Shown: piece by piece, positions 1 to 64,000 of the stretch | How the letters are laid out: the number at the start of each line of letters is the position of its first letter | Position numbering within the stretch: position 1 is the stretch's first letter | Program-made: the position numbers and the translations under genes | Assembly: GCF_000426625.1 (NCBI RefSeq) | Contig: NZ_KE384547.1 | Span: 1,789,159-1,853,158 of the forward strand | Source: Psychrilyobacter atlanticus DSM 19335 | GTDB lineage: Bacteria; Fusobacteriota; Fusobacteriia; Fusobacteriales; Fusobacteriaceae | Length of the DNA stretch: 64,000 nt | Direction of reading: 5' to 3' | The notes under the pieces: model-generated | Told to the model about the DNA's origin: nothing | Seen by the model: only the letters and a program-made list of their open reading frames with translations | Databases searched by the model: none

Positions 1-71
1 GTATACCCACTGATATTTTTCTTTTCTCCCACAAGCTTCATTATTTTCTCTACAACTTCCTTATAATCCAT
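1..71 (-). CDS. PTS permease EIIB N-terminus (MurP-like), partial
   Basis: Only the first 23 codons lie in the window; the gene runs off the left edge. The start ATG at 71 follows a G-rich ribosome binding site (GGGGGG). The residues read like the start of a glucose-family EIIB domain (a helix followed by LVGEKKNIS). Position directly after murQ suggests an N-acetylmuramic acid or related amino-sugar PTS permease; that specificity is inferred from context. The phospho-accepting Cys would lie just outside the window. Confidence 0.6.
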   Translation of the reverse strand, partial: MDYKEVVEKIMKLVGEKKNISGY

Positions 72-170
72 CTTCCCCCCCTATAACGACTCCTAGTCGA
101 ATATATAATCGATAATTTAAATTTATAAATACAGGTAATCATTCCTCTTCATACATTTAAATATCTATTT

Positions 171-1082
171 TCAGATAAATTTGACTGCTTTCAGTGCCTC
201 CCTAATAAAACCTTTTTTTTCTAAAAGCAGTATTTTAGCTTCCTTTGCTTCTAAGCCTCCTAAGATCATAAGGATAGCAGTCTTACAGTGTCCTCCTGTA
301 TCTTTTAAGGCAGAGCTGGCTTCCTCTCTAGAACAATCAGTAGCTTCCATGACTATTTTCTTTTGTCTTTCCACTAACTTTTCATTTGTAGCCTCTACAT
401 CTACCATTAAGTTTCCATATACCTTTCCTATCTTTATCATGGATCCAGTGGTCAGCATATTCAACACCAATTTTTGTGCTGTTCCAGCCTTTAGCCTAGA
501 CGATCCTGTCACCACCTCTCCTCCTACTACTGGAGATATTGGTATCTTTACAGATTCAGCTAATATACTGTCAGGGTTGCAACTGACACCAACAGTTACA
601 GCTCCCAATTCTTCGGCATATTCAATTCCTCCCATTACATATGGGGTTCTTCCGCTTGCTGCTATTCCTACCAATATATCTTTAGAATTAAACCCGATCC
701 CTTTTAAATCATCCACACACAGCTCTTTACTATCTTCAGCATTTTCTACAGCTTTTAAGATTGCATCTTTTCCTCCTGCAATGAGTCCCACTACTAATTC
801 TGCCGGTGTTCCAAATGTAGGAGGACACTCACTGGCATCTAAGATTCCTAATCGTCCAGATGTTCCAGCCCCTATATATATGAGTCTGCCTCCATTTAAG
901 AATGCAGAGCTTATCTTATCTATAGCTTTTGCAATATTTCCTAATTCTTTTTCCACTGCTAAAGCAACTTTTTTATCCTCGTTATTTATTACCCTTACCA
1001 TCTCCATAGTATTTAACATGTCTATATTTGTAGTATTTTCATTCCTGCTCTCCGTTACCATCTGTTTTAAGTTTAATTCCAT
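171..1082 (-). CDS. murQ: N-acetylmuramic acid 6-phosphate etherase
   Basis: Cytoplasmic lyase that removes D-lactate from MurNAc-6-phosphate to give GlcNAc-6-phosphate in cell-wall recycling. The protein is a SIS-fold enzyme of family length (about 303 residues). It has the sugar-phosphate loop GAGTSGRLG near residue 71 followed by [10 protein letters not shown], which carries the conserved active-site Glu. The ATG at 1082 is preferred over an upstream in-frame TTG because GGAGG sits 6 bases before the ATG and would fall inside the longer form. It lies between nagZ and a PTS gene on the same strand, so the three form a peptidoglycan-sugar salvage unit. It has its own promoter. Confidence 0.93.
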
Positions 1083-1112
1083 GATTTCCTCCGCCAAACT
1101 AAATATACCACT

Positions 1113-1141
1113 ATTCTAGAATAAATTATTCCAAAAGTCAA
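1113..1141 (-). promoter_or_regulatory. murQ promoter with internal dyad
   Basis: TTGACT (1136-1141) and TAGAAT (1113-1118) are separated by 17 bases, about 30 bases upstream of the murQ start. The spacer contains the near-palindrome GAATAATTTATTC, a plausible repressor site. TTTTGGAATAA in this region recurs upstream of nagZ. Confidence 0.65.
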
Positions 1142-1234
1142 ATAGAAAAAGATTTTTTATCGCTAAAATGCTTTAAATATTACAATCAAAATTTAAATTT
1201 TTCAAATTAAATAAAATGTAACACTACTCTTCAC

Positions 1235-3070
1235 CTAATAACTCAATCCATGACCAATTTTATAAATTATTTCTCCCTTTTCATTCCTTATATTTACAGG
1301 CAATTTCCCATTTGGAACCACCAAAGAACCGTCATTTCCTTTAAATATACTTCTTATTCCCGCTCTGATGTTGGCTTCCAACGAATTTCTTCCATAGTTA
1401 GTTTGGTCAAACCCGGTTATTCCATAGATGGCTATATTTGCTTTTACTGTAGGAGTATAGATGATATCATAGGGGTTTCTTGTGGATATACTCACCATTT
1501 TTTTCTCATTCTTATTGGAAAATTCAATTATTTCATTGATCTTAGTATCGTTTTTCAGATTATAAGTGGCTAAAAGTATATAATCGGAATTTTTTATTCC
1601 ATTTTTTAATTCATTTGTTAATCCGTCCCTATAATCTACTGTGAGTTTTTCTATCTTCATATCTTTTTCTATCTTGAGGATTTCATCTTCCATCATGTTT
1701 CCACGGGTTTTAGTTTCAGCAATCAATAGTATTTTTTTACCCTTTGCCAGATTCATAGGTAAAATATTCTCATTTTTTATAAGGGTTATCCCTCTTTCAG
1801 CTGCTATTTTTTCTATACCTTTATTTTCCTTACTTCCTATAATTTTTTCTGCATCTTTTATCTTTTTCTCAACATTTATTTTTTTATCTAATCCTTTTTT
1901 TAATTTCAACTCTACAACTCTTTCTGCTGATTCTTCTACCCTGTTTTTCAGTTCTCTATTACTCTTCATCTCTTTTAATATAGTAGAGTATAAGATATCT
2001 AATTTTTTAACCTCCTTCTGCCTCCACACAATTACCGGCATAAGCATGATATCTCCCCCTGCCAATATTGCCCTTTCAACACTTTCAGCTTCTCCAAAAT
2101 TTTCAGATATAGCATGCATATTCAAAGCATCTGTTATTATTATTCCTTGAAAATTCATTTCATCTCTCAATACTCCGGTCATTATTGGTTTAGAAAGAGT
2201 AGCGGGAGTTCCAATCAAAGTTCCATCTTTTTGAGACCTTATTTTCGTATCATCTAAGGTAGGAATAATAACATGGGCTGTCATTATAGCCTCTACCCCA
2301 TTATCAATAGCCATTTGAAAAGGTATCTTATCTATATTTTCCCACTGTCTTTTATTATAATTTACTGTAGCCAGTCCAATATGGGTATCAGCCTCTGTAT
2401 TTCCATGTCCCGGGAAATGTTTTATTGTAGAGATCAATCCCTCACCCTGAAGTCCATCTATATAAGAAGCTGCCATATTTCCTACTAATTTAGGATTATC
2501 TCCAAAAGACCTCACTCCAATTATAGGGTTTTTTTGATTGGAATTTACATCTACAACTGGTGCAAAATTAAAATTTATCCCCAATGCATCCAGCTCTGTT
2601 CCAATAGTTTTTCCCACCTCATAAGCTAAATCCAGATCTCTGCTCGCTCCCAAAGCCATATTCCCCGGCATCTCTGTTCCCTCCTGTAATCTGGTAACAT
2701 ATCCTCCCTCTTGATCTGTACCTATAAATAGCGGCATATTTTTAGAGGACCTCTGCATATCATCTATCAATTTTACTGTCTGCTCTGTATTTGCCAAGTT
2801 TTCCCTGAATAAGATAATACCTCCTACCTCATAATCCTGAATAATTTGTTTCACCTCTGAGTTCATTGCAGTAAATGGTCTTTCATTCCAATTTCTAAAA
2901 TCTATCATCATCAGCTGTCCTAATTTTTCACGGTCACTCATCCCTTCTACTATCTTTTCTGCTCTTACTTTAAGTGTATCTGCCTTCACTGTGCTCTCTG
3001 CAATGTTTGTACATCCTAAGATTCCTAAACCTAACCCTAAAGCTATCAACATTTTTTTCATCTTCTTCAT
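1235..3070 (-). CDS. nagZ: GH3 beta-N-acetylhexosaminidase, lipoprotein
   Basis: Family 3 glycoside hydrolase that releases terminal GlcNAc from peptidoglycan fragments. It keeps the TDQEGG motif near residue 118, the KHFPGHG...DTH loop with the catalytic Asp/His dyad of NagZ enzymes near 217-231, and the ITDALNM nucleophile Asp near 314. A C-terminal extension gives about 611 residues, longer than the ~340-residue cytoplasmic E. coli NagZ. The N-terminus has a lipoprotein-like signal ending ILGC (Cys about 20), so it is probably anchored on the outer face of the inner membrane or in the outer membrane. The ATG at 3070 is chosen: AGAGGTG lies 6 bases upstream, and the in-frame GTG at 3079 is part of that site. 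It heads the nagZ-murQ-PTS set. Confidence 0.9.
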   Translation of the reverse strand: MKKMKKMLIALGLGLGILGCTNIAESTVKADTLKVRAEKIVEGMSDREKLGQLMMIDFRNWNERPFTAMNSEVKQIIQDYEVGGIILFRENLANTEQTVKLIDDMQRSSKNMPLFIGTDQEGGYVTRLQEGTEMPGNMALGASRDLDLAYEVGKTIGTELDALGINFNFAPVVDVNSNQKNPIIGVRSFGDNPKLVGNMAASYIDGLQGEGLISTIKHFPGHGNTEADTHIGLATVNYNKRQWENIDKIPFQMAIDNGVEAIMTAHVIIPTLDDTKIRSQKDGTLIGTPATLSKPIMTGVLRDEMNFQGIIITDALNMHAISENFGEAESVERAILAGGDIMLMPVIVWRQKEVKKLDILYSTILKEMKSNRELKNRVEESAERVVELKLKKGLDKKINVEKKIKDAEKIIGSKENKGIEKIAAERGITLIKNENILPMNLAKGKKILLIAETKTRGNMMEDEILKIEKDMKIEKLTVDYRDGLTNELKNGIKNSDYILLATYNLKNDTKINEIIEFSNKNEKKMVSISTRNPYDIIYTPTVKANIAIYGITGFDQTNYGRNSLEANIRAGIRSIFKGNDGSLVVPNGKLPVNIRNEKGEIIYKIGHGLSY

Positions 3071-3098
3071 ATCTTTCACCTCTCTTATTTTATGATAG

Positions 3099-3104
3099 AT
3101 TATA
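3099..3104 (-). promoter_or_regulatory. nagZ -10 element
   Basis: Consensus TATAAT about 30 bases upstream of nagZ; the -35 region (TTCAAA at 17 bases) is weak. Upstream, TTTTGGAATAA matches the murQ promoter sequence and may be a shared operator. Confidence 0.45.
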
Positions 3105-3241
3105 CTATAAAAAATTCTTCTTTTGAAACAATTATGAGTTTTTTTATTCCAAAATAAATTTCTTATCTTTTTTCACCTTGTGATTAAATAAAAAACAAGT
3201 TATACTACAACAATATTAAAAATATATACAGGAGGTATTCA

Positions 3242-3898
3242 ATGAAAAATGAAATTTTAAAATATATAAAATTATTTTTAGGTTTTTTCGTCTGTTCCTT
3301 AGGAATTGTTCTCATTATAAGATCCAATCTAGGTTTTTCTCCCTGGGATGTTCTCCATCAAGGTATTTCAAAAGTCGGAAATATTACAATCGGCCAGGCC
3401 AGCATCCTTGTTGGAATCTTGGTTATAACTTTGGATGTTTTCTTAGGGGAACAGATCGGCAGCGGTACCGTATTTAATATTATATTCATTGGTGTTTTTA
3501 TGGATTTAATCCTTTTCTCCAAACTGATTCCTCTTAGCCACACTCCTCTTCTGGGAGTTCCCATGATGTTTATGGGATTGTTTATCTTAGGTGTCGGCTG
3601 TTACCTCTACATCTCTACTGGTCTTGGATGCGGTCCCAGAGATGCATTGATGGTTGCTCTCACAAAAAAAACTAATTTTTCTATAATGTTTATAAGAAGT
3701 ACAATTGAAGTTACTGTTTTAGTTATAGGATATTTTTTAGGAGGATATGCAGGAGTAGGTACCGTGATTACAGCAGTATTCACCGGCAGTTTTATACAGT
3801 ATGTTTTTAAAATGTTTGATTTTGACGTCAAATCGGTAACCCATAGGAATATAAAGGATGAAGCCGTTCTTTTAAAAGCCTATATTTTAAAAAAATAA
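3242..3898 (+). CDS. YitT/YczE-type membrane protein
   Basis: A 218-residue integral membrane protein with about five hydrophobic segments and Gly-rich turns (near residues 10-30, 45-75, 80-100, 105-130, 150-175). The pattern RSNLGFSPWDVLHQG and the repeated TGLGCGPRDAL motif are typical of the YczE/YitT family (COG2364), whose transport role is not established. AGGAGG lies 7 bases before the ATG. It stands alone between convergent units and ends in a bidirectional terminator. Nothing adjacent indicates a substrate. Confidence 0.75.
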   Translation: MKNEILKYIKLFLGFFVCSLGIVLIIRSNLGFSPWDVLHQGISKVGNITIGQASILVGILVITLDVFLGEQIGSGTVFNIIFIGVFMDLILFSKLIPLSHTPLLGVPMMFMGLFILGVGCYLYISTGLGCGPRDALMVALTKKTNFSIMFIRSTIEVTVLVIGYFLGGYAGVGTVITAVFTGSFIQYVFKMFDFDVKSVTHRNIKDEAVLLKAYILKK

Positions 3899-3899
3899 A

Positions 3900-3914
3900 G
3901 CAATGTGACGTTGT
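3900..3914 (-). repeat. Dispersed T-tailed hairpin, copy A
   Basis: GCAATGTGACGTTGT folds into a six-pair stem with a TGA loop, two pairs being G-U. Read on the minus strand it is followed by a T-rich tail. It sits at the 3' end of the YczE-like gene. Related copies are at 9445, 36180 and 63122. Confidence 0.55.
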
Positions 3915-3961
3915 ATTCAGACAGGTGTAAACTAGACCTTTGTAAGTTTCTAGACTAAAAA

Positions 3962-3993
3962 AATGAGGTGGATCTTTTTAGATCCGCCTCATT
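3962..3993. terminator. Bidirectional terminator
   Basis: Stem AATGAGGTGGATC / GATCCGCCTCATT (13 pairs, one G-U) with A/T runs on both sides, between the convergent YczE-like gene and ilvE. Confidence 0.9.
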
Positions 3994-4006
3994 TTTTTAA
4001 TCAAAC

Positions 4007-4924
4007 CTATTTAACCAAAGTTAACCAAGAATCATATTTACTATCCTTCCCTTTGGTCATCTCAAAGAACGCTTCTTGAATTTTTTCCGTAATAGGCCCC
4101 CTTTGACCCTTTCCTATTTTTATCTTATCGACACTGGCTATTGGCGTTATCTCAGCAGCAGTCCCGGAAAAAAATAGTTCATCTGCTGTATATAACGATT
4201 CCCTGGAAATCGTTTCTTCCATAACTTCGTACCCTAGATCACGGGCTATTGTTATAACAGAATCCCTGGTAATTCCAATAAGAGCAGATGACCCCGATTG
4301 AGGAGAATATATCTTCCCATTAGAGATCACAAATAAATTTTCCCCACTTCCCTCACTTACATTTCCAGAATAATCTAATGCTATCCCTTCATCATATCCA
4401 TTTTCCAGTGCTTCCATCTTGATAAGCTGGGAACTCAGATAATTTCCTCCCGCTTTAGCCGCTGTAGGCATTGTATTTGGAGCTAACCTCCTCCATGATG
4501 AAACACAGACATCTACTCCCTTAGTTAAAGCTTCTTCTCCTAGATATGCTCCCCATTCCCAAGTGGCAATCATTGTTTCCACTGGACAGCTGGATGGATC
4601 TACTCCTAAAGAATTATATCCCCTGTATACCAATGGTCTGATATATGCTGTTTTTATCCCATTGATTTTTATAGTATCGAATATTGCTTTTCTTATCTCT
4701 TCCTTAGTATAAGGAATTTCAGTTCTATATATCTTACAAGAGTTATATAGCCTGTCAATATGTTCATCTAATCTAAATATAGCTGTTCCTTCCTCTGTTT
4801 TATACGCTCTTATTCCTTCAAAAAAACTACTTCCATAGTGCATTGCATGGGATAAAACATGGACCTTGGCATTATCATGATCTATCATCTCCCCATTTAT
4901 CCATATCTTTTTAGTATCTATCAT
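4007..4924 (-). CDS. ilvE: Branched-chain amino acid aminotransferase
   Basis: PLP enzyme (fold type IV) that converts 2-oxoisocaproate and glutamate to leucine and 2-oxoglutarate, and likewise acts for Val and Ile. The 305-residue length is typical. Visible family features are FFEGIRAY near residue 35, [10 protein letters not shown] near 160, and [10 protein letters not shown] with [11 protein letters not shown] further on. AGGAGG lies 6 bases before the ATG. It is the last gene of the leu operon, 25 bases after leuB, supplying the final step. It ends just before a shared terminator. Confidence 0.93.
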
Positions 4925-4949
4925 AATTTCCTCCTAAATATATTATCTA

Positions 4950-6008
4950 TTAAATATTTTCTACTATCGAACTTACCATCTCTTTGGTCCCAACTAATTT
5001 AGTTGAATCTGTATAGATATCTTTTGTTCTCATACCATCATTTAAAACCTTCTCCACAGCTTTCTCTATCGCAACTCCCTCCTCCACTAATCCCATAGAG
5101 TACTTAAACATCATAGCTGCCGACAAAATAGTAGCTATTGGATTGGCTATATCTTGTCCCGCTATATCTGGTGCAGATCCATGGATAGGCTCATATAATC
5201 CATATTTTTCTCCTATGCTGGCTGATGGTAACATCCCAATAGAACCTGTTATCATACTGGCTTCATCGGATAAGATATCTCCAAACATATTCATCGTTAA
5301 GATCACATCAAATTGAGTCGGATTTATCAGTAACTGCATAGCTGCATTGTCTACATACATATGATTTAACTCTACCTCTGGATAGTCTTTTGAAATTTCT
5401 ATTACAGTTTTTCTCCACAGTCTCGAACTTTCTAATACATTGGATTTATCCACACTTGTCACTTTTTTGTCCCTCTTCATGGCTGTTTCAAAACCTTTGA
5501 TTGCTATCCTTTTTATCTCCTCAGCGTTATAAGAAAGAATATCATAGGCTGTTCCATCTTCTCTTACACCTTTTTCACCAAAATAAATCCCCCCGGTCAG
5601 TTCCCTGACTATACAGATATCAAGGCCTTCACCGATTATCTCTGTCTTTAGTGGAGAAGCATTTTTTAATGGTTCATAGACTATAGCTGGTCTTAAATTA
5701 GTATATAGCCCTAATTCTTTTCTGATGTTTAAAAGACCTTTTTCCGGTCTATCTTCCCCCTTAAGGTGATCCCATTTAGGACCTCCTACTGCTCCTAAAA
5801 TTATTCCATCACTATCTTTACATATTTCTATAGTTTCTTTTGGAAGAGGAGTTCCGTGATTATCTATAGCAACTCCTCCAATATCAGCATAGTTTATATT
5901 AAATTCATGGTTATATTTTTTCCCTATTTTTTTTATGACACTTACTGCTCCTTCTGATATCTCCTTACCGATTCCGTCTCCCGGCATAATTGCTATTTTG
6001 TATTCCAT
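4950..6008 (-). CDS. leuB: 3-isopropylmalate dehydrogenase
   Basis: NAD-dependent oxidative decarboxylation of 3-isopropylmalate to 2-oxoisocaproate. The 352-residue protein has the MPGDGIGKE start, the substrate-binding [12 protein letters not shown] loop near residue 137, the metal-site region VDNAAMQLL and [12 protein letters not shown], and the NAD site GSAPDIAGQ. Spacing to leuD is short and AGGAGG precedes the ATG. Leucine-specific features (ELTGGIYFG) argue against isocitrate dehydrogenase. Confidence 0.95.
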
Positions 6009-6034
6009 CTTTAGCCTCCTAATTTAATGTATAC

Positions 6035-6574
6035 CTATCTAGTTATAAACCCGTTTTCCACAGCGTAATTAAATATCCCACCAGCTTTTATTATCCCCTC
6101 TATATCTCCTAGTTCTCCCAGGATATATTCTTTATTTGTAGTTATATTTTTTAATACATTTCCTGAGATTTCTATCTCATCTCCAGTTTTAACCTCATCT
6201 ACTAACCTGTCTTTAGTTTCATATGGAATTAAAAAACCTCCGTCTACGGAATTCCTATAAAATATCCTTGCATAACTCTCAGCTACTACAGCTTTTATCC
6301 CAGCTTTATCAAGTGATAGAGGAGCATGTTCCCTAGATGATCCGCATCCAAAGTTTTTTCCTGAAATCATTATTGTATAGTTCGATTCATATCTGTCACC
6401 CTCTATAAAAGGAACTTTGATAGAACTAGGATCCATCCCAGACATGGCATATTTACCATAATTTTTAGCTTCCTCCTCTATATCTGTCCTATATACCAAA
6501 TGAATAGCCGGAATTATCTGATCCGTATCGATATTATCTCCTACTACATATGCCTTTCCCCTTATCTTATCCAT
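6035..6574 (-). CDS. leuD: 3-isopropylmalate dehydratase small subunit
   Basis: Swivel-domain subunit of isopropylmalate isomerase. The 179-residue protein has DNIDTDQIIPA near residue 13 and the GKNFGCGSSREHAP loop near 73-86. The start overlaps the end of leuC by 8 bases with GAGGTGG just upstream, so translation is probably coupled to give subunits in balance. Confidence 0.95.
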   Translation of the reverse strand: MDKIRGKAYVVGDNIDTDQIIPAIHLVYRTDIEEEAKNYGKYAMSGMDPSSIKVPFIEGDRYESNYTIMISGKNFGCGSSREHAPLSLDKAGIKAVVAESYARIFYRNSVDGGFLIPYETKDRLVDEVKTGDEIEISGNVLKNITTNKEYILGELGDIEGIIKAGGIFNYAVENGFITR

Positions 6575-7883
6575 CTATTTCCACCTCTATTTTTTCAATA
6601 TATTTTCTTGGATCCGTTATCTTTCCTGTCAATGCTGATGCGGCTGCTGTATAAGGAGAAGCCAGGTATACCTTGGATGCCATAGAACCCATCCTTCCAT
6701 GGAAATTTCTATTAGTTGTAGATATTACTACCTCATCTGAATGAGTTCTTCCAAATGTGTCCTTTGGTCCACCTAAACATGCTGCACATGATGGTGGTCC
6801 TATCTTACAACCTGCATTTTCAAAGATCTCTCTTAGTGTTTCTCCCCCTATGGTAATCGTTTCAAAATTTCTTTCTACGTTCTTTGTCGCCGGGACTATA
6901 AAGGTTTCTATCTTTACTTTTTCTCCTCTAAGTACCTTAGCTGCGGCTATAAAATCTGTTGTTTTCCCCCCTGTACAAGACCCGATGTATGATCTTGTTA
7001 CCTCTATATGAGATAAGTTTTCTGCAGGTTCTACATTCCCTGGAGAGTATGGCTTTGCAACTACCGGAACTACTTTACTAGCATCATAGGTATGAACAGA
7101 ATGATAAGTTGCATCTTCATCAGAGTTATGAACTTCATAACCTGTTACACCTCTTTCCTCTAGATATTTTTTAGTCACTTCATCAGCAGCTATTATTCCA
7201 CACTTTCCTCCGGCTTCTATGGCCATATTACAGATTGTCATCCTCTCTTCCATGTTTAACCCTGAGATGGCATCTCCACCATATTCCATACATCTATATG
7301 TCGCACCATCAAATCCAATATCTCCAATTGTCTGTAGCACCACGTCTTTTCCCATAATATAGCTGGGAAATTTACCATCAAACTGGAATTTAATTGATTC
7401 AGGAACTTTCACCCAAAGTTTTCCTGTTCCCATAATAAATCCTGCATCGGTATTCCCTATCCCAGAAGCAAATTGTCCAAAGGCTCCTGAGGTGCATGTA
7501 TGGGAATCTGTTCCGAATAATACATCTCCCGGTTTATTGTGCCCCTCCTCTGCAAGAGCTACATGACATACACCCTTGTAGTCATCGGTAAATGGTTCAT
7601 AAAAGTGTTTTATCTCCTGTTCTTTGGCAAATTTAGTTACATACTCTATGTTTCTCATGGCATATTTATCTTTTGTAAATATATAGTGATCTGGAATTAA
7701 AACTACCTTTTCCTTATCCCATACCCTGGCATCTTCACCAAAGTTTTCTTTAAATATTCCCATAGTTCCCGGACCGCACACATCATGAGTCATTAGAATA
7801 TCTACATCTACCCAGATATTATCTCCGGGTTTTACTTCTGCTTTATTTGACCTGTTTGCTAAAATTTTTTCTACTATAGTCAT
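6567..7883 (-). CDS. leuC: 3-isopropylmalate dehydratase large subunit
   Basis: Aconitase-superfamily subunit binding a [4Fe-4S] cluster; isomerises 2- to 3-isopropylmalate. The 438-residue protein shows HVALAEEG and FGTDSHTCTSGAFGQFASGIGNTD near residues 110-140. The three cluster Cys are in YIGSCTGG and in PPSCAACLGGP (CxxC). The ATG follows the leuA stop directly, with GGGAG inside the leuA 3' end, indicating coupled translation. Confidence 0.95.
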   Translation of the reverse strand: MTIVEKILANRSNKAEVKPGDNIWVDVDILMTHDVCGPGTMGIFKENFGEDARVWDKEKVVLIPDHYIFTKDKYAMRNIEYVTKFAKEQEIKHFYEPFTDDYKGVCHVALAEEGHNKPGDVLFGTDSHTCTSGAFGQFASGIGNTDAGFIMGTGKLWVKVPESIKFQFDGKFPSYIMGKDVVLQTIGDIGFDGATYRCMEYGGDAISGLNMEERMTICNMAIEAGGKCGIIAADEVTKKYLEERGVTGYEVHNSDEDATYHSVHTYDASKVVPVVAKPYSPGNVEPAENLSHIEVTRSYIGSCTGGKTTDFIAAAKVLRGEKVKIETFIVPATKNVERNFETITIGGETLREIFENAGCKIGPPSCAACLGGPKDTFGRTHSDEVVISTTNRNFHGRMGSMASKVYLASPYTAAASALTGKITDPRKYIEKIEVEIDG

Positions 7884-9401
7884 CTATATTCTCCCTTCTT
7901 CGTTAAAATAATTATTTATGGCTCCCATATATGCTCTGATACTGGCTTCTACTATATCGGTACTTGTATATCTACCGTTATAATTTCTCTTATCTTTACC
8001 CAGCCTTATGAAGACTTCTCCCTGAGCATCACTACCCTCAGTCACTGCTTTTATAACGTATTTATTTAGTTTGAAATCTACATCGACAATCTTATCTATA
8101 GCTTTAAATGCTGCATCTACAGGTCCGTCTCCAATGGCTACATTTTCTATGTTTTCACCATCTTTTTCCATATTTATAGAAACTATAGGAGTGATTGTAT
8201 TACCTGTATTTACAGTATACCTATTCAATATGTAGGTCTTATTTTTTACTTCCTTTGTTCCGTCTATCAGAGCTTCGATGTCTTCTGCTGATACATCTTT
8301 TTTCTTGTCTGCTAATTCTTTGAACCGTATGAAGATTTCTTCCATCTTTTCCCTGCTCATTTCATAGCCGCATTCCTTTAAATGACTTTCAAAAGCATGT
8401 TTCCCTGAGTGTTTTCCAAGGACCATCTTGTTTTTACTCAGTCCTATGGATTCAGGAGTCATAATCTCATAAGTTTCTTTGTTTTCTAGTACCCCATGCT
8501 GATGGATCCCTGATTCATGGGCAAAAGCATTTTCTCCTACAATGGCTTTATTAGGTTGTACCTCAACTCCTGTTATTTTTGTGATAAGCTGACTGGTTTT
8601 GTATATCTCCTCTGTATTTATCCTATTTTGTCCGGGATAGATATCCTTTCTTACACCCATAGCCATAACTACTTCTTCTAAAGCTGCATTTCCTGCTCTT
8701 TCTCCTATCCCATTTATGGTGCACTCTATCTGTGTTGCTCCTGCCTTTACTGCGGCTAGTGAGTTAGCGGCTGCCAGTCCTAAATCATTGTGACAATGTA
8801 CCGATATATCTACTTTATCTATATTTTTTACATTTTCCCTTACCCCTTTGATTATCTTATAGAACTCGTCTGGGGTAGTATATCCTACCGTATCAGGTAT
8901 GTTTATCGCTGTAGCTCCTGCTTCTATAGCTCCCTCTACTATTTTATAAAGAAACTCTGGTCTTGTTCTTGTAGCATCCTCTGCTGAAAATTCTATATCA
9001 TCACACTTAGTTTTGGCATATGTAACCATCTCTATTGCTTGTTTATAAACCTCTTCAGGTGTCTTTTTTAATTTATATTTCATATGGATATCAGATGTAG
9101 CGATAAATGTATGGATCCTTGGATATTTAGCATCTTTTATGGCTTCCCATGCAGTATCTATATCCCCCTTTAATGCTCTTGCAAGTCCTGCAACCTTTAC
9201 ATTTGTGACGCTTTCAGCTATTGCTTTGACGGAATTAAAATCCCCCTTAGATGAAGCTGGGAATCCTGCCTCTATGATATCTACTCCTAATTTTTCCAAT
9301 TGTCTGGCAACCTCTATTTTTTCTCCTATATTCATACTGCATCCTGGTGATTGTTCCCCGTCTCTCAATGTTGTATCAAATATCTTTATCATCTTTTCCA
9401 T
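7884..9401 (-). CDS. leuA: 2-isopropylmalate synthase
   Basis: Condenses acetyl-CoA with 2-oxoisovalerate, the first committed step to leucine. The 505-residue protein has a TIM barrel starting FDTTLRDGEQSPG, the metal-binding HCHNDLGLAAANSL near residue 200, and HESGIHQHG near 290. The C-terminal regulatory LeuA dimer domain (about 370-505) is present, so feedback inhibition by leucine is likely. GGGAGG lies about 8 bases before the ATG. It is first in the operon, behind the leader peptide and tandem terminators. Confidence 0.96.
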   Translation of the reverse strand: MEKMIKIFDTTLRDGEQSPGCSMNIGEKIEVARQLEKLGVDIIEAGFPASSKGDFNSVKAIAESVTNVKVAGLARALKGDIDTAWEAIKDAKYPRIHTFIATSDIHMKYKLKKTPEEVYKQAIEMVTYAKTKCDDIEFSAEDATRTRPEFLYKIVEGAIEAGATAINIPDTVGYTTPDEFYKIIKGVRENVKNIDKVDISVHCHNDLGLAAANSLAAVKAGATQIECTINGIGERAGNAALEEVVMAMGVRKDIYPGQNRINTEEIYKTSQLITKITGVEVQPNKAIVGENAFAHESGIHQHGVLENKETYEIMTPESIGLSKNKMVLGKHSGKHAFESHLKECGYEMSREKMEEIFIRFKELADKKKDVSAEDIEALIDGTKEVKNKTYILNRYTVNTGNTITPIVSINMEKDGENIENVAIGDGPVDAAFKAIDKIVDVDFKLNKYVIKAVTEGSDAQGEVFIRLGKDKRNYNGRYTSTDIVEASIRAYMGAINNYFNEEGRI

Positions 9402-9444
9402 AGTTCTATCCTCCCAATTATCTATCCTTCAATGATTATAAAAA

Positions 9445-9459
9445 GCAACGTGAAGCTGC
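9445..9459 (-). repeat. Dispersed T-tailed hairpin, copy B
   Basis: On the minus strand GCAGCTTCACGTTGC plus TTTTTAT forms a weak terminator-like hairpin between the second attenuator and leuA. It matches the copies at 3900, 36180 and 63122. Confidence 0.5.
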
Positions 9460-9477
9460 ATCCAGTTCCTTAGGCTA

Positions 9478-9504
9478 TAAAAAAAACAGCTATAATTATA
9501 GCTG
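9478..9504 (-). terminator. Second terminator in the leu leader
   Basis: Perfect palindrome CAGCTATAATTATAGCTG followed on the minus strand by nine T, 77 bases upstream of leuA. It lies downstream of the first leader terminator, so transcription must pass both. Confidence 0.75.
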
Positions 9505-9541
9505 CCTAAAAAAATTTATATTTTCTCTTATAATTTTTTAT

Positions 9542-9571
9542 AAAAAAAAGCAGCCAATAATATCAGCTGCC
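9542..9571 (-). terminator. leu attenuator terminator
   Basis: Minus-strand stem GCAGC/GCTGC (extendable by G-U pairs) with an 11-base loop and seven T. It begins about 23 bases after the leader stop codon. Its 5' arm GCAGCT can pair instead with GGCTGC just after the Leu codons (9663-9668), the expected antiterminator. Confidence 0.75.
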
Positions 9572-9593
9572 ATCATAGTTATACTCTTCCCAA

Positions 9594-9734
9594 TTATTTT
9601 AAAACAGGGTGTTCAAAAGTATATAATTTTCCCAATATCATTTGTAATCTATTCAATTGCTTGCAGCCTAACGGCAATAATAATAACAGCAGCAATAATA
9701 ATAAATTTATAGATAAGATATTAGTTAAAATCAT
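9594..9734 (-). CDS. leuL: leu operon leader peptide (Leu10)
   Basis: A 46-codon ORF starting ATG at 9734 behind AGGAGG. Codons 11-20 are ten consecutive Leu codons (TTA, TTG and CTG), followed by PLGC. The organisation is promoter, short ORF rich in the end-product codon, alternative pairing element, terminator, then leuA. This is the classical leucine attenuator: a ribosome stalled on Leu codons leaves GGCTGC free to sequester the terminator 5' arm. The peptide itself probably has no other role. Confidence 0.88.
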   Translation of the reverse strand: MILTNILSINLLLLLLLLLLPLGCKQLNRLQMILGKLYTFEHPVLK

Positions 9735-9767
9735 ATTCTTTTCCTCCTCGTTTTGTAATTAAGAAAG

Positions 9768-9796
9768 ATAATAACAGTTTAATTTTTTTCTGTCAA
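9768..9796 (-). promoter_or_regulatory. leu operon promoter
   Basis: Consensus TTGACA (9791-9796) and TATTAT (9768-9773) with a 17-base spacer, about 25 bases upstream of the leader ribosome binding site. Confidence 0.85.
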
Positions 9797-10024
9797 CATT
9801 TTTTTAAAAAATAAAATTTTTATTTTATACCAAATATTTAAACTAACGGGTTAAATTATTGACACTATTAGAGTTAGAGAGTTCTCTTGTAGAATAAAAA
9901 AAATAATTTTTTTCCACCTTTATAATTCTTTGATCAGGATAATTCTACCTGAAAAAAAGGGTAAAAAGTTTAAGAGAAAAGATATCCTGAAATAATAAAA
10001 AATAACTAAATCAAAAAAATTAAT

Positions 10025-10053
10025 TTTACATAGAGAAAATAATATGCTAGAAT
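10025..10053 (+). promoter_or_regulatory. met operon promoter
   Basis: TTTACA (10025-10030), 17-base spacer, then TAGAAT (10048-10053) with an extended -10 TGC just before it. It would start transcription near 10060 and give a leader of about 270 bases before hom. Confidence 0.75.
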
Positions 10054-10129
10054 GTTTAAAAATTAAAACTTTAGTAACAAAAAAGTTTTAATCTGAGAGA
10101 AAAAAATAAAAATAAGTGAGCTGATTAAG

Positions 10130-10183
10130 ATGGTTAATTCAAGAATCGGACAATTAAATATGCTAATGATGATGCTTTGGTAG
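10130..10183 (+). CDS. met operon leader peptide (Met-rich)
   Basis: A 17-residue ORF, MVNSRIGQLNMLMMMLW, ending at TAG. Four of codons 11-15 are ATG, with three in a row. Upstream GAGCTGAT matches 7 of 8 bases of the anti-SD complement GAGGTGAT at suitable spacing. It lies 70 bases after the promoter start and 86 bases before a strong terminator that precedes hom. By analogy with other amino-acid leader peptides, stalling at Met codons would reduce termination. No S-box, SAM-II, SMK or T-box signature was seen in the leader. Confidence 0.75.
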   Translation: MVNSRIGQLNMLMMMLW

Positions 10184-10192
10184 GGTTTGTAA

Positions 10193-10249
10193 CTTAAATT
10201 TTTTAAATTTAAGAACAGACTCGTTTTGTAGTAACTTACGAGTTTGTTC
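10193..10249 (+). promoter_or_regulatory. met leader hairpins between leader ORF and terminator
   Basis: Two abutting hairpins: CTTAAATTT/AAATTTAAG (10193-10213), and GAACAGACTCG/CGAGTTTGTTC (10213-10249, 11 pairs, 15-base loop). The 3' arm GAGTTT of the second can pair with AAACTC (10280-10285) in the terminator loop region. GATGCTT in the leader ORF (10171-10177) can pair with AAGCATC (10252-10258). These are candidate competing structures. Confidence 0.5.
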
Positions 10250-10268
10250 ACAAGCATCTTTAACTAGA

Positions 10269-10299
10269 AAGCCTGTGGGAAACTCCACAGGCTTTTTTA
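10269..10299 (+). terminator. met operon attenuator terminator
   Basis: AAGCCTGTGG / CCACAGGCTT, loop GAAACT, followed by a T run, about 30 bases upstream of hom. A strong intrinsic terminator inside the leader implies conditional readthrough. Confidence 0.88.
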
Positions 10300-10327
10300 T
10301 TTTACAAAATTTATTTGGAGGTAATAG

Positions 10328-11287
10328 ATGAAAGTTGGAATTATTGGAATAGGTACCGTAGGAAGGGAGGTTATCAATATTATTTCCTGCCAGAGGGCAA
10401 AGATAGAAAAATTATTGGGAGAAAAGATCGAAGTCCAAAAGATATGTAATAGAACGCCCAGGGAAGAATATGAAGATTATTCATTCACTCATGACTATAA
10501 AGAGATCCTAAAGGATCCATCTATTGATACTGTCATTGAATTAATGGGAGGGATAAAGATTCCATTGGAGATAGCTAAAAAAACTCTGACAGCAGAAAAA
10601 AATCTGGTTACAGCTAATAAGGAGCTTTTAGCTATCCATGGAAATGAGTTATTCCAGCTGGCAAAAGAAAAGGATGTAAAAATCTTTTTTGAAGCTGCTG
10701 TAGGAGGAGGAATACCTATCTTATCTCCCCTAAAAGAATCTCTCTTTCCCAATAATTTTAAAAAAATAAGAGGAATATTAAATGGAACAGCAAATTATAT
10801 TTTGACACAGATGAGTGAAGGAGCCAGTTATGAACAAGCTTTAAAAGATGCAACTGAAAAAGGATACGCTGAAACAGACCCAACATTTGATGTTGAAGGA
10901 ATTGATTCTGCTCATAAGATCAGTTTACTGAGTTATCTGGCTTGGGGAGAAATAAAAGAATTTAAAGAGATAAAAATAGATGGGATCACAGGATTAACAG
11001 CCAAAGATATAGAAAAAGCTGCTAAGAACAACCAGAAATATAAATTGTTAGGTGAAGCTGCCATAGATGAAGATACACAAAAAATAACCCTAGCCGTTAA
11101 ACCAATATTAGTGGGAAAAGGTGACCTATTCTACGAGGTCAACGGAATATACAATGCTATAGAAATAGAGGGAAGTTATACAGGAAAAACAATTTTTTAT
11201 GGGGAAGGGGCAGGAGGAAATGCTACAGCAAATGCAGTGATTTCAGATCTCTATAAGGTGATAAACAGTAAAAGTTGGCAGAGATAA
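10328..11287 (+). CDS. hom: Homoserine dehydrogenase without ACT domain
   Basis: Reduces aspartate semialdehyde to homoserine. It has the NAD(P) loop GIGTVGREV near residue 8, the catalytic GILNGTANYILTQM near 147, and DPTFDVEGIDSAHK near 192-205. At 319 residues it lacks the C-terminal ACT domain of the common ~430-residue form, so threonine feedback is probably absent. GGAGG lies 7 bases before the ATG. As first gene of the met operon it appears dedicated to methionine. Confidence 0.92.
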   Translation: MKVGIIGIGTVGREVINIISCQRAKIEKLLGEKIEVQKICNRTPREEYEDYSFTHDYKEILKDPSIDTVIELMGGIKIPLEIAKKTLTAEKNLVTANKELLAIHGNELFQLAKEKDVKIFFEAAVGGGIPILSPLKESLFPNNFKKIRGILNGTANYILTQMSEGASYEQALKDATEKGYAETDPTFDVEGIDSAHKISLLSYLAWGEIKEFKEIKIDGITGLTAKDIEKAAKNNQKYKLLGEAAIDEDTQKITLAVKPILVGKGDLFYEVNGIYNAIEIEGSYTGKTIFYGEGAGGNATANAVISDLYKVINSKSWQR

Positions 11288-11328
11288 AATATTTAGAACG
11301 TATAACCAAAATATAAGGAGGAACAACT

Positions 11329-12600
11329 ATGAATTTTAAATTTGAGACATTACAACTACATGCAGGACAAGTAAAAGATACCTTAACAGGAGCTAGAGCA
11401 GTCCCTATCTATCAAACTGCATCATATACTTTTAAAGATGCTGATCACGGAGCTAGACTGTTTAACCTAGAAGAGGAGGGAAACATCTATACAAGAATAG
11501 GGAACCCTACAACTGAAGTGTTAGAAAAAAGGGTAGCAGCATTAGAAGGAGGGGTAGGAGGATTGGCAGTCGCCTCGGGATCAGCAGCTATAACTTATGC
11601 CCTTCTGACTATAGCTAGATCAGGAGACGAGATAGTTTCAGCCAAGGGGATCTATGGGGGAAGCTACAACTTTTTGTCCAATACAATAGAGGATTTTGGG
11701 ATAAAAACTAGGTTCTTCGAGACCTCTAATTTAAAGACTTTGGAAGATGCTATAACTCCTAAAACAAAGGTGGTTTTTATAGAGACATTGGAAAATCCCA
11801 CAGGACAAATAGTCGATCTAGATGCCATATCAAAGGTAGCTAAAAAACATGGATTACCCCTAGTTGTAGATAATACCTTTGGGACACCCTATCTAATAAA
11901 ACCCATTGAACATGGGGCTAATATAGTAGTTCATTCAGCTACAAAGTTTTTAGGCGGTCATGGAACTACAATAGCAGGAGTTATCGTAGATGGTGGAAAT
12001 TTTGATTGGAAAGATGATAGATTTGAATCATTTAATACTCCTGATTCGGGATATAATAATCTGGTCTATTCAGATTTAGGAGAACAGGCATTTATACTAA
12101 AAGCTAGGGTGAGATTATTACGGGACACAGGAGCAGCTCTTTCTCCTTTTAGTGCTTTCTTGATCTTACAGGGGATTGAAACACTTTCTCTCAGGGTAGA
12201 AAGACATGTAGAAAATTCAAAAAAAATAGCTGAATACCTAAACTCTCATCCGGAAGTGGATTGGATAACTCATCCAGAATTTACGACTGAAGAACAAAAA
12301 AAATTAGCCAATAAATATTATAAAAAAGGTGTCGGATCGATATTTACCCTTGGATTACATGGTGGAAAGGAAAGAGCCAAAAGATTTATAGAAAGTTTGG
12401 AGATCTTTTCCCATCTAGCCAATGTAGCAGATGCCAAATCTTTAATTATCCATCCTGCAAGTACAACTCACGGCCAGTTAAGTGATGAACAATTAAAAGC
12501 AGCAGGGATAAAACCAAATATGATAAGAATTTCAATAGGATTAGAAAATATAGATGATCTCATAGGAGATCTTGAAAATGCAATAACAAACTCCAAATAA
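11329..12600 (+). CDS. metY: O-acetylhomoserine sulfhydrylase
   Basis: PLP enzyme of the Cys/Met metabolism family that makes homocysteine from O-acetylhomoserine and sulfide. The 423-residue length, the start FETLQLHAGQ, YTRIGNPTTEVLEKRVAALEGG, and the PLP lysine in HSATKFLGGHG near residue 207 fit MetY rather than MetB (about 380 residues). AAGGAGG lies shortly before the ATG. It uses the product of metA in the same operon. Confidence 0.93.
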   Translation: MNFKFETLQLHAGQVKDTLTGARAVPIYQTASYTFKDADHGARLFNLEEEGNIYTRIGNPTTEVLEKRVAALEGGVGGLAVASGSAAITYALLTIARSGDEIVSAKGIYGGSYNFLSNTIEDFGIKTRFFETSNLKTLEDAITPKTKVVFIETLENPTGQIVDLDAISKVAKKHGLPLVVDNTFGTPYLIKPIEHGANIVVHSATKFLGGHGTTIAGVIVDGGNFDWKDDRFESFNTPDSGYNNLVYSDLGEQAFILKARVRLLRDTGAALSPFSAFLILQGIETLSLRVERHVENSKKIAEYLNSHPEVDWITHPEFTTEEQKKLANKYYKKGVGSIFTLGLHGGKERAKRFIESLEIFSHLANVADAKSLIIHPASTTHGQLSDEQLKAAGIKPNMIRISIGLENIDDLIGDLENAITNSK

Positions 12601-12659
12601 ACTAATTTTATTAGACATATATAATAGAAAAATCATAACTTTACTAACAGGGAGACATT

Positions 12660-13535
12660 ATGAAGATAAAAGACATATTTAAAAATAAAGATACAGTAAT
12701 CTCATTTGAGATCTTTCCACCCAACAATAAGTTCCCCATAGAAAAAATATATAAAACTATCGATGAACTAGCAGAACTAAAACCGGATTATATAAGTGTC
12801 ACATATGGAGCAGGGGGAACCAGTCAGAGTAGAACTGTAGAGATCACCAAGAGAATTAAAAATATAAATAAGATAGAAACCATGGCTCATTTAACCTGTA
12901 TAGGCGCTACCAAAGAGTCTATAAATAGTACTTTAACCCAGTTAAAAAATAATGGAATAAAAAACATCTTAGCCCTGAGAGGGGATATTCCCAGAGATAA
13001 AGTCTATGATTCACAGTTTAGCTATGCCAGTGACCTGGTAAAACATATAAAGAAAGAAAATACTTTTTCTGTGGCAGGAGCCTTTTATCCTGAGGTTCAC
13101 TTTGAAAATAATGATCTATTAGATCTTTTCCATCTGAAAACAAAGGTCGAATCTGGAACGGATTTTTTAGTCTCACAACTGTTTTTTGATAATGAAGATT
13201 TTTATGCATTTAAAGAAAAAACTCAAAAATTAAATTTAAATATTCCACTAGTTGCAGGAATCCTACCTGTAACAAATTATAAACAGATCCAAAAAGTAAG
13301 GGAACTATGTAATGCAAGGATCCCAAGGAAATTTCAGGCTATACTAGATAAGTTCAAGGACAATCCAAAAGCATTAGAAGAGGCTGGAATAACCTATGCC
13401 ACAGAACAGATCATAGATTTAATAGCTTCTGGTGTAGAAGGAATTCATATTTATACAATGAATAAGGTCGACGTGACCAGAAGAATATTAGAAAATATAA
13501 AATATATTCGTAAAGGAATCGGGGAGGCCGAGTAA
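12660..13535 (+). CDS. metF: 5,10-methylenetetrahydrofolate reductase
   Basis: Flavoprotein TIM barrel producing 5-methyl-THF for MetH. The 291-residue protein has ISFEIFPP near residue 14, YGAGGTS near 47, THLTC-like MAHLTCIGAT, NILALRGD, and the C-terminal GVEGIHIYTMN. Met operon position matches its role as methyl donor supplier. Confidence 0.95.
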   Translation: MKIKDIFKNKDTVISFEIFPPNNKFPIEKIYKTIDELAELKPDYISVTYGAGGTSQSRTVEITKRIKNINKIETMAHLTCIGATKESINSTLTQLKNNGIKNILALRGDIPRDKVYDSQFSYASDLVKHIKKENTFSVAGAFYPEVHFENNDLLDLFHLKTKVESGTDFLVSQLFFDNEDFYAFKEKTQKLNLNIPLVAGILPVTNYKQIQKVRELCNARIPRKFQAILDKFKDNPKALEEAGITYATEQIIDLIASGVEGIHIYTMNKVDVTRRILENIKYIRKGIGEAE

Positions 13536-13560
13536 AATATCTATTCTATGTAATAATAAT

Positions 13561-14367
13561 TTGAGAGGTATAGCAGACTCTAAAGACAGCGGTATCCTCT
13601 TTAAAAATAAAAAAAAATCTACTGCTAAGATAAAGATCGGAGTTATAAATTTAATGCCCTTTAAGGTAGAGGTTGAATCTCAATTTTTTAACCTCCTAGG
13701 TAGGTATAGTCTAGCAGTAGAGGTCGAATTTTTATACCCGGACAATCATATTTCAAAACACACCTCAATGGAATATTTAGAAAAAAACTATATTCCACTC
13801 AGTAAATTAGAGGAAAGGAATTACCAGGGTCTGATTATAACAGGGGCTCCTATAGAGAATAGAGAGTTTGAAGATGTAAAGTATTGGGGGAAATTAAAAC
13901 CTATATTTGATTTGGATATTCCCAGTATCTATATTTGCTGGGCCAGTCAGGGAGCATTATATCACCATTATAAGATTTCAAAACACCCGCTAAAAGAGAA
14001 GATCTTCGGGATTTTTAATCATAGTGTTAATAAAAATAAGTTAATTCAATTAGATAAGTTTCATGCACCACATTCTAGAAATACCTACAATAAAAAAGAA
14101 GATCTTCTAGAGGCAGGTCTTGTGATAGTCGCAGAAAATGAAAAAGCTGGAGTATACATGGCGACTACAAAAAACTTGCAAAAAATCTATATCTCAGGGC
14201 ATGGTGAATATCAAATAAATACTTTAGATAAAGAATATCGAAGAGACCTGAAAAACCTCCCTGAAAACTACTATAGAGGTAATGACCCAACTAAAGAAAT
14301 ATTATTTACTTGGGATAAACACAGGGATATTTTTTATAAAAATTGGTTAGATATGATAATCAAATAA
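13561..14367 (+). CDS. metA: Homoserine O-acyltransferase
   Basis: Class I glutamine-amidotransferase-like enzyme that acylates homoserine. It has INLMP near residue 31, ITGAPIE, the nucleophile in YICWASQGALYHHY near 122, GIFNH, HAPHSRN, and ISGHGEY with the catalytic His/Glu. MetY next to it suggests acetyl rather than succinyl transfer. No ATG start exists: TTG at 13561 has no ribosome binding site, while GGGGAGG (13521-13527) is best spaced for an ATA at 13537 or ATT at 13543 in the same frame. The true start is uncertain. Confidence 0.9.
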   Translation: MRGIADSKDSGILFKNKKKSTAKIKIGVINLMPFKVEVESQFFNLLGRYSLAVEVEFLYPDNHISKHTSMEYLEKNYIPLSKLEERNYQGLIITGAPIENREFEDVKYWGKLKPIFDLDIPSIYICWASQGALYHHYKISKHPLKEKIFGIFNHSVNKNKLIQLDKFHAPHSRNTYNKKEDLLEAGLVIVAENEKAGVYMATTKNLQKIYISGHGEYQINTLDKEYRRDLKNLPENYYRGNDPTKEILFTWDKHRDIFYKNWLDMIIK

Positions 14368-14394
14368 ATATAATATTAACGGAGGCAGATAAGA

Positions 14395-15594
14395 GTGGGA
14401 ACTATTATTCAGAAATTTGGAGGAACCTCTGTAAAAAATACAGAAAGAATATTAGAAATTGCTAAAAAAATTGTAGAAAGAAAAAAGCTGGGAGATGATA
14501 TAGTTGTTGTATTATCTGCCCAAGGAGGATATACCGATACCCTTTTAAAAAAAGCACACAATATATCCAAAACTCCTAAAAAAAGGGAATTAGATGTATT
14601 GTTATCAACTGGAGAACAGATCTCTATAGCTCTCTTGGCTATGGCAATAGAGGAACTAGGTGAAAGTGCGATTTCATTTACTGCAACACAACTAGGGATA
14701 AAAACCTGTAGTAATTACAACTGTGCCCAGATCTTGGATATAGAGAATAAAAAGATAAAAGAAGCATTAAAGGAAGGGAATATAGTTGTTGTGGCAGGAT
14801 TCCAAGGAGTCGATCCATATGGAAATATAACCACACTAGGACGGGGAGGTTCTGACACTACTGCTGTAGCATTAGGAGTAGCTTTAGATGCACAAGAAGT
14901 AGAGATTTATACAGATGTTGATGGTATCTATTCCGCGGATCCAAGGGTAGTTAAAGATGCTAAGAAAATAGATGAAATTAACTATAGTGAGATGATAGAG
15001 ATGGCTGGAAACGGAGCTAAAGTCCTCCACAGTAGAAGTGTGGAACTGGCCTGTAAATACAATATTAAAATACATTTACGTTCCTCATATTCATGGAAGG
15101 AAGGGAGTATTGTCAAGGGAGAAGATGAGATGGAAAAAGAAGTAATCCGAGGAATTACCCACAGTAAAAATTTATCTAAAATAACTTTAAGAGATACCCC
15201 CCATAGATTGGTAGATGTTATAAACACCTTATCTAATAAAGGGTATAACATCGATATTATTACCCATGATTTTGACCTTGAAAGGGGGGCTACAATCTCA
15301 TGTATTTTAAAACAGGAGTTATTGGAGAGTGCTTTTGAAGTTTTAGAAGACAAATACCCTGAGAGTAGAAAAAACCTAATTCATATCCCAAATCTCGGAA
15401 AGGTATCTGTCATAGGAATAGGTGTGAAATCAAAGGGGGTAGCAGCACAAGTTTTTAAAGTATTGTCTGAAAATAATATTTCCATTGAGATGGTATCTTC
15501 ATCAGATATAAATATTTCCTGTATCATCCACCAGAAAAATCTAGAAAAGGCGGTATCCCTCCTTCATAGAGAATTAATTGAGGAGGCCAAATGA
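14395..15594 (+). CDS. lysC: Aspartate kinase
   Basis: Phosphorylates aspartate, the entry step to homoserine and lysine. The 399-residue protein has IIQKFGGTSV at the start, FTATQLGI, TTLGRGGSDTTAVALG near residue 145, and DGIYSADPR near 182. Two C-terminal ACT repeats (about 265-399) give allosteric control. It starts with GTG, with GGAGG 9 bases upstream. Inclusion in the met operon suggests a methionine-dedicated isozyme. Its last four bases overlap metH. Confidence 0.93.
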   Translation: MGTIIQKFGGTSVKNTERILEIAKKIVERKKLGDDIVVVLSAQGGYTDTLLKKAHNISKTPKKRELDVLLSTGEQISIALLAMAIEELGESAISFTATQLGIKTCSNYNCAQILDIENKKIKEALKEGNIVVVAGFQGVDPYGNITTLGRGGSDTTAVALGVALDAQEVEIYTDVDGIYSADPRVVKDAKKIDEINYSEMIEMAGNGAKVLHSRSVELACKYNIKIHLRSSYSWKEGSIVKGEDEMEKEVIRGITHSKNLSKITLRDTPHRLVDVINTLSNKGYNIDIITHDFDLERGATISCILKQELLESAFEVLEDKYPESRKNLIHIPNLGKVSVIGIGVKSKGVAAQVFKVLSENNISIEMVSSSDINISCIIHQKNLEKAVSLLHRELIEEAK

Positions 15595-18500
15595 ATATAA
15601 ATATAGATATTGATATAAAACAGATTTTAAAAGAAAAAATAATGGTTTTAGATGGAGCTATGGGAACATCTATTCAAAACTATAATTTAACCGAGGAAGA
15701 TTTTAGAGGTGAGAGGTTTAAAGATTTCCCTTCTAAATTAAAAGGAGCTAACGAACTTCTCAACCTGACCAGACCTGATATTATAAAAGAGATCTATAAC
15801 AGCTATATAGAGGCCGGAGCTGATATTATAGAGACCAATACTTTTAATGGAAATACTATATCTATGGCAGATTATAATCTAGGGGAGCTGGCATATGAAG
15901 TTTCCTTAGAGGGAACTAAACTTGCTAAACTTAGAGTTTTGGATCATTTTGAAAAAACTGGAAAAAAAGTATGGATAGCAGGTTCTATAGGTCCTTCCAA
16001 CAAAAGTATAAGTATAGATTCATCGGAAATGAATTTTGATTTCCTAAAGAATGCCTATAAAAATCAAATCAGAGGAATCCTTCATGGAGGAGGAGATCTG
16101 CTTCTTATCGAAACTATATTTGATGGTTTGAATGCAAAGGCGGCAGTTGTCGGAGCAGAGGAGGTTTTTGAGGAGGAGGGAGGGACACTTCCGATTATGA
16201 TCTCAGCTACAGTGGATAAATTTGGTAGACTATTATCTGGGCAGACCATGGAATCATTGGTTGTTTCCTTAGACAGAGATTCTATCCTATCCTTTGGTTT
16301 GAACTGTTCCTTTGGAGCAGCTGAGCTTATACCACTGATTCATAAATTAGGGAAATTTACCCATAAACCTATCTCTATATATCCTAATGCTGGATTACCC
16401 AATGAAATAGGAGAATATAGTCAGACTCCGGAAGAGATGACAGAAATTTTAAAAAATTTAATAAATCATTCAGGAATAAATATTATAGGAGGGTGCTGTG
16501 GTACAACCCCTAAACATATAGAACTCATAGCAGAAGCAGTCAAAGATAAAAAATCTCGAATTCCAAAGATAAAAAACTTAGAGTTTAGTATCTCAGGAAA
16601 TAAAGTCTTAGGTGAAGAGGGATTTTTGATCGTAGGAGAGAGAAATAATGTAGCAGGGTCTAAAAAGTTTGCAAGGCTGATAAAGGAAAAAAAATATGAT
16701 GAAGCTTTAGAAATTTCAAGAACTCAAGTAGGTGGAGGAGCTCATATCCTAGACCTCAACCTAGACGATGGATTGATAGATTCTAAGGCAGAAATGAAAA
16801 TATATATAAAGTTACTCCTATCTTCTACCGATACTGCGAATATTCCTATCATGATTGACTCCTCGGATTTTGTGATAATAGAGGAAGGATTAAAAAATCT
16901 ACCCTCTAAAGGAATTGTTAACTCACTCAGTCTAAAAGACGGAGAGGAGGAGTTTATTAGGAGAGCCAAAATAGTAAAAAAATATGGTGCTGCTCTGGTA
17001 GTTATGGCCTTTGATGAAAGTGGTCAGGCAGATACATTTCAAAAAAAGATAGAAATTTCCAAAAGATCCTATGATTTGCTGTTAGGAATAGGTTTTTCTC
17101 CTGCGGATATTATCTTTGATACAAACATTCTAACTATCGGAACGGGGGAAAAAACAGATAGAAATTATGCAAGAGACTATATAAACTCTATAAAATGGAT
17201 AAAAGAAAATTTACCTTATGCCAAAACAAGTGGTGGATTAAGCAATGTTTCATTTGCGTTCAGGGGAAATAACCCATTAAGACATGCTATTCACCAAGTA
17301 TTTTTGAGGTTAGCCAAGGAAAGCGGGTTAGATATGGTAATAATGAATCCAGCAGAAAAAACAATGGAGATAACAAAATCTCTGGAAGATAAGATCTACA
17401 GCCTGATCATAAATACAGAAGATATCTTGGATTCATTGTTAGATGAACAGATAGAAAAAATAACAACTCCTAAAACAACAGAAAAAAAATCTGATCCAAG
17501 GGTTCAGATTATAGATAATTTGGTTAATGGAAGTAAATTGAATTTAACAATTCTTATAGATCTGTTATTAAAGGATTACTCTCCCATCTCAATAATACAG
17601 GATATATTGATGGAAGGGATGGAAAAAGTAGGAGAACATTTTAATAATGGTAAATTATTCCTCCCCCAGGTAGTCAAAAGTGCTGTGATTATGAAAGAAG
17701 CCGTAACTTACTTAACTCCCAAAATTAAAAATGAAAAAATAGATATGGGACACAGGAAAACCATAGTTATGGCAACTGTAGATGGCGATGTCCATGATAT
17801 CGGAAAAAACATAGTAAAAACAGTTCTAGAATGTAACGGTTATAGGATCATCGATCTAGGAGTGATGGTTTCTATGGATGATATTATAGCTGCAGTAAAA
17901 AATGAAAATGTAGATGCAGTTGCATTAAGCGGACTCATCACACCTTCTCTACATGAGATGGCAAGGGTAGCTGAGAAAATGGCAAAAGAGGGATTTGATA
18001 CCCCCATTTTCATTGGAGGAGCTGCTACATCCAGCCTTCATACTGCCATAAAAATAGAACCAAATTATAGTGGACGTGTATTTCATCTGACAGATGCTTC
18101 TAACACGGTAGTTGTGTTAGATAAGATCTTAGGTGGAGATATAGAATATAAATCTGCTGTATTAAATTCATATGAAGAGTTGAGAAAAGCTTATCAAAAA
18201 ACTGAAGAAGATAGATCCTATCTAAGTTTAGAAGAAGCCTTTAAAAGAAAGGAAAAAATCGATAACAAGGTAATAGAGCCAGCTAAAACAGGTGTATTCG
18301 ATCTAAATATTAATATCACAGATATCGAAAAATCTATCAACTGGGATATATTTTTACACGATTGGAAAATAAAGGATACCTCTAAAGAGATCGACATTTT
18401 AATAGATGGTAAAAAATATCTAGAAATATTAAAAAATAAAAAAATAAAAATATCTGCAAGATATGGGATTTTTGACGTGGAGAAGAAACCGATGGATATT

Positions 18501-19010
18501 CTAAAGATTAATGATATTGACCTTCCAATGGTTAGAACCCAGCAATGGGAAACTTCCTTGTCGTTAGCAGATTTTGTAGAAGACAAGGATTATATTGGAA
18601 CTTTTGCTGTGTCGATAGATACCGTATCTGGAAAAACAGAATATGAAGATATTATGTATAAATTACTCGGAAACAGATTAACAGAAGCTGCAGCAGAGTA
18701 TCTAGAGAAAAATGTGAGTAAAATAATTCCAGTTAGTATAAGGCCAGCAATAGGTTATCCAATTTTACCCGATCATTCTATGAAAAAAGAGGTTTTTGAT
18801 CTGATGAATGTATGGGAATTAGGAATAACTCTTAGTCCAAATTATACTATGACACCTATTCATAGCGTCTGTGGCCTATTATTTTTTAGTGAAAAGGCAA
18901 AATATTTTGATCTAGGAAAAATCGATGAAAACCAGGTAGAATCTTTAGCAAAACACAGAGGAATTGATTTTAGTAAAATGAAAGAAAATTTAGGTATTTC
19001 TATTTATTGA
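15591..19010 (+). CDS. metH: Cobalamin-dependent methionine synthase
   Basis: Transfers methyl from methyl-THF to homocysteine through cobalamin. The 1139-residue protein has all modules. The homocysteine domain (about 1-320) has its zinc Cys in FGLNCS near 238 and GGCCGT near 301. The pterin domain (about 335-600) includes NNVAGSKKF and GGGAHILDLNLDDG. The cap and B12 domain (about 640-860) has GDVHDIGKN near 733 with the cobalt-ligand His. The activation domain (to 1139) has RPAIGYPILPDHSMK. It begins ATGA over the lysC stop, so it is coupled. Last gene of the operon. Confidence 0.96.
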   Translation: MNINIDIDIKQILKEKIMVLDGAMGTSIQNYNLTEEDFRGERFKDFPSKLKGANELLNLTRPDIIKEIYNSYIEAGADIIETNTFNGNTISMADYNLGELAYEVSLEGTKLAKLRVLDHFEKTGKKVWIAGSIGPSNKSISIDSSEMNFDFLKNAYKNQIRGILHGGGDLLLIETIFDGLNAKAAVVGAEEVFEEEGGTLPIMISATVDKFGRLLSGQTMESLVVSLDRDSILSFGLNCSFGAAELIPLIHKLGKFTHKPISIYPNAGLPNEIGEYSQTPEEMTEILKNLINHSGINIIGGCCGTTPKHIELIAEAVKDKKSRIPKIKNLEFSISGNKVLGEEGFLIVGERNNVAGSKKFARLIKEKKYDEALEISRTQVGGGAHILDLNLDDGLIDSKAEMKIYIKLLLSSTDTANIPIMIDSSDFVIIEEGLKNLPSKGIVNSLSLKDGEEEFIRRAKIVKKYGAALVVMAFDESGQADTFQKKIEISKRSYDLLLGIGFSPADIIFDTNILTIGTGEKTDRNYARDYINSIKWIKENLPYAKTSGGLSNVSFAFRGNNPLRHAIHQVFLRLAKESGLDMVIMNPAEKTMEITKSLEDKIYSLIINTEDILDSLLDEQIEKITTPKTTEKKSDPRVQIIDNLVNGSKLNLTILIDLLLKDYSPISIIQDILMEGMEKVGEHFNNGKLFLPQVVKSAVIMKEAVTYLTPKIKNEKIDMGHRKTIVMATVDGDVHDIGKNIVKTVLECNGYRIIDLGVMVSMDDIIAAVKNENVDAVALSGLITPSLHEMARVAEKMAKEGFDTPIFIGGAATSSLHTAIKIEPNYSGRVFHLTDASNTVVVLDKILGGDIEYKSAVLNSYEELRKAYQKTEEDRSYLSLEEAFKRKEKIDNKVIEPAKTGVFDLNINITDIEKSINWDIFLHDWKIKDTSKEIDILIDGKKYLEILKNKKIKISARYGIFDVEKKPMDILKINDIDLPMVRTQQWETSLSLADFVEDKDYIGTFAVSIDTVSGKTEYEDIMYKLLGNRLTEAAAEYLEKNVSKIIPVSIRPAIGYPILPDHSMKKEVFDLMNVWELGITLSPNYTMTPIHSVCGLLFFSEKAKYFDLGKIDENQVESLAKHRGIDFSKMKENLGISIY

Positions 19011-19030
19011 TTTACGTGAAATATAAAGAT

Positions 19031-19064
19031 CAGGGACTCCTAATTAGGAGTCCCTGCCTTTTTA
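19031..19064 (+). terminator. met operon terminator
   Basis: Perfect 26-base palindrome (arms CAGGGACTCCTAA / TTAGGAGTCCCTG) and a T-rich tail, 20 bases after metH. The following 110 bases hold no recognisable gene. Confidence 0.92.
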
Positions 19065-19171
19065 TTTAAACTTTACAAGTTTTATTTTTCCCTCACAACC
19101 ACATCTTTTATCTCATTTTTTTCCCATATAAAATCTCTAGATCATAGAAAGCTGTTGGATTGACATTTATT

Positions 19172-20332
19172 TTATCCACCAAATAAATTAAACTTGTAGA
19201 CCGCTCCTCCCCCTACCATTGTTTCCTGACCTTTTCCTGTAGACATTGCTCCCTTCACATTTAAAGTCATATTTTCTGTAGGTCTTACTCCTACACCAAG
19301 AGACACCGCGTCTGAATTTTTATAGTTTCCTACACCAAAACCAAATCCTGCATCTCCTACATCCAGTACCTGAAAATCTATAGAAGACATGGCCGCTGCC
19401 ATGGCAAATCCTTTTTTCATCTCAGTTTCAAGACCGTCTACCTTTCCTTCTAAACTACCTATTCTCTCTGAGTTGTTGTAAATTTCATTTCTATTGCTTG
19501 CTATATTTGTTTTATTACTCTCTATATTTGTCGTATTTTTAGAAATATTTGTTTTATTCCCCTCTATGTTTGTCGTATTCTTCGATATCTCAGCTTCATT
19601 TGTTGCTACTGACTTCGTCTGATCTTCTAGAGCTATTATTCTACCCCTGTTAATATCAGCCTTAACAACTTTTATATCTTTTGCATAGGCACTCCTGGTT
19701 GTTCCAATAGTTTCGTAGACTGCATCATGATGTTTTTCCAATGTAGTTACTGTATCTTTCAATTCTTTATCTGTTTGAACAAGTTTAGCATCTGTCGTCT
19801 GCAAATTTTTATCTGTTTCTTTAAGGTTGTCAATTGCAGTATTTACCTTTGTATCTGTTGCTTTTAATTGCCTATCCTGTTCTTTAAGTTGAGCTATAGC
19901 CTTATCTGACTCTATTTTATGATCACCCAATTCTTTATTTATTGCAGTTATTGAACTTGTATTTTTACCTGTATCTGCTGTATTACTTGCTATATTTTCA
20001 CTATTTTTCACTATTTTTTCATTATTATCTGTTATATTTGTTGTATTATTCGATATACCTTTTTCAACCACTTTTATTTTAGAATTAACTTCAACCAACT
20101 CTTCCTTATTTTTATTAGAGGTCACAAAGTTCTTACCTATATCTTCAGTATTATTACCTATTCCAGTATGATTATCTACAACTCTAATTTGATGTTCTGT
20201 TATCCATTCTGATACTGATTGTGTTTTTGCCATTTCTTTATACGATACTTTTAGTTCGAAATCTCCTGTTTCTGCATTCGCGATATTTACAACTGATAAA
20301 ATCGCCCCTAAAAATAAAATTCCCTTTTTCAT
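19172..20332 (-). CDS. YadA-like trimeric autotransporter adhesin
   Basis: Surface protein with a signal peptide (about residues 1-20, ending ANA), a long coiled-coil stalk, and a C-terminal YadA-type anchor. The stalk has repeated N-T-x-N-I and K-N-T-T-N-I heptad-like units from about residue 60 to 320. The last ~80 residues carry FAMAAAM, DVGDAGFGFGVGNYKN and the four-strand membrane segment ending KFNLF. At 386 residues it is short and lacks a recognisable head domain. ATG at 20332 is chosen over the longer frame because GGGAGG and a good signal peptide start there. It implies an outer membrane. Confidence 0.85.
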   Translation of the reverse strand: MKKGILFLGAILSVVNIANAETGDFELKVSYKEMAKTQSVSEWITEHQIRVVDNHTGIGNNTEDIGKNFVTSNKNKEELVEVNSKIKVVEKGISNNTTNITDNNEKIVKNSENIASNTADTGKNTSSITAINKELGDHKIESDKAIAQLKEQDRQLKATDTKVNTAIDNLKETDKNLQTTDAKLVQTDKELKDTVTTLEKHHDAVYETIGTTRSAYAKDIKVVKADINRGRIIALEDQTKSVATNEAEISKNTTNIEGNKTNISKNTTNIESNKTNIASNRNEIYNNSERIGSLEGKVDGLETEMKKGFAMAAAMSSIDFQVLDVGDAGFGFGVGNYKNSDAVSLGVGVRPTENMTLNVKGAMSTGKGQETMVGGGAVYKFNLFGG

Positions 20333-20562
20333 CTCTTTCCCTCCCAAATTTTTTTCATTTTCCCCATCACACTTCATACATATTTCAATATAAATATATT
20401 GATTTCCATATTTAATGAGACTTAGTTTACCACTGTGATAAACAAAAGTCAACAACAACTTTAAATTTAAAACCATTACATTAAGATGGCGTTTTTTTTG
20501 AATTACAACTGTTTTTTTATCGTAATATAAGTCCTTCTAAAATACAGTAATTTTTATACTAA

Positions 20563-20609
20563 AAAAAGGATCACCTCAAAGCTTTTGAACGCCCTTGTGA
20601 TCCTTTTTT
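20563..20609. terminator. Terminator after SIR2-like gene
   Basis: AAAAAGGATCAC / GTGATCCTTTTT with a 22-base loop; T runs in both directions. Confidence 0.8.
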
Positions 20610-20634
20610 CCTTATTATAACTTTTTTTGCACTC

Positions 20635-21438
20635 CTATTCTGATAAATTATTATTTAATTTTTCCAAAAATTCCAGCAGACTCTCACTGGGGTTTTTATT
20701 TTTTGAAGTAAATGTTTTAATTCCCCGCTTTTCGAGAATTAAGTCTTCTACAGGGTTAGAATCCACTAAAAATATATAAGATTTAGGCCTCGAACTGGAC
20801 TGGGTACTGTTTTCCCAAAGTTTATTCAACTTATACAGAAGGTAACGAAGATTGATATCGTGAAGGCTGTATCCTATAAATAAAATTGATTTGCCCAGTA
20901 TATCTGACCTGAGTTTAATGTCCAGTGGTGTTTCAAAATCCAATCTTTCAAAATAGCTGGATTCCGTCAATACAATGGATTTTTCATCGTCAAAGTCTCC
21001 GTGAAATTTAATTATCTGGGTATGCATACTATTTAAATTTACCAGGTCTCCTACATTGGTTATTTTTTTATAATTTTTTTTATAACAATCATAGGTTCTT
21101 TCAATCCACCTGTCATAATTTGTAGTATATATGATAGGAAAGTCCAAATCAAATATTAGTTTATGTATCTTGGAATCTTCAATTTTTATATCCCCGCTAT
21201 GCCAGTTTCTATCCATCCAACTCCTCAGAGGGCCGATATCACCTTTTTTTATCTTATAAAACTCTGCCAGGGTCAGTGCATTTCCAAAAGATTTAAATAC
21301 TTCAGGCTCATAATCCAATTCTTTTGCAATATAATCCAGCAATGAATTCCAAGAAGGCAGACCTAAATTCATAGATACACCGGCACCAACAAATAAAATA
21401 GCATTTTTATCCTGAATTGATTCAACTAATCCCCTCAT
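20635..21438 (-). CDS. Stand-alone SIR2-like domain protein
   Basis: A 267-residue SIR2_2-type protein: [15 protein letters not shown] near residue 15, [11 protein letters not shown] near 105, KFHGDFDD with the catalytic-type His near 145, and [16 protein letters not shown] near 205. Such domains cleave NAD in several anti-phage systems, but this one has no partner gene beside it, so a defence role is only inferred. There are no zinc Cys, unlike the deacetylase at 50.4-51.1 kb. ATG at 21438 is chosen because GGGGAG lies about 8 bases upstream; an in-frame extension to 21588 lacks support. Confidence 0.75.
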
Positions 21439-21651
21439 AATCTCTCTCCCCTTCTTAAGGTATTTAGATTCTTTCAAATAATTAAAAAAATTAGTCTTTC
21501 TATAATAATCTATAAAATACGTATTAATTTTTTGACTAATATATTTTAATACCTTACCTTTAGTATACCCTTTTTTTCTATGATTCAAAATATAGAAAAA
21601 AATAAAAAGAGATAAAAATTTAAATCTTTATCTCTTTTTATTTCCACTTTT

Positions 21652-22593
21652 TTAACTATTTATATATCTATCTGGATACACATTGGGTGTCATACTTTGT
21701 AAAGCTTTCGAAACGTCTTCTTTATCCTGTTGGTAAGTTACTCCATACCATTTTTCCACAGTTTTAATCACTTTTACAGTAGCTTTTTTAGATTTAATCA
21801 AATCATCTACAACGCTGGGAATATAAAATTCAGATTTTAATTCCCCTATATTTTCATCTAAGAATTTCTCGAATCCTAATTCTAATTCTTTAAATATTGA
21901 TGGCATAAATCCCCAAATATTCATAGATACAGGGATATTCCTTTCTAACTCTATTTTCAGGGGTTCTGCTATTCCACTAATAGAATCTTGTCTATCTTCA
22001 AAGGAATAAATAGTTCCCGAAACTTCCTCTATTTTAGTTTTTTCTTCCACCGTAATCAAGTGATTTTCCTTATCTAAAGTACATATTCCCCTTGCAACAC
22101 TACCATTTTTACTGATTGTCTTATCTAATTGAAATCCTACCATTGAATACCCATATTCATCTGTCTGATTTATAAGTTCATCATAGATCAATTTAAAAGT
22201 TGTAGAACCATAAAAATCATCGGCATTTATAACTACAAAAGGTTCATCTATCACGTCTTTACAAGATAAAACAGCATGACCTGTTCCCCAAGGCTTTATC
22301 CTATCTTTTGGAAGTTTATATTTATTAGGAATAGATTTTATATTTTGGAACACATATTTAACCTCTATATTTTCTAACTTTGATATTCGGTCTCCAATTT
22401 TTTCCTTAAATATATCATAAAATTCTTCCTTTATAACAAATACTACTTTCCCAAAGCCTGCTAATCTTGCATCATAGATAGAGTAATCCATTATAATCTC
22501 TCCGTTTAGACCGACCGGATCAATCTGCTTTAATCCTCCGTATCTGCTTCCCATACCTGCTGCCATAATAACCAATGTAGGTCTTTTTTTCAT
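21652..22593 (-). CDS. Sugar-phosphate nucleotidyltransferase family protein
   Basis: A 313-residue protein with the NTP-transferase signature MAAGMGSRYGGLKQ near residue 11 and the metal-binding VINADDFYG near 122. It should join a nucleotide to a sugar phosphate or similar substrate. The C-terminal third (SIFKELELGFEKFL, ending WYGVTYQQDKEDV) matches a conserved uncharacterised branch of the family. No sugar-pathway neighbours identify the substrate. AAGGAG lies 8 bases before the ATG. Confidence 0.75.
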   Translation of the reverse strand: MKKRPTLVIMAAGMGSRYGGLKQIDPVGLNGEIIMDYSIYDARLAGFGKVVFVIKEEFYDIFKEKIGDRISKLENIEVKYVFQNIKSIPNKYKLPKDRIKPWGTGHAVLSCKDVIDEPFVVINADDFYGSTTFKLIYDELINQTDEYGYSMVGFQLDKTISKNGSVARGICTLDKENHLITVEEKTKIEEVSGTIYSFEDRQDSISGIAEPLKIELERNIPVSMNIWGFMPSIFKELELGFEKFLDENIGELKSEFYIPSVVDDLIKSKKATVKVIKTVEKWYGVTYQQDKEDVSKALQSMTPNVYPDRYINS

Positions 22594-22679
22594 CTTAATT
22601 CTCCTTCATCATCTTATATAAAAATTTTCTATTTTTCAAACTATAGAAAAGTATAACATAAAAATAACCACTCTTAATA

Positions 22680-22781
22680 GAGATCTTTTCAGATATCAAA
22701 TTACTTAATTATGATTTTGACTGGGCATCAGAAAATAAAATAATAAAAAGATGGAAAAACATCGTTTCAGAAAAAGAGTAA
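22680..22781 (+). pseudogene. 3' remnant of an iron-binding protein gene
   Basis: In-frame codons read EIFSDIKLLNYDFDWASENK and on to KRWKNIVSEKE-stop. They closely match the last ~33 residues of the complete binding protein ending at 23975 (SEIKLVDYDFGWASESK...KRWKNIVSGKE). Everything upstream is missing, so this is the tail of a deleted tandem or ancestral copy. Confidence 0.8.
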
Positions 22782-22940
22782 TTATTGAGATATAATTTAA
22801 GTTAAGATAAAATTAAAATATAGTTAAAGTAAAGTAAAACATTCAATTGCAATCATGAATTAAATTTGATATTATTTAATATAACTGTCTAAAAAAATAA
22901 CTATTAGACTTATTATAAAACAAGACTAGGGAGGAAACAT
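22782..22940 (+). promoter_or_regulatory. Iron transporter upstream region
   Basis: AT-rich stretch before the binding-protein gene. It contains the inverted repeat GTCTA (22887-22891) / TAGAC (22905-22909) and several TATTAT-like -10 candidates. No clear -35/-10 pair or exact Fur box could be assigned. Confidence 0.3.
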
Positions 22941-23975
22941 ATGAAAAATCTAACAAAAATTTTTAAGATAGTGCTAGCACTATCACTTCTATTGGCTGTA
23001 GCCTGTGGAAAAGAAGAAACAAAAACTACTGAAACTGCTACTAAAAGTAACGAGGTGACTGTATATTCATCACACCCATCTCAACTTTTAACTACTATTA
23101 CAGATAGTTTTTCTGAAGAAACAGGAATAAAAGTAAATGTTGTCGCAGCTGGAACAGGAGAAATTCTTAAGAGAATTCAAGCTGAAAGTACAAACCCTTT
23201 GGGAGATGTTATCTGGGGTGGAGGAGCTGAATCTCTTAACTCATTCAAGGAATACTTTGCACCATATAAAACTGCAAGTCACGATAAAATAGACCCTTTA
23301 TTCAGAGACCCTGAAGATAAGTGGTTTGGTTTTGCATTGTTACCAATGGTTATTATATATAACACTGACCTTGTAACTGGAGACGATATTCCTACTTCTT
23401 GGGCTGATGTAACTGATCCTAAATGGAAAGGGAAAGTTGCTATGGCTTCTCCTGTTAAATCTGGATCTTCTTACACGATCACAGCTACTTTATTAACTGC
23501 CTTTGGAAAAGATACAGAATCTGGATTTGATTTCATCAAAAAATTTGTAGCTAATTTAGATGGTAAGATTTTAGGAAGTTCTTCTGGTGTTCCTAAAGGT
23601 GTCGTAGACAAAGAATATTACATTGGTTTAGCTCATGAAAAAGGAGCTATTAAATATAAAAATGCTGGTGGGCATCTAGGAATAGTATATCCATCTGAGG
23701 GAACTTCTGCTGTTCCTGATGCTGCAGCTTTAATAAAAGGTGCTGTCAATGAAGAAAACGCTAAATTATTCTTAGATTACATCGTAAGTAAAGAAGTTCA
23801 AAAAACTTTAGCAAGCGACTTTAAAATCAGAGGAGTAAGAAGCGATGTTGCTGCTCCAGAAGGTTTACTTCCTCTCTCAGAGATCAAGTTAGTTGACTAT
23901 GATTTTGGTTGGGCTTCAGAAAGTAAAAAGACAATAGTAAAAAGATGGAAAAATATAGTTTCAGGAAAGGAGTAA
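22941..23975 (+). CDS. Iron(III)-type ABC transporter substrate-binding lipoprotein
   Basis: A 344-residue type 2 periplasmic binding protein. It has a lipoprotein signal ending AVAC (Cys about 22), then VTVYSSHPSQLLTTITDSFSE typical of the FbpA / phosphonate-binding cluster, IWGGGAESLNSF, and KWKGKVAMASP. An AGGGAGG ribosome binding site is present. It is followed by its ATPase and permease. Specificity for Fe(III) is the usual family annotation; 2-aminoethylphosphonate is a possible alternative. Confidence 0.85.
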   Translation: MKNLTKIFKIVLALSLLLAVACGKEETKTTETATKSNEVTVYSSHPSQLLTTITDSFSEETGIKVNVVAAGTGEILKRIQAESTNPLGDVIWGGGAESLNSFKEYFAPYKTASHDKIDPLFRDPEDKWFGFALLPMVIIYNTDLVTGDDIPTSWADVTDPKWKGKVAMASPVKSGSSYTITATLLTAFGKDTESGFDFIKKFVANLDGKILGSSSGVPKGVVDKEYYIGLAHEKGAIKYKNAGGHLGIVYPSEGTSAVPDAAALIKGAVNEENAKLFLDYIVSKEVQKTLASDFKIRGVRSDVAAPEGLLPLSEIKLVDYDFGWASESKKTIVKRWKNIVSGKE

Positions 23976-23984
23976 GAGATAAAA

Positions 23985-24980
23985 ATGGGTGTTAATATTA
24001 AAGATATAACTAAAAAATATGATGATTTTATAGCTGTTAATAGAGCTGATTTAGATATTAAAAAAGGAGAGTTTTTTACACTACTAGGACCTTCTGGTTG
24101 TGGGAAAACTACTCTTTTAAGGATGATTGCAGGATTTAACGAGATCACTTCTGGGGATGTTCTTATAAGCGGGAATAAAATAAACAATACTCCTGCTCAC
24201 AAAAGAAATATTGGGATGGTTTTTCAAAACTATGCTATCTTCCCTCATATGAGTGTATTTGATAATGTAGCTTATGGATTAAAAGCCAGGAAGGTCTCTA
24301 AAACAGAGATAAAAGAAAGAGTTTTAAATGCTCTGGACATGGTTGAGATGAGAGACCAGGCAGAAAAAGAACCTGCTGAACTTTCCGGTGGGCAACAGCA
24401 AAGAGTAGCTCTTGCCAGAGCTATCGTCATCCATCCTGAGATCCTTTTAATGGATGAACCTCTTTCTAACCTGGATGCGAAACTTAGAGTTAAGATGAGA
24501 GCCACCATTAAAAAACTTCAGTCTTCTTTGGATATAACAACTATCTACGTGACTCATGATCAAGAAGAAGCACTTGCTGTTTCAGATAGGATTGCAGTTA
24601 TGAACAGAGGAGTAGTTCAACAGATCGGGACTCCAGAAGAGATCTATTCTTTCCCAGCCAATGCATTTGTTGCGAACTTTATAGGTACTTCAAACTTTAT
24701 CTATGATAGCGCTCTTACAGGAGATAAAACAAAGATCCTCTCTGTAAGACCGGAAGATACCTTAATTGTAGATACAGATTCCGGGACTATCAATGGAGAG
24801 ATCACTTTGACTACATTCTTAGGTGAATGTGTTTCCTACGAGATCACACTGGAAAATAAAGAAGATATAGAAGTAAAAGTATTTTCTAAAAATATAGGAA
24901 TTAAACGAATTGGAGAGAAAGTTGGAATTCTTTTCCCTGAAGATAAGAGGAAACATTTTGATAAAAGTGAGGAGTGTTAA
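23985..24980 (+). CDS. ABC transporter ATP-binding protein (FbpC-like)
   Basis: A 331-residue ATPase: Walker A GPSGCGKTT near residue 34, Q-loop MVFQNYAIFPH, signature LSGGQQQRVALARA, Walker B ILLMDEPLSNLDA, and switch His VTHDQEEA. A C-terminal regulatory (TOBE-like) domain spans about 240-331. It energises the importer with the genes on either side. Its stop shares an A with the next ATG. Confidence 0.92.
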   Translation: MGVNIKDITKKYDDFIAVNRADLDIKKGEFFTLLGPSGCGKTTLLRMIAGFNEITSGDVLISGNKINNTPAHKRNIGMVFQNYAIFPHMSVFDNVAYGLKARKVSKTEIKERVLNALDMVEMRDQAEKEPAELSGGQQQRVALARAIVIHPEILLMDEPLSNLDAKLRVKMRATIKKLQSSLDITTIYVTHDQEEALAVSDRIAVMNRGVVQQIGTPEEIYSFPANAFVANFIGTSNFIYDSALTGDKTKILSVRPEDTLIVDTDSGTINGEITLTTFLGECVSYEITLENKEDIEVKVFSKNIGIKRIGEKVGILFPEDKRKHFDKSEEC

Positions 24981-26629
24981 TGAAGATAAATAAACATCTA
25001 AACTTTTGGAATATTATTTCCATAATATCTTTAGCACTTATATTTTTATTTTTGATCTATCCTTCATTTTCACTGGTAAGTGAAAGTTTTATAAGTTCTA
25101 CAACAGGAAAATTAACTTTAGAAAATTATATAGACTTCTTTTCCCTGCCATATTATTTTAATGCATTAAAGCATAGTTTAGCAGTTTGTTTTGTTACAAC
25201 TATCTTTGCTACTTTGATAGGGATTCCTATAGCTTATTTTATGAGTAGAACCAATATATATTTTAAGGGATTTTTAGATCTGGTTATCATGATTTCCCTT
25301 CTGTCTCCTCCATTTATCGGAGCATATTCTTGGATCTTACTTTTGGGAAGAAACGGATGGATCACTAATTTGTTGAGCCCATTTGGAATAGTTATGCCAA
25401 CTATCTATGGATTTACAGGAATAGTAATTGTATTTACTCTAAAATTTTTCCCCTATGTATATATCTATACTTCGGGAGCTCTAAATAGTATCGATGCCTC
25501 TTTGGAGGAGGCTTCTGAAAACTTAGGTATGAGCAGGTTACAAAGATTATTTACAGTAACTTTTCCACTAGTTATGCCTTCTATCACTGCCGGAGCTCTT
25601 ATGGTCTTTATGACCTCGTTAGCTGATTTTGGTACTCCCATGCTGATTGGTGAAGGATACAAGGTTTTACCTGTTATGATATACGATGAATTCATGAGTG
25701 AAATGGGTGGAGATACAACTGTTGCAAGTACTATCAGTGTTGTGGTTGTAGCTTGTTCTACCATCATACTTTTCCTCCAGAAATATCTTATTTCCAAGAA
25801 AAATTATAAGATGAATGCTCTTAGGCCGCCGAAAAAAGCCAGCCTTACACCTAGGAAAAGAATTTTAGCTACTATATTTGTAGGAATTATATCATTTATA
25901 GCATTCCTGCCCCAGTTAGTTGTTATCTATACTTCGTTTCTTAAAACAAACGGGCCATTATTTGTTTCAGGATTTAGTCTGGACAGCTACTATAATATTA
26001 TGAATAAACTTTCATCTAATATCTATAATACTTTCCTGTATTCTGTTATATCTATATTGGCTATGCTGTTATTAGGACTTGTACTCTCTTATATTATCTT
26101 TAAAAAGAAAAATAGATTAGCTCCTATCCTGGATATTTTAATTATGTTCCCATATGTTATTCCGGGATCAGTTCTAGGAATAGGATTATTGGTATGTTTT
26201 AATAAGAGACCATTACTTCTAAGTGGAACAGGGTTTATCCTTATAGTTTCCTATGTTATCAGAAAATTAGCATATACCGTTAGATCCGGAACTGCCATTC
26301 TGCACCAGATAGATCCCAGTATAGAGGAAGCTTCTATAAATTTAGGAGTCTCTCCTATGAAGACCTTCTTCAAGGTAACAGCTGTTATGATGGGACCAGG
26401 TATATTTTCTGGATTAATCCTCAGCTGGATATCTACTATAAATGAACTGAGTTCAAGTATTATATTATATACCGGGAAAACAGGAACTATTGCTGTTGCC
26501 ATCTATACAGAAGTTATTCGAGATAGTTTTGGAAGTGCAGCAGCTCTTTCAACTATCCTGACAGTTATATCTGTTCTTTCTATACTTATGTTTAAATTTT
26601 TTTCTAGAGGAAAAAAACTAAATATATAA
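24980..26629 (+). CDS. Iron(III)-type ABC transporter permease (FbpB-like)
   Basis: A fused two-module permease of about 549 residues with roughly twelve membrane segments. Both halves carry the cytoplasmic coupling loop (EEASENLGMSRLQRLF... near residue 175 and EEASINLGVSPMKTFF near 450). This double-length form is typical of FbpB. Start ATG at 24980 follows GAGGAG and overlaps the previous stop (TAATG). Confidence 0.92.
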   Translation: MKINKHLNFWNIISIISLALIFLFLIYPSFSLVSESFISSTTGKLTLENYIDFFSLPYYFNALKHSLAVCFVTTIFATLIGIPIAYFMSRTNIYFKGFLDLVIMISLLSPPFIGAYSWILLLGRNGWITNLLSPFGIVMPTIYGFTGIVIVFTLKFFPYVYIYTSGALNSIDASLEEASENLGMSRLQRLFTVTFPLVMPSITAGALMVFMTSLADFGTPMLIGEGYKVLPVMIYDEFMSEMGGDTTVASTISVVVVACSTIILFLQKYLISKKNYKMNALRPPKKASLTPRKRILATIFVGIISFIAFLPQLVVIYTSFLKTNGPLFVSGFSLDSYYNIMNKLSSNIYNTFLYSVISILAMLLLGLVLSYIIFKKKNRLAPILDILIMFPYVIPGSVLGIGLLVCFNKRPLLLSGTGFILIVSYVIRKLAYTVRSGTAILHQIDPSIEEASINLGVSPMKTFFKVTAVMMGPGIFSGLILSWISTINELSSSIILYTGKTGTIAVAIYTEVIRDSFGSAAALSTILTVISVLSILMFKFFSRGKKLNI

Positions 26630-26649
26630 TCAATCTAGAAATATATATT

Positions 26650-26692
26650 AAATAGGTGAACGATTTATTAAATCGCTCACCTATTTTTTTTT
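26650..26692. terminator. Bidirectional terminator
   Basis: AATAGGTGA-CGATTT / AAATCG-TCACCTATT with a T run on the plus side. It serves the iron transporter and overlaps the 3' end of the small minus-strand gene. Confidence 0.88.
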
Positions 26693-26857
26693 AACACCTA
26701 AATATCTGGCAATCACTCCCGCTATTATCCCTATTGCAATTGCTCCGATTAAACCGTGAGTAAATTCATATAAATCTGTGAATAAGCCAATCAACAAAAC
26801 TATAAATCCTAATCCACTCAAAAACTTAACCAGTGCTTCTTTTTCTTGTTTTTTCAT
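26681..26857 (-). CDS. Small membrane protein, 58 residues
   Basis: Not recognised. The ORF starts at 26857 behind AAGGTGG (8-base spacing), begins MKKQEKEALVKFLSGLGF, and has two hydrophobic segments (about residues 14-28 and 36-50, the second Gly/Ala/Ile-rich) and a KKK end. The short length, good ribosome binding site and two-TM hairpin suggest a genuine small inner-membrane protein. Its stop lies inside the shared terminator. Confidence 0.7.
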   Translation of the reverse strand: MKKQEKEALVKFLSGLGFIVLLIGLFTDLYEFTHGLIGAIAIGIIAGVIARYLGVKKK

Positions 26858-26958
26858 GACTTACACCACCTTAAATTCAATATTCATCCATACCTTAATA
26901 ACTACTCCTTATATTTTCTTTTCCTGCTATTTAAAATCTCCTAATCAGTATTTCTCAT

Positions 26959-27114
26959 CGTAAATTTAAAAGGATTCTTTTGTTTTTGGTCAATATATCT
27001 ATAGATGTTTTTACCCATGAAAATGAGGAGGATGTTAATGACAAAGAAATGAAAATTGCACGTTTCCAAGGTGAACATGTAGCTAAGATAGCAAAGAAGA
27101 TAGTGGTCTCATAG
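26959..27114 (+). pseudogene. Possible 3' remnant of a flavodoxin-fold gene
   Basis: An open frame without a supported start reads IDVFTHENEEDVNDKEMKI then ARFQGEHVAKIAKKIVVS-stop. The ending resembles the C-terminal helix of flavodoxin-like reductases (ARxxGxxVAxIAKK). A terminator follows at once, as at a gene end. The identification is weak. Confidence 0.35.
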
Positions 27115-27117
27115 CTT

Positions 27118-27158
27118 AAAAAGCCAGGAAAATTGGGTTAACCCATTTCCTGGCTTTT
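27118..27158. terminator. Bidirectional terminator
   Basis: AAAAAGCCAGGAAA / TTTCCTGGCTTTT with a 14-base loop, between the remnant and the HAD gene. Confidence 0.88.
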
Positions 27159-27185
27159 AGATTTTTTATTCTATTTTCTACCTTC

Positions 27186-27971
27186 CTATAATTCAAATAA
27201 TTCTTTTATTTTTTCAACTACTCCATTTTCTTCATTGCTTTTAGCTATGTTTTTTGCAATTTCTTTTAGTTTAGGATGAGCATTTTCCATGGCATAACTA
27301 TGCTCTCCACTTTCCAGTAACTCCACATCATTTAAATAATCTCCAAAAACTAAAGTTTCTTTAGGAGTTATACCTAATATCCCCTGTAATTTTCTCATAG
27401 CATTTCCTTTATTGGCATCTAAATTAGAAATATCCAGCCAGACTCCCCCAGAAACAGTGATTTTATATCTATCTTCAAACTCTTTAAAATATTTATAACT
27501 ATTTTCTTCTGAATTCTTAAAATCACATAGAGCAATTTTTAAAAAATCATCTTCTACTTCCTCTAAAGAATTAACTATCTCAAACTTTTCATAATATGGC
27601 TTAACTTCCTCTATAAATTTAGAGTCATTTGATTCTATGTAAGCACTGTTTTTTCCGCATAATACGATATTTACACCATCTATTTTTCTCGCAAGTTCTA
27701 TAAATTCAAAAGTTTTCTTCCTCTCCAGAGTATTTATATGTAAAATTTCACCTTTATAAGCTACAAAACTTCCATTTTCTGCAATAAAATAAATATCATC
27801 TTTTATATCTTCAAATTTTTTAACCAAATTATAATATTGCCTTCCACTGGCACAAGCAAAAGTAATATTTTTTGCTCTGAGTTTTTCCCAAACTTCCCAA
27901 AATTCAGGATTTATTTCATGTTTACTATTTAATAAAGTCCCATCCATGTCAGTTGCTATTAATTTTATCAA
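27186..27971 (-). CDS. Cof-type HAD phosphatase
   Basis: A 261-residue HAD phosphatase of the Cof/IIB class: motif I DMDGTLLNS near residue 8, motif II-like ACASGRQYYN near 41, Lys in ISNLDANKGNAM near 190, and motif III/IV FGDYLNDVELLES near 210. Members act on sugar phosphates or related compounds; the substrate cannot be read from sequence. The start is TTG at 27971 with AGGAGG 8 bases upstream. No operon partner. The 265 bases before it show no gene. Confidence 0.85.
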   Translation of the reverse strand: MIKLIATDMDGTLLNSKHEINPEFWEVWEKLRAKNITFACASGRQYYNLVKKFEDIKDDIYFIAENGSFVAYKGEILHINTLERKKTFEFIELARKIDGVNIVLCGKNSAYIESNDSKFIEEVKPYYEKFEIVNSLEEVEDDFLKIALCDFKNSEENSYKYFKEFEDRYKITVSGGVWLDISNLDANKGNAMRKLQGILGITPKETLVFGDYLNDVELLESGEHSYAMENAHPKLKEIAKNIAKSNEENGVVEKIKELFEL

Positions 27972-28236
27972 AATATTTCCTCCTAGAAATTTATCCTTTA
28001 AATGTTGTGCATAAGGTATTATAACTGATTTTTCTAAATATATTCAACGATAATATAGAGTAAGTTCTATTCATACAAAGGTTAAAAAAGTTAACTTGAA
28101 ATAAAAATATACATTACAGAGGATCAAATATAATTATTAATCACATAAAAAAAGAGATCCCTATTGGAACCCCTATCTATAAACTCTATTCCCAAACTCC
28201 CCCTTTTTAGTAAAGAGGAAAAAAGAGATGAGGTAT

Positions 28237-28617
28237 CTACCCTCTTATAATTTCTATCTTATATCCATCGGGATCTGTAACAAAATAATATCTTGGTTTT
28301 TCCCCAGGTAATCCCTTAAGGTCAGTTACTTCCAGCCCCATATTTTTATGGAACTCATGGGATTTTTCCAAGTCAGTTACAGTCAATGCAAAATGACTGA
28401 ATCCATTTCCCATCTCATAGGGTTTTTCAGTGTTATAATTATATGTTAACTCTATTTCAAAATTTCTGTTTTTATCACTTAAATATACCAAAGTAAATTC
28501 ATACTCCGAATAGTCCAGTCTGTTTACTTCCTCCAAAGATAGTGCTTTTTTATAAAATTCCAGTGATTTATCCAAATCCATTACTCTGATACATCCATGT
28601 TCTAATTTATAGTTCAT
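28237..28617 (-). CDS. gloA: Lactoylglutathione lyase-like glyoxalase
   Basis: A 126-residue single VOC/glyoxalase domain. Metal-ligand motifs: HGCIRVMDLDKSLEFYKKAL at the start (His about 7), FEIELTYNYNTEKPYEMGNGFSHFALTV in the middle (Glu, His), and a late Glu in GYKIEII. These fit GloA-type glyoxalase I, which isomerises the methylglyoxal hemithioacetal. GGAGG precedes the ATG. Monocistronic. Confidence 0.88.
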   Translation of the reverse strand: MNYKLEHGCIRVMDLDKSLEFYKKALSLEEVNRLDYSEYEFTLVYLSDKNRNFEIELTYNYNTEKPYEMGNGFSHFALTVTDLEKSHEFHKNMGLEVTDLKGLPGEKPRYYFVTDPDGYKIEIIRG

Positions 28618-28717
28618 CTATTCTCCTCCAATTACTTGCTTTTATCCCGAAATTTTACTATAACTTTATGAATTTTACAAGTAAAACAGCAGTGAAGTTT
28701 TTGTTTTTATACACGAT

Positions 28718-29011
28718 TTATAACTCCTTATAGATAATTTCAAATGCTTTATCACCTTTTTTATATCCTGTTCTTGGATTATCAAATTTTTTCTCCAAGA
28801 TTTGTAAATTACTTATCTTTGAAAACTTTAGGAGCATCCAGTCATGATGTTTTTTAGAAGCGTGCTCTCCTTTTATCTGAAAACAACGTAATGTTTGATC
28901 CCCCTTAGTTGATATACCGCAGGCATGGGGCTCTACAACCCTGTCTAAAGTATCATAGGTCAATGATATCAATCTTTTCTCTTCTATAGCTTTTACTATT
29001 AAATTCTTCAT
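28718..29011 (-). CDS. Small WYL-like domain protein
   Basis: A 97-residue protein that begins VKAIEEKRLISLTYDTLDRVVEPHACGIS and ends with WMLLKFSKISNLQILE. This resembles the ligand-sensing WYL fold without a DNA-binding domain. Function unknown. AGGAGG lies before the ATG. There are no linked genes. Confidence 0.6.
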   Translation of the reverse strand: MKNLIVKAIEEKRLISLTYDTLDRVVEPHACGISTKGDQTLRCFQIKGEHASKKHHDWMLLKFSKISNLQILEKKFDNPRTGYKKGDKAFEIIYKEL

Positions 29012-29101
29012 CTTCCCTCCTATTTATATCTTTACCTTTAATAACATATTCCGTGTTCCCACTCCAAGTATACAACAAAATATTAGAAATCCCTTTCAAT
29101 A

Positions 29102-29132
29102 AAAAAAACAATGAATCCAAATGGATTCCCTG
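29102..29132 (-). terminator. Terminator of the sugar operon
   Basis: AACAGGGAATCC / GGATTCATTGTT on the minus strand with a T run. The 20 bases at 29113-29132 recur exactly in the terminator after valS (36140-36159). Confidence 0.75.
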
Positions 29133-29135
29133 TTC

Positions 29136-29816
29136 TTAGTCTTTGATATTTAATGCATTAATTAAGTGATTTATCAGTAATATTAAATGTAACTGCTGTT
29201 CCCTTTCAATTAAGTTTTTAAAATTTTGTTTATTCATATGAGTTAGTGAATACTTACTCGCTTTATCAATTGAAGAATTTTTATAAGTAATAGACATAAT
29301 GTTTACATCATTTTCTTTAACAATATCTATCAATCTCAACCCAAACTGATTCTCTCCCGAATTAGATATAATTATTAAATTATACCCTTTTAACTCATAG
29401 AATAACTCGATATCCATAACGAATGAAACATGATATCCCAATTTTAATAATTGTCTGAACAGATATTGGCCGCTAATAGAACTGGCTCCCCTTCCAAAAA
29501 CACATATAGGTTTATTTTTTTTTATCTCTCTTGAAATTTCTCTGATTTCAGAAATATTTCTAGTATTCAATTTATTATCGTTGTAACCTTGAGCATATTT
29601 TTGATTCAATTTTAATAAAATTTTCAACTCTCCAAACCCATCTACACCTATTTTTTTACAAAAACGATTGATGGTAGCAGTTGAACAGTAGCACTCCTGT
29701 GCCAACTCATGAGAGGTTAAAGAAGTTATATTATTGTTTGAAATATAATCAAAAATTATATTATCTTGCTCTGTAAACGCTTTTTTACTTATATTTTCTA
29801 ATATATTTTTCGCCAT
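29136..29816 (-). CDS. RpiR-family transcriptional regulator
   Basis: A 226-residue repressor/activator with an N-terminal HTH_6 domain (about 1-75, CYCSTATINRFCKKIG recognition helix) and a C-terminal SIS sugar-phosphate sensor (CVFGRGASSISGQYL near residue 100, LIIISNSGEN near 150). It follows the PTS gene and probably responds to the phosphorylated substrate of that operon. A terminator separates it from the PTS gene, and an inverted repeat at 29846-29875 lies in its promoter region, so it may be autoregulated. Confidence 0.85.
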   Translation of the reverse strand: MAKNILENISKKAFTEQDNIIFDYISNNNITSLTSHELAQECYCSTATINRFCKKIGVDGFGELKILLKLNQKYAQGYNDNKLNTRNISEIREISREIKKNKPICVFGRGASSISGQYLFRQLLKLGYHVSFVMDIELFYELKGYNLIIISNSGENQFGLRLIDIVKENDVNIMSITYKNSSIDKASKYSLTHMNKQNFKNLIEREQQLHLILLINHLINALNIKD

Positions 29817-29845
29817 ATATCTACTCCATAAAAATTATTTTATAA

Positions 29846-29875
29846 CTTATTTGGTAACATAATACACTAAATAAG
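29846..29875 (-). promoter_or_regulatory. Operator-like dyad before the RpiR gene
   Basis: Inverted repeat CTTATTTGGTAA / CACTAAATAAG (one mismatch in the inner part), 30-60 bases upstream of the start. Confidence 0.4.
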
Positions 29876-29877
29876 AA

Positions 29878-29911
29878 AAAATGGCTATAGTAAAATACTC
29901 ATAGCCATTTT
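29878..29911 (-). terminator. Terminator between PTS and RpiR genes
   Basis: AAAATGGCTAT / ATAGCCATTTT, with T run on the minus strand, directly after the PTS stop. Confidence 0.78.
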
Positions 29912-29915
29912 AAAA

Positions 29916-31520
29916 TTATATTTCCATTCCTAATTGTTCTCTAATCAATAATTTATAATCTTTTGCATCTCCACCATAGATCGATTGAATCTGCATTCCA
30001 GATTCTGTAACTCCCATGGCTGCAAGTTCTTCAGTAATAGTTTCTTTTTTTACAATACTCTTATCCTTAACATCTATACGTAATCTTGTTATACAGGCAT
30101 CTACATCAACAATATTGTCTTTTCCTCCGTGAACTTCAATCAATTTTAAAGCTCTTTCTTTCTTTTCATTACTTTTACTTCCACCTTTAGCTGAACTCTG
30201 TGCCTTTATCCCATATTTTTCTCTGGCATCTTTTTTAGATGCTAATCCTGTCATTTCTTCAGATCTTCCTGGTGTCTTATAATTAAATTTTAAAATCATA
30301 TATTTAAAGATAAAGAAATATAGTAAAAAGTATAACGGGCCAATCCATAAAACACCAAACCAACCTACACGAGATGAGTTTAATACATTATATAAAATAA
30401 AGTTAATCAGGCCTGCACCTTGTATACCAAAGGCTACTGTATTAGTTATATACATTACGAAAAATGCTGTTCCTGCTAAAAAAGCATGAATCAAATATAA
30501 AACTGGTGCAACAAATAAAAATGTAAATTCAAGTGGTTCAGTTATTCCTGTTAAAATTGACGCTATTGATGCCGCAATCAACACTGCTTTTGTTTTTGTT
30601 CTATGCTGTAAAAATGAAGTCTTATACATAGCAAAAGCTGCTCCTGTCAGTCCAAATATTTTAACTATAAACTGACCAGCGTAAAATTGAGTCATTCCCC
30701 TTGTAAACGGGGCCCCTGCATTTTCTAATACTCCTGCAAATACATTTACAAAACCATAATAAGTGGTTCCATTAATTGTAGCTGATCCACCTAATTCAGT
30801 AAATTTCATCATTGAGTTAAGAGCATGATGTAAACCAAATGGTATTAACAACCTCTCTATCATTCCATAGAAGAAAGCTCCAAAAGCTCCTAAAGATGTT
30901 AAAAATATAGATATTTGAGTTATCATTCCAGCTATACTTGGCCAAACTAATGCACATACAATTCCTGCTAAAATACTATATAACATAACTATTAAAGGTA
31001 CAAATCTAGGACCTTCAAAAAATGATAGTGCAGAGGGTAACTTTATATCAATAAAATGTTTTATTGAATAATATGCAAGGATTGAAATTATAATTCCTCC
31101 AAATACATTTACATCATACACTTGAATACCAAAAACTAATTTTTGCCCATGACTGGCTAAATCTTCAGATACTAACAACCCACGCCCTTTTAATACAAAG
31201 TTCATTACATTGATAAATACAAAGTAACCAAGACCAGCAGATAAACCGGCTGTTCCTTTTTCCCTTTTACTCAGTCCAACTGCTAAACCAATTGCAAATA
31301 TAATTGGTAAGTTTGAAAATACAGCTCCCCCTGTAACTTTAAATAACCCAAAAATAAATGCCATTATTGGTGTTCCTAAAAACGGCACTACCCTTACTAA
31401 TTCGTTCCCTGTAAAACCATTACCTATTCCTAAAATAATTCCTGCAAATGGTAGTATGGCAACTGGAACCAAAAACGCCCGGCCAAACTTCTCCAACTTT
31501 CCTATTATTATTTTTTTCAT
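29916..31520 (-). CDS. PTS EIICB permease, glucose/maltose family
   Basis: Imports and phosphorylates a sugar. An N-terminal EIIC membrane domain (about 1-430, ten or so helices, GLHHALN near 235 and the TGITEPLEF loop near 310) is followed by a linker and an EIIB domain (about 455-534) with the phospho-Cys in VDACITRLRIDV. There is no EIIA, so a shared EIIA-Glc protein is needed. Similarity is to MalX/PtsG. Neighbouring GH13 and phosphomutase genes suggest an alpha-linked glucoside. Confidence 0.88.
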   Translation of the reverse strand: MKKIIIGKLEKFGRAFLVPVAILPFAGIILGIGNGFTGNELVRVVPFLGTPIMAFIFGLFKVTGGAVFSNLPIIFAIGLAVGLSKREKGTAGLSAGLGYFVFINVMNFVLKGRGLLVSEDLASHGQKLVFGIQVYDVNVFGGIIISILAYYSIKHFIDIKLPSALSFFEGPRFVPLIVMLYSILAGIVCALVWPSIAGMITQISIFLTSLGAFGAFFYGMIERLLIPFGLHHALNSMMKFTELGGSATINGTTYYGFVNVFAGVLENAGAPFTRGMTQFYAGQFIVKIFGLTGAAFAMYKTSFLQHRTKTKAVLIAASIASILTGITEPLEFTFLFVAPVLYLIHAFLAGTAFFVMYITNTVAFGIQGAGLINFILYNVLNSSRVGWFGVLWIGPLYFLLYFFIFKYMILKFNYKTPGRSEEMTGLASKKDAREKYGIKAQSSAKGGSKSNEKKERALKLIEVHGGKDNIVDVDACITRLRIDVKDKSIVKKETITEELAAMGVTESGMQIQSIYGGDAKDYKLLIREQLGMEI

Positions 31521-31530
31521 CTTACCCCCT

Positions 31531-32919
31531 TTAAAATATTAACCTTGTAGTTTTTTTATTATTTAATTCATTGGTTGAATTTAAATTATATAATGAATTT
31601 TTTAACTCTCCTATTCCTATAGCTAAAATATTTGCTTTTAACAATGCATCTACCCCTGCCTGGCTATCCTCTATTCCAACAACTTCTTCTCTTTTCAATC
31701 CAATTTTTTCCATTGCATCCAAAAAGATATCCGGTTCTGGTTTTCCATTTTTAACTACACTTGGATCCGCTATATAATCTATATATCCCAATAAATTCAG
31801 CTTTTTTAGTATATAAGGTGCATTTCTACTGGCTGAAGCAACAGCTATTTTCTTACCTCTCTTTTTTAAATTTATCATAAAGTCTTTTATCCCTGGCAGG
31901 ATCGAAGTTTCATCAACTTCCTCCAGATATTTTAAATATAATTCATTTTTTTCTAAAAGAATACTCTTAAATTCCTCTTCATTTAAAACAATATTTTTTA
32001 AAGCTAATATTTTTTCTAATGATTCTTCACGACTTACCCCTTTAAGGCTTTCATTAAACTCTTCATCCATCTCGATTCCAAGATTTTTAGCAACATGCTT
32101 CCATGCAAAATAGTGATATCTAGCAGTATCTGCTATAACTCCATCTAGATCAAATAAAATTCCTTTTATCTCTGCTAACTCCACCTCTATGGCTTCAAAT
32201 ACTTCTTTAATTTCAATTACACCTTGAGCTTTTAATTTCTCTTTTAGTTCAGGTAAAGCATTTGTCATAACATACCCTTGATCAGCCAGTAAAATCATCT
32301 CTTCATCATTTACGCTGTCTCCTATGGCTATCACACTATTTTCATTAAAGTGTTTTTTTATCGTCTCCCCCTTAGATATATCTTTTTTTACAATTTCTAA
32401 AGATTTATTATCTACACAGAAAAAGTTATATTTATTTTCACTTTTTTTTTCAATTATCTTTGTTATTTGAGATAATGGCATCTCATTAAATAATTGTCTT
32501 ACAACTATTTTTCTGATGTTAAAATTTTCCATCTTTTTAGTTACTATCATCTCAGTACCTAATATTTTGGGTATAAAATCATGCTCTTCCTGGGATGAAA
32601 ACACTCTATTTTTTCCATCTTGTGCCTCAAATTTTATACCATTATGTAATAATATATCCAAAACATCTTGATCTAAGTCTACTTTTATTATCTGATCATC
32701 TTTTTTTACAACCATTCCGTTCAATCCTATAGTCAGATTAGATTTCAGACTATGTTGTTTTTCTAAAAAGTCAATCTCAACTTCAGATCTACCACTGGCA
32801 ATCCCAAATTTATTTCCTGAATTTTGTAATTTTTTCAATGCTTCAACATCATCTTTTGTAAAATTATAGTTTGGTTTTTTTAGCAGTGTACCATCTAAAT
32901 CAATATAAAATATCTTCAT
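31531..32919 (-). CDS. Fused HAD phosphatase / beta-phosphoglucomutase
   Basis: A 462-residue protein with two HAD modules in tandem. Residues ~1-228 are a Cof-type phosphatase (YIDLDGTLLK, GIASGRSE, VIAIGDSVNDEEM). Residues ~235-440 resemble beta-phosphoglucomutase (LFDLDGVIADTARYHYFAWK, KGVSREESLE, VASASRNAPYILKKL, GIEDSQAGVDA). The second half would turn beta-glucose-1-phosphate into glucose-6-phosphate. The N-terminal substrate is unknown. Its start overlaps the GH13 gene by 4 bases. Confidence 0.85.
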   Translation of the reverse strand: MKIFYIDLDGTLLKKPNYNFTKDDVEALKKLQNSGNKFGIASGRSEVEIDFLEKQHSLKSNLTIGLNGMVVKKDDQIIKVDLDQDVLDILLHNGIKFEAQDGKNRVFSSQEEHDFIPKILGTEMIVTKKMENFNIRKIVVRQLFNEMPLSQITKIIEKKSENKYNFFCVDNKSLEIVKKDISKGETIKKHFNENSVIAIGDSVNDEEMILLADQGYVMTNALPELKEKLKAQGVIEIKEVFEAIEVELAEIKGILFDLDGVIADTARYHYFAWKHVAKNLGIEMDEEFNESLKGVSREESLEKILALKNIVLNEEEFKSILLEKNELYLKYLEEVDETSILPGIKDFMINLKKRGKKIAVASASRNAPYILKKLNLLGYIDYIADPSVVKNGKPEPDIFLDAMEKIGLKREEVVGIEDSQAGVDALLKANILAIGIGELKNSLYNLNSTNELNNKKTTRLIF

Positions 32920-34391
32920 AAATTCCCCTCTATTATTGCTTCATAAGAAGCTATATTCTCGCCATCGTTATTTTTTGTTCTCAATAAAATATTAGTTAAA
33001 TCAATTTTTTTATTTTTGTTCGAATTATTAAATGTAACTTTAATATATTTATCATTCTTTTTAATTGTATATATAATCATGTCTTTACAAGTTTCATACT
33101 CTAATTTTCCAAAGCTGATAACATCATTATATTCTTTCCTTATCTCTATACAACTTTTATAAAATTTACTTACTTGCAAATTATTTTCCCAATCAATCAA
33201 TTGTCTTGCATTGTCCCGTGACCAGGCTCTAATATCACTAAAAACTTTATTTTTATTTTCAGCCTGTGACCTTAAGTTATATATATTTTGCGATCGAACA
33301 TCCTTGTATTTTTCAATTGAATTAAAGTTACAATTCAGTGTCCCGCATTCATCACCATTATATATTATAGGTGTTCCCCTACCTATTAAAGTAAATACTC
33401 CTATGATCTTGCCAGTATTTTCTCCATCATCATCTAACATATACCTCGATGCAGCCCTTGGCAGATCATGGGATCCCCAAAATAAAGTCGGCCAATATTC
33501 TTGATTTTGCTGCCACTGTAAATAAACCTTTATTATTTCTTCAAAATTACTCTTTAAAGTCCTGTAGTTTTTTCCCCTTCCCATATGGTTATTGGCAAAT
33601 TCTAAAACTAAATCTAAATTTTCTTGATATTTCTCTCCTAATTTAAAATCTATCCCCTCAGCCTGTCCAATTAAAATAATATTTCTACGATATTTTTTAG
33701 AGAAATATTCCCTCATCTCTTTTATATATTCAAAGGTATCTGGCATATTTTGATAATAAATTTCTGCATGATCTGTATCCTTATCTAAATTAACCTTTGA
33801 AAGTTTATTTACAACGTCTAGCCTAAATCCATCTATCCCTATATCCAGCCAATGACCCATAGCAGAATATATTTCTTTTCTAACACCTTCATTCTGCCAA
33901 TTTAAATCCGGCTGTTCTTTAGAATATAAATGCAGGTAATACTGCTTTCTTTTCTTTGAATACTCCCATACTGATCCAGTATTTTTTTTACTGATCCAAT
34001 TGTTTGGCTCTTTTCCATCTCTAGGGTCTCTCCAAATATAAAAATCTTTATAAAATAAATCTTTATTTTCTGATTTAATAAACCATTCATGTAAATTACT
34101 AGTATGATTTGGAACAAAATCTAAAATTATTTTGATATTTAAACTATGAGCTTTTTCTATAAGTACTTTTAAAATTTCTTCATCTCCATGAATAGGATCA
34201 ATTTTATAGTAGTTTGATACATCATAACCACTATCTTTTTGAGGCGATTTAAATATGGGAGTTATCCAGATAGTATTTATTCCTAATTCAGATAAATATG
34301 GTAATCTATTAATAACATCTATTAATTTCCCTTCTTTTTTCTCTGAAATACACTTAGGAAATATTTCATATATTATTAAATCTTTATTCAT
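32916..34391 (-). CDS. GH13 alpha-glucosidase / phospho-glucosidase
   Basis: A 491-residue alpha-amylase-family hydrolase. It has DFVPNHTS near residue 101, the nucleophile in GFRLDVVNKL near 195, the acid in LIGQAEG near 245, and WGSHDLPRAASR near 308. It is close to oligo-1,6-glucosidase/trehalose-6-phosphate hydrolase types but shorter than treC at 41.8 kb. It overlaps its upstream neighbour by 8 bases. With the PTS it probably cleaves the imported 6-phospho-disaccharide. Confidence 0.85.
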   Translation of the reverse strand: MNKDLIIYEIFPKCISEKKEGKLIDVINRLPYLSELGINTIWITPIFKSPQKDSGYDVSNYYKIDPIHGDEEILKVLIEKAHSLNIKIILDFVPNHTSNLHEWFIKSENKDLFYKDFYIWRDPRDGKEPNNWISKKNTGSVWEYSKKRKQYYLHLYSKEQPDLNWQNEGVRKEIYSAMGHWLDIGIDGFRLDVVNKLSKVNLDKDTDHAEIYYQNMPDTFEYIKEMREYFSKKYRRNIILIGQAEGIDFKLGEKYQENLDLVLEFANNHMGRGKNYRTLKSNFEEIIKVYLQWQQNQEYWPTLFWGSHDLPRAASRYMLDDDGENTGKIIGVFTLIGRGTPIIYNGDECGTLNCNFNSIEKYKDVRSQNIYNLRSQAENKNKVFSDIRAWSRDNARQLIDWENNLQVSKFYKSCIEIRKEYNDVISFGKLEYETCKDMIIYTIKKNDKYIKVTFNNSNKNKKIDLTNILLRTKNNDGENIASYEAIIEGNL

Positions 34392-36012
34392 AACCCCTCC
34401 TTAATCCAAAAGGGTCTACCCCTCTAAAAGTATCCTCTCCTTTAATCTTCTTCATAATACAATCTATAGTTCCTTTTGTATCGTTGTATCCATTAATAAC
34501 TGTCTTAATCATAGGTGCATCATAGTCATGAAACGGATTAGATAAAGATATCAACATCGTATTCACTTCATTTATAAACCATGGAGCATCTACCCCATTA
34601 AAAGCATTGTATTCCATTTTAATAGATGTTCTATTTGAAAGAACCTTTACATTAACTAAATAGATAACCAAATCATATTTTTCCTTGAATTTTTTAACAG
34701 ATAATTTTAAATCTTCCATCTCATTACAGCCCGTTCCTCTATATTTTTTTACACTCACATCTACATTCTCTTTTTTTAATAGATCTATAAAATATTCTAC
34801 CTCTATATCTTTTTTGTTCTTTGTTCTTGTTATAGGAATTAATAAAATTTTCTTACCTGTAAATTTAATAGGCAATAATTTTTGAGAATCTTTTAATAGG
34901 GTAATAGAATTACCAATAATATTATTAAATACTTCACTCCCCTCTTCCTTTAACTCCTTACTAATAGAATTTTCTTTTATTTTTCCTTCTAAAATATCAT
35001 ATTTTATTTTTAAACTTAGGATTTTCTTTACTTTCTCATCTATCTCTTTAAGTAATATTTTTCCTTCATCATAACCTTCTTTAATATACTCAAAATCTTC
35101 ATTTCCATCACGGGAAAATAAAATCATGTCCACACCTGAATTTAAAGATCTTATAATTGCTTCTTTACGGGAATGGTAACTGGTATAACCAGCCATCAAT
35201 GTGGAATCAGTCATGATCAACCCATCATAACCCAACTCCTCCTTTAAAAGTTTTTTTATAATATATTTTGATGTCGATGCAGGATGATATGATTCTTTTT
35301 CATTAAATTTAGAAACATATTTTGGCAGTGAAATATGACCTACCATAATAACTTCTGCTCCTAGGTCAATAAATTTACTATATACTTTTCCATAGGTCGA
35401 TTTCCATTTTTCATAGTCTAAATCATTTACAGCTGTCAATAGATGCTGATCGGTATCGGAAACTCCGTCTCCAGGAAAGTGCTTAATTACAGGAATAACA
35501 TCATTATCTAAAAATCCATTAAACTCATGTTCTCCATATTCAATAATTTTTTCTACACTATCTCCAAAACTTCTTGTATTCACCATAGGATTATTCATAT
35601 TCATATTTATATCCACAATGGGAGAAAATGTCATATTTGCTCCTGCTAATTTACCGAATTCTCCGGAGATTTTTCCCAAATCATAAGCACTTTTTACCTC
35701 ATCGCTTGCTACAACTTGTAGTGGTGTAACTCCATCAATACCGTCCAATATCATTCCCTTAGGACCACTTTCTAGATTAGCTGATATAAAAGATTGAATT
35801 TTAAATCTTGAATTATTCTTTCTTATTAGCTTTCCTAAATCACCTTCTGATAAAGGCCTAAACATTACCCCTCCAGGGGTAAATGAAAAATTTTCTTCAC
35901 CTTCCTGCTTTAAAAATAAAAGCTGCCCAATCTTGTCCTCTATAGACATTGACTTAATAATATTTATTATTTTTATATTTTCTTTTTCTGAAATTTTAAA
36001 GTATTTCTTCAT
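34384..36012 (-). CDS. GH3 glycoside hydrolase, cytoplasmic
   Basis: A 542-residue family 3 enzyme without a signal peptide. It has KIGQLLF, VIKHFPGDGVSDTDQH near residue 178 (NagZ-type loop, with Asp where NagZ has His after PG), and LIMTDSTLMAGYTSYHSRKE near 263 with the nucleophile Asp. The C-terminal half (about 350-540) is a poorly conserved alpha/beta domain. It opens the sugar operon. The substrate could be a beta-glucoside or an N-acetylhexosaminide. GAGGTGG lies before the ATG. Confidence 0.78.
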   Translation of the reverse strand: MKKYFKISEKENIKIINIIKSMSIEDKIGQLLFLKQEGEENFSFTPGGVMFRPLSEGDLGKLIRKNNSRFKIQSFISANLESGPKGMILDGIDGVTPLQVVASDEVKSAYDLGKISGEFGKLAGANMTFSPIVDINMNMNNPMVNTRSFGDSVEKIIEYGEHEFNGFLDNDVIPVIKHFPGDGVSDTDQHLLTAVNDLDYEKWKSTYGKVYSKFIDLGAEVIMVGHISLPKYVSKFNEKESYHPASTSKYIIKKLLKEELGYDGLIMTDSTLMAGYTSYHSRKEAIIRSLNSGVDMILFSRDGNEDFEYIKEGYDEGKILLKEIDEKVKKILSLKIKYDILEGKIKENSISKELKEEGSEVFNNIIGNSITLLKDSQKLLPIKFTGKKILLIPITRTKNKKDIEVEYFIDLLKKENVDVSVKKYRGTGCNEMEDLKLSVKKFKEKYDLVIYLVNVKVLSNRTSIKMEYNAFNGVDAPWFINEVNTMLISLSNPFHDYDAPMIKTVINGYNDTKGTIDCIMKKIKGEDTFRGVDPFGLRRGYE

Positions 36013-36032
36013 AACTCCACCTCGTTAAAATT

Positions 36033-36038
36033 ATTATA
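36033..36038 (-). promoter_or_regulatory. Sugar operon extended -10
   Basis: TGATATAAT on the minus strand, about 20 bases before the GH3 start; the -35 is poor, so activator help is possible. Confidence 0.5.
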
Positions 36039-36069
36039 TCAACAATAAAATGTACGTGCTTTCATTTTA

Positions 36070-36087
36070 AATGTATGGTCATACATT
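36070..36087. promoter_or_regulatory. Operator-like palindrome of the sugar operon
   Basis: AATGTATG-GT-CATACATT, perfect 8-base arms, about 32 bases upstream of the -10. A related half-site AATGTACGTG lies next to it. Likely regulator binding site. Confidence 0.6.
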
Positions 36088-36129
36088 CAGAAAAATATTC
36101 ATTTAAGAAAAATCTTTAATAATTTCATA

Positions 36130-36168
36130 AAAAAACAGGGAATCCAAATGGATTCCCTGAGTTTTTTT
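36130..36168. terminator. Terminator after valS
   Basis: ACAGGGAATCC / GGATTCCCTG with A/T runs both sides. The core 20 bases are identical to those at 29113-29132. Confidence 0.88.
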
Positions 36169-36179
36169 CTTATCTAGAT

Positions 36180-36194
36180 GCAACGTTAGGTTGC
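36180..36194 (+). repeat. Dispersed T-tailed hairpin, copy C
   Basis: GCAACGTTAGGTTGC followed by TTTTATTT on the plus strand, touching the valS stop. The stem is GCAAC/GTTGC. Confidence 0.5.
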
Positions 36195-36196
36195 TT

Positions 36197-38845
36197 TTAT
36201 TTAAATGCTTCTAAGTTTTCAGTTAATTTATCTAACTTATCTTGGTACTCTTTTTGTATTTTTCTTTCTCTTTCTAAGATATGAGCAGGTGCCTTAGAAG
36301 TAAATTTCTCATTAGATAATTTACCATTTACCTTAGCTAGGTCTTTTTCTACCTTAACCATTTGTGCTTCGATCTTCTTGATCTCAACCTCAGGATCTAA
36401 TAATCCTGCTAGTGGTACATATAGTTCAGAATCTTCTACTACTCTGAATCCTGCACCTGTAGGTTTTTCAACATCTCCAAATTCTAAAGTTTCTAATTTA
36501 GCTAACTTAGTTAGGAATGTTTTATTGTTTTCTAAAGTTTTAAGTTCAGATTCATTACTTGTTCTTAAGATTGCCTTTACTTCCTTTGCAGGAGATATAT
36601 TTATCTCAGCTCTTATGTTTCTAAGGGCAGAAACCACAGATTGTAAGTATTCGAAAGATGCTTCCGCTTCTTCATCTACTAAAGTTTCATTACAAGTAGG
36701 GAAAGATTCAAGCATGATTGTTTCACCTTTCGCTCCTAATTTTTGCCAGATTTCTTCTGAAATAAATGGCATAAATGGATGTAATAATCTTAATCCTTCT
36801 TCTAATACTGTCCATAATACATATTGAGCAGTTTTCTTAGATTTCTCATCTTCACTGTTATATAGTCTAGTCTTAGCTAACTCAACATACCAGTCACAGA
36901 AGTCTCCTCTTAAGAATTCATATGCTCCCTTAGCAGCTTCATCTAATGTGAAACTATCTAAGTTTTCATTTACTTTTTTAGAAGCTTTATTTAATTTAGA
37001 GAAGATCCACTTATCTACTAATTCTAACTCTAATTCATCTTTATTTACACTGTTGATATCGAAATCTTCTAAGTTCATCAATACGAATCTAGATACATTC
37101 CATATTTTATTTGAGAAGTTTCTTCCCATCTCTAATAATTTTTCAGAGAAATGTACATCCTGTCCTTGAGATGTGTTGTAGATCATAGTAAATCTGATAG
37201 CATCTGCACCATATCTATCTATTAATTCTAGTGTATCAGGAGAGTTTCCTAATGACTTAGACATCTTTCTTCCTTGCTCATCTCTAACTATTCCATGTAA
37301 GAATACATTCTCAAATGGGATTTCCTTCATCTCATACATTCCTGCCATTACCATTCTAGCAACCCAGAAGAATAAGATATCTGCTCCTGTTACCAATGTA
37401 TTTGTCGGGTAGAATCTTTCTAAATCTTTATTTTCAGGTAATCCTAATGTTGAGAAAGGCCATAGAGCAGATGAGAACCAAGTATCTAATACATCTGTTT
37501 CTTGAACTAATTCAACTTCTTTTCCGTAGTGTGCAAGAGCCTGAGCTGCTGCATCTTCATCAGATTTAGCTACGAATAAGTGGTTATCAGGTCCGTAGTA
37601 TGCAGGTATTCTATGTCCCCACCAGATCTGTCTAGAGATACACCAGTCTCTTATATTTTCTAACCAGTTGTAGTAAACTTTTTCCCATCTTTTTGGCATG
37701 ATCTTAACGTCACCATTATAAACTACTTCTAATGCGTCTTTAGCCAATGACTCCATCTTAACGAACCATTGATTAGATATTCTAGATTCTATATTTGTGT
37801 TACATCTATAACATCCACCGACTTTATTGTCATAATCCTCTATTTTTTCCATGAATCCTTGCTCTTCTAGATCAGCAACGATAGCAACTCTTGCCTCTTC
37901 ACGGGTCATACCTTCATATTTTCCAGTAAGAGCGTTCATCTTAGCATCAGGAGTAAATATATTCATAATCTCTAAGTTATGTCTTTTTCCGATCTCAAAG
38001 TCATTAGGGTCATGAGCTGGAGTCATCTTCACTACACCAGTTCCAAATTCCATATCTACATAATCGTCAGCTATAATTGGAACTTCTTTTCCTGTAAGAG
38101 GAAGAATTACCGTTTTACCTATTAGATCTTTATATCTCTCATCATTAGGGTTTACAGCTACTCCTGTATCTCCTATCATCGTTTCTGGTCTAGTAGTTGC
38201 TACTACAAACTCCATATCAGAATCTTTTACAGGATACTTTATATGCCACATATGACCTTTGTGCTCACTGTGATCTACTTCATCGTCAGCTAAAGCAGTT
38301 CCACATTGTGGACACCAGTTTACCATATATTCACCTTGATAAATTAATCCATCATTATATAGTTTTACAAATATATCTTTTACAGATTCAGAACAACCTT
38401 CATCCATTGTAAATCTTTCTTTTTCCCAGTCAAGAGACGCTCCTAATCTTCTTAATTGATTAGTGATTATCCCACCATATTCATTCTTCCATTCCCAAAC
38501 TTTTTCGATAAACTTATCTCTTCCAAGGTCATCTCTAGTTAGGTTATCTTCTGCTAATTTTCTCTCTACTCTGTTTTGAGTAGCGATTCCTGCATGGTCT
38601 GTTCCCGGCATCCAAAGAGTGTTGTATCCACTCATTCTTTTCCATCTAATAATAGTATCTTGGATACTGTTATTTAGAACATGTCCCATATGTAATACAC
38701 CTGTAACATTTGGTGGTGGCATAACTATAGTATAGTTAGGTTTTTCATCGTCCATTGTTGCTCTAAAATACTTATTTTCTTCCCATGTTTTGTACCATTT
38801 ACTTTCTATCTCCGTCGGAGAATATATCTTGTCTAATTCCGTCAT
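36197..38845 (-). CDS. valS: Valyl-tRNA synthetase
   Basis: Class I aminoacyl-tRNA synthetase charging tRNA-Val. The 882-residue protein has PPPNVTGVLHMGH (HIGH motif) near residue 43, an editing domain in the middle (TTRPETMIGDTG), GRKMSKSLGN (KMSKS) near 525, the anticodon-binding domain and a C-terminal coiled coil (about 815-882, KIEAQMVKVEKDLAKVNGKL). AGGAGG precedes the ATG. The leader carries a Val-containing peptide and a terminator. Confidence 0.97.
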   Translation of the reverse strand: MTELDKIYSPTEIESKWYKTWEENKYFRATMDDEKPNYTIVMPPPNVTGVLHMGHVLNNSIQDTIIRWKRMSGYNTLWMPGTDHAGIATQNRVERKLAEDNLTRDDLGRDKFIEKVWEWKNEYGGIITNQLRRLGASLDWEKERFTMDEGCSESVKDIFVKLYNDGLIYQGEYMVNWCPQCGTALADDEVDHSEHKGHMWHIKYPVKDSDMEFVVATTRPETMIGDTGVAVNPNDERYKDLIGKTVILPLTGKEVPIIADDYVDMEFGTGVVKMTPAHDPNDFEIGKRHNLEIMNIFTPDAKMNALTGKYEGMTREEARVAIVADLEEQGFMEKIEDYDNKVGGCYRCNTNIESRISNQWFVKMESLAKDALEVVYNGDVKIMPKRWEKVYYNWLENIRDWCISRQIWWGHRIPAYYGPDNHLFVAKSDEDAAAQALAHYGKEVELVQETDVLDTWFSSALWPFSTLGLPENKDLERFYPTNTLVTGADILFFWVARMVMAGMYEMKEIPFENVFLHGIVRDEQGRKMSKSLGNSPDTLELIDRYGADAIRFTMIYNTSQGQDVHFSEKLLEMGRNFSNKIWNVSRFVLMNLEDFDINSVNKDELELELVDKWIFSKLNKASKKVNENLDSFTLDEAAKGAYEFLRGDFCDWYVELAKTRLYNSEDEKSKKTAQYVLWTVLEEGLRLLHPFMPFISEEIWQKLGAKGETIMLESFPTCNETLVDEEAEASFEYLQSVVSALRNIRAEINISPAKEVKAILRTSNESELKTLENNKTFLTKLAKLETLEFGDVEKPTGAGFRVVEDSELYVPLAGLLDPEVEIKKIEAQMVKVEKDLAKVNGKLSNEKFTSKAPAHILERERKIQKEYQDKLDKLTENLEAFK

Positions 38846-38870
38846 AACTGACCTCCTAAGTTTATTTTAC

Positions 38871-38905
38871 AAAAAAATAGTAGCTATTTAATTCAAAATA
38901 GCTAC
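38871..38905 (-). terminator. valS attenuator terminator
   Basis: Minus-strand GTAGCTATTT / AAATAGCTAC, six-base loop, then TATTTTTTT, 26 bases before valS. The 5' arm can pair instead with ATAGCTAT (38952-38959), which lies four bases after the leader stop codon. A ribosome at that stop would cover it. Confidence 0.8.
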
Positions 38906-38962
38906 TTTAATCTCTTTATATTATTCAAGGGTTTTATAAAAATTCAAAACCATAGCTATCAC

Positions 38963-39013
38963 CTATATCAATTTGATTAAAATGTGATTAACTTTGACCT
39001 CTACTCTTTTCAT
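38963..39013 (-). CDS. valS leader peptide
   Basis: A 16-residue ORF, MKRVEVKVNHILIKLI, with three Val codons (GTA, GTC, GTT) at positions 4, 6 and 8. GGGAGG lies 10 bases before the ATG. The antiterminator element follows the stop directly, then the terminator. Stalling at Val codons would leave ATAGCTAT free to block the terminator, raising valS expression when tRNA-Val charging is low. Confidence 0.72.
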   Translation of the reverse strand: MKRVEVKVNHILIKLI

Positions 39014-39195
39014 AAATGTATTTCCTCCCTCTAAATTTATTCATAAATGTTACCATTAATTTTAACTTTTGTCAATTTTAAATAGACACCTTTTAACAGT
39101 AGATGACTATATAATTATACTTTAAATTTATTTTTTTTAGTATAAATTTTAAAATCATTTAAAAAATGATATATTATATTATATCTTAAATATAT

Positions 39196-39232
39196 AGGAG
39201 GTTTTGGATTTTATCCAAATTAAAATATAATT
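39196..39232 (+). promoter_or_regulatory. treR ribosome binding site with intervening hairpin
   Basis: AGGAGG (39196-39201) lies 31 bases from the treR ATG, too far to work directly. The hairpin TTTGGA/TCCAAA between them would shorten the gap. A nine-codon frame (TTG at 39204 to TAA at 39230) is the alternative, though its spacing to the site is only two bases. Confidence 0.35.
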
Positions 39233-40183
39233 ATGAAAAAACTTACAATAATAGACATAGCTAAATTAGCAGGAGTAGGTAAATCTACTGTTTCTAGAGT
39301 TATAAACAATGATAAAAAAGTCAGCCAAGAAACCAAGGAAAGAGTATTAGAAGTTATAAAAGAAAATAATTATAAACCTTCCCAAAGTGCTCAAAATATG
39401 AGATCAAAAAAAAATAAAGTCATAGGAATTATAAATACCCGTCTAGAGTCAAAATCAGAGACAAAAGTAATTAAAAATATATTAAATACACTATACGAAG
39501 ATAATTATGATGCTATTATTTTAGAAAGTTTATTTTCTCAAGAAAAAACAGTAGAACATATTGAGGTATTAAAAAATAAAAATATTGCCGGGATCATAAT
39601 TTTTGCTATAAGTACTCTAGAATATAATTTTTTAAAGAAATTAAAAATACCAATTATCATGGTAGCGAAAAAAGTAGACGGTTTTACCAGTATTGCCTAT
39701 GATGATTATGGGGCAATAGAATCTATATTAAACTACCTCATTAAAAATAGCTATAAAAATATAGCTTATATAGGAGTGGATAATAAGGATATCACTACAG
39801 GATTTCAACGATACTCTGCTTATCGGGATTATACAATCAAATATAATAAAGAAAACATCTCTTATTTTGGTGATTTTTCATATAATAGCGGATATAACTT
39901 AGCAAAACAATTATTTTTAGAAGAAAAACAAGTAGATTCTATAGTCTGTGCCAGTGATAGTATAGCACTAGGAGTTAAAAAATATTTAGATAAACACCAA
40001 ATAAAAGAAGTTTTAGTTACAGGTGTAGGAAATGATCCACTGATCAAATTTTTATACGATGACTATATCTCTATAAGTTTTGGATATGATGAAATAGGAA
40101 ATTTAGCAGGAAAAGCTATATTAGATAAAATAAATAAAAAAGATGTCAAAGATATTATCATAGATGGAAATATAACCTTATAA
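39233..40183 (+). CDS. treR: LacI-family trehalose operon repressor
   Basis: A 316-residue regulator. The HTH LTIIDIAKLAGVGKSTVSRVINN covers residues 3-25 and the periplasmic-binding-like sensor domain about 60-316. The sequence resembles E. coli TreR along its length (RLESKSETK, LESLFSQEKTVEHIEVLKNKNIAGIIIF). It is expected to bind trehalose-6-phosphate. It is followed by treB and treC, whose promoter carries a GGGAACGTTCCC operator like that of E. coli TreR. Confidence 0.9.
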   Translation: MKKLTIIDIAKLAGVGKSTVSRVINNDKKVSQETKERVLEVIKENNYKPSQSAQNMRSKKNKVIGIINTRLESKSETKVIKNILNTLYEDNYDAIILESLFSQEKTVEHIEVLKNKNIAGIIIFAISTLEYNFLKKLKIPIIMVAKKVDGFTSIAYDDYGAIESILNYLIKNSYKNIAYIGVDNKDITTGFQRYSAYRDYTIKYNKENISYFGDFSYNSGYNLAKQLFLEEKQVDSIVCASDSIALGVKKYLDKHQIKEVLVTGVGNDPLIKFLYDDYISISFGYDEIGNLAGKAILDKINKKDVKDIIIDGNITL

Positions 40184-40207
40184 TAAAAAATATAGCTATT
40201 TCACAGG

Positions 40208-40235
40208 AAAAGAGATTTTAAGAAATCTCTTTTTT
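40208..40235 (+). terminator. treR terminator
   Basis: AAAAGAGATTT / AAATCTCTTTT with T run, 25 bases after treR. Confidence 0.85.
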
Positions 40236-40253
40236 GTATTAATTTAATTTAAT

Positions 40254-40282
40254 TTGACTTCTTATGGAATATAATGTATATT
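40254..40282 (+). promoter_or_regulatory. treBC promoter
   Basis: TTGACT (40254-40259), 17-base spacer, TATATT (40277-40282) with TG just before it. Confidence 0.75.
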
Positions 40283-40293
40283 TTTATTAATCA

Positions 40294-40309
40294 GTGGGAA
40301 CGTTCCCAC
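40294..40309. promoter_or_regulatory. TreR operator
   Basis: Perfect palindrome GTGGGAACGTTCCCAC beginning 11 bases after the -10, over the transcription start. The position fits repression by TreR. Confidence 0.88.
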
Positions 40310-40336
40310 GAAAATGTTAGGAGGTTGTTGATTTAT

Positions 40337-41764
40337 ATGAATAAGATAAATAAAGAAGAGATCAAAGATTTGATTGAATTAGTTGGTGGGAAAGATAATA
40401 TCTCTGGTGTTACACATTGTATTACAAGGATGAGATTTGCTTTAAAAGATGAGAATAAAGCAGATGTTGATTCAATAAAAAAATTAAAGTCAGTAAAAGG
40501 TTGCTTTACTAGTGCAGGTCAATTCCAAGTAATAATTGGACCTGGAGTAGATATGTTTTATAAAGAATTTATAATGACTGCAAAATTAGGCTCTATGGAT
40601 AAAGCTGAGGTTAAACAAGCTGCTAAGGGGAATATGAAGTTATTAGAAAGAATTATCTCGAACTTAGCCGAAATATTTGTACCCCTTTTACCTGCCATCA
40701 TAACCGGAGGATTAATCTTAGGTTTTAGAAATATTATTGGTGACATAAAGATGTTTGATGGGAAAACATTGGTTGAAATAAGTCAGTTTTGGGCAGGTGC
40801 AAACTCATTTTTATGGTTGATTGGAGAAGCGATCTTTCATTTCTTACCAGTAGGAATTACCTGGTCTGTAGTAAAGAAAATGGGGGGAACACCAATTCTC
40901 GGTATTGTTTTAGGGATTACATTGGTGTCACCACAGTTAATGAATGCCTATCTTATCGGTTCTCAAGTGCCAGATGTATGGAACTTTGGATTTTTTAATA
41001 TTCCAAAAGTCGGTTATCAAGCTCAAGTAATACCAGCAATGTTAGCAGGAGTATCACTTGCATGGATTGAAAACAAGATGAAAAAAATAACACCAGTCTC
41101 TATCCAAATGATATTGGTTCCATTTGTAGCATTATTAGGAGCAGTAATCTTAGCCCATACTATAATCGGACCAATAGGTAGATCTTTAGGAGATGGAGTA
41201 GCGTTTTTAGCTAAAGCAGCATTAACAGGACCATTTGCTGTTATAGGGTCTTCATTATTTGGATTTATTTACGGACCATTAGTGATAACGGGAATTCATC
41301 ATACAACAAACGCAGTCGACCTCCAGCTAGTTCAAAATTTAGGAGGAACAATGTTGTGGCCATTAATCGCCCTATCAAATATTGCTCAAGGTTCGGCTGT
41401 GTTAGGTATTATTTTGGCTAATAAAAAAAATAAAGAAGAAAGGGAAGTATCTATACCTGCAGTAATATCAGCCTATTTAGGTGTAACAGAACCTGCAATG
41501 TACGGTATCAACCTCAAATACAAGTTTCCAATGTTATGTGCTATGGTTGGTTCAGCTTGTGCAGCAATTATAGCAGGACTTTTTGGAGTGATGTCCAACG
41601 GTATAGGTATTGGAGGTATTCCAGGAATATTATCTATTAAACCACAATATTGGGCTGTTTATCTCATATGTATCTTAGTAGCTATAGTTGTTCCTGTAGT
41701 CTTAACTATGATAATTTACAAGAGAAAATTAGCTAAAAACGATCCATTATTAAATATAAATTAA
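40337..41764 (+). CDS. treB: Trehalose-specific PTS EIIBC
   Basis: Imports trehalose as trehalose-6-phosphate. EIIB is N-terminal (about 1-80, phospho-Cys in SGVTHCITRMRF) and EIIC follows (about 105-470, ITGIHHTTNAVDLQL near 320). Length 475 residues, as in TreB. The ATG at 40337 is chosen because AGGAGG lies about 12 bases upstream and homology begins there; the longer frame would run through the operator. Between treR and treC. Confidence 0.92.
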   Translation: MNKINKEEIKDLIELVGGKDNISGVTHCITRMRFALKDENKADVDSIKKLKSVKGCFTSAGQFQVIIGPGVDMFYKEFIMTAKLGSMDKAEVKQAAKGNMKLLERIISNLAEIFVPLLPAIITGGLILGFRNIIGDIKMFDGKTLVEISQFWAGANSFLWLIGEAIFHFLPVGITWSVVKKMGGTPILGIVLGITLVSPQLMNAYLIGSQVPDVWNFGFFNIPKVGYQAQVIPAMLAGVSLAWIENKMKKITPVSIQMILVPFVALLGAVILAHTIIGPIGRSLGDGVAFLAKAALTGPFAVIGSSLFGFIYGPLVITGIHHTTNAVDLQLVQNLGGTMLWPLIALSNIAQGSAVLGIILANKKNKEEREVSIPAVISAYLGVTEPAMYGINLKYKFPMLCAMVGSACAAIIAGLFGVMSNGIGIGGIPGILSIKPQYWAVYLICILVAIVVPVVLTMIIYKRKLAKNDPLLNIN

Positions 41765-41788
41765 AAACCAATTTAGAGGAGTTATAGT

Positions 41789-43435
41789 ATGAGTTTTAAA
41801 GATAAAGTAGTTTACCAAATCTATCCAAAGAGTTTTAATTGTACAACAAATAAAACTCACGGAGATTTAAACGGTGTTATAGAAAAATTAGATTACCTAA
41901 AAGAATTAGGAGTAGAATATATATGGTTAACTCCTATATACCCTTCTCCAATGAATGATAATGGTTACGATGTTGCAGATTACACAAATATAAATCCTGA
42001 CTTTGGAACTATGGAAGATTTTGATATATTAGTAGAGGAAGCAAATAAAAGAGGGATAAAGTTGATGTTAGATATGGTATTTAACCATACTTCTACAGAT
42101 CATATTTGGTTTCAAAAAGCATTACAAGGAGAAAAAAAATATCAAGATTATTATATTTTTAAAGATAATAACAACTCCAATACTCCTCCTACAAATTGGA
42201 CATCAAAGTTTGGTGGGAATGCATGGGAATATATAGAAACTTTAGATAAATACTACCTCCATTTATTCGATAAAACTCAAGCAGATCTCAATTGGGAAAA
42301 CCCAGAATTGAGGGAAGAGATCTATAAAGTTGCAAATTTTTGGTTAGAAAAAGGTGTAAAAGGATTTCGATTAGATGTAATAAACTTAATTAGTAAACCT
42401 GAAAAATATGAGGATGATCTCATAGGAGATGGTAGAAGATTTTATACTGATGGAACTAAGATCCATCAATACTTGAAAGAATTAAATGAAAACACTTTTG
42501 GGAGATATAATGATGTTATTACTGTAGGAGAGATGAGTTCTACTACACTAGAAAACTGTATAAAATACAGTGATCCAAAAGAAAAAGAGCTGTCTATGAC
42601 ATTTAGTTTTCATCATCTAAAAGTAGATTATAAAGATAACGATAAATGGTCATTAAAAGATTTTGACTTTTTAGAATTAAAAGACCTTTTATCTACTTGG
42701 CAGGTTGAGATGGATAAAAACAATGGTTATAATGCATTATTTTGGTGTAACCATGATCAACCTAGAGCTGTCTCAAGATTTGGTAACGACAAAAAATATA
42801 GATTAGAATCTGCAAAAATGTTAGCTTCTACACTACACATGATGAAAGGAACTCCGTATATCTACCAAGGTGAAGAGATTGGGATGACCAATGCAAAATA
42901 TGACAACATAGAATTATACAGTGATGTCGAATCATTAAATTATTATGAAATTTTAAAATCACAAGGAAAGACTACAGAGGAAACACTCCACATATTAAAT
43001 CAACGTTCTAGAGATAATTCTAGAACTCCTGTACAGTGGAATGATGGCCTTAATGGTGGATTTAGTGAAGCTAAACCTTGGTTATCGTGTATAAAAAATT
43101 ATAAAGAAATAAATGCTGAAAAATCATTAAAAGATAAAAATTCAATTTTTTATTACTACAAGAAATTAATACAATTAAGAAAAGATTATGAAATAATATC
43201 TAATGGTAGCTTCGATAGATTTTTAGAAAACCATAAATCGATATTTGGATATAAAAGAAAATTAAACACTGAAGAATTAATTTGTTTAAATAATTTTTAT
43301 GAAGAAGAAATTGAGATAGAAATTGAGGAATTAGAAAAATATGATATTTTAATTTCAAATTATAAAAATACTAATTTCAAACAAAATATCGTGAAATTAA
43401 GGGCTTATGAATCAATAACATTATATAAAAAATAA
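41789..43435 (+). CDS. treC: Trehalose-6-phosphate hydrolase
   Basis: A 548-residue GH13 enzyme cleaving trehalose-6-phosphate to glucose and glucose-6-phosphate. It has VYQIYPKSF, LMLDMVFNHTS near residue 95, GFRLDVINLI near 192, the acid-base Glu in TVGEMSS near 245, and CNHDQPRAVSRFG near 318. The start follows AGAGGAG by 8 bases, 25 bases after treB. Confidence 0.93.
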   Translation: MSFKDKVVYQIYPKSFNCTTNKTHGDLNGVIEKLDYLKELGVEYIWLTPIYPSPMNDNGYDVADYTNINPDFGTMEDFDILVEEANKRGIKLMLDMVFNHTSTDHIWFQKALQGEKKYQDYYIFKDNNNSNTPPTNWTSKFGGNAWEYIETLDKYYLHLFDKTQADLNWENPELREEIYKVANFWLEKGVKGFRLDVINLISKPEKYEDDLIGDGRRFYTDGTKIHQYLKELNENTFGRYNDVITVGEMSSTTLENCIKYSDPKEKELSMTFSFHHLKVDYKDNDKWSLKDFDFLELKDLLSTWQVEMDKNNGYNALFWCNHDQPRAVSRFGNDKKYRLESAKMLASTLHMMKGTPYIYQGEEIGMTNAKYDNIELYSDVESLNYYEILKSQGKTTEETLHILNQRSRDNSRTPVQWNDGLNGGFSEAKPWLSCIKNYKEINAEKSLKDKNSIFYYYKKLIQLRKDYEIISNGSFDRFLENHKSIFGYKRKLNTEELICLNNFYEEEIEIEIEELEKYDILISNYKNTNFKQNIVKLRAYESITLYKK

Positions 43436-43442
43436 TACACTT

Positions 43443-43480
43443 TTCCCTAGAAATTTAAAGATTTCTAGGGAATTTTTTTT
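43443..43480. terminator. treBC terminator
   Basis: TTCCCTAGAAAT / ATTTCTAGGGAA with eight T, also usable from the minus side. Confidence 0.92.
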
Positions 43481-43488
43481 AAGTATAA

Positions 43489-44061
43489 TTACTTCTTTTT
43501 TAAATTTGTTCCCTTGTCAGAAAAATAAATATCTCCTAATATCTTGATATTTTTATCTTCAACAACTATATTAGCATTGGTTATTTGAGGATAGATCTCT
43601 TTATATTTATTCTCGTTTATTTTAACTTTAATAGGCTTCATATCTGTAAAATCCAGTGGAATCAACAAATCTTTTTTTATGACCTTATCAAGCTTCAAAA
43701 ATTCTAATCCTACAATGTCAAATTTAGCTAATTTAAGGGCTAATTGACCAGTTTTATCATCTATTACAGGCTCTAATTCTCCCCTTAAAGCAGCGCTTAT
43801 AGTAGAACCATTTAAGTTCACATCAATTTTACCAGTAATGTCGATTCCTTCTTTTTTTAAACTAACGACCATATCTTTCACAGTATATTCAATCAAAGTC
43901 TTTTGATCTAAAATTTTAGCCTCTTTTTTTGTAGTTATGGGCCCAGTAGCTTTAATAAAAGAGTTGATAGTTTCCTCTGATATCTGGATATTTATATCTT
44001 TTGTAAAAGTTGTTGTTGCTAAAACAGTAAAAATATAAATTAATAATAATACTTTTTTCAT
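43489..44061 (-). CDS. Exported protein of unknown function
   Basis: Not recognised. A 190-residue protein with a cleavable signal peptide (about 1-20, ending TTTFT). It has beta-rich alternation of charged and hydrophobic residues, such as GKIDVNLNGSTISAALRGEL and IKVKINENKYKEIYP. This suggests a periplasmic or outer-membrane-associated lipid-binding-like fold (inference). AGGAGG lies upstream of the ATG. No operon partner. Confidence 0.6.
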   Translation of the reverse strand: MKKVLLLIYIFTVLATTTFTKDINIQISEETINSFIKATGPITTKKEAKILDQKTLIEYTVKDMVVSLKKEGIDITGKIDVNLNGSTISAALRGELEPVIDDKTGQLALKLAKFDIVGLEFLKLDKVIKKDLLIPLDFTDMKPIKVKINENKYKEIYPQITNANIVVEDKNIKILGDIYFSDKGTNLKKK

Positions 44062-44178
44062 AATTTTATTAAACCTCCTTATTTGTATTCTATAATATTA
44101 ACATTAAAAGAAGAAGAATTGAATAAATAAAAAAACCTCCTAAAAACTATTAGTTCATAGAAGATATTTTTAAAGGAC

Positions 44179-45690
44179 TTAGGCTTTCTTATTTCTTTTT
44201 TTCATATAAGGAATCATAAATAGTATTCCTATTATAACTATATTCAGACTACTCATGGCTGCACTCTCTAAAAATAATTTATTGGTATACAGATTATAGT
44301 TTACAACTGACGATAATGGAAGATATCTTCCCAGCTGCATGGTATAGGTTATAGTAAACTCTGCATAGATAACAGCAAAGATCTGCAGGTAGGTTCCTGT
44401 CAGAACTTCCTTTAAAATTGGGAACTCCACATAGATAAAGGTCTGGAATTTATTTGCTCCATCAATACTACTGGCTTCCAATATATCTAATCTAAATTTC
44501 TTTATATATTGATACATAAATGAATAAGCCAGGGGAACCGTAGTCAGAAAAAATCCTCCTATAAGTAAAAGTATATAGGGAATATCATAGATGATATTTG
44601 TATAGACCAGGGTTATTCCCAAAAATCCACTAGAGATTCCAAAGGTAGAAAATATTATATATGTACTAAATTTACCGGATAATTTCAACAATAGATAGGT
44701 AAATATCACCACTATAAAAGCTGTTACCATAGCTATCATCCCTGAGTTTATAATAGATTCTACCACTGGGTATTTTTTATTGAAGGCAGGTGAAAGAATA
44801 TCTATAAAGGCCCTAAAAGAGAACCTCTTATCATAATAGTTGTAGAAGGAAAAAACTAAATTTATTCCCACAATCCCAAATTCAAAGAGAATAAACAGGT
44901 AACTATATACCTTTGTAATCAGAGATACTTCTCCAACTTTTTCATCCTCTTCCAGTTCATACCCGGTAATCTTCTCACCGATAATATTCACCCCAGTCAA
45001 AATTATAAACTGAACTATCCCCAGAGCAAACATCCTAGAAAAATCAGCACTTCCCATAAGGGAATTTACTATCTCTACTTCCAGAGTGGAAAATTTTAAT
45101 CCTCCTAAAGATAATACTATCCCGAAAGAGGTAAATGAATAGGTAAACACCAGGAAAAAACCTCTGAATATCTGAGGTAAGATAAGAGGCAGTTTTATCC
45201 TTGTAAAAATAACCCACTTACTTGCCCCGCACTCCAAACCAGCTTCTATTACTTCATTGGGGATCCTCTTCAACCCTAGAGACAGATATTTGACAAATAT
45301 CGGTGCATTATAAAATACATTTGCAATCAAGATAGCTTTCAAACTATATAAGATTCCCAAATTCTTTAATAAAGGCAGGTTGAATACCAATGAAAATGTT
45401 ATTACTGTAGATATTACAGGAAAAAAGAAGGGGATAAATATAGTCCCCTCCAATAGAGTGCTAAGTAATCCCCTTCTATAAGTTACATAATATGCAGGAA
45501 GGATGGCTGCAATAAAAGCTAAAATTGAAGATAGAATCCCCTGCTTAAAGGACATAAAGATGAGATCCAAAGTTTCTCTATCCATAATTCCTATTAAGTC
45601 TTCTACATGGAAGAAATCCCTTCCAAATATATAGATAGGAAATATCCATAATATCAGATACCCTATATTCAAAATTCTAGCTTTTTTCAT
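44179..45690 (-). CDS. thiP: Thiamine ABC transporter permease
   Basis: A 503-residue fused permease with about twelve membrane segments and two EAA-type loops (EAGLECGASKWVIFTRIKLP near residue 148, EASSIDGANKFQTFIYVEFP near 400). The double-length form matches ThiP. It lies downstream of thiB in the same direction, separated by 360 bases of odd intergenic DNA. No ThiQ ATPase follows. It may use the ATPase at 47.0-47.7 kb. Confidence 0.82.
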   Translation of the reverse strand: MKKARILNIGYLILWIFPIYIFGRDFFHVEDLIGIMDRETLDLIFMSFKQGILSSILAFIAAILPAYYVTYRRGLLSTLLEGTIFIPFFFPVISTVITFSLVFNLPLLKNLGILYSLKAILIANVFYNAPIFVKYLSLGLKRIPNEVIEAGLECGASKWVIFTRIKLPLILPQIFRGFFLVFTYSFTSFGIVLSLGGLKFSTLEVEIVNSLMGSADFSRMFALGIVQFIILTGVNIIGEKITGYELEEDEKVGEVSLITKVYSYLFILFEFGIVGINLVFSFYNYYDKRFSFRAFIDILSPAFNKKYPVVESIINSGMIAMVTAFIVVIFTYLLLKLSGKFSTYIIFSTFGISSGFLGITLVYTNIIYDIPYILLLIGGFFLTTVPLAYSFMYQYIKKFRLDILEASSIDGANKFQTFIYVEFPILKEVLTGTYLQIFAVIYAEFTITYTMQLGRYLPLSSVVNYNLYTNKLFLESAAMSSLNIVIIGILFMIPYMKKRNKKA

Positions 45691-45734
45691 CTTTTTTCTC
45701 CCTCACTTTTTTACTATTTTTACTACCTTTTTCT

Positions 45735-45960
45735 GACGCAGACTAAAATCTGACTTTTGAAGTTTCTAGTCGTCCAGCTTATACCATAAACACCTTACGA
45801 GTTTCGTCGACCCTACTATGTCCGTCAGGCATCCCACTAAGAAACGGGAATCACTGGCACTTCCCCACTAAGACAATTAGAAACTTCTGGCTCTTTTTAG
45901 ATGCTTTTTCTAGCTGTTGAGAAAAAGTGTCCCGTATCAAAGGCAGAAACTTTGGAACTT
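45735..45960 (-). other. Structured intergenic island, possible IS605 right-end remnant
   Basis: Visibly richer in G+C than its surroundings and with no intact gene. On the minus strand GAAGTTTCTA (45889-45898) and TAGAAACTTC (45760-45769) form a 10-pair outer stem. The stem encloses small stems such as GGGAA/TTCCC, ACGA/TCGT and GTCG/CGAC. Beyond it, CAGATTTTAGTCTG resembles the subterminal hairpin of IS200/IS605 elements. A 16-codon open tail ending SGEVPVIPVS-stop precedes. A TnpB remnant with an omega-RNA-like scaffold is one reading; an unassigned structured RNA is another. Confidence 0.4.
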
Positions 45961-46050
45961 TCTATTCATGATTATTAAAATTATTTATACTCAATTAATA
46001 CTTTGTCTCAGATTACATAGTTTTTCTTAGATTTTTTTGAAATTCACAGT

Positions 46051-47007
46051 TTATTTCTTCAATAATTTAATTAATTCTTTCTTGTATTCTTCTATCTTTT
46101 CCAAATCACTGGCTTTAACTTTTACTAGTTTCGCCGATGTCGGAACCCTATTATATTCATCCCCTAATTTTATATCTGTTACTGGAAGCATATAATTTTT
46201 TTCTGCCATGGCTCTTTGAAATTTATCCTCTAAGATATAGTCCATAAATAACTTTGCTCCGTCCTTTATATCTTTTTTTGCCACGATAGAAGCTCCCTGT
46301 ACATAGATATATCCCCCTTCACTTGGAATAAAACTTTTATATGAACTCTTTTCGTCAAAATAAAGATCACTGGTAGCATAACCTACCATAAGAGGTGCTT
46401 CATTGGTTGTAAATTTTGCCCATCCTTCACTCCATCCTGGAGCCACTGTTTTCATGGCAGGTTTTAACTCCTCCCAGAATTTTAGCCAGTTTTCTCCATA
46501 TACTGCAACTGTCCACATCATAAACTCCTGACCGGTAAATGAATTGGGATCCAAAACGATTAACTGCCCTTTTAGCTTCTTCAGATCTTCAAAAGATGCC
46601 GGCATCTTCTTTAAGCTGTCTTTATTTGCATTTATAGCCAACGATCCGAAATCAAATGGAGTAGAGTACCATTCATTGTCTATCATATACTCCTCTTTCA
46701 TTATCTTCCCGGCTGTTTTAGGTTTATAGCTAGCTATAGTCCCTTCTTTTTTTGCCTGAATTACATTTATCTCTGATAACCCCAAAACTATATCAGCTTT
46801 TGGTCTTCTTTTTTCTAATTTTAATCTGGCAGGAATTCCTTTTATTCCTACAATCTCTACTTCTACCCCTGTTTTTTCATAGAAATCTTGTCCTATTTCT
46901 TCCTGTAAAAATGTCATAGAACTAGGTACATAGACCACTATTTTTTCCTTTGAAAAACTTGTTACTCCTAATAATACCATTAAAATCCATAAAATACTTT
47001 TTTTCAT
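46051..47007 (-). CDS. thiB: Thiamine ABC transporter substrate-binding protein
   Basis: A 318-residue periplasmic protein with a signal peptide (about 1-19). Family features: GLSEINVIQAKKEG, PFDFGSLAINANK near residue 117, WSEGWAKFTTNEAPLMVGYATSDLYF near 192, and GGYIYVQGASIV. The Trp/Tyr-rich ligand segments match ThiB. It binds thiamine, TMP or TPP. Its start is 11 bases after the ATPase gene and it ends before the 360-base gap. Confidence 0.88.
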   Translation of the reverse strand: MKKSILWILMVLLGVTSFSKEKIVVYVPSSMTFLQEEIGQDFYEKTGVEVEIVGIKGIPARLKLEKRRPKADIVLGLSEINVIQAKKEGTIASYKPKTAGKIMKEEYMIDNEWYSTPFDFGSLAINANKDSLKKMPASFEDLKKLKGQLIVLDPNSFTGQEFMMWTVAVYGENWLKFWEELKPAMKTVAPGWSEGWAKFTTNEAPLMVGYATSDLYFDEKSSYKSFIPSEGGYIYVQGASIVAKKDIKDGAKLFMDYILEDKFQRAMAEKNYMLPVTDIKLGDEYNRVPTSAKLVKVKASDLEKIEEYKKELIKLLKK

Positions 47008-47017
47008 CTTCTTCCCC

Positions 47018-47746
47018 CTATTTTAATTTTTCTAATATTCTTCCCTTATATTCTAAAAACTCCTGTGACAGGATAACTTCTTTTTTTCTCGGTCTGGGAA
47101 ATTTGATCTCCAGCTCATCTAAAAATCTGCCTGGTCTGGCTGACATAATATATACTCTGTCTGAAAGGTAGATTGCTTCCTCTATATCATGGGTTATAAA
47201 CAAGATAGAATGATTATGTTTTTTCCAGATTTCCAAAAGCCAGTCCTGCATAGATGACCTAGTCAGAGCATCCAAGGCCCCAAAAGGTTCATCCAATAAC
47301 ATTAGATCACTATCGATTAAAAAACTTCTGAGAAGGCCTCCCCTCTGCCTCATCCCCCCAGACAATTCATGAGGATATCTGTCTTCAAACCCTAAAAGAC
47401 CAAATTCTTCCATCAGTGGATCTATAATTTCTTTCCAACATTCTTTTTTTATTCCGCTTATTTCCAATGGTATCGTAGCATTTTCATAGAGAGTCTTCCA
47501 TGGTAGCAGTAGGTCTTTTTGAGGCAGGTAGGAGATAACTTTATTTTTGATCATATTTCCATCTATCCTGACTCTGCCGCTATATTCTGTCAAAAGCCCT
47601 GTGATTATCTTAAAAAGAGTACTTTTCCCACACCCGGAAGGCCCGACTATGGAGATAAACTCACCTTTTTTTATATGTAAATCTAAATCCTTTATTACCT
47701 CTACATCCCCATATTTTTTTGATAGTTTCTCTATTTCTAATATCAT
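47018..47746 (-). CDS. thiZ: ABC transporter ATPase for HMP/thiamine precursor
   Basis: A 242-residue NitT/TauT-type ATPase: GPSGCGKST near residue 35, LPQKDLLLPW Q-loop near 72, LSGGMRQRGGLLRS signature near 125 (Gly in place of the usual Val/Ala after RQR), LMLLDEPFGALDA, and ITHDIEEA. It lies with thiX and thiY. As the only ATPase in the locus it may also serve ThiB-ThiP. Confidence 0.85.
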   Translation of the reverse strand: MILEIEKLSKKYGDVEVIKDLDLHIKKGEFISIVGPSGCGKSTLFKIITGLLTEYSGRVRIDGNMIKNKVISYLPQKDLLLPWKTLYENATIPLEISGIKKECWKEIIDPLMEEFGLLGFEDRYPHELSGGMRQRGGLLRSFLIDSDLMLLDEPFGALDALTRSSMQDWLLEIWKKHNHSILFITHDIEEAIYLSDRVYIMSARPGRFLDELEIKFPRPRKKEVILSQEFLEYKGRILEKLK

Positions 47747-47759
47747 AAATCTCCTATTT

Positions 47760-48713
47760 TTAATCTTTTAAAAATTCATTGGTGAAAGCTTTTTTCATAT
47801 CTGTAGTCCCGTCTATCAAATTATTTTTATAGAGCCATTTTTGATATCTTTCCCATACTTCTAATCTTTGATGTCCCCAGTAAGGAGCATCATCGGTATA
47901 TTTAGAAGCCAGATATTTTTGACTTTCAATAACTAAATTCCTATCCAATTCAGGAACATCCTTCAGAAGGATCTCTCCAGCTTTCTCTGGATTTTCTATA
48001 CTGTATTCATAACCTTTTTTTATAGCTCTCATTACTTTTTTTACTAATTTTGGATTTGTTTTTATAAGTTTTTCACTACTTGCAAATATCGGAGTATAAT
48101 AATCTAGATTTTTCGAATAATCTCTAAGTCTAATATAGTTTAGCTTTTTCCCCTGCAATTTGGCCTCTATATTTGTCCACCCTTCAAATACCCAGGCAAA
48201 ATCCACATCATTTACACTGGATTTAAAAAAGTCCATAGAGCCTGTTGTAAGAATATTTATATCTCCAACCTTACCGCCATCTTTTTCTATCAATTCCTTT
48301 AGGGTAGCTTCCTCTACAGGTGACCCCCATCCACCATAGTTTTTACCTTTAAAATCCGATGGTTTTTCTATCCCCTTTTCCTTCAACGAAGCAAAACCAG
48401 ATGTGTTATGCTGGATTATTGCTCCCAATGAAACTACAGGCAGCCCTTCTAATCTAGCAAAAGTTACAGCTTCCTGATAGGTTACACCAAAATCAGCTCT
48501 TCCTGTGGCTATTAACTGGGTAGAAGTTCCATTGGCCGGCTGTAATATATCCGCCTCTATCCCCTCTGCTTTAAAATATCCCATTTTTTTCGCTACATAT
48601 ATCCCCGTATGATTTGTATTAGGTGTCCAGTCCAAAACTATATCCACCTTTTCCAGTGCAAATACACTCACAACATTTAAAATTAACAATAAACTTATAA
48701 TTCTTTTTTTCAT
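47760..48713 (-). CDS. thiY: HMP-binding ABC transporter protein (THI5-like)
   Basis: A 317-residue NMT1/THI5-like binding protein with a signal peptide (about 1-19). It starts IVLDWTPNTNHTGIYVAKKMGYF, diagnostic for pyrimidine-precursor binding proteins, and continues with GRADFGVTYQEAVTFAR and GWGSPVEEATL. It should bind formylaminopyrimidine/HMP for salvage to thiamine. In operon with thiX and thiZ. Confidence 0.88.
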   Translation of the reverse strand: MKKRIISLLLILNVVSVFALEKVDIVLDWTPNTNHTGIYVAKKMGYFKAEGIEADILQPANGTSTQLIATGRADFGVTYQEAVTFARLEGLPVVSLGAIIQHNTSGFASLKEKGIEKPSDFKGKNYGGWGSPVEEATLKELIEKDGGKVGDINILTTGSMDFFKSSVNDVDFAWVFEGWTNIEAKLQGKKLNYIRLRDYSKNLDYYTPIFASSEKLIKTNPKLVKKVMRAIKKGYEYSIENPEKAGEILLKDVPELDRNLVIESQKYLASKYTDDAPYWGHQRLEVWERYQKWLYKNNLIDGTTDMKKAFTNEFLKD

Positions 48714-48740
48714 TCTTCCCCCTATTTCTTCTACAATTTT

Positions 48741-49505
48741 CTATTTTTTCAACTGTTTCCAGGGCATAGCTGCTTTTTCTACACACTCTATCCCCTTAAA
48801 AATTAACAGACTGAGGATAACCACAACTATTATCGCTGCAAAAAGATAGTCTGTTTTGAACGAACTGATAGCTCTGGTCATATATATTCCCAACCCGCTT
48901 TTAGCTCCCAGCCACTCTCCTATTACCGCTCCCATGATAGAATACGTCGCCGATATCTTTACCCCTGAAAAAAAACTAGGCAGACTTGAGGGCAGGATAA
49001 CTTTAAAAAATATATACTTTTTATCGGCTCCCATAACCTGAAATAGATCCAGTATTTCCCTGTCTACCTCCTCCAATCCCCCTAAAAAACTGAGAAGCAT
49101 AGGAAAGGTACAAATTAACATCACAATTATTATCTTAGGCAGAATTCCAAACCCAAACCAAATCAATATAACAGGTGCTATGGCTATCAATGGAATCGTT
49201 TGACTGATTAAAAGGTATGGATACAGCATTTTTTTTACCTTCTCAAATGGATATACAATACCTCCTATAATCAGAGCCAATATAATTGATAGGATGAACC
49301 CTGTTAAAGCTTCAAAAAGAGTAACTAATGAGTGGCTGAATAAAACCTCTTTTTGGCTGTATAACGCTTTAATTACCTTTGTAGGAGCGGGCAAGATATA
49401 TCCAGGTATCTCCAAGATTCTGATTAATACCTCACATCCCACTACTAATACCAATAAACTTATTAAAAATAAGTTATTTCTTTCTGTATTTACCGACTTT
49501 TTCAT
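48741..49505 (-). CDS. thiX: HMP/precursor ABC transporter permease
   Basis: A 254-residue inner-membrane permease with about six helices and the coupling loop LDLFQVMGADKKYIFFKVILPSSLPSFFSGVKI near residue 155. This is the single-module NitT/TauT type. Its start overlaps the end of the upstream thiamine-binding gene by 32 bases. It pairs with thiY and thiZ. Confidence 0.87.
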   Translation of the reverse strand: MKKSVNTERNNLFLISLLVLVVGCEVLIRILEIPGYILPAPTKVIKALYSQKEVLFSHSLVTLFEALTGFILSIILALIIGGIVYPFEKVKKMLYPYLLISQTIPLIAIAPVILIWFGFGILPKIIIVMLICTFPMLLSFLGGLEEVDREILDLFQVMGADKKYIFFKVILPSSLPSFFSGVKISATYSIMGAVIGEWLGAKSGLGIYMTRAISSFKTDYLFAAIIVVVILSLLIFKGIECVEKAAMPWKQLKK

Positions 49506-49773
49506 CTATAGTTATCCCTTCTTTTTTATGATCAAATTTTGCTATAGTTGTTACCCTTTCAGCACCTTCATTGAAACAAATTTCCTGGGCTTTTTCCAAT
49601 ATCCCCAAAAGGTCTTTGAACTCCCCTTCTATAGTTGTCCCCAGTCCTCCTACCTCATATTTTAGACCTGTTCCTATGATATGCTCTATTACCCTGTCTA
49701 TCACAGTATACTTTTCCTTTTCTCCACCCTCTATCGTAGGTAATATTTGAATATCCATGTTTGCCAATGCCAT
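49474..49773 (-). CDS. MTH1187-family thiamine-binding protein
   Basis: A 99-residue COG0011 protein (DIQILPTIEGGEKEKYTVIDRVIEHI and GLGTTIEGEFKDLLGILEKAQE), a ferredoxin-like fold that binds thiamine or HMP. It is first in the operon behind the TPP riboswitch. GAGGAGG lies shortly before the start. Such genes often travel with thiXYZ. Confidence 0.85.
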   Translation of the reverse strand: MALANMDIQILPTIEGGEKEKYTVIDRVIEHIIGTGLKYEVGGLGTTIEGEFKDLLGILEKAQEICFNEGAERVTTIAKFDHKKEGITIDEKVGKYRKK

Positions 49774-49816
49774 TTCCTTCCTCCTCTTAATCGCTTTTTG
49801 CGAAATTAATAATACG

Positions 49817-49841
49817 TAGGGGTAATCAATAATTACCCCTA
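49817..49841 (-). other. Hairpin between terminator and first thi gene
   Basis: TAGGGGTAAT / ATTACCCCTA, 10 pairs, loop of five, about 45 bases before the start codon and without a T tail on the minus strand. Confidence 0.5.
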
Positions 49842-49850
49842 TAATTCAAA

Positions 49851-49876
49851 CAAAAAAGACCTCCCGAAGGAAGCCT
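49851..49876 (-). terminator. Expression-platform terminator of the TPP riboswitch
   Basis: AGGCTTCC-TTCG-GGAGGTCT followed by TTTTTT on the minus strand, 40 bases after the aptamer. Confidence 0.8.
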
Positions 49877-49911
49877 TATTAAATACAAATATACTATTCA
49901 TACCCTATAAA

Positions 49912-49996
49912 AATTCATCCTACGCTAGCATTATCTAGATCAGGTTAACAGTCGAGACTATAACATCTCCTCTCAGCAAAAGCTCCTGCAATACTT
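49912..49996 (-). ncRNA. TPP riboswitch
   Basis: The minus strand carries GCTGAGAGG (49971-49979) and AACCTGATCTAGATAATGCTAGCGTAGGA, the two conserved halves of the THI element. It lies upstream of the thiamine uptake genes and ahead of a terminator, so thiamine pyrophosphate should shut off the operon. Confidence 0.95.
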
Positions 49997-50100
49997 ATTT
50001 GTACTTTATTGTATCAGAATACCCCAAAATTACAACTTTTTTTTAACATATCTCAAATTTTAGGGATGATTTTCTTATTTTGTAAAAATTTCCATTATTT

Positions 50101-50328
50101 TTAATGTCTTTTATACTGTGCTTTAGTTCCTTCTCTCCAGCTTTCCCCTAGAATAGCTCCTGTTTCTTTATTGCAAGTAAGCATATAACTTCTTTTATCA
50201 TAGTCAAAATTCCAATAATAGTTGTCTTTTTCCTCACTCATATCAATATCTATCTCACCATCTATCTCAGGCAATAACTCCTCTAAATAACTATTTAATT
50301 TTTCTACACATTCCTGTAAATCGTACAT
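50101..50328 (-). CDS. Small acidic protein of unknown function
   Basis: Not recognised. A 75-residue soluble protein, acidic in the middle (EIDGEIDIDMSEEKDNYYWNF), ending basic. AGGAGG lies 6 bases before the ATG, which supports translation. It sits 60 bases before the sirtuin gene is reached from the other side, on the same strand, but is not obviously co-transcribed with the thi operon. Confidence 0.6.
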   Translation of the reverse strand: MYDLQECVEKLNSYLEELLPEIDGEIDIDMSEEKDNYYWNFDYDKRSYMLTCNKETGAILGESWREGTKAQYKRH

Positions 50329-50388
50329 ATTTTTCCTCCTATTATTTTAAAACTACTTTTCTTTATAATTTAAAGATCCTTTAATCTT

Positions 50389-51090
50389 TTATTCTACTGC
50401 CTTTAAAACTTTCCCTATCTTATCTGAAATAACCAGATTAGCTCTTTTATCATACCTTGTGGAATCTTTATTTATCAAAATTAATTTATTTCCCCTATAA
50501 AGATCTACCAGTGAAGCCGCAGGCTGAACGACCAATGAAGTTCCACCTACGATTAAAACATCTGCATTGGCAATATAATGCATGGCTCTGTCGTAGCTAT
50601 TCATATCTGGAATTTCTTCGTAGAGAGTAACATCTGGTTTTATTATCCCACTGCACTTAGAGCAGTAGGGAACACCTTTCCTATCCATAAGTTCATCTAA
50701 AGTGTAAAAAGTTCCGCAGTCCATACAATGGTTTCTATGGACACTCCCATGGAGCTCTAAAACATTTTTACTTCCTGCCATTTGATGCAGGCCATCTATA
50801 TTCTGGGTAATAACTGCCTTTAATTTACCTATTTTTTCCAAATATGCCAATACCCTGTGTGCATCATTTGGTTTAACATCTTCATACACCAGGTGTTTCT
50901 TATAAAATTCAAAAAAACCATCTTTATTTTTATCGAAATATGTTCTGCTGACCAAATATTCAGGGCTGTGGGAATACAGACCTTTAGCACTCCTAAAATC
51001 AGGGATCCCACTCTCTGTAGAAACACCAGCTCCTCCAAAGAACACAATATTCTCACTCTTATCTATTATTTTTTTCAGTTTTTCATACAT
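50389..51090 (-). CDS. cobB: NAD-dependent protein deacylase (sirtuin)
   Basis: A 233-residue class III sirtuin. It has GGAGVSTESGIPDFRS near residue 19, ITQNIDGLH near 96, the catalytic His in LELHGSVHRN, the zinc Cys pairs CMDC and CSKC (about 126-152), and GGTSLVVQPAASL near 190. It removes acyl groups from lysine using NAD. AGGAGG precedes the ATG, 33 bases after the radical SAM gene start side. Confidence 0.93.
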   Translation of the reverse strand: MYEKLKKIIDKSENIVFFGGAGVSTESGIPDFRSAKGLYSHSPEYLVSRTYFDKNKDGFFEFYKKHLVYEDVKPNDAHRVLAYLEKIGKLKAVITQNIDGLHQMAGSKNVLELHGSVHRNHCMDCGTFYTLDELMDRKGVPYCSKCSGIIKPDVTLYEEIPDMNSYDRAMHYIANADVLIVGGTSLVVQPAASLVDLYRGNKLILINKDSTRYDKRANLVISDKIGKVLKAVE

Positions 51091-51123
51091 AGAGTTTCCT
51101 CCTAAATTACAACAATCTTATAT

Positions 51124-52008
51124 TTAAAACTTCTCCTTAAAAGTACACTTCTTACAGAGTTCCTCAACAGCTTTTTTATTGCTGAATCCATCGTAAATTG
51201 CAGTTGCTCTTTCTCCCTCTACTATCTCTTTAAATGACGTTTCAAAAACATTCCCGAGATTTACTACCCCTTCACCATCGAGACAACATGGAATTACTGT
51301 CCCATCCACTAAGATTCCTATTTGAGTACGCAACCCATAGCAAAAACCATCTTCATTTTCATATTCATCAGCTAGTTCAGGCCATTTGAATTCTAAATCT
51401 GTATTGAGATATAACCTGTTTTTTATCTTCAGTCCACGACCTGGAACCAGCTTATCCTCTATCTTATAATCTAAATCAAAGTATCTTTCTATCTTCTCTA
51501 AGATCTTCCTGTTTCCCTCCATCTGAACCTTACTTTTATTTCCATCATGGAAGTTCCATAACCGTAGGGAAATATAGGTATTTTCTAAAGAAAGTGATTT
51601 TTTTGTAAAATCTAATATTTTTTTCAGGTAATCATCTTTGTCTATCTTATCTATATCACCATCAAATGAATGAAGGGAAAAATTAATCTGCCTGAATGCT
51701 TTTTTATTTACTATCTTCTCTCCTACTCTGCCTATCAAGGTTCCGTTGGTAGTTATATTCACCTTTATGTTCTTTTCCTCTGCAATGTCTAAAAAACCAG
51801 CTATCTCTGGATGCGACAGAGGTTCCCCTTTTACATGGAGATAGACATAGTCGCTGTATGGCTTTATTTCATCTAAGATATGCCTGAATTCATCCAGGCT
51901 CATAACCTTAGGAATTCTCACCCCTTGAGGGCAAAAACTACACTTTAAATTACATCTATTAGTTATCTCTATATATACTTTTTTATATTTTTTCATCTCT
52001 TTTTTCAT
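51124..52008 (-). CDS. Radical SAM / SPASM-like protein
   Basis: A 294-residue enzyme. The [4Fe-4S]-SAM motif CNLKCSFC is at residues ~18-25 (CxxxCxxC), with HVKGEPLSHPEI following and NITTNGTLIG near 88. C-terminal Cys (GFCYGL, VIPCCLDGEG, ELCKKC) could bind an auxiliary cluster as in SPASM proteins. No peptide substrate or maturation gene lies beside it, so the reaction is unknown. It precedes the sirtuin gene on the same strand with a short gap. Confidence 0.75.
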   Translation of the reverse strand: MKKEMKKYKKVYIEITNRCNLKCSFCPQGVRIPKVMSLDEFRHILDEIKPYSDYVYLHVKGEPLSHPEIAGFLDIAEEKNIKVNITTNGTLIGRVGEKIVNKKAFRQINFSLHSFDGDIDKIDKDDYLKKILDFTKKSLSLENTYISLRLWNFHDGNKSKVQMEGNRKILEKIERYFDLDYKIEDKLVPGRGLKIKNRLYLNTDLEFKWPELADEYENEDGFCYGLRTQIGILVDGTVIPCCLDGEGVVNLGNVFETSFKEIVEGERATAIYDGFSNKKAVEELCKKCTFKEKF

Positions 52009-52130
52009 TATTTTTTCACCTCTTCTATAGCCTTTATTATAACATAGTATAAAAAAACTTAGTAACTAAACTTTCCTGTTATATAAGTCTTTAGAATCGA
52101 AGAGTTGGTTTCTTCAAAATATAATTTAAT

Positions 52131-52175
52131 AAAAAAACCTCCTAAATTATCAAAATCAATAATTTAGAAGGTTTT
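52131..52175 (-). terminator. mal operon terminator
   Basis: AAAACCTTCTAAATTAT / ATAATTTAGGAGGTTT on the minus strand (one mismatch) followed by T, directly after malG. Confidence 0.85.
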
Positions 52176-52177
52176 AC

Positions 52178-53017
52178 CTATCCCTTAGTTGCTCCAGCAG
52201 ATAATCCTGCCACGATATGTTTTTGTAGATACATAAATAAAACGGCAATAGGTACAGCGATCAAGATCGACGCTGCTGCAAACTGTGTAAAATTGTCATT
52301 TGCCCTGCTTGAGATCCATTCAAAAATCCCAACAGCTAGAGTTTTCTTCTCTGCACTTCTAAGCAGTAGTTTTGGAAAGATAAAGTCAAACCATGGTCCA
52401 ATAAAATTCGTCAATGCAACAAAGACAACTATCGGTTTTGTAATAGGCATAATTATCTTTAAAAATATAGTTAGATGACCTGCCCCATCTACTCTGGCTG
52501 CCTCATCCAAACTCTTAGGTATCCCATCAAAATATCCCTTTACTAACCATGAATTATATGGAATCTGTCCAGCAATATAAACTATTAGAAGTCCTGCATG
52601 GGTATCCATAAGTCCCATCTTAGTGATTAAGATATAGATAGCTGTCATAGCTAAAAATGACGGAAACATCTGTAATACCAACATCCCTATCATAGCTTGT
52701 TTTCTTCCCTTAAATTTATACCTCGAAAATGTATAGGCTGTAAGAGTTGTAATAATAACTCCTAAAATCATATTCAATGTTGCTATTTTTAATGTATTCA
52801 TATACCAAATAGGGAAGTCTGTCTTTGTAAACAAAGTTTTATAATGATCCAAGGTCAATGATTTCGGCAGGAAGGTCGAACTGTAAAGACTGTTTCCAAC
52901 CTGCATAGATGACAATACAATCCATACTAAGGGCATAAGTACACTAAGTGCTATCAATATTAAACCAAGATATGTTAATCCATCTAAAATCTTATCTATA
53001 ATTTTTGTTTTACTCAT
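52178..53017 (-). CDS. malG: Maltodextrin ABC transporter permease MalG
   Basis: A 279-residue permease with six membrane segments and the EAA loop LDEAARVDGAGHLTIFLKIIMP near residue 168. The C-terminus (IVAGLSAGATKG) is typical of MalG. Its ATG touches the malF stop. Works with MalF and an MsmX-like ATPase, none of which is in this operon. Confidence 0.92.
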   Translation of the reverse strand: MSKTKIIDKILDGLTYLGLILIALSVLMPLVWIVLSSMQVGNSLYSSTFLPKSLTLDHYKTLFTKTDFPIWYMNTLKIATLNMILGVIITTLTAYTFSRYKFKGRKQAMIGMLVLQMFPSFLAMTAIYILITKMGLMDTHAGLLIVYIAGQIPYNSWLVKGYFDGIPKSLDEAARVDGAGHLTIFLKIIMPITKPIVVFVALTNFIGPWFDFIFPKLLLRSAEKKTLAVGIFEWISSRANDNFTQFAAASILIAVPIAVLFMYLQKHIVAGLSAGATKG

Positions 53018-54306
53018 TACATCATATCCTCCTCTGTGAATGATTTACTTTTCATAAATTGATATGTGGAAAATGATGCTATAAAAATAAATAAAATTAT
53101 TGATATCACTGCCGCCATATGAAATTGACTTTGATCATTGGTTAATTTAAATATCCAGGTTATTAAAATATCTGTTTCCCCTGCATATCTCAGGGCTGAA
53201 TTAGTCGGTTTCCCGTCTGTTAATAGGTATATTGCTCCAAAGTTATTAAAGTTATATGCAAAAGTTAATATTAATACAGGTGCTGTCTGAAATAATAATA
53301 GTGGTAAGGTTATCTTCCAAAACTGAATCCATTTAGATGCACCATCAATCTCTGCTGCTTCATATATTGAATCTGAAATATTTGTTAGAGATCCCGATAA
53401 TAACACCATGAAATAAGGTGCTCCAAGCCACGTATTGATTAATATCAGACTAACTTTGGCCAATAATGGGTCTGTTAAAAAAGGTATTTTGTCAAAGCCG
53501 AAGCTGACAATTAAGTTATTAATAGGTCCAACTCCACTAAATAGTAATCTAAATACCAATAAAGAGATAAATGCCGGAACAGCATAAGGCAGGATAAATA
53601 TGGTCCTCCAGAACCCCTTGAATTTAATATTCTTTCTATTCATCATAAGAGCCATGATCAGCCCACACGAATAATTTAACAGTGTTGAAAGTATCGCCCA
53701 TACTACTGTCCAACTTCCTATTTTAATAAATGTTTTACTCCATATTTTTAATTGGAAGATATCTATAAAGTTCTTAAACCCTACCCAATCCACTAAATTT
53801 CTAGGAGGGATATGATCTGGTGCTGAATAATTTGTAAAAGCTACTAGAACAGTTACTAATATCGGTAACAAAATGAAAAATAAGACACCCATTGTAGCCG
53901 GTGTTAACATTATAGATACAAAGCTGCGATCATATACCTTTATTAAATATTGTTTTGTTGTCATATAAGATTGTCCATTGTCCATCTCATGTCCTATTCT
54001 CTTGGCATCTTTAATATTCCATATATATATTCCTAAGAAAATAAACAACATTATAATAGTTACAACACCCTCAATCAGTAAAAAAATCGAATGATCTCCC
54101 TGTATAATTTGGAATCCATTCATTTTCTGAGTAGTTTCCCCCAGTGTTACAACACCCCAAATTCCCTTTATAATTCTTGGTATTTTTATAAGATATAATA
54201 ATTCAATTATAAATAAAATTATTCCCTTAAGAAAATATTTATTATATAACTGCCCTAGTCCCATAAAAAGACAAGACAGCAACATTGATCTTTTTTCCCT
54301 ATTCAT
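53017..54306 (-). CDS. malF: Maltodextrin ABC transporter permease MalF
   Basis: A 429-residue permease with an N-terminal extension of two or three helices (about 1-110), then six core helices. The coupling loop is YEAAEIDGASKWIQFWKITLPLL near residue 325 and NFNNFGAIYLLTDGKPT near 365. The start ATG follows AAGAGG by six bases. Second gene of malEFG. Confidence 0.92.
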   Translation of the reverse strand: MNREKRSMLLSCLFMGLGQLYNKYFLKGIILFIIELLYLIKIPRIIKGIWGVVTLGETTQKMNGFQIIQGDHSIFLLIEGVVTIIMLFIFLGIYIWNIKDAKRIGHEMDNGQSYMTTKQYLIKVYDRSFVSIMLTPATMGVLFFILLPILVTVLVAFTNYSAPDHIPPRNLVDWVGFKNFIDIFQLKIWSKTFIKIGSWTVVWAILSTLLNYSCGLIMALMMNRKNIKFKGFWRTIFILPYAVPAFISLLVFRLLFSGVGPINNLIVSFGFDKIPFLTDPLLAKVSLILINTWLGAPYFMVLLSGSLTNISDSIYEAAEIDGASKWIQFWKITLPLLLFQTAPVLILTFAYNFNNFGAIYLLTDGKPTNSALRYAGETDILITWIFKLTNDQSQFHMAAVISIILFIFIASFSTYQFMKSKSFTEEDMM

Positions 54307-54370
54307 CTCCTACCTCTTTTCTATATATTATTTGAGCACCTGTTAAAACAAGTGCTCATTACATTTACAA

Positions 54371-55645
54371 TTATTTTCTAGTTTCCATTTGCTCTTTTAT
54401 GATTTTAGTCATATTTTTCAACCCTTCTTCAGCGGTTACTTTTCCATTCCAAATATCTGTAACTGCTGCTCCTGCTGGTTCCCAGATTAACCCCATCTCA
54501 GGAATTGCCGGCATAGGTACTGCATATTGAGCCTGCTCTAAGAAAGCTTTTGTATATTTGTGGTTAACGATCTCAGGTGCATCGATCAAAGCCTTAACTG
54601 GTGGCAATTGATTAGTCATCTTAAATCTTTCGATTAACATCTCATCAGAAGTTGCAAATTCAGCGAATAATTGAGCTGCCTTTGGATATTTAGTATATGA
54701 GTTTACTAATAAAGTTCTGATTCCAGAAAAAGAAGCTGGATGTTTTCCATCAAATGTAGGAATTGGTGCAACATCAAAGTTAACTCCTGATTTTTCTGCT
54801 CCTTCTAATCCCCATGGTCCATTTATAATAGCAGCTACCTTTCCTTCTGCAAATAAACCTGTCATAGCGTCATAACTTACATCTCCTGCATTTTGAACTG
54901 AGATAGATTTCAATAATAACATCTTATTGATCCCCTTAATAGATCCTTCATTATCTAAACCTATGTCATTAGCATCTGTACCATCTTTTCCGAAAACATA
55001 TCCTCCGTCCATAGCCATGAACATATGAGCATAATAAAAGTTAGGAATATCCCAGAAAATTCCAAATTTATTTTTAGATTTATCTGTGAAGTTTTCTCCA
55101 AATTTAATCAAATCTTCAAATGTCTTTGGAGCTTCAGTTAAAAGATCCTTGTTGTAATATAGAGCGTATGTTTCAATTGCTAGAGGGAATCCATATACTT
55201 TCCCTTTATTTGTTACTCCTATCCTTGCAGCAGGTAAAAAGTCATTTTTTACCCTGTCAGCACTCACTAAATTTTCCATAATAAGTCCCGATTGAACTAG
55301 ATCACCAATTTGATCATGAGGTGCAACAAAGACATCTGCTGCTGTTCCTGCCGGTCCATCTTGAATTACTTTATTTTTAATAGTAGAGATGTTGTTTTCT
55401 TCTAAAACAACATGCACACCATATTTCTCTTCATATTTTTTTGCTGCAAATTTAATATATTCTCCAACTGTTCCCTTAGATTCCCATATTTTTAATACCG
55501 CTCCCTCTTCTGGTACAACCTCATTAGTTGCCGTTTGAGTAGCCTCTGCTTCTTTAGGAGCATCTTTGCTTTCTTCCTTTCCTCCGCATGCCATCATCCC
55601 AAATGATAAGATAAAAATCATCATCCCATATAAAAATTTTTTCAT
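54371..55645 (-). CDS. malE: Maltodextrin-binding lipoprotein MalE
   Basis: A 424-residue extracytoplasmic binding protein with a lipoprotein signal ending MMACGG (Cys about 20), then a Glu/Ala/Thr-rich linker (22-45). The MalE-like core has LKIWESKGTVGEYIKFAAKKYEE, VFVAPHDQIGDL near 105, AAIINGPWGLEGAEKSG near 275, and WEPAGAAVTDIWNGK near the end. A GGGGGAAG ribosome binding site is present. It is behind a consensus promoter with an operator. Confidence 0.92.
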   Translation of the reverse strand: MKKFLYGMMIFILSFGMMACGGKEESKDAPKEAEATQTATNEVVPEEGAVLKIWESKGTVGEYIKFAAKKYEEKYGVHVVLEENNISTIKNKVIQDGPAGTAADVFVAPHDQIGDLVQSGLIMENLVSADRVKNDFLPAARIGVTNKGKVYGFPLAIETYALYYNKDLLTEAPKTFEDLIKFGENFTDKSKNKFGIFWDIPNFYYAHMFMAMDGGYVFGKDGTDANDIGLDNEGSIKGINKMLLLKSISVQNAGDVSYDAMTGLFAEGKVAAIINGPWGLEGAEKSGVNFDVAPIPTFDGKHPASFSGIRTLLVNSYTKYPKAAQLFAEFATSDEMLIERFKMTNQLPPVKALIDAPEIVNHKYTKAFLEQAQYAVPMPAIPEMGLIWEPAGAAVTDIWNGKVTAEEGLKNMTKIIKEQMETRK

Positions 55646-55670
55646 TTTCTTCCCCCTTTAAAAGTTTTTG

Positions 55671-55680
55671 GAAACGTTTC
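55671..55680. promoter_or_regulatory. LacI/cre-type operator before malE
   Basis: Palindrome GAAACGTTTC, 17 bases downstream of the -10, near the expected transcription start. Likely bound by a LacI-family repressor or a CcpA-like protein; no such gene is adjacent. Confidence 0.65.
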
Positions 55681-55696
55681 ATTTGCTTCTAGTATT

Positions 55697-55725
55697 AGTC
55701 TAGTTCATTTTCTCTAAATTGTCAA
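55697..55725 (-). promoter_or_regulatory. malEFG promoter
   Basis: TTGACA (55720-55725), 17-base spacer, TAGACT (55697-55702). Confidence 0.75.
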
Positions 55726-55811
55726 CCATTAAGTATCGAAACAATACAAAAGAATATCGAAATTATTCTTTACAATGATTTAGAGGTTATAAACGCTTAT
55801 AATACGTCAAA

Positions 55812-56408
55812 CATGGACACAGTAATAATCTTAGAGACATGATTAAATATATCAAAGAGAAGTTACCAGAAACTTTTATTATTGCTGGAAATGTATCTAC
55901 CCCTGATGCGGTAATCGACTTAGAAAATTGGGGTGCTGATGCCATAAAAGTAGGAATTGGTCCAGGAAAGGTTTGTATTACTAGATTTAAAACTGGATTT
56001 GGTTCTGGAGGATGGCAGCTATCAGCCTTGAAATGGTGTGCTAAAGTTGCTACAAAACCTCTTATTGCCGATGGTGGTTTAAGACATAATGGAGATATCG
56101 CGAAATCTATCAGATTTGGAGCTACTATGTGTATGGTAGGATCGATGTTTGCGGGACACGAAGAATCCCCTGGTGAGCTAGTTGTCAAAGATGGTATCCA
56201 ATTGAAAGAATATTATGGTTCTGCTTCTGAATTCAATAAAGGTGAGCGGAAAAATGTTGAAGGTAAAAAAATATTAGTAGATTATAGAGGCCCTATCATA
56301 GATACTCTGATTGAAATGGAAGAAGATATCCAAAGTTCTATCTCCTATGCAGGTGGAAATAATATAGACGCTCTTAGAAAAACAGATTATCTTATTTTAA
56401 AATATTAA
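55812..56408 (+). pseudogene. guaC: GMP reductase, 5'-truncated
   Basis: The frame reads [20 protein letters not shown], then [36 protein letters not shown] with the catalytic Cys, [21 protein letters not shown], and a normal C-terminus. GuaC proteins are about 325 residues; here homology begins at the HGHS motif and the first ~110 residues are missing, with a stop codon just upstream of the junction. An ATG at 55839 could express 189 residues, but half the barrel would be absent. Probably non-functional. The break lies beside the mal promoter. Confidence 0.85.
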
Positions 56409-56434
56409 TTTTAAAGTAACTTAATTATAGTAGT

Positions 56435-56465
56435 AAAAAATGGAAGGGTTCCCTTCCATTTTTTA
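56435..56465 (+). terminator. guaC terminator
   Basis: AAAAATGGAAGG / CCTTCCATTTTT around GTTC, with T run. Confidence 0.88.
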
Positions 56466-56553
56466 TATATTTTTTATACGCTTCCTATATATGAATTACA
56501 GATAGAAGAAAATATGATATACTATTTTTATAATATATTGAGGAGGAATCACC

Positions 56554-57006
56554 TTGGAAAATAAAGGTATTGTTAGAAAAATTGAAGAAAAAAACTTATA
56601 TATAGAACTATTTAGAGACAGCTCTTGTGCTCATTGCTCTGGGTGCGGGCAGAAAGATAAAACTATCGCTGACCTATATCAATATGAACTCAATGAGGAT
56701 ATCAAAGTTAATGTAGGAGACCTAATAACCTTTGAGATAAACAATAAATTCATCTTGAATTTAGCTCTTCTCATCTATATCCTCCCTGTAATTTTAATGA
56801 TTCTAAGCTATATCATAGCTGCTAAATTAGGCGCCAGTGAAGGACAAGGAATCTTTGTCAGTTTCGCTACCTTGGTAATCTCATTTTTAGGTTTTTATTT
56901 TTACGATAAAAAAAGTGGAAGTAAATTGATCAAAGAGGAGATCTCTATCAAGGAAGTTGTCCCTGCCGATGAGATAAAAATTACTAGTTGTGGTCCTAAA
57001 GAATAA
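56554..57006 (+). CDS. rseC: RseC/MucC-family protein
   Basis: A 150-residue inner-membrane protein. The N-terminal domain has clustered Cys (SSCAHCSGCGQ near residue 23), followed by two membrane segments (about 68-90 and 100-120) and a short C-terminal tail. This is the SoxR-reducing / RseC layout, often tied to redox (Rnf) complexes. Start is TTG, with AGGAGG 7 bases upstream. A TTACAG / TATACT promoter lies ahead. Monocistronic, so its partner is unknown. Confidence 0.8.
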   Translation: MENKGIVRKIEEKNLYIELFRDSSCAHCSGCGQKDKTIADLYQYELNEDIKVNVGDLITFEINNKFILNLALLIYILPVILMILSYIIAAKLGASEGQGIFVSFATLVISFLGFYFYDKKSGSKLIKEEISIKEVVPADEIKITSCGPKE

Positions 57007-57050
57007 AAAAAATAACCCTTAAATCACATGTGATTTAAGGGTTATTTTTT
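57006..57050. terminator. Bidirectional terminator
   Basis: Long perfect palindrome (arms about 20, centred on CACATGTG) with T runs on both sides, ending both the rseC-like gene and the small peptide ORF. Confidence 0.92.
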
Positions 57051-57186
57051 AGTTTTGTTCAAATATAAACTTAGATATATTAGTTAGTACTTTAGGTATT
57101 CTTCTTCCTTGACCAATATATTCATTACACAAAACTAAGGTAAAAAGTATTAAAAATCCGATGCAAATCAATATTTTTCTATTCAT
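57049..57186 (-). CDS. 45-residue secreted-type peptide, candidate signal precursor
   Basis: Not in any family I recognise. MNRK is followed by a hydrophobic segment ILICIGFLILFTLVLC (about residues 5-20), then a 25-residue polar tail, NEYIGQGRRIPKV then LTNISKFIFEQN. AGGGA lies about 7 bases before the ATG. It starts 15 bases after the HTH-TPR gene on the same strand and ends in a terminator. Size, signal-like N-terminus and position match precursors of peptide pheromones sensed by TPR regulators; this function is inferred. Confidence 0.6.
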   Translation of the reverse strand: MNRKILICIGFLILFTLVLCNEYIGQGRRIPKVLTNISKFIFEQN

Positions 57187-57200
57187 AGCTATCCCTTTTT

Positions 57201-58409
57201 TTATAAATTAATACTTTTAATTAGAAGCGATGCTTCATATTCCATATTGTTATTAAAATAAAATTTTAATATATACATAGAAAAGTCGTAACACATGATT
57301 TGTTTTGGTATTTCACAAATTATTTTTATTAAGTTTTGTTGTTTTAATGGCTGATGACCATAGAGTAAAACAAGCTGCTTTATAGAGTCTAAATATTTAG
57401 TAGGACTAAAGTGATGATGGTTAAGATCTAAAGGGAATGAAATTTCCTTTTCAAAAGCAACAATAGCTTCCTTTTTCTCACCTAAATATAGATAAGATAG
57501 CCCTAAATTCCAATAAGTTTGATATAAAGTTTTGTTTTGTAATTCTTTAAGGATCTTTTCAAGTTTATTAACAGTAATTTTTATCAGTATTTCATTTTTC
57601 ATTTCTTTAGCACAAGAAATAATGTTAGTATAACAAATTTCTAAATCATTATAATTTAATGGGTCGCTAACACTTTTCTTAAAGAATTCAATGGCTTTTT
57701 CATATTTACCTAATTTTTGATAACAAATACCTAGGTTATTGTAGGAATGATAGTAATGTTTTGTAATTTTTTCCATCTCAATAAGAACCTCAAAACACGT
57801 AATAGCTTTACTCCATTTTTTAGTTTCTAAAAGACTTACTCCGGTATTATAAGCTAAGAGTGCTTTTGTTTTATATGGCGCTTTATCGGTTTTCTTTTGA
57901 TATTTCAGATATATTTCATAGGTAAGCTCTGCTTTTTCCAAACGAATTATCTCAATTAGAATGGAATAAAAAAAACTAAAGCAAGGGAAGTGATTTAACA
58001 GGTTATAATAGATCTTTAAAGCTTCTTCTTCCTTGCCTATCTTTTGATTATATTTGGCTATAATATACCGATATTTACAGCTGTGAACTTCTTTCTCTCT
58101 TCCAAAATTCTCTATTTCTTCTTGTTTTTCTTTGGAATAGATTGTTTTATCTATCAAGCTTTCATCAACTAATTTATCCAGTTCCTGCTGGGGAGTGATA
58201 TACAGCTCTTCCATAGTAATAATCTTATTTATATTTCTTTCCTGAAAAATTCTATTAAAAGAATCAACCAACAGGGGGATATGTTTTTCTTTAAAAGAAT
58301 TTTGCCCTTTTTTTATTTTAGTGAGATAAGTAGAGGTAATCCCTTTACATCCCAGTTCTTTAAAAGTTATTTTATATATTTTGGCTATTTCAAATATTTT
58401 ATCTTCCAT
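57201..58409 (-). CDS. HTH-TPR (RRNPP-like) transcriptional regulator
   Basis: A 402-residue protein with an N-terminal XRE-like HTH (about 1-55, FKELGCKGITSTYLTKIKKG) and a helical C-terminal domain from about 115 to 390. The TPR-like units include AYNTGVSLLETKKWSKAI, YNNLGICYQKLGKYEKAIEF near 245 and WNLGLSYLYLGEKKEAIV near 320. This layout is that of Rgg/PlcR/NprR-type peptide receptors. AGGAGG lies 5 bases before the ATG. It is divergent from the membrane/MFS/CPBP genes and co-directional with the small peptide ORF. Confidence 0.8.
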   Translation of the reverse strand: MEDKIFEIAKIYKITFKELGCKGITSTYLTKIKKGQNSFKEKHIPLLVDSFNRIFQERNINKIITMEELYITPQQELDKLVDESLIDKTIYSKEKQEEIENFGREKEVHSCKYRYIIAKYNQKIGKEEEALKIYYNLLNHFPCFSFFYSILIEIIRLEKAELTYEIYLKYQKKTDKAPYKTKALLAYNTGVSLLETKKWSKAITCFEVLIEMEKITKHYYHSYNNLGICYQKLGKYEKAIEFFKKSVSDPLNYNDLEICYTNIISCAKEMKNEILIKITVNKLEKILKELQNKTLYQTYWNLGLSYLYLGEKKEAIVAFEKEISFPLDLNHHHFSPTKYLDSIKQLVLLYGHQPLKQQNLIKIICEIPKQIMCYDFSMYILKFYFNNNMEYEASLLIKSINL

Positions 58410-58447
58410 ATTGACCTCCTGAAATGTAACCGTATTATATGATTAAT

Positions 58448-58518
58448 ATTCAGTTTTTTCCACTAAAATTCAATTTTTGATAAAAACTGAATAAAAAGGT
58501 CCTTAAAATTCAGTTTTT
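58448..58518. promoter_or_regulatory. Repeated operator half-sites ATTCAGTTTTT
   Basis: Four copies: 58448-58458 exact, 58468-58478 with one change, 58482-58492 inverted exact, and 58508-58518 exact. Direct copies start 20 and 40 bases apart, two and four helical turns. The array lies between the regulator promoter (TATAAT, minus) and the -35 of the divergent operon. Likely binding sites of the HTH-TPR protein. Confidence 0.7.
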
Positions 58519-58537
58519 ACGTTTTTTTTGAAAAAAA

Positions 58538-58566
58538 TTGAAAAATTTGTTTTAACAAAATAATAT
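58538..58566 (+). promoter_or_regulatory. Promoter of the membrane/MFS/CPBP operon
   Basis: TTGAAA (58538-58543), 17-base spacer, TAATAT (58561-58566). The nearest half-site ends 19 bases before the -35, a spot suited to activation. Confidence 0.65.
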
Positions 58567-58671
58567 ACTATATTAACACTTGGAATAAGGTACAAACAAA
58601 TTAAAAAGGAGTAAAAATCTCTTTTTGTTATTTTTTTAAATAACATCAATAAAATTTTGGAGGATATTATT

Positions 58672-59559
58672 ATGAAAAGAAATTATTACATTATGAGCAT
58701 ACCATTAATATCAATTTTAATGGTTACTAGTATTATCAGCTATGTATTTTTAGGCCATTCTATTGCAATTAGGTTACTTACTTTTATTGGAATTACTGAA
58801 GCTGTTTTGGCTAAATTTCAAGGTGAACTTTTATTTAAAAATAGCTTTAAAAAATATTATTCTTTAGTAATGTTATTAATTCCAAGTAGTGTGTTTTTAT
58901 TTTTGAATAATAATACAGAAGGGTTCTATATAGGCTCTTTCATAGGAATAATTATATTCCTTGTTAGAATTTATTTTTCTTTAAAAAAGATACCTATTAA
59001 AGAGAAAAGCAATGATAAGAGAATAAAAATTATTGATATTTACTTTTCCTTAGGTTTTACACTCATAATTTTAGTAAATATTTATTGTACAAATTTTTAC
59101 AACAACCAAAATAGAATAAATTGGGAGACTCCTCTAAATGGAGCTCTTACATCAAATATAAAAATTTTAGATTCAAATATTAAAGTATTAGGTAATAATG
59201 ATCTTTATAGGAAAAATTACTACAACTTACCACAAACATTTATTTTAGACTCTATAAAGGGAATTATCTTAAGTAAAAAAGGTGGATATGAGTTTGAGGA
59301 AGAATTCCAGCCCTATAAAGGAAAGGTAAATAAAATAACCTATAAAAATATTGAAATTTCAGGTATAGAAAATATTATATATTTTAAAGATCTAAATAGT
59401 AAGAAAGTCATTTCTAAATTTATTGCTAATGGAAAGATATTATCAACACCTATAATTGATAAAAACAACCTTTATTTTGTTGCTAATGATTGGAGTTGGC
59501 TGGATAAAAGAAGGAAAAGTAAAATTTATTCTTTAGATATTTCAAATCTTAAAATTTAA
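58672..59559 (+). CDS. Membrane protein with C-terminal beta-repeat domain
   Basis: Not recognised. 295 residues with about five membrane segments (8-28, 31-46, 63-79, 84-103, 121-140). The outer C-terminal domain of ~150 residues ends in YFKDLNSKKVISKFIANGKI then LSTPIIDKNNLYFVAN, which resembles one blade of a PQQ-type beta-propeller. The ATG at 58672 follows GGAGG by 9 bases. First gene of the divergent operon, so probably a target of the regulator. A membrane sensor or accessory factor is possible. Confidence 0.65.
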   Translation: MKRNYYIMSIPLISILMVTSIISYVFLGHSIAIRLLTFIGITEAVLAKFQGELLFKNSFKKYYSLVMLLIPSSVFLFLNNNTEGFYIGSFIGIIIFLVRIYFSLKKIPIKEKSNDKRIKIIDIYFSLGFTLIILVNIYCTNFYNNQNRINWETPLNGALTSNIKILDSNIKVLGNNDLYRKNYYNLPQTFILDSIKGIILSKKGGYEFEEEFQPYKGKVNKITYKNIEISGIENIIYFKDLNSKKVISKFIANGKILSTPIIDKNNLYFVANDWSWLDKRRKSKIYSLDISNLKI

Positions 59560-59621
59560 AAGAGTTTAGTTTTGATATAAAATCCCCTGTTTAAAATTAT
59601 ATTGTAGTGTAGGGAGGAAGT

Positions 59622-60860
59622 ATGAAAAATTATTGGTTATATTTTGGGTGTAGGATAGCTTCAATTTTAGGAGGATCATTACAAAATGCTATTATTCCCA
59701 TTGTAATCTTAGAGGGAACGAGGTCTGGTGGAGCACTGGGTTCTGTTTTAGGTGTACAAGAAGTGTTACTTTTATTAACTTCATTTATAGCAGGGTTTAT
59801 AGCAGATAAATTTAATAGGAAATATATAATGATCATTTGTGATCTAATAAATGCAGCTTTATTAGGTGGATACATACTCTTAGCTCAAGGAGATATAAGC
59901 TACCTTTTTGCTCTTATTTTTATACAAAATTCAGTGAACAAACTTTTCTTTGCAGCTTCTGCAACTATTTTTAGTCAAATTGTAAAAAGTAAAGACTTGT
60001 TAAAGAGAAAATCAGTTATGAAAACTGTGATTAGAATCATAAATATCTCAGCTCCACCTATAGGAATTTTTCTTTATACGAAACTAGGATTAAACTTTAT
60101 TCTAACTATTAATCTAATATCATTTCTAGTCTCTGGGATTTTAGAATTTTTTATTAGGTATAAGTCACATTTAACAAAACAAAACAAAAGAGAAAAGCTA
60201 AATATTATTAAAGAATATAAAGAACCATTGGTATATATAAAAGATTCTAATTCGAGTTTTAAAGGTCTTATATTGTTTATACTATCTATAAATTTCTTTT
60301 TTAATCCTATAGTATCAGTTGTTTTTCCATTTATTATTACCAGCTACCTAAAACTTCCTGTAATATTTTTAGGGTATACTATGTCTAGTTCTGCAATAGG
60401 ATGTATTGTAGGAGGAGGAATATTAGCTAGATACACTGAAAAATTTGAATTGGGAGGGAAGTTCTGGAAAAAAATGGTTGTAATTAATTTTATAACTTTC
60501 GCAGGCATCCCTATCTCACTGTATATTTTCAGCAATAATTTACTGTTATGTCAGTTAAGTATAGTCAGCTTATTTTCTATCTTTGGGGCAACTAATATTA
60601 TATATGTTGAAACTTTGTTTGTATATTTTGAGATAATAATACCCCATAAAATAAAAGGCAGAGCTTTTTCATTGATAGAGATATTTGGGTCTATTTTAAC
60701 TCCTATTGGCTATTTTTTAGTAGCAGGAATTATAGACAAAGTTAATCCATTTTATTTATCTCTTATAGCCTGTGGCTTATGTTTTATTTTTTACTCTATT
60801 GTAGTGGTAAGGAGGTTGGATTTGAAAGAAATAAAAATAAATTTAGAAAAAGCTATATAG
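59622..60860 (+). CDS. MFS exporter
   Basis: A 412-residue MFS_3-type transporter with about twelve helices. It has the loop-2/3 motif GFIADKFNRKYIM near residue 57 and Gly-rich helix ends (AIGCIVGGGILARYTEKF near 260). The subfamily exports macrolides, siderophores and peptide-like antibiotics. In this operon a peptide or small-molecule export role is inferred. An AGGGAGG ribosome binding site is present. Confidence 0.8.
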   Translation: MKNYWLYFGCRIASILGGSLQNAIIPIVILEGTRSGGALGSVLGVQEVLLLLTSFIAGFIADKFNRKYIMIICDLINAALLGGYILLAQGDISYLFALIFIQNSVNKLFFAASATIFSQIVKSKDLLKRKSVMKTVIRIINISAPPIGIFLYTKLGLNFILTINLISFLVSGILEFFIRYKSHLTKQNKREKLNIIKEYKEPLVYIKDSNSSFKGLILFILSINFFFNPIVSVVFPFIITSYLKLPVIFLGYTMSSSAIGCIVGGGILARYTEKFELGGKFWKKMVVINFITFAGIPISLYIFSNNLLLCQLSIVSLFSIFGATNIIYVETLFVYFEIIIPHKIKGRAFSLIEIFGSILTPIGYFLVAGIIDKVNPFYLSLIACGLCFIFYSIVVVRRLDLKEIKINLEKAI

Positions 60861-60944
60861 GGCAAGTAACTTTGATATCAAGATTATTTTCTTTTAAAAT
60901 AATTAAAAATCTTTTTTCTATAGTAATAAATTATTGGAGGAGTC

Positions 60945-61718
60945 ATGGAACAAATTATTGAACAAAAAAAAGCATCGACCTTTATAACTTTATTTTTATT
61001 CTTCGTTTTTAGCGCTGTTGGTGTTGTTATCGCTTATATGATAACTGATAATGACGATTTAATAGGTATTATTGCTTATACAGTAACTTTTTTAGTTTTA
61101 CTTTGTTATTTTCAATTAAAAAAAGGAGTCTTAGAAGATATTAATTTTAAAATCCGAGAATTAGAAGTTTTAAAAATCCTTAAAATCTTATTTTACTGTA
61201 TTATTTTTTTTATTATGTCAAATTTCGTGTACTGGATTTTATCGACCTACACTCATTTAAAATTTTATAACGAAACTGAAAATTTAAAGCCTTATAGTAA
61301 AACTCATCTTGGTCAGTTAATTTTTTTTGTTTCTTTAACTATTTTTCCTGCTGTGGTAGAAGAAATAGTCTTTAGAGGGGTCCTTTTTAAAAATTTAATT
61401 TTTAGATATGGTTTAAAAGTAGCTATTTTAGCTACATGTATTATTTTTAGTTTTATTCATGGTCTTTCTGATGGGTTAAATATTTTTTTAAGTGGCGGTA
61501 CTTTTTATATAGCTTATATATACTATAAAGAAAAAAACATATTGTATCCTATTATTTTTCATGGAGTTTCTAACTTCATGTCTCTTTTTCCAAGAATTAA
61601 TTATATTTCTGGCGACTCACCAAATAAATTTATTTTTCTATTTATGTTTGCACTACCCTTTATATTAAGAAAACTATATCAAATTTTTATACTAGAAAAA
61701 AATAGCTTTAAATTTTAA
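60945..61718 (+). CDS. CPBP-family intramembrane protease
   Basis: A 257-residue protein with about seven membrane segments. The three CPBP (Abi/CAAX-like) motifs are present: EEIVFRGVLF near residue 139 with the Glu pair, FSFIHG near 170, and HGVSNF near 208. Members process peptides or give immunity to bacteriocins. GGAGG lies 4 bases before the ATG. Last gene of the operon; processing of the exported peptide or self-protection are both possible. Confidence 0.85.
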   Translation: MEQIIEQKKASTFITLFLFFVFSAVGVVIAYMITDNDDLIGIIAYTVTFLVLLCYFQLKKGVLEDINFKIRELEVLKILKILFYCIIFFIMSNFVYWILSTYTHLKFYNETENLKPYSKTHLGQLIFFVSLTIFPAVVEEIVFRGVLFKNLIFRYGLKVAILATCIIFSFIHGLSDGLNIFLSGGTFYIAYIYYKEKNILYPIIFHGVSNFMSLFPRINYISGDSPNKFIFLFMFALPFILRKLYQIFILEKNSFKF

Positions 61719-61726
61719 AAAGTTAT

Positions 61727-61759
61727 AAAAAAAAGAACTCCATGGAGTTCTTTTTTTTT
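61727..61759. terminator. Bidirectional terminator
   Basis: GAACTCCATGGAGTTC palindrome flanked by eight A and eight T, between the convergent CPBP and permease genes. Confidence 0.92.
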
Positions 61760-61764
61760 ATCCT

Positions 61765-63051
61765 TTATACCACTAAACTTAGAAGTGAAAGTCCCCCTAT
61801 AGCCCATAAAACCGGAGAAACTTTATTATATTCCCCTGTTCCTACATGGACTACTATAAATGATAAGAATCCAAAACTAAGTCCTGTACTGATACTATAT
61901 GTAAGAGGCATCATGATAACTGTTGCAAACACAGGTAGTGCCGTTTTAAAATCATGAAGATTCAATTCCTTCAGATTTTTAAACATATAGATTCCAACAA
62001 TAATAAGAGCTGGTGCTGTAGCATAAGCCGGTACAATCCCTACAATCGGTGTAAATAACAGTGAAAGTAAGAATAATATTCCGATGACAACTGAAGCTAA
62101 CCCTGTTCTGGCTCCTGCTGCTATCCCTGCTGTAGTCTCTGATAACGTGGTAACTGTACTAGATCCCAATACTGACCCTACTATTGTAGAGGCTACATCT
62201 GTATGGATCATTCTACCTAGAGATAGGATATTCCCGTCTTCATCTTCCATTCCCATCTCCTTTGCACAGGCAATAAGAGTTCCCAATGAATCAAACAGGT
62301 CTACAAACATAAATGAGAATATAGGCCCGATCAACGCAAATTGTAAAGCTCCTAATATATCTAATTTAAACGCAATAGGTGCTATTGACGGCGGCATAGA
62401 CATTATCTGTGTAGGAAGCTCAACTACCCCTATCATCATCCCTAAAACAGTCGTAGTGATCATCCCGATCAACATTCCACCCTTTACATTTCTAAGCTCT
62501 AAGAGAGCCGATACCATTATTCCTATCACTCCTAAAACAACTGTAGGAGTAAATTTACCGAGAGATACAAATGTTGCCGGGTTAGCTACTATAAGTCCCA
62601 TACTCTTTAGTCCTATAAAAGCTATGAAAAGTCCTATTCCAGCTGTAGAAGCTATCTTTAGTTCTACTGGAATTGCCTGAGCTATCCTCTCTCTTATCCC
62701 ACCAATAGACATAATTAAGAAGAATAATCCAGATATAAATACGACTCCCAATGCTGTTTCCCAAGGTATTCCCTTTCCAATAACCAATGTATATGTAAAA
62801 AATGCGTTAAGTCCCATTCCTGGTGCTAATCCTAATGGTGCATTTGCCCAAAAAGCTGCTATCAAACTACCTATTGCGGCACTTAAACATGTAATAGTAA
62901 TAAGAGCTCCTTTATCCATCCCTGTATCTGCCATTATTGAAGGGTTTACAAATATAATATATGACATAGTCATAAATGTAGTAAGTCCCCCAATAACCTC
63001 TTGCTTTACCGAAGTTTTTCTTTCGGTTAATTTAAACATTCTTTCCAACAT
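61765..63051 (-). CDS. pbuG: NCS2-family guanine/hypoxanthine permease
   Basis: A 428-residue purine permease of the AzgA/PbuG type (COG2252) with about twelve to fourteen helices. It has EVIGGLTTFMTMSYIIFVNP near residue 19, GLAPGMGLNAFFTY near 75, FVDLFDSLGTLIACA near 250, and SSTVTTLSETTAGIAAGARTG near 295. It imports purine bases by proton symport. The guanine-type riboswitch upstream supports guanine/hypoxanthine as substrate. Confidence 0.9.
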   Translation of the reverse strand: MLERMFKLTERKTSVKQEVIGGLTTFMTMSYIIFVNPSIMADTGMDKGALITITCLSAAIGSLIAAFWANAPLGLAPGMGLNAFFTYTLVIGKGIPWETALGVVFISGLFFLIMSIGGIRERIAQAIPVELKIASTAGIGLFIAFIGLKSMGLIVANPATFVSLGKFTPTVVLGVIGIMVSALLELRNVKGGMLIGMITTTVLGMMIGVVELPTQIMSMPPSIAPIAFKLDILGALQFALIGPIFSFMFVDLFDSLGTLIACAKEMGMEDEDGNILSLGRMIHTDVASTIVGSVLGSSTVTTLSETTAGIAAGARTGLASVVIGILFLLSLLFTPIVGIVPAYATAPALIIVGIYMFKNLKELNLHDFKTALPVFATVIMMPLTYSISTGLSFGFLSFIVVHVGTGEYNKVSPVLWAIGGLSLLSLVV

Positions 63052-63121
63052 TCTACTTCCCCCGTCCTTAAATTTTTAATAGGTAGTATCTAATAATTTT
63101 ATACTTTTTTTAAATAAAAAA

Positions 63122-63136
63122 GCAACGTGACGTTGC
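63122..63136 (-). repeat. Dispersed T-tailed hairpin, copy D
   Basis: Perfect stem GCAACG/CGTTGC with a three-base loop, followed on the minus strand by TTTTTTATTT. It lies in the permease leader 71 bases before the start and would act as a further terminator. Confidence 0.65.
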
Positions 63137-63263
63137 ATTCAAATAAGCACAATTCAGGTTTTTATAATCATTTATCCCGTAAATTTTATCTCAAAATCCT
63201 ATGTTTATGTAGTAAAGTAATAGCATTTTGGTGATGCCCCTTACGAGTATAATCCCCTAGATA
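63137..63263 (-). other. Unassigned leader segment of the purine permease
   Basis: About 130 bases of transcribed leader between the riboswitch terminator and the T-tailed hairpin. It includes GGGGCATCACC-type G/C patches and no ORF with a ribosome binding site. No known RNA family was recognised. Confidence 0.4.
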
Positions 63264-63307
63264 ATAAAAAAAGATCCCGTTTCCCTTTGTTTCAGGAAAA
63301 CAGAACC
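63264..63307 (-). terminator. Expression-platform terminator of the purine riboswitch
   Basis: GGTTCTGTTTTCC / GGGAAACGGGATC on the minus strand (13 pairs with several G-U) and a T7 tail, 33 bases after the aptamer. Confidence 0.78.
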
Positions 63308-63340
63308 TCTATATATATTAAAATATTAGGTATCTATCTT

Positions 63341-63403
63341 CTTATAGTCAGCTGTTTAAGGTAGCTGGTAGAAACTTTTCGCCATATCCGAAATTTATAT
63401 AAG
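63341..63403 (-). ncRNA. Purine riboswitch, guanine-type
   Basis: The minus strand has CTTATA...TATAAG (P1), GGATATGGC, GTTTCTACC, CCTTAAAC and GACTATAAG, the purine aptamer core. The C in GACTAT at the specificity position (as in xpt) indicates guanine or hypoxanthine rather than adenine. It precedes the permease gene. Confidence 0.93.
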
Positions 63404-63420
63404 TTTTTTTTATTGAAAAG

Positions 63421-63449
63421 ATTATATCACTTTTCCCATAAAATTACAA
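63421..63449 (-). promoter_or_regulatory. Purine permease promoter
   Basis: TTGTAA (63444-63449), 17-base spacer, extended TGATATAAT (-10 at 63421-63426), just ahead of the aptamer. Confidence 0.7.
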
Positions 63450-63499
63450 AACATTTCATATAAAACTCCTATATACCTCAAGAAAGTTTTTTCTCTTTG

Positions 63500-63508
63500 T
63501 GGTATAAT
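63500..63508 (+). promoter_or_regulatory. galE extended -10
   Basis: TGGTATAAT, 50 bases before the galE start. The -35 is weak. Confidence 0.6.
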
Positions 63509-63557
63509 AATTTTAAAATCAATACAAAATATTTTGCCATAGGCAGGAGGTAAAGTT

Positions 63558-64000
63558 ATGAAAATATTAGTAACTGGAGGAGCTGGATACATTGGTTCCC
63601 ACACAGTGATAGAATTATTAAAAGAAAACTATGAGGTAGTTATTGCAGATAATTTTTCCAACAGTAATCCAAAGGTATTGGACAGGATAAAAGAAATTTC
63701 AGGTAAAGATTTTAAATTTTATGAGATCGACCTATTAGATAAAGAAAATTTGAACAAAGTATTTGTAGAAAATGAGATAGATGCTGTAATTCATTTTGCA
63801 GGATATAAAGCAGTAGGAGAATCGGTAGCCAAGCCTATCGAATACTACCACAACAATCTGACAACTACATTTGTTCTGTGTGAAGTAATGAAAAACCATG
63901 GCGTTAAGAAGATCGTCTTCAGTTCATCTGCAACTGTATATGGATTAAATAATACATCACCGCTACTAGAAACTATGCCATTAAGTGCTACAAACCCATA
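63558..64000 (+). CDS. galE: UDP-glucose 4-epimerase, partial
   Basis: The first 147 codons are in the window and the gene continues past the right edge. It has the NAD loop VTGGAGYIGSHT at residues ~5-16, IHFAGYKAVGES near 80, and the start of the catalytic region SSSATVYG near 122. It interconverts UDP-glucose and UDP-galactose. AGGAGG lies 7 bases before the ATG. Confidence 0.94.
   Translation, partial: MKILVTGGAGYIGSHTVIELLKENYEVVIADNFSNSNPKVLDRIKEISGKDFKFYEIDLLDKENLNKVFVENEIDAVIHFAGYKAVGESVAKPIEYYHNNLTTTFVLCEVMKNHGVKKIVFSSSATVYGLNNTSPLLETMPLSATNP

Follow-up and report, generated by a model that had tools for sequence, protein, structure and literature searches.

The methionine operon and its leader

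The 64-kb stretch of DNA analysed here (the window) belongs to a genome of 3.54 Mb (G000), and the metY protein of the window is 92% identical to that of 'Fusobacteriaceae bacterium UBA2433' (phylum Fusobacteriota). On the plus strand there is an operon whose first gene is hom (homoserine dehydrogenase, 10328-11287), followed by metY (O-acetylhomoserine sulfhydrylase, 11329-12600), metF (methylenetetrahydrofolate reductase, 12660-13535), metA (homoserine O-acyltransferase, 13561-14367), lysC (aspartate kinase, 14395-15594) and metH (methionine synthase, 15591-19010). The genes were assigned with NCBIfam, metA at a score below the family cut-offs. The gene hom stands between the leader and metY in the window and in the sister genome G059, and in two relatives metY is found directly behind the leader.

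The original prediction was that a Met-rich ORF of 17 codons lies between a promoter and a terminator ahead of hom-metY-metF-metA-lysC-metH, and the coordinates, the folding and NCBIfam confirm this arrangement. The ORF (10130-10183, plus strand, as are all the leader features that follow) has an ATG start and a TAG stop and encodes the peptide MVNSRIGQLNMLMMMLW*, with Met codons at 10160, 10166, 10169 and 10172; the peptide is identical in G059 and G055. The Shine-Dalgarno sequence of the window copy is weak (AAGTGAGCTGATTAAG), and the paralogous leaders and those of a second genus (g3) have a good ribosome-binding site (GAGG or AGGAG).

Upstream, at 10025-10053, there is a promoter-like site TTTACA-17-TAGAAT with an extended TG. 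It had been called a good promoter. It scores 10/12; such matches are no commoner in the region than expected by chance (5 against 5.2), but the stretch is conserved in G059. By eye, the metG and metN paralogous leaders are preceded by TTTACA-17-TATTAT. The terminator, which had been described as strong, is an intrinsic one at 10266-10297 (segments 3 and 4) with 14 pairs and a T-run; two terminator-like sites were found in the region where 0.3 were expected.

Between the ORF and the terminator the following elements can be distinguished. Segment 1 (10174-10190) comprises the end of the leader ORF and its stop, is predicted to pair with segment 2 and contains segment A, GGGUUUG (10183-10189). 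The predicted hairpin P1 (CUUAAAUU...AAUUUAAG) occupies 10193-10213 and the hairpin P2 (AACAGACUCG...CGAGUUUGUU), which shows paired changes between paralogues, 10214-10248. The motif CAGACTC-N-TTTTG (10216-10228) is segment B, forms the 5' arm of P2 and is a proposed RNA polymerase pause site. Segment 2 (CACAAGCAUCUUU, 10249-10261) has two alternative partners, segment 1 or the 5' arm of the terminator. The stretch after the ORF has a folding z of -7.27, and none of 200 shuffles was as stable.

Paralogous leaders in the genus of the window

A DNA search with the window leader found two further copies in its own genome, with around 81-82% identity (QLNMMMMLWKGL). One of them, with the peptide MKNIEFRQLNMMMMLWKGL, is upstream of a methionyl-tRNA synthetase gene (metG; NCBIfam), and the other, with MRNFEFRQLNMMMMLWKGL, is upstream of metN-metI-metQ (metNIQ; NCBIfam). 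The synthetase behind the leader is the second copy in the genome, the other being at G000:C2:879915; when the N-terminal 100 residues were used as the query, a second methionyl-tRNA synthetase was found in 3 of 98 genomes.

Six of the eight genomes of the genus carry complete leaders, 12 altogether: 4 of the metY type, 2 of the metG type and 6 of the metN type. Around the Met run the peptide is conserved within the genus as QLNMMMMLW, and the ORFs also carry Leu codons and an invariant Trp codon (LMMMLW, MMMMLW). In G059 the second methionyl-tRNA synthetase (L055, G059:C2:1505382-1506900) is broken by stops and its leader is intact. The same genome has a truncated additional Met leader without a terminator (L057, G059:C2:1158977-1159038), around 13 kb from the intact copy.

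Leaders in other genera

A covariance model (R1) built from 8 metN and metG leaders of the genus gave weak full-length matches in the second genus, g3, which also belongs to the Fusobacteriaceae (E 0.004 to 0.1). The peptide encoded by these leaders is a different one but likewise contains a Met run; it reads MFDKIIKTTMMNMMPLGVGTKN ahead of metY-metF and MTTHNLISKTTMMNMMMPMGVGTKN ahead of metN, the core being TTMMNMM (TTMMNMMPLG). A second model (R2), built from the g3 leaders, found 18 leaders in 10 of the 12 g3 genomes, located before metY, metN, lysC (one leader) and a lipoprotein gene that NCBIfam left unplaced (two leaders); L200 and L201 sit at contig ends, with their downstream genes outside the contig. 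Reciprocally, R2 matches nine leaders of the window's genus (E 5.6e-7 to 2e-5), and it does not recognise the window's own copy. With R1 and R2 no leader was found in most of the other Fusobacteriota genera. Candidates L207-L212 turned out to be terminator or coding matches, and L065, L068 and L069 showed terminator similarity alone, so none of them was kept as a leader.

In a third genus, g25, which belongs to another family, leaders were found independently of both models by reading upstream of metY genes for which neither a leader nor a SAM-I riboswitch had been listed. In 3 of the 4 genomes MINYKYINDNMMMYMRYRV or MIKYKYLNDNMMMYMRYRV precedes metY and is followed by a terminator hairpin, the peptide core being NDNMMMYM (NDNMMMYMRYRV). 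Besides, in genus g13 (L234 and L235, in G051 and G053) we noticed Met- and Cys-rich ORFs with a similar terminator hairpin before metY.

All the leaders examined, 29 in the first two genera and 3 of g25, have at least three Met codons after the start, the Met run being partly a search criterion in the first two genera because those leaders were found by similarity. The G005:C118 leader, which contains a run of N, was excluded from the peptide and structure comparisons of the 29. Conservation of the Met codons in relatives had been set beforehand as the test of the prediction: the run is kept in three genera of two families and the rest of the peptide varies. Control of the operon by a Met leader peptide is thus supported by conservation before metY, metN, methionyl-tRNA synthetase and lysC.

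A shared RNA architecture

The layout is common to all the leaders: the ORF, P1, a motif resembling ACTC-N-TTTTG, P2 and the terminator. The motif has the form CAGACTC-N-TTTTG, with CGAACTCATTTTG or a close variant in g3. In 9 of the 10 leaders measured, from three genera and with differing P1 sequences, its last T lies 14 nt after P1, which is exactly the distance in the window, and in the remaining one the distance is 15 nt. Furthermore, the motif sequence fits the consensus of polymerase pause sites (G-10, pyrimidine-1, G+1). CAGACTC-N-TTTTG occurs 39 times in the 98 genomes, against 10 for the backwards pattern (summed controls); the matches away from leaders, as inspected, were in coding sequence or had no leader ORF and were discarded.

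Regarding the pairing, MAFFT misaligns the 3' arm of P2 between the paralogue groups, and therefore the pair counts were taken from model-fitted alignments, which are biased towards the structure. On this basis 98.0% of the cells pair in the genus of the window, where three pairs of P2 differ in both bases from one paralogue group to the other, and 99.5% pair in g3, where two terminator pairs are changed on both sides.

Alternative pairings and folding with a ribosome

All 29 leaders tested are predicted to form a helix between segments 1 and 2 as soon as segment 2 has been transcribed (3.6 to 13.6 expected pairs). Alternatively, segment 2 can pair with the 5' arm of the terminator (segment 3) as an antiterminator. 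The antiterminator was compared with shuffled sequences in 10 of the 29 leaders. In g3 the observed value was reached by 3, 13, 13, 21 and 23 of 200 shuffles, and in five leaders of the window's genus by 48, 83, 113, 124 and 160 of 200, that is, it is not better than in shuffles there. In the ribosome-free state the 1:2 helix mostly wins in the metN and metG leaders of the window's genus, and the equilibrium favours 2:3 in the metY leaders of that genus and in most g3 leaders, so that a kinetic argument is needed for these.

We then have the folding with a ribosome placed on successive codons, which covered 11 of 31 leaders, the G089 metY leader being excluded. The distance from the first Met of the run to the start of segment A (G[GA]GUUUG; GAGUU in g3) is 20-25 nt. 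In the scan, A can pair with B as long as the ribosome occupies the Met codons; this pairing is lost when the ribosome is at the last Met or beyond, where B is found in P2 instead. The antiterminator behaves differently in each genus. In g25 it goes from around 9 pairs to 1 at the last Met, a clean switch. In g3 the fall, from around 7 pairs to 2-5, comes when the ribosome is two to three codons beyond the run, and 5-7 pairs are present again once it stands on the stop. In the genus of the window it hardly falls and is not switched off at equilibrium. Compared with shuffles, A:B alone was not significant in any leader tested (reached by 41-350 of 500; 10 of 31 leaders, again with the G089 metY leader excluded), and in the window copy A:B (GGGUUUG) is weaker than in the sister genomes.

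In the folding with a ribosome, which had been proposed as a check, the predicted switch thus falls on the Met codons or shortly after them; it is clean in g25, fair in g3 and incomplete in the genus of the window. The modelled positions agree with the classical attenuation mechanism, and we infer the exact circuit in the window.

Proposed mechanism

The leader very probably acts by ribosome-mediated transcription attenuation and responds to charged elongator Met-tRNA. Met-codon conservation, gene context, the hairpins and the shared layout are the basis of this reading, from which we infer the stalling, the exact pairings, the pause and the signal. The ribosome would trail RNA polymerase along the leader ORF, and P1 together with the ACTC-N-TTTTG motif would probably pause the polymerase, letting the ribosome catch up. 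When Met-tRNA is plentiful, the ribosome would clear the Met run and reach the stop, P2 (B paired with its 3' arm, C) would form, segment 2 would be withheld from segment 3 and the terminator would form. When Met-tRNA is short, the ribosome would halt on the Met codons, and the end of the leader would pair with B or be masked from segment 2. Segment 2 would then be free for the 5' arm of the terminator and the operon would be transcribed. That the attenuator is keyed to Met codons, as had been proposed, is well supported by its presence as three paralogues and in three genera, nearly always before methionine genes.

The Met residues might instead act within the ribosome tunnel and not as codons, methionine or SAM triggering arrest by the nascent peptide. 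The conservation of QLNMMMMLW within the genus would be expected of such a peptide, but it also follows from RNA pairing. Moreover, the peptides differ outright between genera (QLNMMMMLW, TTMMNMMPLG and the g25 core given above), whereas the Met runs keep their position relative to the RNA segments across genera. We consider this arrest quite improbable, and codon sensing by attenuation is preferred.

Known RNA families and SAM-I at orthologous genes

No SAM, T-box or other family of Rfam matches the window leader at the gathering threshold, and no match at the relaxed threshold was credible. The relaxed matches to the trpB motif and to Thr_leader were below the cut-offs and centred on P2 and the terminator, and they were rejected. 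Regarding the families that would be expected at methionine genes, there is no match to SAM-I (RF00162) and none to a T-box family, relaxed threshold included. Met genes of some Firmicutes have a T-box as their tRNA-sensing leader. A T-box would likewise respond to tRNA charging, but the Met leader conserves a translated ORF instead.

SAM-I controls in the sister genera the orthologues of the genes that the Met leader precedes here: their metN and metY mostly have SAM-I riboswitches in place of leaders. Across the phylum, with SAM-I counted among the matches listed and the leader given precedence over it, 63 metN places divide into at least 41 with SAM-I within 400 nt, 14 with a Met leader and at most 8 with neither listed. 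The 24 metY places divide likewise into at least 8 with SAM-I, 8 with the leader (2 of them via hom) and at most 8 with neither listed. This last figure is an upper bound which includes the g25 leaders as well as a g3 metY near a contig end, a metY-type leader being found at the end of another contig. By eye, no SAM-I lies near any leader among the matches listed. A second metN of g3 has SAM-I in at least 5 genomes. In the window's genome a single SAM-I appears among the matches listed (L150, G000:C2:2308549-2308650), before a transporter-like gene pair, which by eye resembles a membrane protein of the ECF substrate component type and an ABC ATPase. We also observed a tandem pair of SAM-I riboswitches upstream of metN at G054:C1:126841-127100, and a purine riboswitch (RF00167, 66.7 bits) on the minus strand of the window at 63325-63422.

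The strong conserved structure of P1, P2 and the terminator, and the control of the same genes by SAM-I in sister genera, would also fit a metabolite-binding riboswitch or tRNA-binding leader of an unrecognised kind, in which the ORF is incidental. However, apart from the Rfam results, the ORF and its Met run persist, whereas the sequences of segments 1 and 2 differ from genus to genus, which makes such an element very improbable. SAM-I senses SAM without translation, unlike the attenuator that we propose.

Leaders with other codons

On the minus strand of the window, at 9594-9734, another leader ORF (MILTNILSINLLLLLLLLLLPLGCKQLN...) with ten consecutive Leu codons precedes leuA. It lies between a promoter-like site TTGACA-17-TATTAT (9796-9768) and T-rich hairpins, and it is likely a Leu attenuator divergent from the Met one. 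This neighbour bears on what the Met leader senses. Leucine or tryptophan might be suggested by the Leu codons and the invariant Trp codon of LMMMLW and MMMMLW, but the downstream genes are methionine genes, Trp is absent from the leaders of g3 and g25, and the leu operon has its own Leu-run leader. Therefore, sensing of Leu or Trp is extremely improbable. The ORF might also be a product of chance in an intergenic stretch that is conserved. Short ORFs in which 8 codons include 4 or more Met do arise by chance in such AT-rich sequence: the 64-kb window has three, the leader and two others, against none in 30 control loci (116,437 bases). Conservation nevertheless refutes chance practically beyond doubt, with 33 leaders in three genera, almost every one of which was seen to precede a methionine gene.

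In g25 there are leaders with His codons before hisZ-like genes (KIRKHHHIGRV or KIKAHHHIGRV; L113 in G090, L304 in G089 and L305 in G088), and a leader ending in NMCMCSRRV before a sulfite-reductase-like gene (L301, G090:C1:538442), possibly a Cys or Cys/Met attenuator. All four carry CAGACTC-N-TTTTG, and two of the four downstream genes were checked by NCBIfam. Separately, in g3 we noticed a possible leader with Thr and Ile codons (L064, L066, L067 and L070), the peptide MHITTII being listed in 3 of these 4. It is followed by a hairpin and a terminator, and the gene behind them is symporter-like by eye.

We tentatively suggest, with somewhat less than even confidence, that Fusobacteriota use one scaffold, made of an ORF ending near G[AG]GUUUG, P1, the CAGACTC-N-TTTTG pause or switch element, P2 and a terminator, and exchange the codon run on it, with Met codons ahead of metY, metNIQ and methionyl-tRNA synthetase, His codons ahead of hisZ and Met-Cys ahead of the sulfite-reductase-like gene. 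The Met version may have taken the place of SAM-I at these methionine genes, so that a regulon which used to sense SAM would now sense Met-tRNA.

Comparison with known attenuators and significance

We know of no amino-acid leader-peptide attenuator for methionine. A literature search, whose coverage left subscription journals mostly outside, returned no Met leader-peptide attenuator and no attenuator described in Fusobacteriota, so within that coverage the suggestion that the Met case may be new holds.

The trp, his, thr and leu operons of E. coli are controlled by leader-peptide attenuators. As in these, there is a short ORF with a run of cognate codons, followed by alternative hairpins and a terminator before the first gene, and the genes belong to the same amino acid as the codon run. 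In contrast to them, the leaders described here use Met codons and occur in Fusobacteriota, two conserved hairpins separate the leader from the terminator, and an aminoacyl-tRNA synthetase and transporters are also among the genes preceded.

According to the accessible part of Naville and Gautheret 2010 (PMC2965389), demonstrated leader-peptide systems were confined to Proteobacteria and Actinobacteria until that paper's own His case in Firmicutes. The His leaders of bacilli described there, which precede hisZ and hisS paralogues, resemble the Met leaders in lying outside Proteobacteria and Actinobacteria and in occurring as paralogues, ahead of a biosynthetic gene on the one hand and of a synthetase paralogue on the other. 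However, those leaders are for His and from Firmicutes, and that part of the paper names no Met leader and makes no mention of Fusobacteri-. The Cys leaders of the mycobacterial cys operons (PMC1262725) are likewise leader peptides for a sulfur amino acid. As far as the accessible text of that source goes, they have no conserved terminator hairpins, whereas the Met leader has an intrinsic terminator and Met codons, and no leader-peptide attenuator for methionine is reported in Actinobacteria.

The mechanism is of a known kind. Within the coverage given above, the novelty lies in methionine as the sensed amino acid, in a regulon of several genes that includes a synthetase, in the swap with SAM-I and in the scaffold that the leaders share. 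The Met version poses the question of how a shortage of elongator Met-tRNA is told from the initiation failure that a shortage of Met also causes. Furthermore, Fusobacteriota allow SAM-sensing and Met-tRNA-sensing control of the same genes to be compared side by side.

Follow-up and report, generated by a model that had tools for sequence, protein, structure and literature searches.

How is the valyl-tRNA synthetase gene, valS, controlled in Psychrilyobacter? T-boxes often fill such roles in Firmicutes. The accessible portion of PMC2494555 describes T-box control of valS in the Firmicutes, and it gives no T-box in two genomes of Fusobacteria/Thermotogae. We consider here the 387 bases of intergenic DNA upstream of valS in Psychrilyobacter atlanticus, within a window of 64,000 nucleotides (the whole stretch of DNA that was analysed) from a 3.54 Mb genome that is labelled g1 in our comparisons. 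A sequence-only reading of this DNA proposed that valS is attenuated through a leader peptide with Val codons. Our analysis supports that proposal, since three genera have the Val codons, the segment after the leader's stop codon and the terminator in combination. We argue that valS is very probably under a classic ribosome-mediated transcription attenuator, which would make its expression autoregulatory.

The features are collected in Table 1. What is established is which parts there are, in what order they stand, and that they recur in related genera. The leader peptide has 16 codons (ATG AAA AGA GTA GAG GTC AAA GTT AAT CAC ATT TTA ATC AAA TTG ATA TAG), and Val stands at codons 4, 6 and 8 as had been claimed. 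The Shine-Dalgarno (SD) sequence GGGAGG is found in 6 of 7 Psychrilyobacter leaders, while L091 has GGGGGA. TTGACA also occurs upstream of the leaders in L006, L020, L029 and L023. An intrinsic terminator lies between the leader ORF and valS, with an 11-bp stem followed by an A and seven T. In 1.5 kb the scan for terminators picked up 3 candidate sites, where shuffles averaged 0.4. The earlier reading placed ATAGCTAT four bases after the stop, which is not borne out, as the gap is three bases (GTG). It also held that this segment can pair with the terminator 5' arm, and there it was right; the partner is GTAGCTAT, and RNAduplex gives 9 pairs at -9.9 kcal/mol.

Table 1. Features of the valS upstream region, in coordinates of the window.
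Feature	Position	Strand	Basis or remark
LacI-family gene, divergent neighbour upstream of valS	39233-40183	plus	
Promoter-like site TTGACA-17-TAACAT, TG before second hexamer	39047-39075	minus	consensus scan
Shine-Dalgarno GGGAGG of leader ORF	39024-39029	minus	sequence; ends 10 nt before ATG
Leader peptide ORF, MKRVEVKVNHILIKLI then stop	39013-38963	minus	sequence
Val codon 4, GTA	39004-39002	minus	
Val codon 6, GTC	38998-38996	minus	
Val codon 8, GTT	38992-38990	minus	
Region 1, leader segment with Val codons 6 and 8, pairs with region 2	38984-39001	minus	folds
Region 2, directly after stop, includes ATAGCTAT (38959-38952), pairs with region 1 or 3	38946-38962	minus	
Intrinsic terminator (stem 38906-38879)	38906-38871	minus	
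Region 3, terminator 5' arm	38896-38906	minus	
Region 4, terminator 3' arm and U tract	38889-38879 and 38877-38871	minus	
valS, valyl-tRNA synthetase, 882 aa	36197-38845	minus	NCBIfam PRK05729.1, 1246.9 bits (cut-off 704); TIGR00422, 1143.7 bits

The distribution of the leader was examined across the Fusobacteriota. ValRS was matched in 95 of 98 genomes, and the upstream DNA of 90 was covered (G001, G013, G045, G047 and G058 were left out of the 95). A clear Val-run leader with a terminator is found in 12 of these 90 upstream regions, a weak one in a single g11 genome (MLRLVEVRRRLKTI and a terminator), and none in the other 77. All 7 Psychrilyobacter genomes covered have it (one further genome is outside the count), as do 3 of 3 genomes of genus g9 (MLENRSVTVVVEQTS, MLKNRSVTVVVEQTS and MPKNRVVKVVVKQTS) and 2 of 2 of genus g8 (MIKFLAVVKVVKNNILFSK and MIEFLAVVKVVKNNILFLK). 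Within the 7 Psychrilyobacter genomes the reading frame is always kept and the three Val codons are invariant, with synonymous GAG/GAA and AAA/AAG changes. The g9 and g8 leader ORFs align with each other and have in-frame length differences of 3 and 9 nt. Conservation of the Val codons with the alternative stem had been singled out as the point on which the proposal hung, and on this point the comparison left the proposal standing. The codons recur with the terminator in g1, g9 and g8, and the stems vary and still pair. By eye, AGCTAT in the terminator arm is preceded in g1 by a T, which pairs with A; g9 and g8 have C or A-shifted forms there that keep the pairing. The stem between regions 1 and 2 has, again by eye, a G-C in g9 where g8 has an A-U.

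In most Fusobacteriaceae of the leaderless group valS is closely behind a GTPase gene and lon; Pfam MMR_HSR1 and Lon_C were found at one such neighbourhood (L012). The g9 leader sits between the GTPase gene and valS. METVEVTEEQ in g14 (L010) was considered as a leader and rejected: these residues end the product of the GTPase-like gene upstream, and no terminator was found there. A control set of 80 ValRS loci from many phyla gave three matches. Two are Fusobacteriaceae already counted (L092 and L094), and the third, in a planctomycete, is probably chance.

A ValRS tree was built from 34 sequences (30 of the 90 covered genomes and four named records) with Leptotrichia taken as outside. In it g8 and g11 are the earliest branches, followed by g9 with g14, by g1 and by the leaderless clade. 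The leader label changes 3 times on this tree versus 9.5 times in shuffles. This suggests that the valS leader is an old trait, with one gain and two losses, and that it was lost in the clade with most Fusobacteriaceae; the tree is a fit to this history and no proof of it.

The proposed mechanism follows the classic scheme. RNA polymerase would transcribe the leader while a ribosome translates the peptide. When charged tRNA-Val is scarce, because valine or ValRS is short, the ribosome would stall at codon 4, 6 or 8 and cover region 1. Region 2 could then pair with region 3 while region 4 is still missing from the RNA, which would pre-empt the terminator and let valS be transcribed. When the Val codons are read fast the ribosome would reach the stop and cover region 2, regions 3 and 4 would pair, and transcription would end. 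Without translation regions 1 and 2 would pair, and the terminator should form as well. Leader translation, stalling, antitermination and the response to valine are steps that we infer; the state-dependent folding is computed.

The predicted minimum free energy fold of the full leader joins the stretch of Val codons 6 and 8 to the post-stop segment and has the terminator next to this stem. If region 4 is absent from the RNA, the post-stop segment is predicted to pair with the terminator 5' arm instead. Ribosome states were modelled with a footprint that extends to the first base of the A site plus 12, and with RNA up to the terminator loop. For the window, 2:3 pairing in this nascent RNA has a computed probability of 0.77 when the ribosome is at Val codon 4, 0.83 at codon 6 and 0.90 at codon 8; when the ribosome is at the stop or absent, the value is 0.0. 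Across g1, g9 and g8 it is 0.77-0.98 at a Val codon and at most 0.05 at the stop or without a ribosome. In full-length RNA at equilibrium the terminator wins in nearly all ribosome states (P 0.97-0.99 in the window), the exception being g8 with the ribosome at the last Val codon (P 0.2). Control would therefore have to be kinetic and act during transcription. The 1:2 pairing is beyond chance in g8 (matched by 0 and 5 of 1000 shuffles) and g11 (17 of 1000) only; in g1 it was matched by 186 and 219 of 1000, and in g9 by 205 and 287.

One can imagine a scenario where the terminator is real and controlled, but by an RNA-binding protein, by ValRS itself or by an undescribed tRNA-sensing RNA, and the Val codons are incidental. 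The stems alone would permit this, and synthetase autoregulation by RNA binding exists: E. coli ThrRS autoregulates its own expression, according to the portion of PMC2965389 available. However, the Val codons turn up in three genera, and where leader ORFs differ in length they do so in frame. The run residue also tracks the downstream gene elsewhere in the same genome, with N before asnA, M before metN and W before trpE and trpS. No leader family reached the Rfam gathering score in the window or at loci L002, L007, L020 and L023. We therefore regard control by another factor as unlikely, and keep ribosome-mediated attenuation as the preferred reading.

It is less likely still that ORF and terminator arose by chance or have nothing to do with each other, as with a spurious ORF next to a terminator that serves an upstream unit. 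A-T-rich DNA is full of short ORFs and T runs. The window leader has just three Val codons, and its run score of 2.63 is a value that shuffled regions also reach. However, none of the 3000 shuffles made per genus for g1, g9 and g8 from the region before the terminator had an SD-led ORF with an equal Val run (SD cut-off 5 of 6, and 4 of 6 for g9). The test has no power in g11, where the leader has two Val only and the run was equalled in 239 of 3000. A second test asked how often the 22 nt directly behind the stop pair as well with the terminator arm when the spacer is shuffled. This happened in 16, 11 and 22 of 3000 shuffles for g1, g9 and g8; g11 fails, at 400 of 3000. Without the position constraint, using the whole spacer, the 2:3 pairing was matched in 27, 15, 41 and 309 of 1000 (g1, g9, g8 and g11), so the pairing in the window is only modestly unusual by this measure, and this is a point for chance. 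Joined by Fisher's method the tests give 1e-8 for the Val run and 2.5e-5 for the 2:3 pairing, figures that overstate independence because the genera share ancestry. The LacI-family neighbour is divergent, so there is no upstream gene that needs a terminator. With the recurrence across genera added, this reading is already largely refuted.

Just as improbable is a leader peptide that works as a small protein or by nascent-chain arrest of the drug-sensing type, rather than as a sensor of Val-tRNA supply. Drug-sensing leader peptides do exist, for example the hflX uORF mentioned in the part of PMC8632094 that we could draw on, but the peptides here differ between genera apart from Val (compare MKRVEVKVNHILIKLI, MPKNRVVKVVVKQTS and MIKFLAVVKVVKNNILFSK) and the target is the synthetase for Val. 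T-box control of valS was rejected, as the Rfam search of the window found no family at the valS leader, T-box (RF00230) included. The sole Rfam match within the window is a purine riboswitch (RF00167, 63325-63422, minus strand, 66.7 bits).

The choice of Val codon deserves a comment. GTC makes up 6.9% of Val codons in the ORFs scanned, yet it is used once or twice per leader in all four genera. Either tRNA supply or the pairing of GUC with GAC of region 2 could account for this. Codon rarity alone is not the rule for regulatory codons, as stated in the part of PMC1183508 at hand.

The valS leader is apparently one of a set of leader-peptide attenuators in its own genome, judging from the DNA. 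Cognate leaders precede thrS, tyrS, trpS, trpE, trpX, asnA, metN, ilvB and asd. A function-blind scan of 2.05 Mb of this genome covered 975 upstream regions of at least 90 nt, of which 232 have a terminator, and 35 of these 232 have an SD-led short ORF before it. Eight regions reach a run score of at least 4.5 (shuffle mean 0.1), 12 reach at least 3.4 (shuffle mean 1.05) and 18 reach at least 2.6 (shuffle mean 3.05). In 7 of the 12 top-run regions the run fits the downstream gene: LLLLLLVLL for ilvB, NNNNN for asnA, WWW for trpS, TTTT for thrS, TTIITLT for asd, MMMM for metN (the best NCBIfam match, below its cut-off) and WWW for trpE (below its cut-off, a partial protein). Two more precede transport proteins, HHHHH before an SBP_bac_3 protein and YYYYYY before an AgcS symporter, and the remaining three (C2:789771, 1997125 and 528151) show no evident fit. 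The trpX leader, with WW (TrpX itself is below its cut-off), scores below the 3.4 set, like valS. Contig C2, beyond the window, carries the terminator-bearing leader ORFs with Asn, Met, Leu/Val, Thr, Trp, His and Tyr runs that lie before asnA, metN, ilvB, asd, trpE, trpX and the two transport-protein genes.

Synthetase genes were examined in this genome and three relatives, and tyrS, trpS and thrS in 15 more; two loci of G051 (L226 and L238) were left out of the counts. Before tyrS, 6 of 16 readable genomes have a leader with a Tyr run (YYYYY in the own genome; also G042, G041, G054, G028 and G029), and the rest have none. Trp leaders precede trpS in 3 of 16 (WWW in the own genome; WIHWW in G042 and G054), again with none in the rest. 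For thrS, Thr runs are found in 3 of 19 (TTTTDT in the own genome; G042; and G054, where no terminator is above the cut-off), with a weak case in G041 and none in the rest. By eye, no leaders were seen among SD-led short ORFs before ileS, leuS, metS, serS, proS, hisS or pheS in at most 4 genomes each, a soft negative because some gene starts are miscalled (e.g. leuS at L182). The leader check covered these seven genes, valS, thrS, tyrS and trpS, and asnS was covered via the T-box only. No Rfam leader family was found at the searched loci of the valS, thrS, tyrS and trpS leaders. The own genome's only T-box match (L001 1501-1674, contig C3) lies upstream of a 72-aa ORF and asnS, and at 73 bits it is below the 93-bit cut-off. 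TGTATCT is tempting as a shared motif of the thrS, tyrS and trpS leaders; it occurs in 1 of the 12 best-scoring spacers and was dropped.

The ilvBN and ilvGMEDA leaders of E. coli carry Val, Leu and Ile codons. They resemble the valS leader in that Val-type codons would be sensed through a leader peptide, but they control biosynthesis operons whereas the Psychrilyobacter leader precedes valS. Both operons are among the leader-controlled operons that the part of PMC1183508 at hand lists. Other synthetase operons are known to be attenuated: pheST in gamma-proteobacteria and trpS and leuS in Streptomyces (PMC1262725), hisS-like genes with His leaders in bacilli (PMC2965389), and cysS in Rhodobacterales (PMC8632094, whose genome set includes Fusobacteria), each taken from the portion of the source available. 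All share with valS an SD-led leader ORF with cognate codons, a terminator before the gene and an alternative pairing. The differences are the target, valS, and the phylum, Fusobacteriota. The Firmicutes valS T-box acts on the same gene and ultimately on the same signal, tRNA-Val charging, but there is none at Psychrilyobacter valS, where charging would be sensed via the ribosome. The literature searched holds no report of leader-peptide control of valS or of Fusobacteriota leader peptides, and "Fusobacter" does not occur in the text of PMC2965389; the 2010 survey of Lopatovskaya et al. could hold such a case. As far as we have seen, then, this is a known mechanism for which both the target and the phylum are new. 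It would bring valS into the group of leader-peptide-controlled genes and place classic attenuation in the Fusobacteriota, and names could be given to a set of short ORFs that lack annotation in these genomes.

We think it fairly likely that early Fusobacteriaceae ran much of their amino-acid metabolism, valS, thrS, tyrS and trpS too, by leader-peptide attenuators that did the job of the Firmicutes T-box. Psychrilyobacter would have kept the set, in which the Asn, Met and possibly His- and Tyr-uptake leaders are unusual, and the clade with most Fusobacteriaceae would have lost most of it. In one genome here a T-box-like element at asnS is found together with leader peptides for valS, thrS, tyrS and trpS, which makes a lineage exchange of T-boxes for leader peptides testable by comparison. 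In genus g5 a tyrS leader, MFNKNN[IV]FITSSYYYCN, is present with a terminator (L220 in G029 and L222 in G028). This implies that leader control was not wholly lost there, even though g5 valS has no leader. The ilvB attenuator of the own genome (C2:1971747-1973456) has a terminator, GGCAGCTATAATTATAGCTGCT, and an upstream element, GGTAGCTA, that resemble those of g9 valS, and on this likeness the two attenuators might be related copies.

Follow-up and report, generated by a model that had tools for sequence, protein, structure and literature searches.

RRNPP-type peptide signalling has so far appeared in the searchable literature as a Firmicutes or Gram-positive trait. RRNPP(A) receptors are defined by a length of 250-500 aa and by TPR repeats, to which all but Rap add an N-terminal HTH domain (PMC10075063). 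A further criterion is that a gene for a small exported propeptide of 10-100 aa lies immediately next to that of the receptor. Where the propeptide gene lies downstream (PlcR-PapR, NprR-NprX, AimR-AimP), an HTH-TPR receptor of about 400 aa is followed directly by a small Sec-type propeptide gene; in the phi3T reference AimR has 378 aa, AimP has 43 aa and the gap between them is 30 bases. This arrangement, together with an inverted-repeat operator with a long spacer, conserved TPR asparagines that may correspond to the RRNPP one and local cargo, was also found in Psychrilyobacter atlanticus DSM 19335, in a stretch of 64,000 nucleotides that is referred to here as the window.

The preliminary description of this locus had reported an HTH-TPR regulator, a 45-residue signal-sequence-like ORF following it, half-sites repeated within the divergent promoter region (present at 58447-58519) and a co-directional set of membrane protein, MFS exporter and CPBP protein (58672-61718, + strand). 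All four elements were recovered (Table 1). It is judged quite likely that the locus belongs to a family of RRNPP-like peptide-pheromone switches that act on local cargo and occur in a diderm phylum; that the peptide is exported, processed, re-imported and bound, and that regulation follows, is inferred. The support available at the level of sequence consists of the conserved pairing of regulator and small ORF, selection on the small ORF, covariation of operator with HTH and of peptide with TPR domain, and linkage of operator and cargo, each of which was demonstrated.

Table 1. Features of the regulator-propeptide locus and its divergent operon (window positions)
Feature	Position	Strand	Basis
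Intrinsic terminator, bidirectional	57007..57050	.	20-pair stem and T run on both strands; directly behind small ORF
Propeptide gene, 45 aa	57049..57186	-	kept behind homologous regulators; signal pN well below pS
Variable part of propeptide, NEYIGQGRRIPKVLTNISKFIFEQN	57052-57126	-	
Signal part of propeptide, about residues 1-20	57127-57186	-	
HTH-TPR regulator, 402 aa, candidate peptide receptor	57201..58409	-	strong TPR matches; HTH_3 in homologues
Candidate promoter of regulator and propeptide, TGGAAA-N17-TATAAT	58434..58462	-	consensus match only
Two further direct half-sites, ATTCAGTTTTT and ATTCAATTTTT	58443..58478	.	
Operator palindrome, AAAAACTGAAT-N15-ATTCAGTTTTT read on - strand	58481..58519	.	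fixed position before near copies; covariation with HTH type
Candidate promoter of divergent operon, TTGAAA-N17-TAATAT	58538..58566	+	consensus match only
Membrane protein, 295 aa, no known family, first gene of divergent operon	58672..59559	+	paralogues only within genus
MFS exporter, 412 aa	59622..60860	+	MFS_1, 1e-25
CPBP (Rce1-like) membrane protein	60945..61718	+	Rce1-like domain, 1e-15

The regulator fulfilled the RRNPP(A) size and domain criterion, with an HTH at about residues 1-58 and a TPR superhelix at about residues 110-400. Its HTH alone gave no Pfam match and aligned to homologues that scored above the HTH_3 cut-off. A TPR domain without a peptide-binding groove would have refuted the original proposal; the structure model instead combined the HTH with a superhelix that has a groove, and the helix-A asparagines N188 and N262, which resemble the backbone-binding asparagines of RRNPP receptors, were invariant in all scored members of the peptide-linked clade. 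Both were present in only 6/29 peptide-less relatives; equivalence with RapF N227 or AimR N202/N239 was not shown. In the suggested comparison with RRNPP receptors, profile and fold searches ranked generic TPR proteins first, an observation that counts against the switch. No RNPP or Rgg domain was matched in Pfam or NCBIfam, the hhalign probability against AimR was 7%, and RapF appeared merely as one of many TPR matches. In Foldseek, the first model had no RRNPP receptor in its top 50, and with a better model two Rap structures appeared, ranked 43 and 45 after generic TPRs; searches of PDB and viral structures likewise returned mainly generic TPR folds, so that fold alone cannot decide RRNPP membership. 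A Rap sequence, looked for in two phi3T stretches, was not found there.

Two paralogues of the regulator are present in the same genome, further relatives occur in other Fusobacteriaceae, and the genus of the window has several regulator-peptide copies per genome. The locus search with the window regulator alone returned no relatives; with the regulator alignment it returned two Fusobacteriaceae loci and two weak TPR matches, one of which (L097) was rejected as a relative and read as a generic TPR protein. None was found in viral contigs and phages, and the only plasmid relative was on Ilyobacter polytropus pILYOP01, which was searched with the regulator of I. polytropus itself. A sample of 149 genomes from the GTDB phylum of the L097 MAG contained none, but it was the only one and had no positive control, so that occurrence in other phyla cannot be ruled out.

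A small ORF beside homologous regulators in other Fusobacteriota had been named as the check on the proposal, and its lack of conservation as grounds for refutation. A Sec-type small ORF accompanied 17/19 readable clade loci, in 15 cases downstream (one of the 15 displaced), and its signal part was under purifying selection, with fast change behind it; the proposal thus withstood this check. A strict small-ORF test was positive for 10/20 clade entries; among control genes the figure was 7/422, and none of the 28 peptide-less HTH-TPR relatives passed. Sec character was judged by a simple rule and not by SignalP. In the window, 14 bases separate the regulator stop from the small ORF start, which is preceded by an AGGGA ribosome-binding site, and the 3' end of the ORF runs into the terminator hairpin. 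Its own peptide gene was absent at two loci (L028b and L029) and three peptide genes were out of frame; these cases, too, count against the switch.

That a small hydrophobic ORF shares an operon with an HTH regulator would also fit a toxin-antitoxin-like pair, in which the product is a membrane toxin held down by the regulator. This is regarded as highly improbable, as the product combines a cleavable signal with a hydrophilic variable tail, some precursors consist of repeats, and in one genome (G007) the regulator is broken while the small ORF near it has stayed intact. For a type I-like system an antisense RNA or a known toxin-antitoxin or defence family would be expected; there was no Rfam match in 56400-62000 and no PADLOC match.

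The repeat precursors lie behind four regulators, including that of I. polytropus, and contain 4-7 identical repeats whose copies differ only synonymously. Linkers are AV or EAVEATP, the predicted repeat unit is 10 residues and all repeat precursors end at GGW-stop. The clade fulfilled the propeptide criterion, set at 10-100 aa; the I. polytropus precursor has 105 aa. The mature peptide tracked the N-terminal TPR region (TPR-N; r=0.64, p=0.0002) and not the HTH (r=-0.06), a correlation that rests on n=10 and is partly confounded by physical linkage.

The operator, in turn, followed the DNA-binding domain: its half-site tracked HTH type at a fixed distance. In the window the inverted repeat arms occupy 58481-58499 and 58501-58519, and further half-sites lie at 58447-58458 (TATTCAGTTTTT) and 58468-58478 (ATTCAATTTTT). 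The exact operator occurs at two places in the 3.54 Mb genome (reversed control, 0); an orphan operator with a propeptide remnant is present elsewhere in this genome. Taken with small-ORF conservation at homologous loci, this rarity indicates that the locus pattern is more than chance. In four near-complete genomes the operator was found only at regulator or peptide loci and once before a class II bacteriocin operon. Promoter consensus matches were no more frequent at the locus than in shuffles, and both promoters therefore remain candidates. The operator position suggests activation, although the sign of regulation is inferred.

The operon at the single exception (G002:C35) is a complete class II bacteriocin operon encoding a GG-leader peptide, a C39 ABC exporter and a CPBP homologue 66% identical to the window CPBP, which is probably a bacteriocin immunity protein, a function that is inferred. 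Bacteriocin genes also adjoin the regulator in G009, where a GG-leader precursor is present. At the window locus only the CPBP-type protein was found; there was no GG-leader precursor gene in window 50-64 kb and no C39-peptidase ABC exporter among the ORFs around the locus. In relatives the cargo comprised bacteriocin operons, a radical-SAM/ABC cluster, MFS exporters or HD-GYP proteins, and MFS copies 87% identical to that of the window stand opposite other regulator copies (L007, L027). The I. polytropus regulator (ILYOP_RS09800, WP_013388349.1) has an HD-GYP gene as its divergent neighbour.

The CPBP cargo, the operator-led bacteriocin operon and the bacteriocin genes in G009 would also fit a form of bacteriocin/immunity regulation in which no peptide signal takes part: the TPR protein would sense something else, such as envelope damage, a foreign bacteriocin or a metabolite, and the small ORF product would be an antimicrobial or accessory. 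This explanation is considered unlikely: the small ORF signal is Sec-type and not a GG leader, the ORF is retained where the cargo is an HD-GYP gene without a bacteriocin, the repeat precursors resemble multi-copy signals, and the peptide tracks the TPR domain. The bacteriocin/immunity cassette, originally offered as an alternative, accounts for part of the picture as well, and the best reading combines it with peptide signalling.

In the proposed peptide-pheromone switch, the small ORF product would leave via Sec with removal of its signal peptide. An oligopeptide transporter would bring a short piece of its variable part back into the cell, where it would bind the TPR groove of the regulator whose gene lies directly upstream. 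This regulator, presumably dimeric, would sit on the palindrome between both promoters and, when peptide-bound, alter transcription both of the operon that encodes it together with the propeptide and of the divergent cargo. In the window the cargo would consist of the membrane protein, the MFS exporter and the CPBP protein, the last being of bacteriocin-immunity type. There is no direct evidence for translation, export, binding or regulation, which weighs against the switch.

An Opp-type oligopeptide-importer ATPase is encoded in the genome. In a diderm organism this is also compatible with a self-sensing loop, in which the same cell exports the peptide to the periplasm, trims it and re-imports it, so that the circuit would monitor export, proteolysis or the state of the envelope rather than population density. 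A mature part of about 25 residues is, if left unprocessed, large for porins. True cell-cell signalling needs the outer membrane to be crossed twice, which counts against the switch. Predicted 10-residue repeat units, however, could pass porins, and several divergent peptide-receptor pairs per genome suggest strain-level specificity; a self-sensing periplasmic circuit is considered unlikely.

The conservation pattern suggests that marine Fusobacteria use the peptide as a signal that switches adjoining bacteriocin, immunity, exporter or signalling genes, and the bacteriocin and HD-GYP links suggest that competition, and perhaps c-di-GMP turnover, are under peptide control. Such a family would carry RRNPP-type signalling into cells with an outer membrane, where exit and re-entry of the peptide become testable; the candidate 10-residue peptide of cultured I. 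polytropus DSM 2926, SSRRATSGGW, is immediately testable.

Compared with RRNPP(A) systems, the present family occurs in diderm Fusobacteriota and has HD-GYP or bacteriocin cargo. Specific sequence homology was not found, and for this reason the family is not classed among the RRNPP members; the RRNPP logic of the preliminary description is supported, membership of the RRNPP family is not. Class II bacteriocin operons usually are controlled by a histidine kinase and a response regulator. The G002 operon shares their GG-leader peptide, C39 ABC exporter and CPBP immunity type, whereas control here is apparently by a cytoplasmic HTH-TPR protein and the window copy has no GG-leader peptide. It is likely that a Gram-negative (diderm) phylum has a peptide-pheromone quorum-sensing family built on RRNPP logic, in which Ilyobacter has multi-copy precursors of alpha-factor-like layout and each genome in the genus of the window has several peptide-receptor pairs. 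The family would control HD-GYP genes as well as bacteriocin immunity and export, and an origin independent of the Bacillota receptors is possible. A propeptide gene is apparently phase-variable, with a poly-A tract of 7-10 A, an assembly error or a fixed mutation being the alternative. The tandem-pheromone Rap-Phr systems of Bacillus phages encode more than one pheromone copy per propeptide (PMC11343458). In contrast, the Fusobacteriota repeat precursors have 4-7 identical copies with linkers, and their receptor carries an HTH domain that is absent from Rap. In layout, the repeat precursors are closer to the alpha-factor precursors of yeast.

The HTH-TPR regulator, the signal-sequence-like 45-residue ORF behind it, the repeated half-sites in the divergent promoter region and the divergent gene set of the preliminary description were all found to be present. 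The regulator gave strong TPR matches, and its N-terminus could be aligned to the HTH that Pfam detects in distant homologues (HTH_3, above cut-off). Since the small ORF starts 14 bases behind the regulator and a terminator follows at once, it was assigned by sequence to the regulator transcript. Four half-sites, two direct copies of ATTCA[GA]TTTTT and one palindrome, AAAAACTGAAT-N15-ATTCAGTTTTT, separate the regulator from the divergent operon, which encodes a membrane protein of no known family, an MFS exporter and a CPBP (Rce1-like) protein. Paralogues of the membrane protein (37-39% identity) were seen at L107, L108 and L110 (G002, G007 and G000:C2:1931101), each adjoined by a RecR-type gene, with no regulator copy within the stretch seen.

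Coordinates of the regulator locus and of related sites in the window genome (G000) and other genomes
Feature	Location	Strand
HTH-TPR regulator	window 57201-58409	-
Small ORF (propeptide gene), 45 codons	window 57049-57186	-
Bidirectional terminator	window 57007-57050	
Orphan operator	G000:C2:55073-55105	
Orphan operator with fused propeptide remnant	G000:C2:54877-55105 (L105:7750-8130)	-
Operator before bacteriocin operon	G002:C35:189-221	
Class II bacteriocin operon	G002:C35 (L133:189-5927)	
Tandem regulators with propeptide gene	L028:5015-7948 (G006)	
Site syntenic to the window (L032)	G007:C2:1116000-1129000	

The relatives of the regulator belong to Fusobacteriaceae. The window genome (three contigs) holds two further copies, 67-69% identical to the window regulator, and other members of the genus have up to four or five per genome; a profile search across 98 genomes from the phylum brought up more members of this clade, down to about 25% identity, confined to the same family. 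When other Fusobacteriota genomes were checked for the small ORF beside homologous regulators, as had been proposed, it proved to be conserved, with a small signal-peptide ORF at 17 of the 19 clade loci with readable flanks. Eleven of these ORFs were intact and directly downstream of the regulator, three lay downstream and had lost their frame within a poly-A tract that follows the start codon, one was intact and displaced behind a broken regulator, and two were divergent to the regulator. The ORF was absent from L028b, the second of a regulator pair, and L029, a frame-broken copy. Under strict criteria (length 25-140 aa, a ribosome-binding site, Sec-like character and a start no more than 60 bases away), such an ORF was found for 10 of 20 clade entries; of the controls, 7 of 422 further genes in these regions had one, as did 0 of 28 HTH-TPR regulators from the phylum with lower scores. 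The small ORF is a real gene that is tied to the regulator.

A second, lower-scoring HTH-TPR group (L062-L094) also occurs in Fusobacteriaceae, often once per genome and without an adjacent exported peptide. In G006, a single propeptide gene lies between tandem regulator copies of different HTH types. At the syntenic site in G007, about 2 kb of other genes separate a broken regulator from an intact propeptide gene with a GTG start.

In most near-copy pairs, non-synonymous changes per site in the signal part of the propeptide were far below synonymous changes (e.g. 0.03 versus 0.35); in the part behind the signal, which changes fastest, the two rates were about equal. The gene starts ATG-A(n)-TGG, with n = 9 in intact genes and n = 7, 8 or 10 in out-of-frame genes (L024, L025 and L027; compare L026 and L028), in which the later frame is still open. 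This A run has the appearance of a phase-variable or slippage-prone site, though an error in assembly was not excluded.

At the Ilyobacter polytropus DSM 2926 locus (pILYOP01, NC_014633.1; regulator ILYOP_RS09800), the precursor ILYOP_RS15835 is annotated 'hypothetical protein'. Here and in two related genomes the downstream ORF encodes a signal peptide and then 6-7 copies of SSRR[AS][TG]SGGWAV; the G011 ORF has 4 copies of PSTRRSSGGGWEAVEAT. Copies within one gene differ at synonymous positions only, and all four genes end exactly in GGW-stop. Judged from these repeats, the ORFs are laid out like pheromone precursors with multiple copies, and the I. polytropus peptide is predicted to be SSRRATSGGW. 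Regulators L071, L072 and L073 were not part of the search profile, so their precursors constitute independent confirmation.

The mature peptides of ten near copies diverged in step with the N-terminal TPR part (Mantel r = 0.64, p = 0.0002) and, less closely, with the nearer C-terminal tail (r = 0.46); there was no correlation with HTH divergence (r = -0.06, p = 0.61). Linkage accounts for part of the peptide-TPR correlation, the number of copies is small, and three of the ten peptide sequences were obtained by reading on beyond a broken A tract. The structure prediction suggested for the regulator yielded an HTH and a TPR superhelix (AlphaFold2, pLDDT 86), as did that for I. polytropus (pLDDT 92). 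Residues N188 and N262 were invariant in the clade, and just 6 of the 29 relatives without a peptide had both; with N225 between them, they are spaced by 37 residues on successive TPR A-helices.

An inverted repeat was located approximately 103-112 bases upstream of the regulator start, and its half-site type followed the HTH type. Recognition region TYLTKIKKG paired with ACTGAAT (window, L025, L026, L028a, L029 and L032; one base altered on one side in L025 and L029), TYLSKIKRGHNFF with AATGAAT (L007 and L027), and SLLYKIRSGKTPLK with TTGGAA/TTCCAA (L006 and L030; degenerate in L028b and L031). The upstream region was lost in L024 and L033. An exact search of the 3.54 Mb of G000 placed the window-type operator at two sites (reversed control, 0): the window itself and the orphan operator, which precedes a propeptide remnant with its frame broken behind the start and its regulator deleted. 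An Opp-type ABC importer ATPase was observed about 4 kb from this remnant. In four near-complete genus genomes, every exact match to two operator types fell at a regulator or propeptide locus, with one exception, on G002:C35; the reversed control matched once, in G007.

The exceptional operator precedes a complete class II bacteriocin operon encoding, in order, a CPBP protein, a GG-leader peptide, a second CPBP protein (66% identity to the window CPBP protein), a C39-peptidase ABC transporter, an HlyD-type protein and a second GG-leader peptide. The contig begins 188 bases before the operator and no regulator start was found at the usual distance; given this edge, a close regulator on the other side was not excluded. 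In G009, a distant regulator (L035) adjoins GG-leader peptides (one weak Bacteriocin_IIc match) and CPBP genes. On the basis of these two neighbourhoods, the most plausible reading of the window operon is an immunity/export cassette that is controlled in the same way. Elsewhere, the L032 regulator faces a radical-SAM/MFS/ABC cluster, those of L007 and L027 face three MFS genes, and an HD-GYP gene lies opposite the regulator in I. polytropus, its three repeat-precursor relatives and L026, from the window's genus (checked with Pfam for L036 and L026 only). Since HD-GYP proteins usually degrade c-di-GMP, its turnover may be an older output.

The model that fits best is one in which the small ORF product would be exported, trimmed and taken up again, and the trimmed peptide would bind the TPR groove of the regulator and so change operator occupancy between the two divergent promoters; export, trimming, uptake and binding are inferred. 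Both candidate promoters have the palindrome on their upstream side, the usual place for activator binding, and the sign of regulation is inferred from this position. As the cells have an outer membrane, a loop that does not extend beyond the periplasm is a genuine alternative.

The literature that could be searched, which excludes most subscription papers, describes RRNPP systems from Firmicutes or Gram-positive bacteria; none from Fusobacteriota was found in it. The RRNPP logic initially proposed was supported: the architecture met the RRNPP_detector criteria of size, TPR, adjacency and secretion (PMC10075063; secretion by a simple rule). Tests for specific homology to the known RRNPP subfamilies found none. 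The system is therefore described as working like RRNPP systems and not as a member. RRNPP receptors bind the backbone of their peptide through a conserved asparagine in the TPR region (PMC3601957, PMC6458997). The AimR-AimP pair has a layout similar to that of the regulator-propeptide locus, and AimR N202 and N239 have a spacing of 37, equal to that of N188, N225 and N262 in the clade.

Follow-up and report, generated by a model that had tools for sequence, protein, structure and literature searches.

A probable RRNPP-type receptor-propeptide gene pair in the Fusobacteriaceae

In the NprR-NprX and PlcR-PapR systems of the Bacillus cereus group, both of the RRNPP type, a transcription factor of at most about 400 aa that combines an HTH with TPRs is followed immediately downstream, and on the same strand, by a small gene for a Sec-type propeptide. 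In ComR-ComS and Rgg-SHP, regulators with an HTH and degenerate TPRs drive bacteriocin or RiPP operons via palindromic operators. In Rap-Phr, a TPR receptor gene likewise precedes the propeptide gene, and some Phr propeptides (e.g., Phr105) carry repeated pheromones, with up to eight identical mature copies known (PMC11343458). RRNPP has been described as a Gram-positive (Firmicutes) system, and the large surveys covered Firmicutes and viruses only (PMC10075063, PMC9765709). Searches of literature text returned reports of RRNPP from Firmicutes and their elements and none from Fusobacteria.

The stretch of DNA analyzed here, referred to as the window, comprises 64,000 nt of Psychrilyobacter atlanticus DSM 19335 (contig NZ_KE384547.1, positions 1,789,159 to 1,853,158), a member of the diderm Fusobacteriota. 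It contains a 45-codon ORF at 57186-57049 on the minus strand, which we consider likely to be one half, encoding the propeptide, of a quorum-sensing pair of the RRNPP receptor-propeptide type in the Fusobacteriaceae. Its product reads MNRKILICIGFLILFTLVLC followed by NEYIGQGRRIPKVLTNISKFIFEQN: a Sec-type signal segment (residues 1-20), in which a K/R-containing start precedes an unbroken hydrophobic run of 16 residues (5-20), and a polar tail of 25 residues (21-45), which presumably contains the pheromone. The export signal conforms to a rule of hydropathy and charge, and the presumed cleavage site, between LC and NE, is not canonical. At 45 aa the peptide lies within the 10-100 aa expected of RRNPP propeptides (PMC10075063), and its paralogues measure 41-45 aa. 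A weak Shine-Dalgarno sequence, AGGGA, is located at 57196-57192 (minus strand); the match is modest and among the weaker ones, with stronger sites in the paralogues (AAAGGAGG). The ORF's stop codon borders on a perfect palindrome of 30 nt (57014-57043; -22.8 kcal/mol, z = -8.0), a strong bidirectional intrinsic terminator common to the ORF and a convergent rseC-like gene. The ORF, its hydrophobic stretch and tail, a ribosome binding site and the stop at a shared terminator had all been described in a first-pass annotation of this DNA, and each was recovered. Profile searches with the 45-aa sequence gave no match in Pfam, NCBIfam or PADLOC and a single weak match, of unknown function, among PHROGs. 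Elsewhere in the window, a 189-aa ORF (55839-56408, plus strand) resembles the C-terminal part of IMP dehydrogenase/GMP reductase-type proteins; its N-terminal part is missing, and it is perhaps a truncated pseudogene.

What decides the interpretation is the neighboring gene, which went unmentioned in the first-pass annotation. The ORF starts 14 nt past the stop of a gene for a protein of 402 aa (58409-57201, minus strand) with a Cro/C1-type HTH at residues of about 1-60 and a C-terminal TPR superhelix from about residue 75 to 402. The TPRs are recognized by several Pfam models (TPR_2, 2.4e-15; TPR_1, 2.9e-15; and others). Pfam HTH models do not match the window receptor itself, and its HTH is assigned by homology, as residues 1-60 align with four distant members that match HTH_3 or HTH_19; the HTH_3 match of one of these homologues was verified to lie above the curated cut-off. 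An AlphaFold2 model (pLDDT 79.9) is all-helical: a TPR superhelix preceded by a small N-terminal domain. In structural alignments, this model reached Z-scores of 16.7 with RapI, 16.3 with NprR and 15.2 with Rap105; LGN and other TPR proteins scored equally or higher, and in the rankings of both Foldseek and VIA-align, Rap and NprR came behind other TPR proteins. Since the similarity to NprR is thus no better than that to other TPR proteins, the fold search does not single out RRNPP and no fold argument is made. No profile for a named subfamily of RRNPP, such as Rap, Rgg or AimR, was among the matches listed from Pfam, NCBIfam and PHROGs, all of which were to generic TPR, HTH or unrelated models, and the pair is therefore not filed under any named subfamily.

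The length of the receptor falls within the range of 250-500 aa used to define RRNPP receptors, and receptor and propeptide are direct neighbors on one strand, as the same definition requires (PMC10075063). Four of the five gene-level criteria of that survey apply to the pair, and the fifth, for a signal peptide, does so by the hydropathy rule only. Judged by its genes, the pair would function as an RRNPP system does, and it may also share its descent. Compared with NprR-NprX and PlcR-PapR, it belongs to another phylum and lacks a match to any named RRNPP profile; unlike Rap, its receptor has an HTH; and in contrast to ComR-ComS and Rgg-SHP, the receptor has no NCBIfam Rgg match and the propeptide carries a long Sec-type signal unlike that of SHP or ComS.

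In dinucleotide shuffles, an ORF resembling a signal peptide arose no farther than 60 nt from the receptor stop in seven of 5000 cases. Among the 238 genes of the window and the fetched loci, 11 have such a neighbor, every one of them a gene for an HTH-TPR receptor. The genome of the window encodes two paralogues of the receptor, 69% and 67% identical to it, both followed by a similar signal-peptide ORF (MKTKYLIFLGVLLLFSITFANKDDGQGRRAPKVPANISEITFELN and MNKKLLIYIGLLMFFTLVLCDEDIGQIGKHPPLTPTSFESN), and the same layout occurs in relatives of the genus (G002, G006 and G007). Receptor homologues were found in 37 of 98 genomes: close ones in the same genus only and distant ones across the Fusobacteriaceae, including Ilyobacter polytropus DSM 2926, whereas the phylum's other families had none. 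A first contig scan with a single protein gave no match; a second one matched two Fusobacteriaceae MAGs. A mobile-element origin was set aside, as no relative was found in viral contigs or phages and the only plasmid match was the Ilyobacter pILYOP01 replicon; so was a role in anti-phage defense, PADLOC returning no match for the ORF, the receptor or the scanned divergent genes.

The pairing is not universal. Two receptors, L020 and L023, lack a propeptide, and most of the distant HTH-TPR homologues of the family, from other genera (L040-L055 and L064-L072), have no recognizable propeptide nearby; these are possibly eavesdroppers or receptors of a different ligand. In Fusobacteriaceae bacterium UBA2433, a relative in the genus, two receptor genes with different HTH types stand in tandem (L056:5001-7934), and only the first is followed by a propeptide. 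One receptor copy of G007 (L076; G007:C2:1121946-1123162) is broken by several stops; the genes divergent to it, for radical-SAM/SPASM, MFS and ABC transporter proteins, possibly form a RiPP cluster.

Codon-level conservation, proposed in the first-pass annotation as a check, was borne out for one half of the peptide and not for the other. In four independent pairs, dN/dS is 0.15 for the receptor and 0.20 for the signal segment, a value as low as which occurred in none of 1000 neutral simulations and which indicates purifying selection. For the tail it is 1.73, at or above the neutral rate; the numbers behind these values are small, and that of the tail lies on the margin of what neutrality would give. 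With the most diverged pair left out, the values are 0.25 for the signal segment and 1.30 for the tail, which leaves the tail at 1.3-1.7, neutral or above. The dN/dS of the whole peptide is not significantly below neutral, and selection becomes visible only after the signal is split from the tail. Conservation of the part that serves export, together with rapid change in the tail, would be expected of a diversifying pheromone.

The receptors themselves are modular. The HTH of L022 is 88-90% identical to those of L006 and L019 and 40% to that of L007, and in the C-terminal TPRs it shares 80% identity with L007 and 45% with L006; the peptide that goes with it is of L007 type. A second mosaic is L011, with the HTH of L007 and C-terminal TPRs 92% identical to those of L005. 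Across ten pairs, the distance between peptide tails does not track that between HTHs (r = 0.07) and correlates with that between TPR domains (r = 0.49, Mantel p = 0.01). Part of this correlation may be a matter of physical linkage, the peptide gene lying next to the end of the receptor gene that encodes the C-terminal TPRs; it is at most an indirect pointer to an imported peptide that would bind the TPR domain and change activity. It also bears on the idea that the peptide is exported and never imported, acting outside the cell or in the periplasm while the TPR protein senses something else. In its favor, an exported peptide of a diderm cell would otherwise have to cross two membranes each way. 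We consider it very improbable, since the tail covaries with the TPR domain and not with the HTH, and gene order and orientation match those of known intracellular receptor-propeptide pairs (PMC10075063).

The HTH-TPR homologue is followed by a multi-copy propeptide in four species, I. polytropus among them, that belong to two sister genera, and in each case a signal peptide precedes four to seven identical tandem units (loci L031/L096, L033/L098, L034/L097 and L036/L095). The units are SSRRATSGGWAV in seven copies, SSRRAGSGGWAV in six, SSRRSGSGGWAV in six and PSTRRSSGGGWEAVEAT in four. Their sequence varies between species; within any one array, all nucleotide differences are synonymous, and the end of every array coincides with GGW-stop. 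This pattern would fit a precursor that is processed into repeated short peptides better than any alternative considered. The units, of 12-17 residues with an AV or EAVEAT linker, are unlike the Phr hexapeptides. In the precursor of the yeast alpha-factor, a signal peptide is followed by identical units with short EA-type spacers; the likeness is an analogy only, with no evolutionary relation and a different receptor.

Upstream of the window receptor, an operator-like inverted repeat, ACTGAAT-N15-ATTCAGT (58486-58514), lies between two divergent promoters. That of receptor and propeptide has a putative -10 element, TATAAT, at 58434-58439 (minus strand), read from the sequence with no clear -35. 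The putative -10 element of the divergent operon, TATACT, at 58564-58569 (plus strand), is part of an element conserved upstream of a bacteriocin cluster in G002. The divergent operon, all on the plus strand, encodes a membrane-anchored protein of about 296 aa without a confident family (58672-59559), presumed to be a target of the receptor, an MFS transporter (PF07690; 59622-60860), similar genes for which lie divergent to paralogue 3, and a CPBP/Rce1-like membrane protease (PF02517; 60945-61718). The last resembles a protein in the G002 bacteriocin cluster and may confer immunity. Elsewhere in the genome, the divergent transcript of paralogue 2 (L008, about 8980-9100) seems to start with a leader of GAGAGAG...CTCTCTTTTTT, which could form an attenuator-like terminator.

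Operators of this kind (type A, ACTGAAT-N15-16-ATTCAGT) precede the receptors of the window, L021 (twice), L012 and L025. Their occurrence is significant against shuffled sequences for L005, L021 and L012 (0-2 of 100). The form ATGAAT...ATTCAT is found upstream of the receptors L007 and L011, and a type B resembling TTGGAA...TTCCAA upstream of L006, L019, L022 and L020; the type-B palindromes of L006, L019 and L022 are individually non-significant against palindrome statistics, and the motif rests on its conservation between loci. Operator type goes with HTH type, whereas the type of the C-terminal TPRs goes with the peptide. The strict type-A pattern occurs at seven sites in five genomes, and a reversed control pattern at none. 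Five of the seven are upstream of receptors, the sixth belongs to a receptor-less remnant and the seventh to the G002 bacteriocin cluster. The remnant, in the window's own genome (L084, about 4800-5110; G000:C2:55072), consists of operator, promoter and a degenerate propeptide frame.

The G002 cluster (L093:323-5927, contig 35) is headed by the type-A operator without an adjacent receptor gene, and its promoter element is similar to the divergent promoter of the window. It encodes two double-glycine peptides, a C39-peptidase ABC exporter (PF03412, 1.3e-40; the sole C39 match in that genome), HlyD and two CPBP proteins. Double-glycine leader peptides together with a C39-peptidase ABC exporter mark it as a class-II-like bacteriocin cluster and a proposed target, and a Bacteriocin_IIc match stays below the cut-off. 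In G009, the receptor gene stands divergent to a region (L092:4428-7482) of three ORFs with a double-glycine leader (MKELQLN..TELNE.EMM..DGG), a CPBP gene and an additional signal-peptide ORF of 41 aa. With the operator at the G002 cluster and the divergent genes of the window and of G009, density-dependent bacteriocin production, immunity or export is the likely output of the module.

Bacteriocin genes in related regulons, and the look of a short hydrophobic peptide with a polar tail, could also suggest that the 45-aa peptide is itself a small membrane toxin or bacteriocin, with the HTH-TPR protein as its repressor or antitoxin. We consider this very improbable: the homologous position in the sister genera is occupied by identical tandem units that follow a signal of cleavable appearance, the candidate bacteriocins are encoded by other, double-glycine ORFs and have an exporter of their own, and it is the tail that diversifies, the hydrophobic part being a conserved signal segment. 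The first-pass annotation had spoken of a pheromone or small toxin precursor. The former is strongly supported by the pairing with a receptor, its recurrence, the conserved signal, the diversifying tail and the multi-copy versions, and the latter finds little support.

Frameshifts in close relatives, which the first-pass annotation had named as evidence against the ORF, do exist. In three of ten copies in the genus, the frame is broken just after the ATG by the length of a poly-A tract alone, and the remaining frame is kept. Nine A residues leave L021 and L012 in frame; L010 (A10) and L018 (A8), both of G002, and L011 (A7) of G007 are out of frame, and the rest of their frame is open and similar. 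None of the three copies linked to a receptor in the genome of the window has such a tract, and all of them are intact. The variants point to switching or to decay at an early stage; explanations are slippage, either of the DNA strands (slipped-strand phase variation) or of RNA polymerase, such decay, or an error in the assembly. Programmed ribosomal frameshifting was set aside, as A10, A8 and A7 need differently directed shifts. That the pair is a decaying relic, whose pheromone function was lost in the lineage and whose ORF is only partly under selection, could be read from the frameshifted copies of G002 and G007, the receptor-less remnant L084 and the broken receptor copy of G007. This too is very improbable, given that all three receptor-linked copies of the window's genome are intact and that signal segment and receptors, the latter intact, are held at the low dN/dS values given above. 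A more far-reaching proposal, for which we see perhaps a modest chance and certainly less than an even one, is that a diderm lineage of Gram-negative type runs RRNPP quorum sensing and, in this genus, keeps its pheromone gene phase-variable, poly-A slippage turning single pheromone genes on and off, so that, with receptors intact, clones would swap the roles of signaller and listener in bacteriocin control.

For a functional receptor-propeptide pair, we infer secretion, uptake, binding and the direction of regulation as follows. A promoter at about 58440 would give one transcript for receptor and propeptide. The propeptide would exit the cytoplasm via Sec and, after removal of its signal segment near residue 20, would have its tail NEYIGQGRRIPKVLTNISKFIFEQN trimmed to a short pheromone. 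The pheromone would cross the outer membrane and re-enter by an oligopeptide permease; oppB/C/D/F-like genes, recognized by sequence reading, are present in the genome. Inside, it would bind the concave face of the receptor's TPR superhelix, that is, the concave face of the TPR superhelix and alter the action of the HTH on the inverted repeat at 58486-58514, an operator by conservation, between the receptor promoter and the MFS/CPBP operon divergent to it. Relatives would use this operator, or a like arrangement of genes, to command class-II-like bacteriocin genes.

A lineage-wide RRNPP set in the Fusobacteriaceae would raise the question of how short peptides exit and re-enter a two-membraned cell. 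Which domain reads the peptide could readily be tested with the mosaics of HTH and TPR that occur naturally, and what the mature peptide is with the multi-copy propeptides, whose repeat boundaries are exact. If the proposed reading is true, bacteriocin production in marine, gut-associated Fusobacteriaceae would be tied to cell density.
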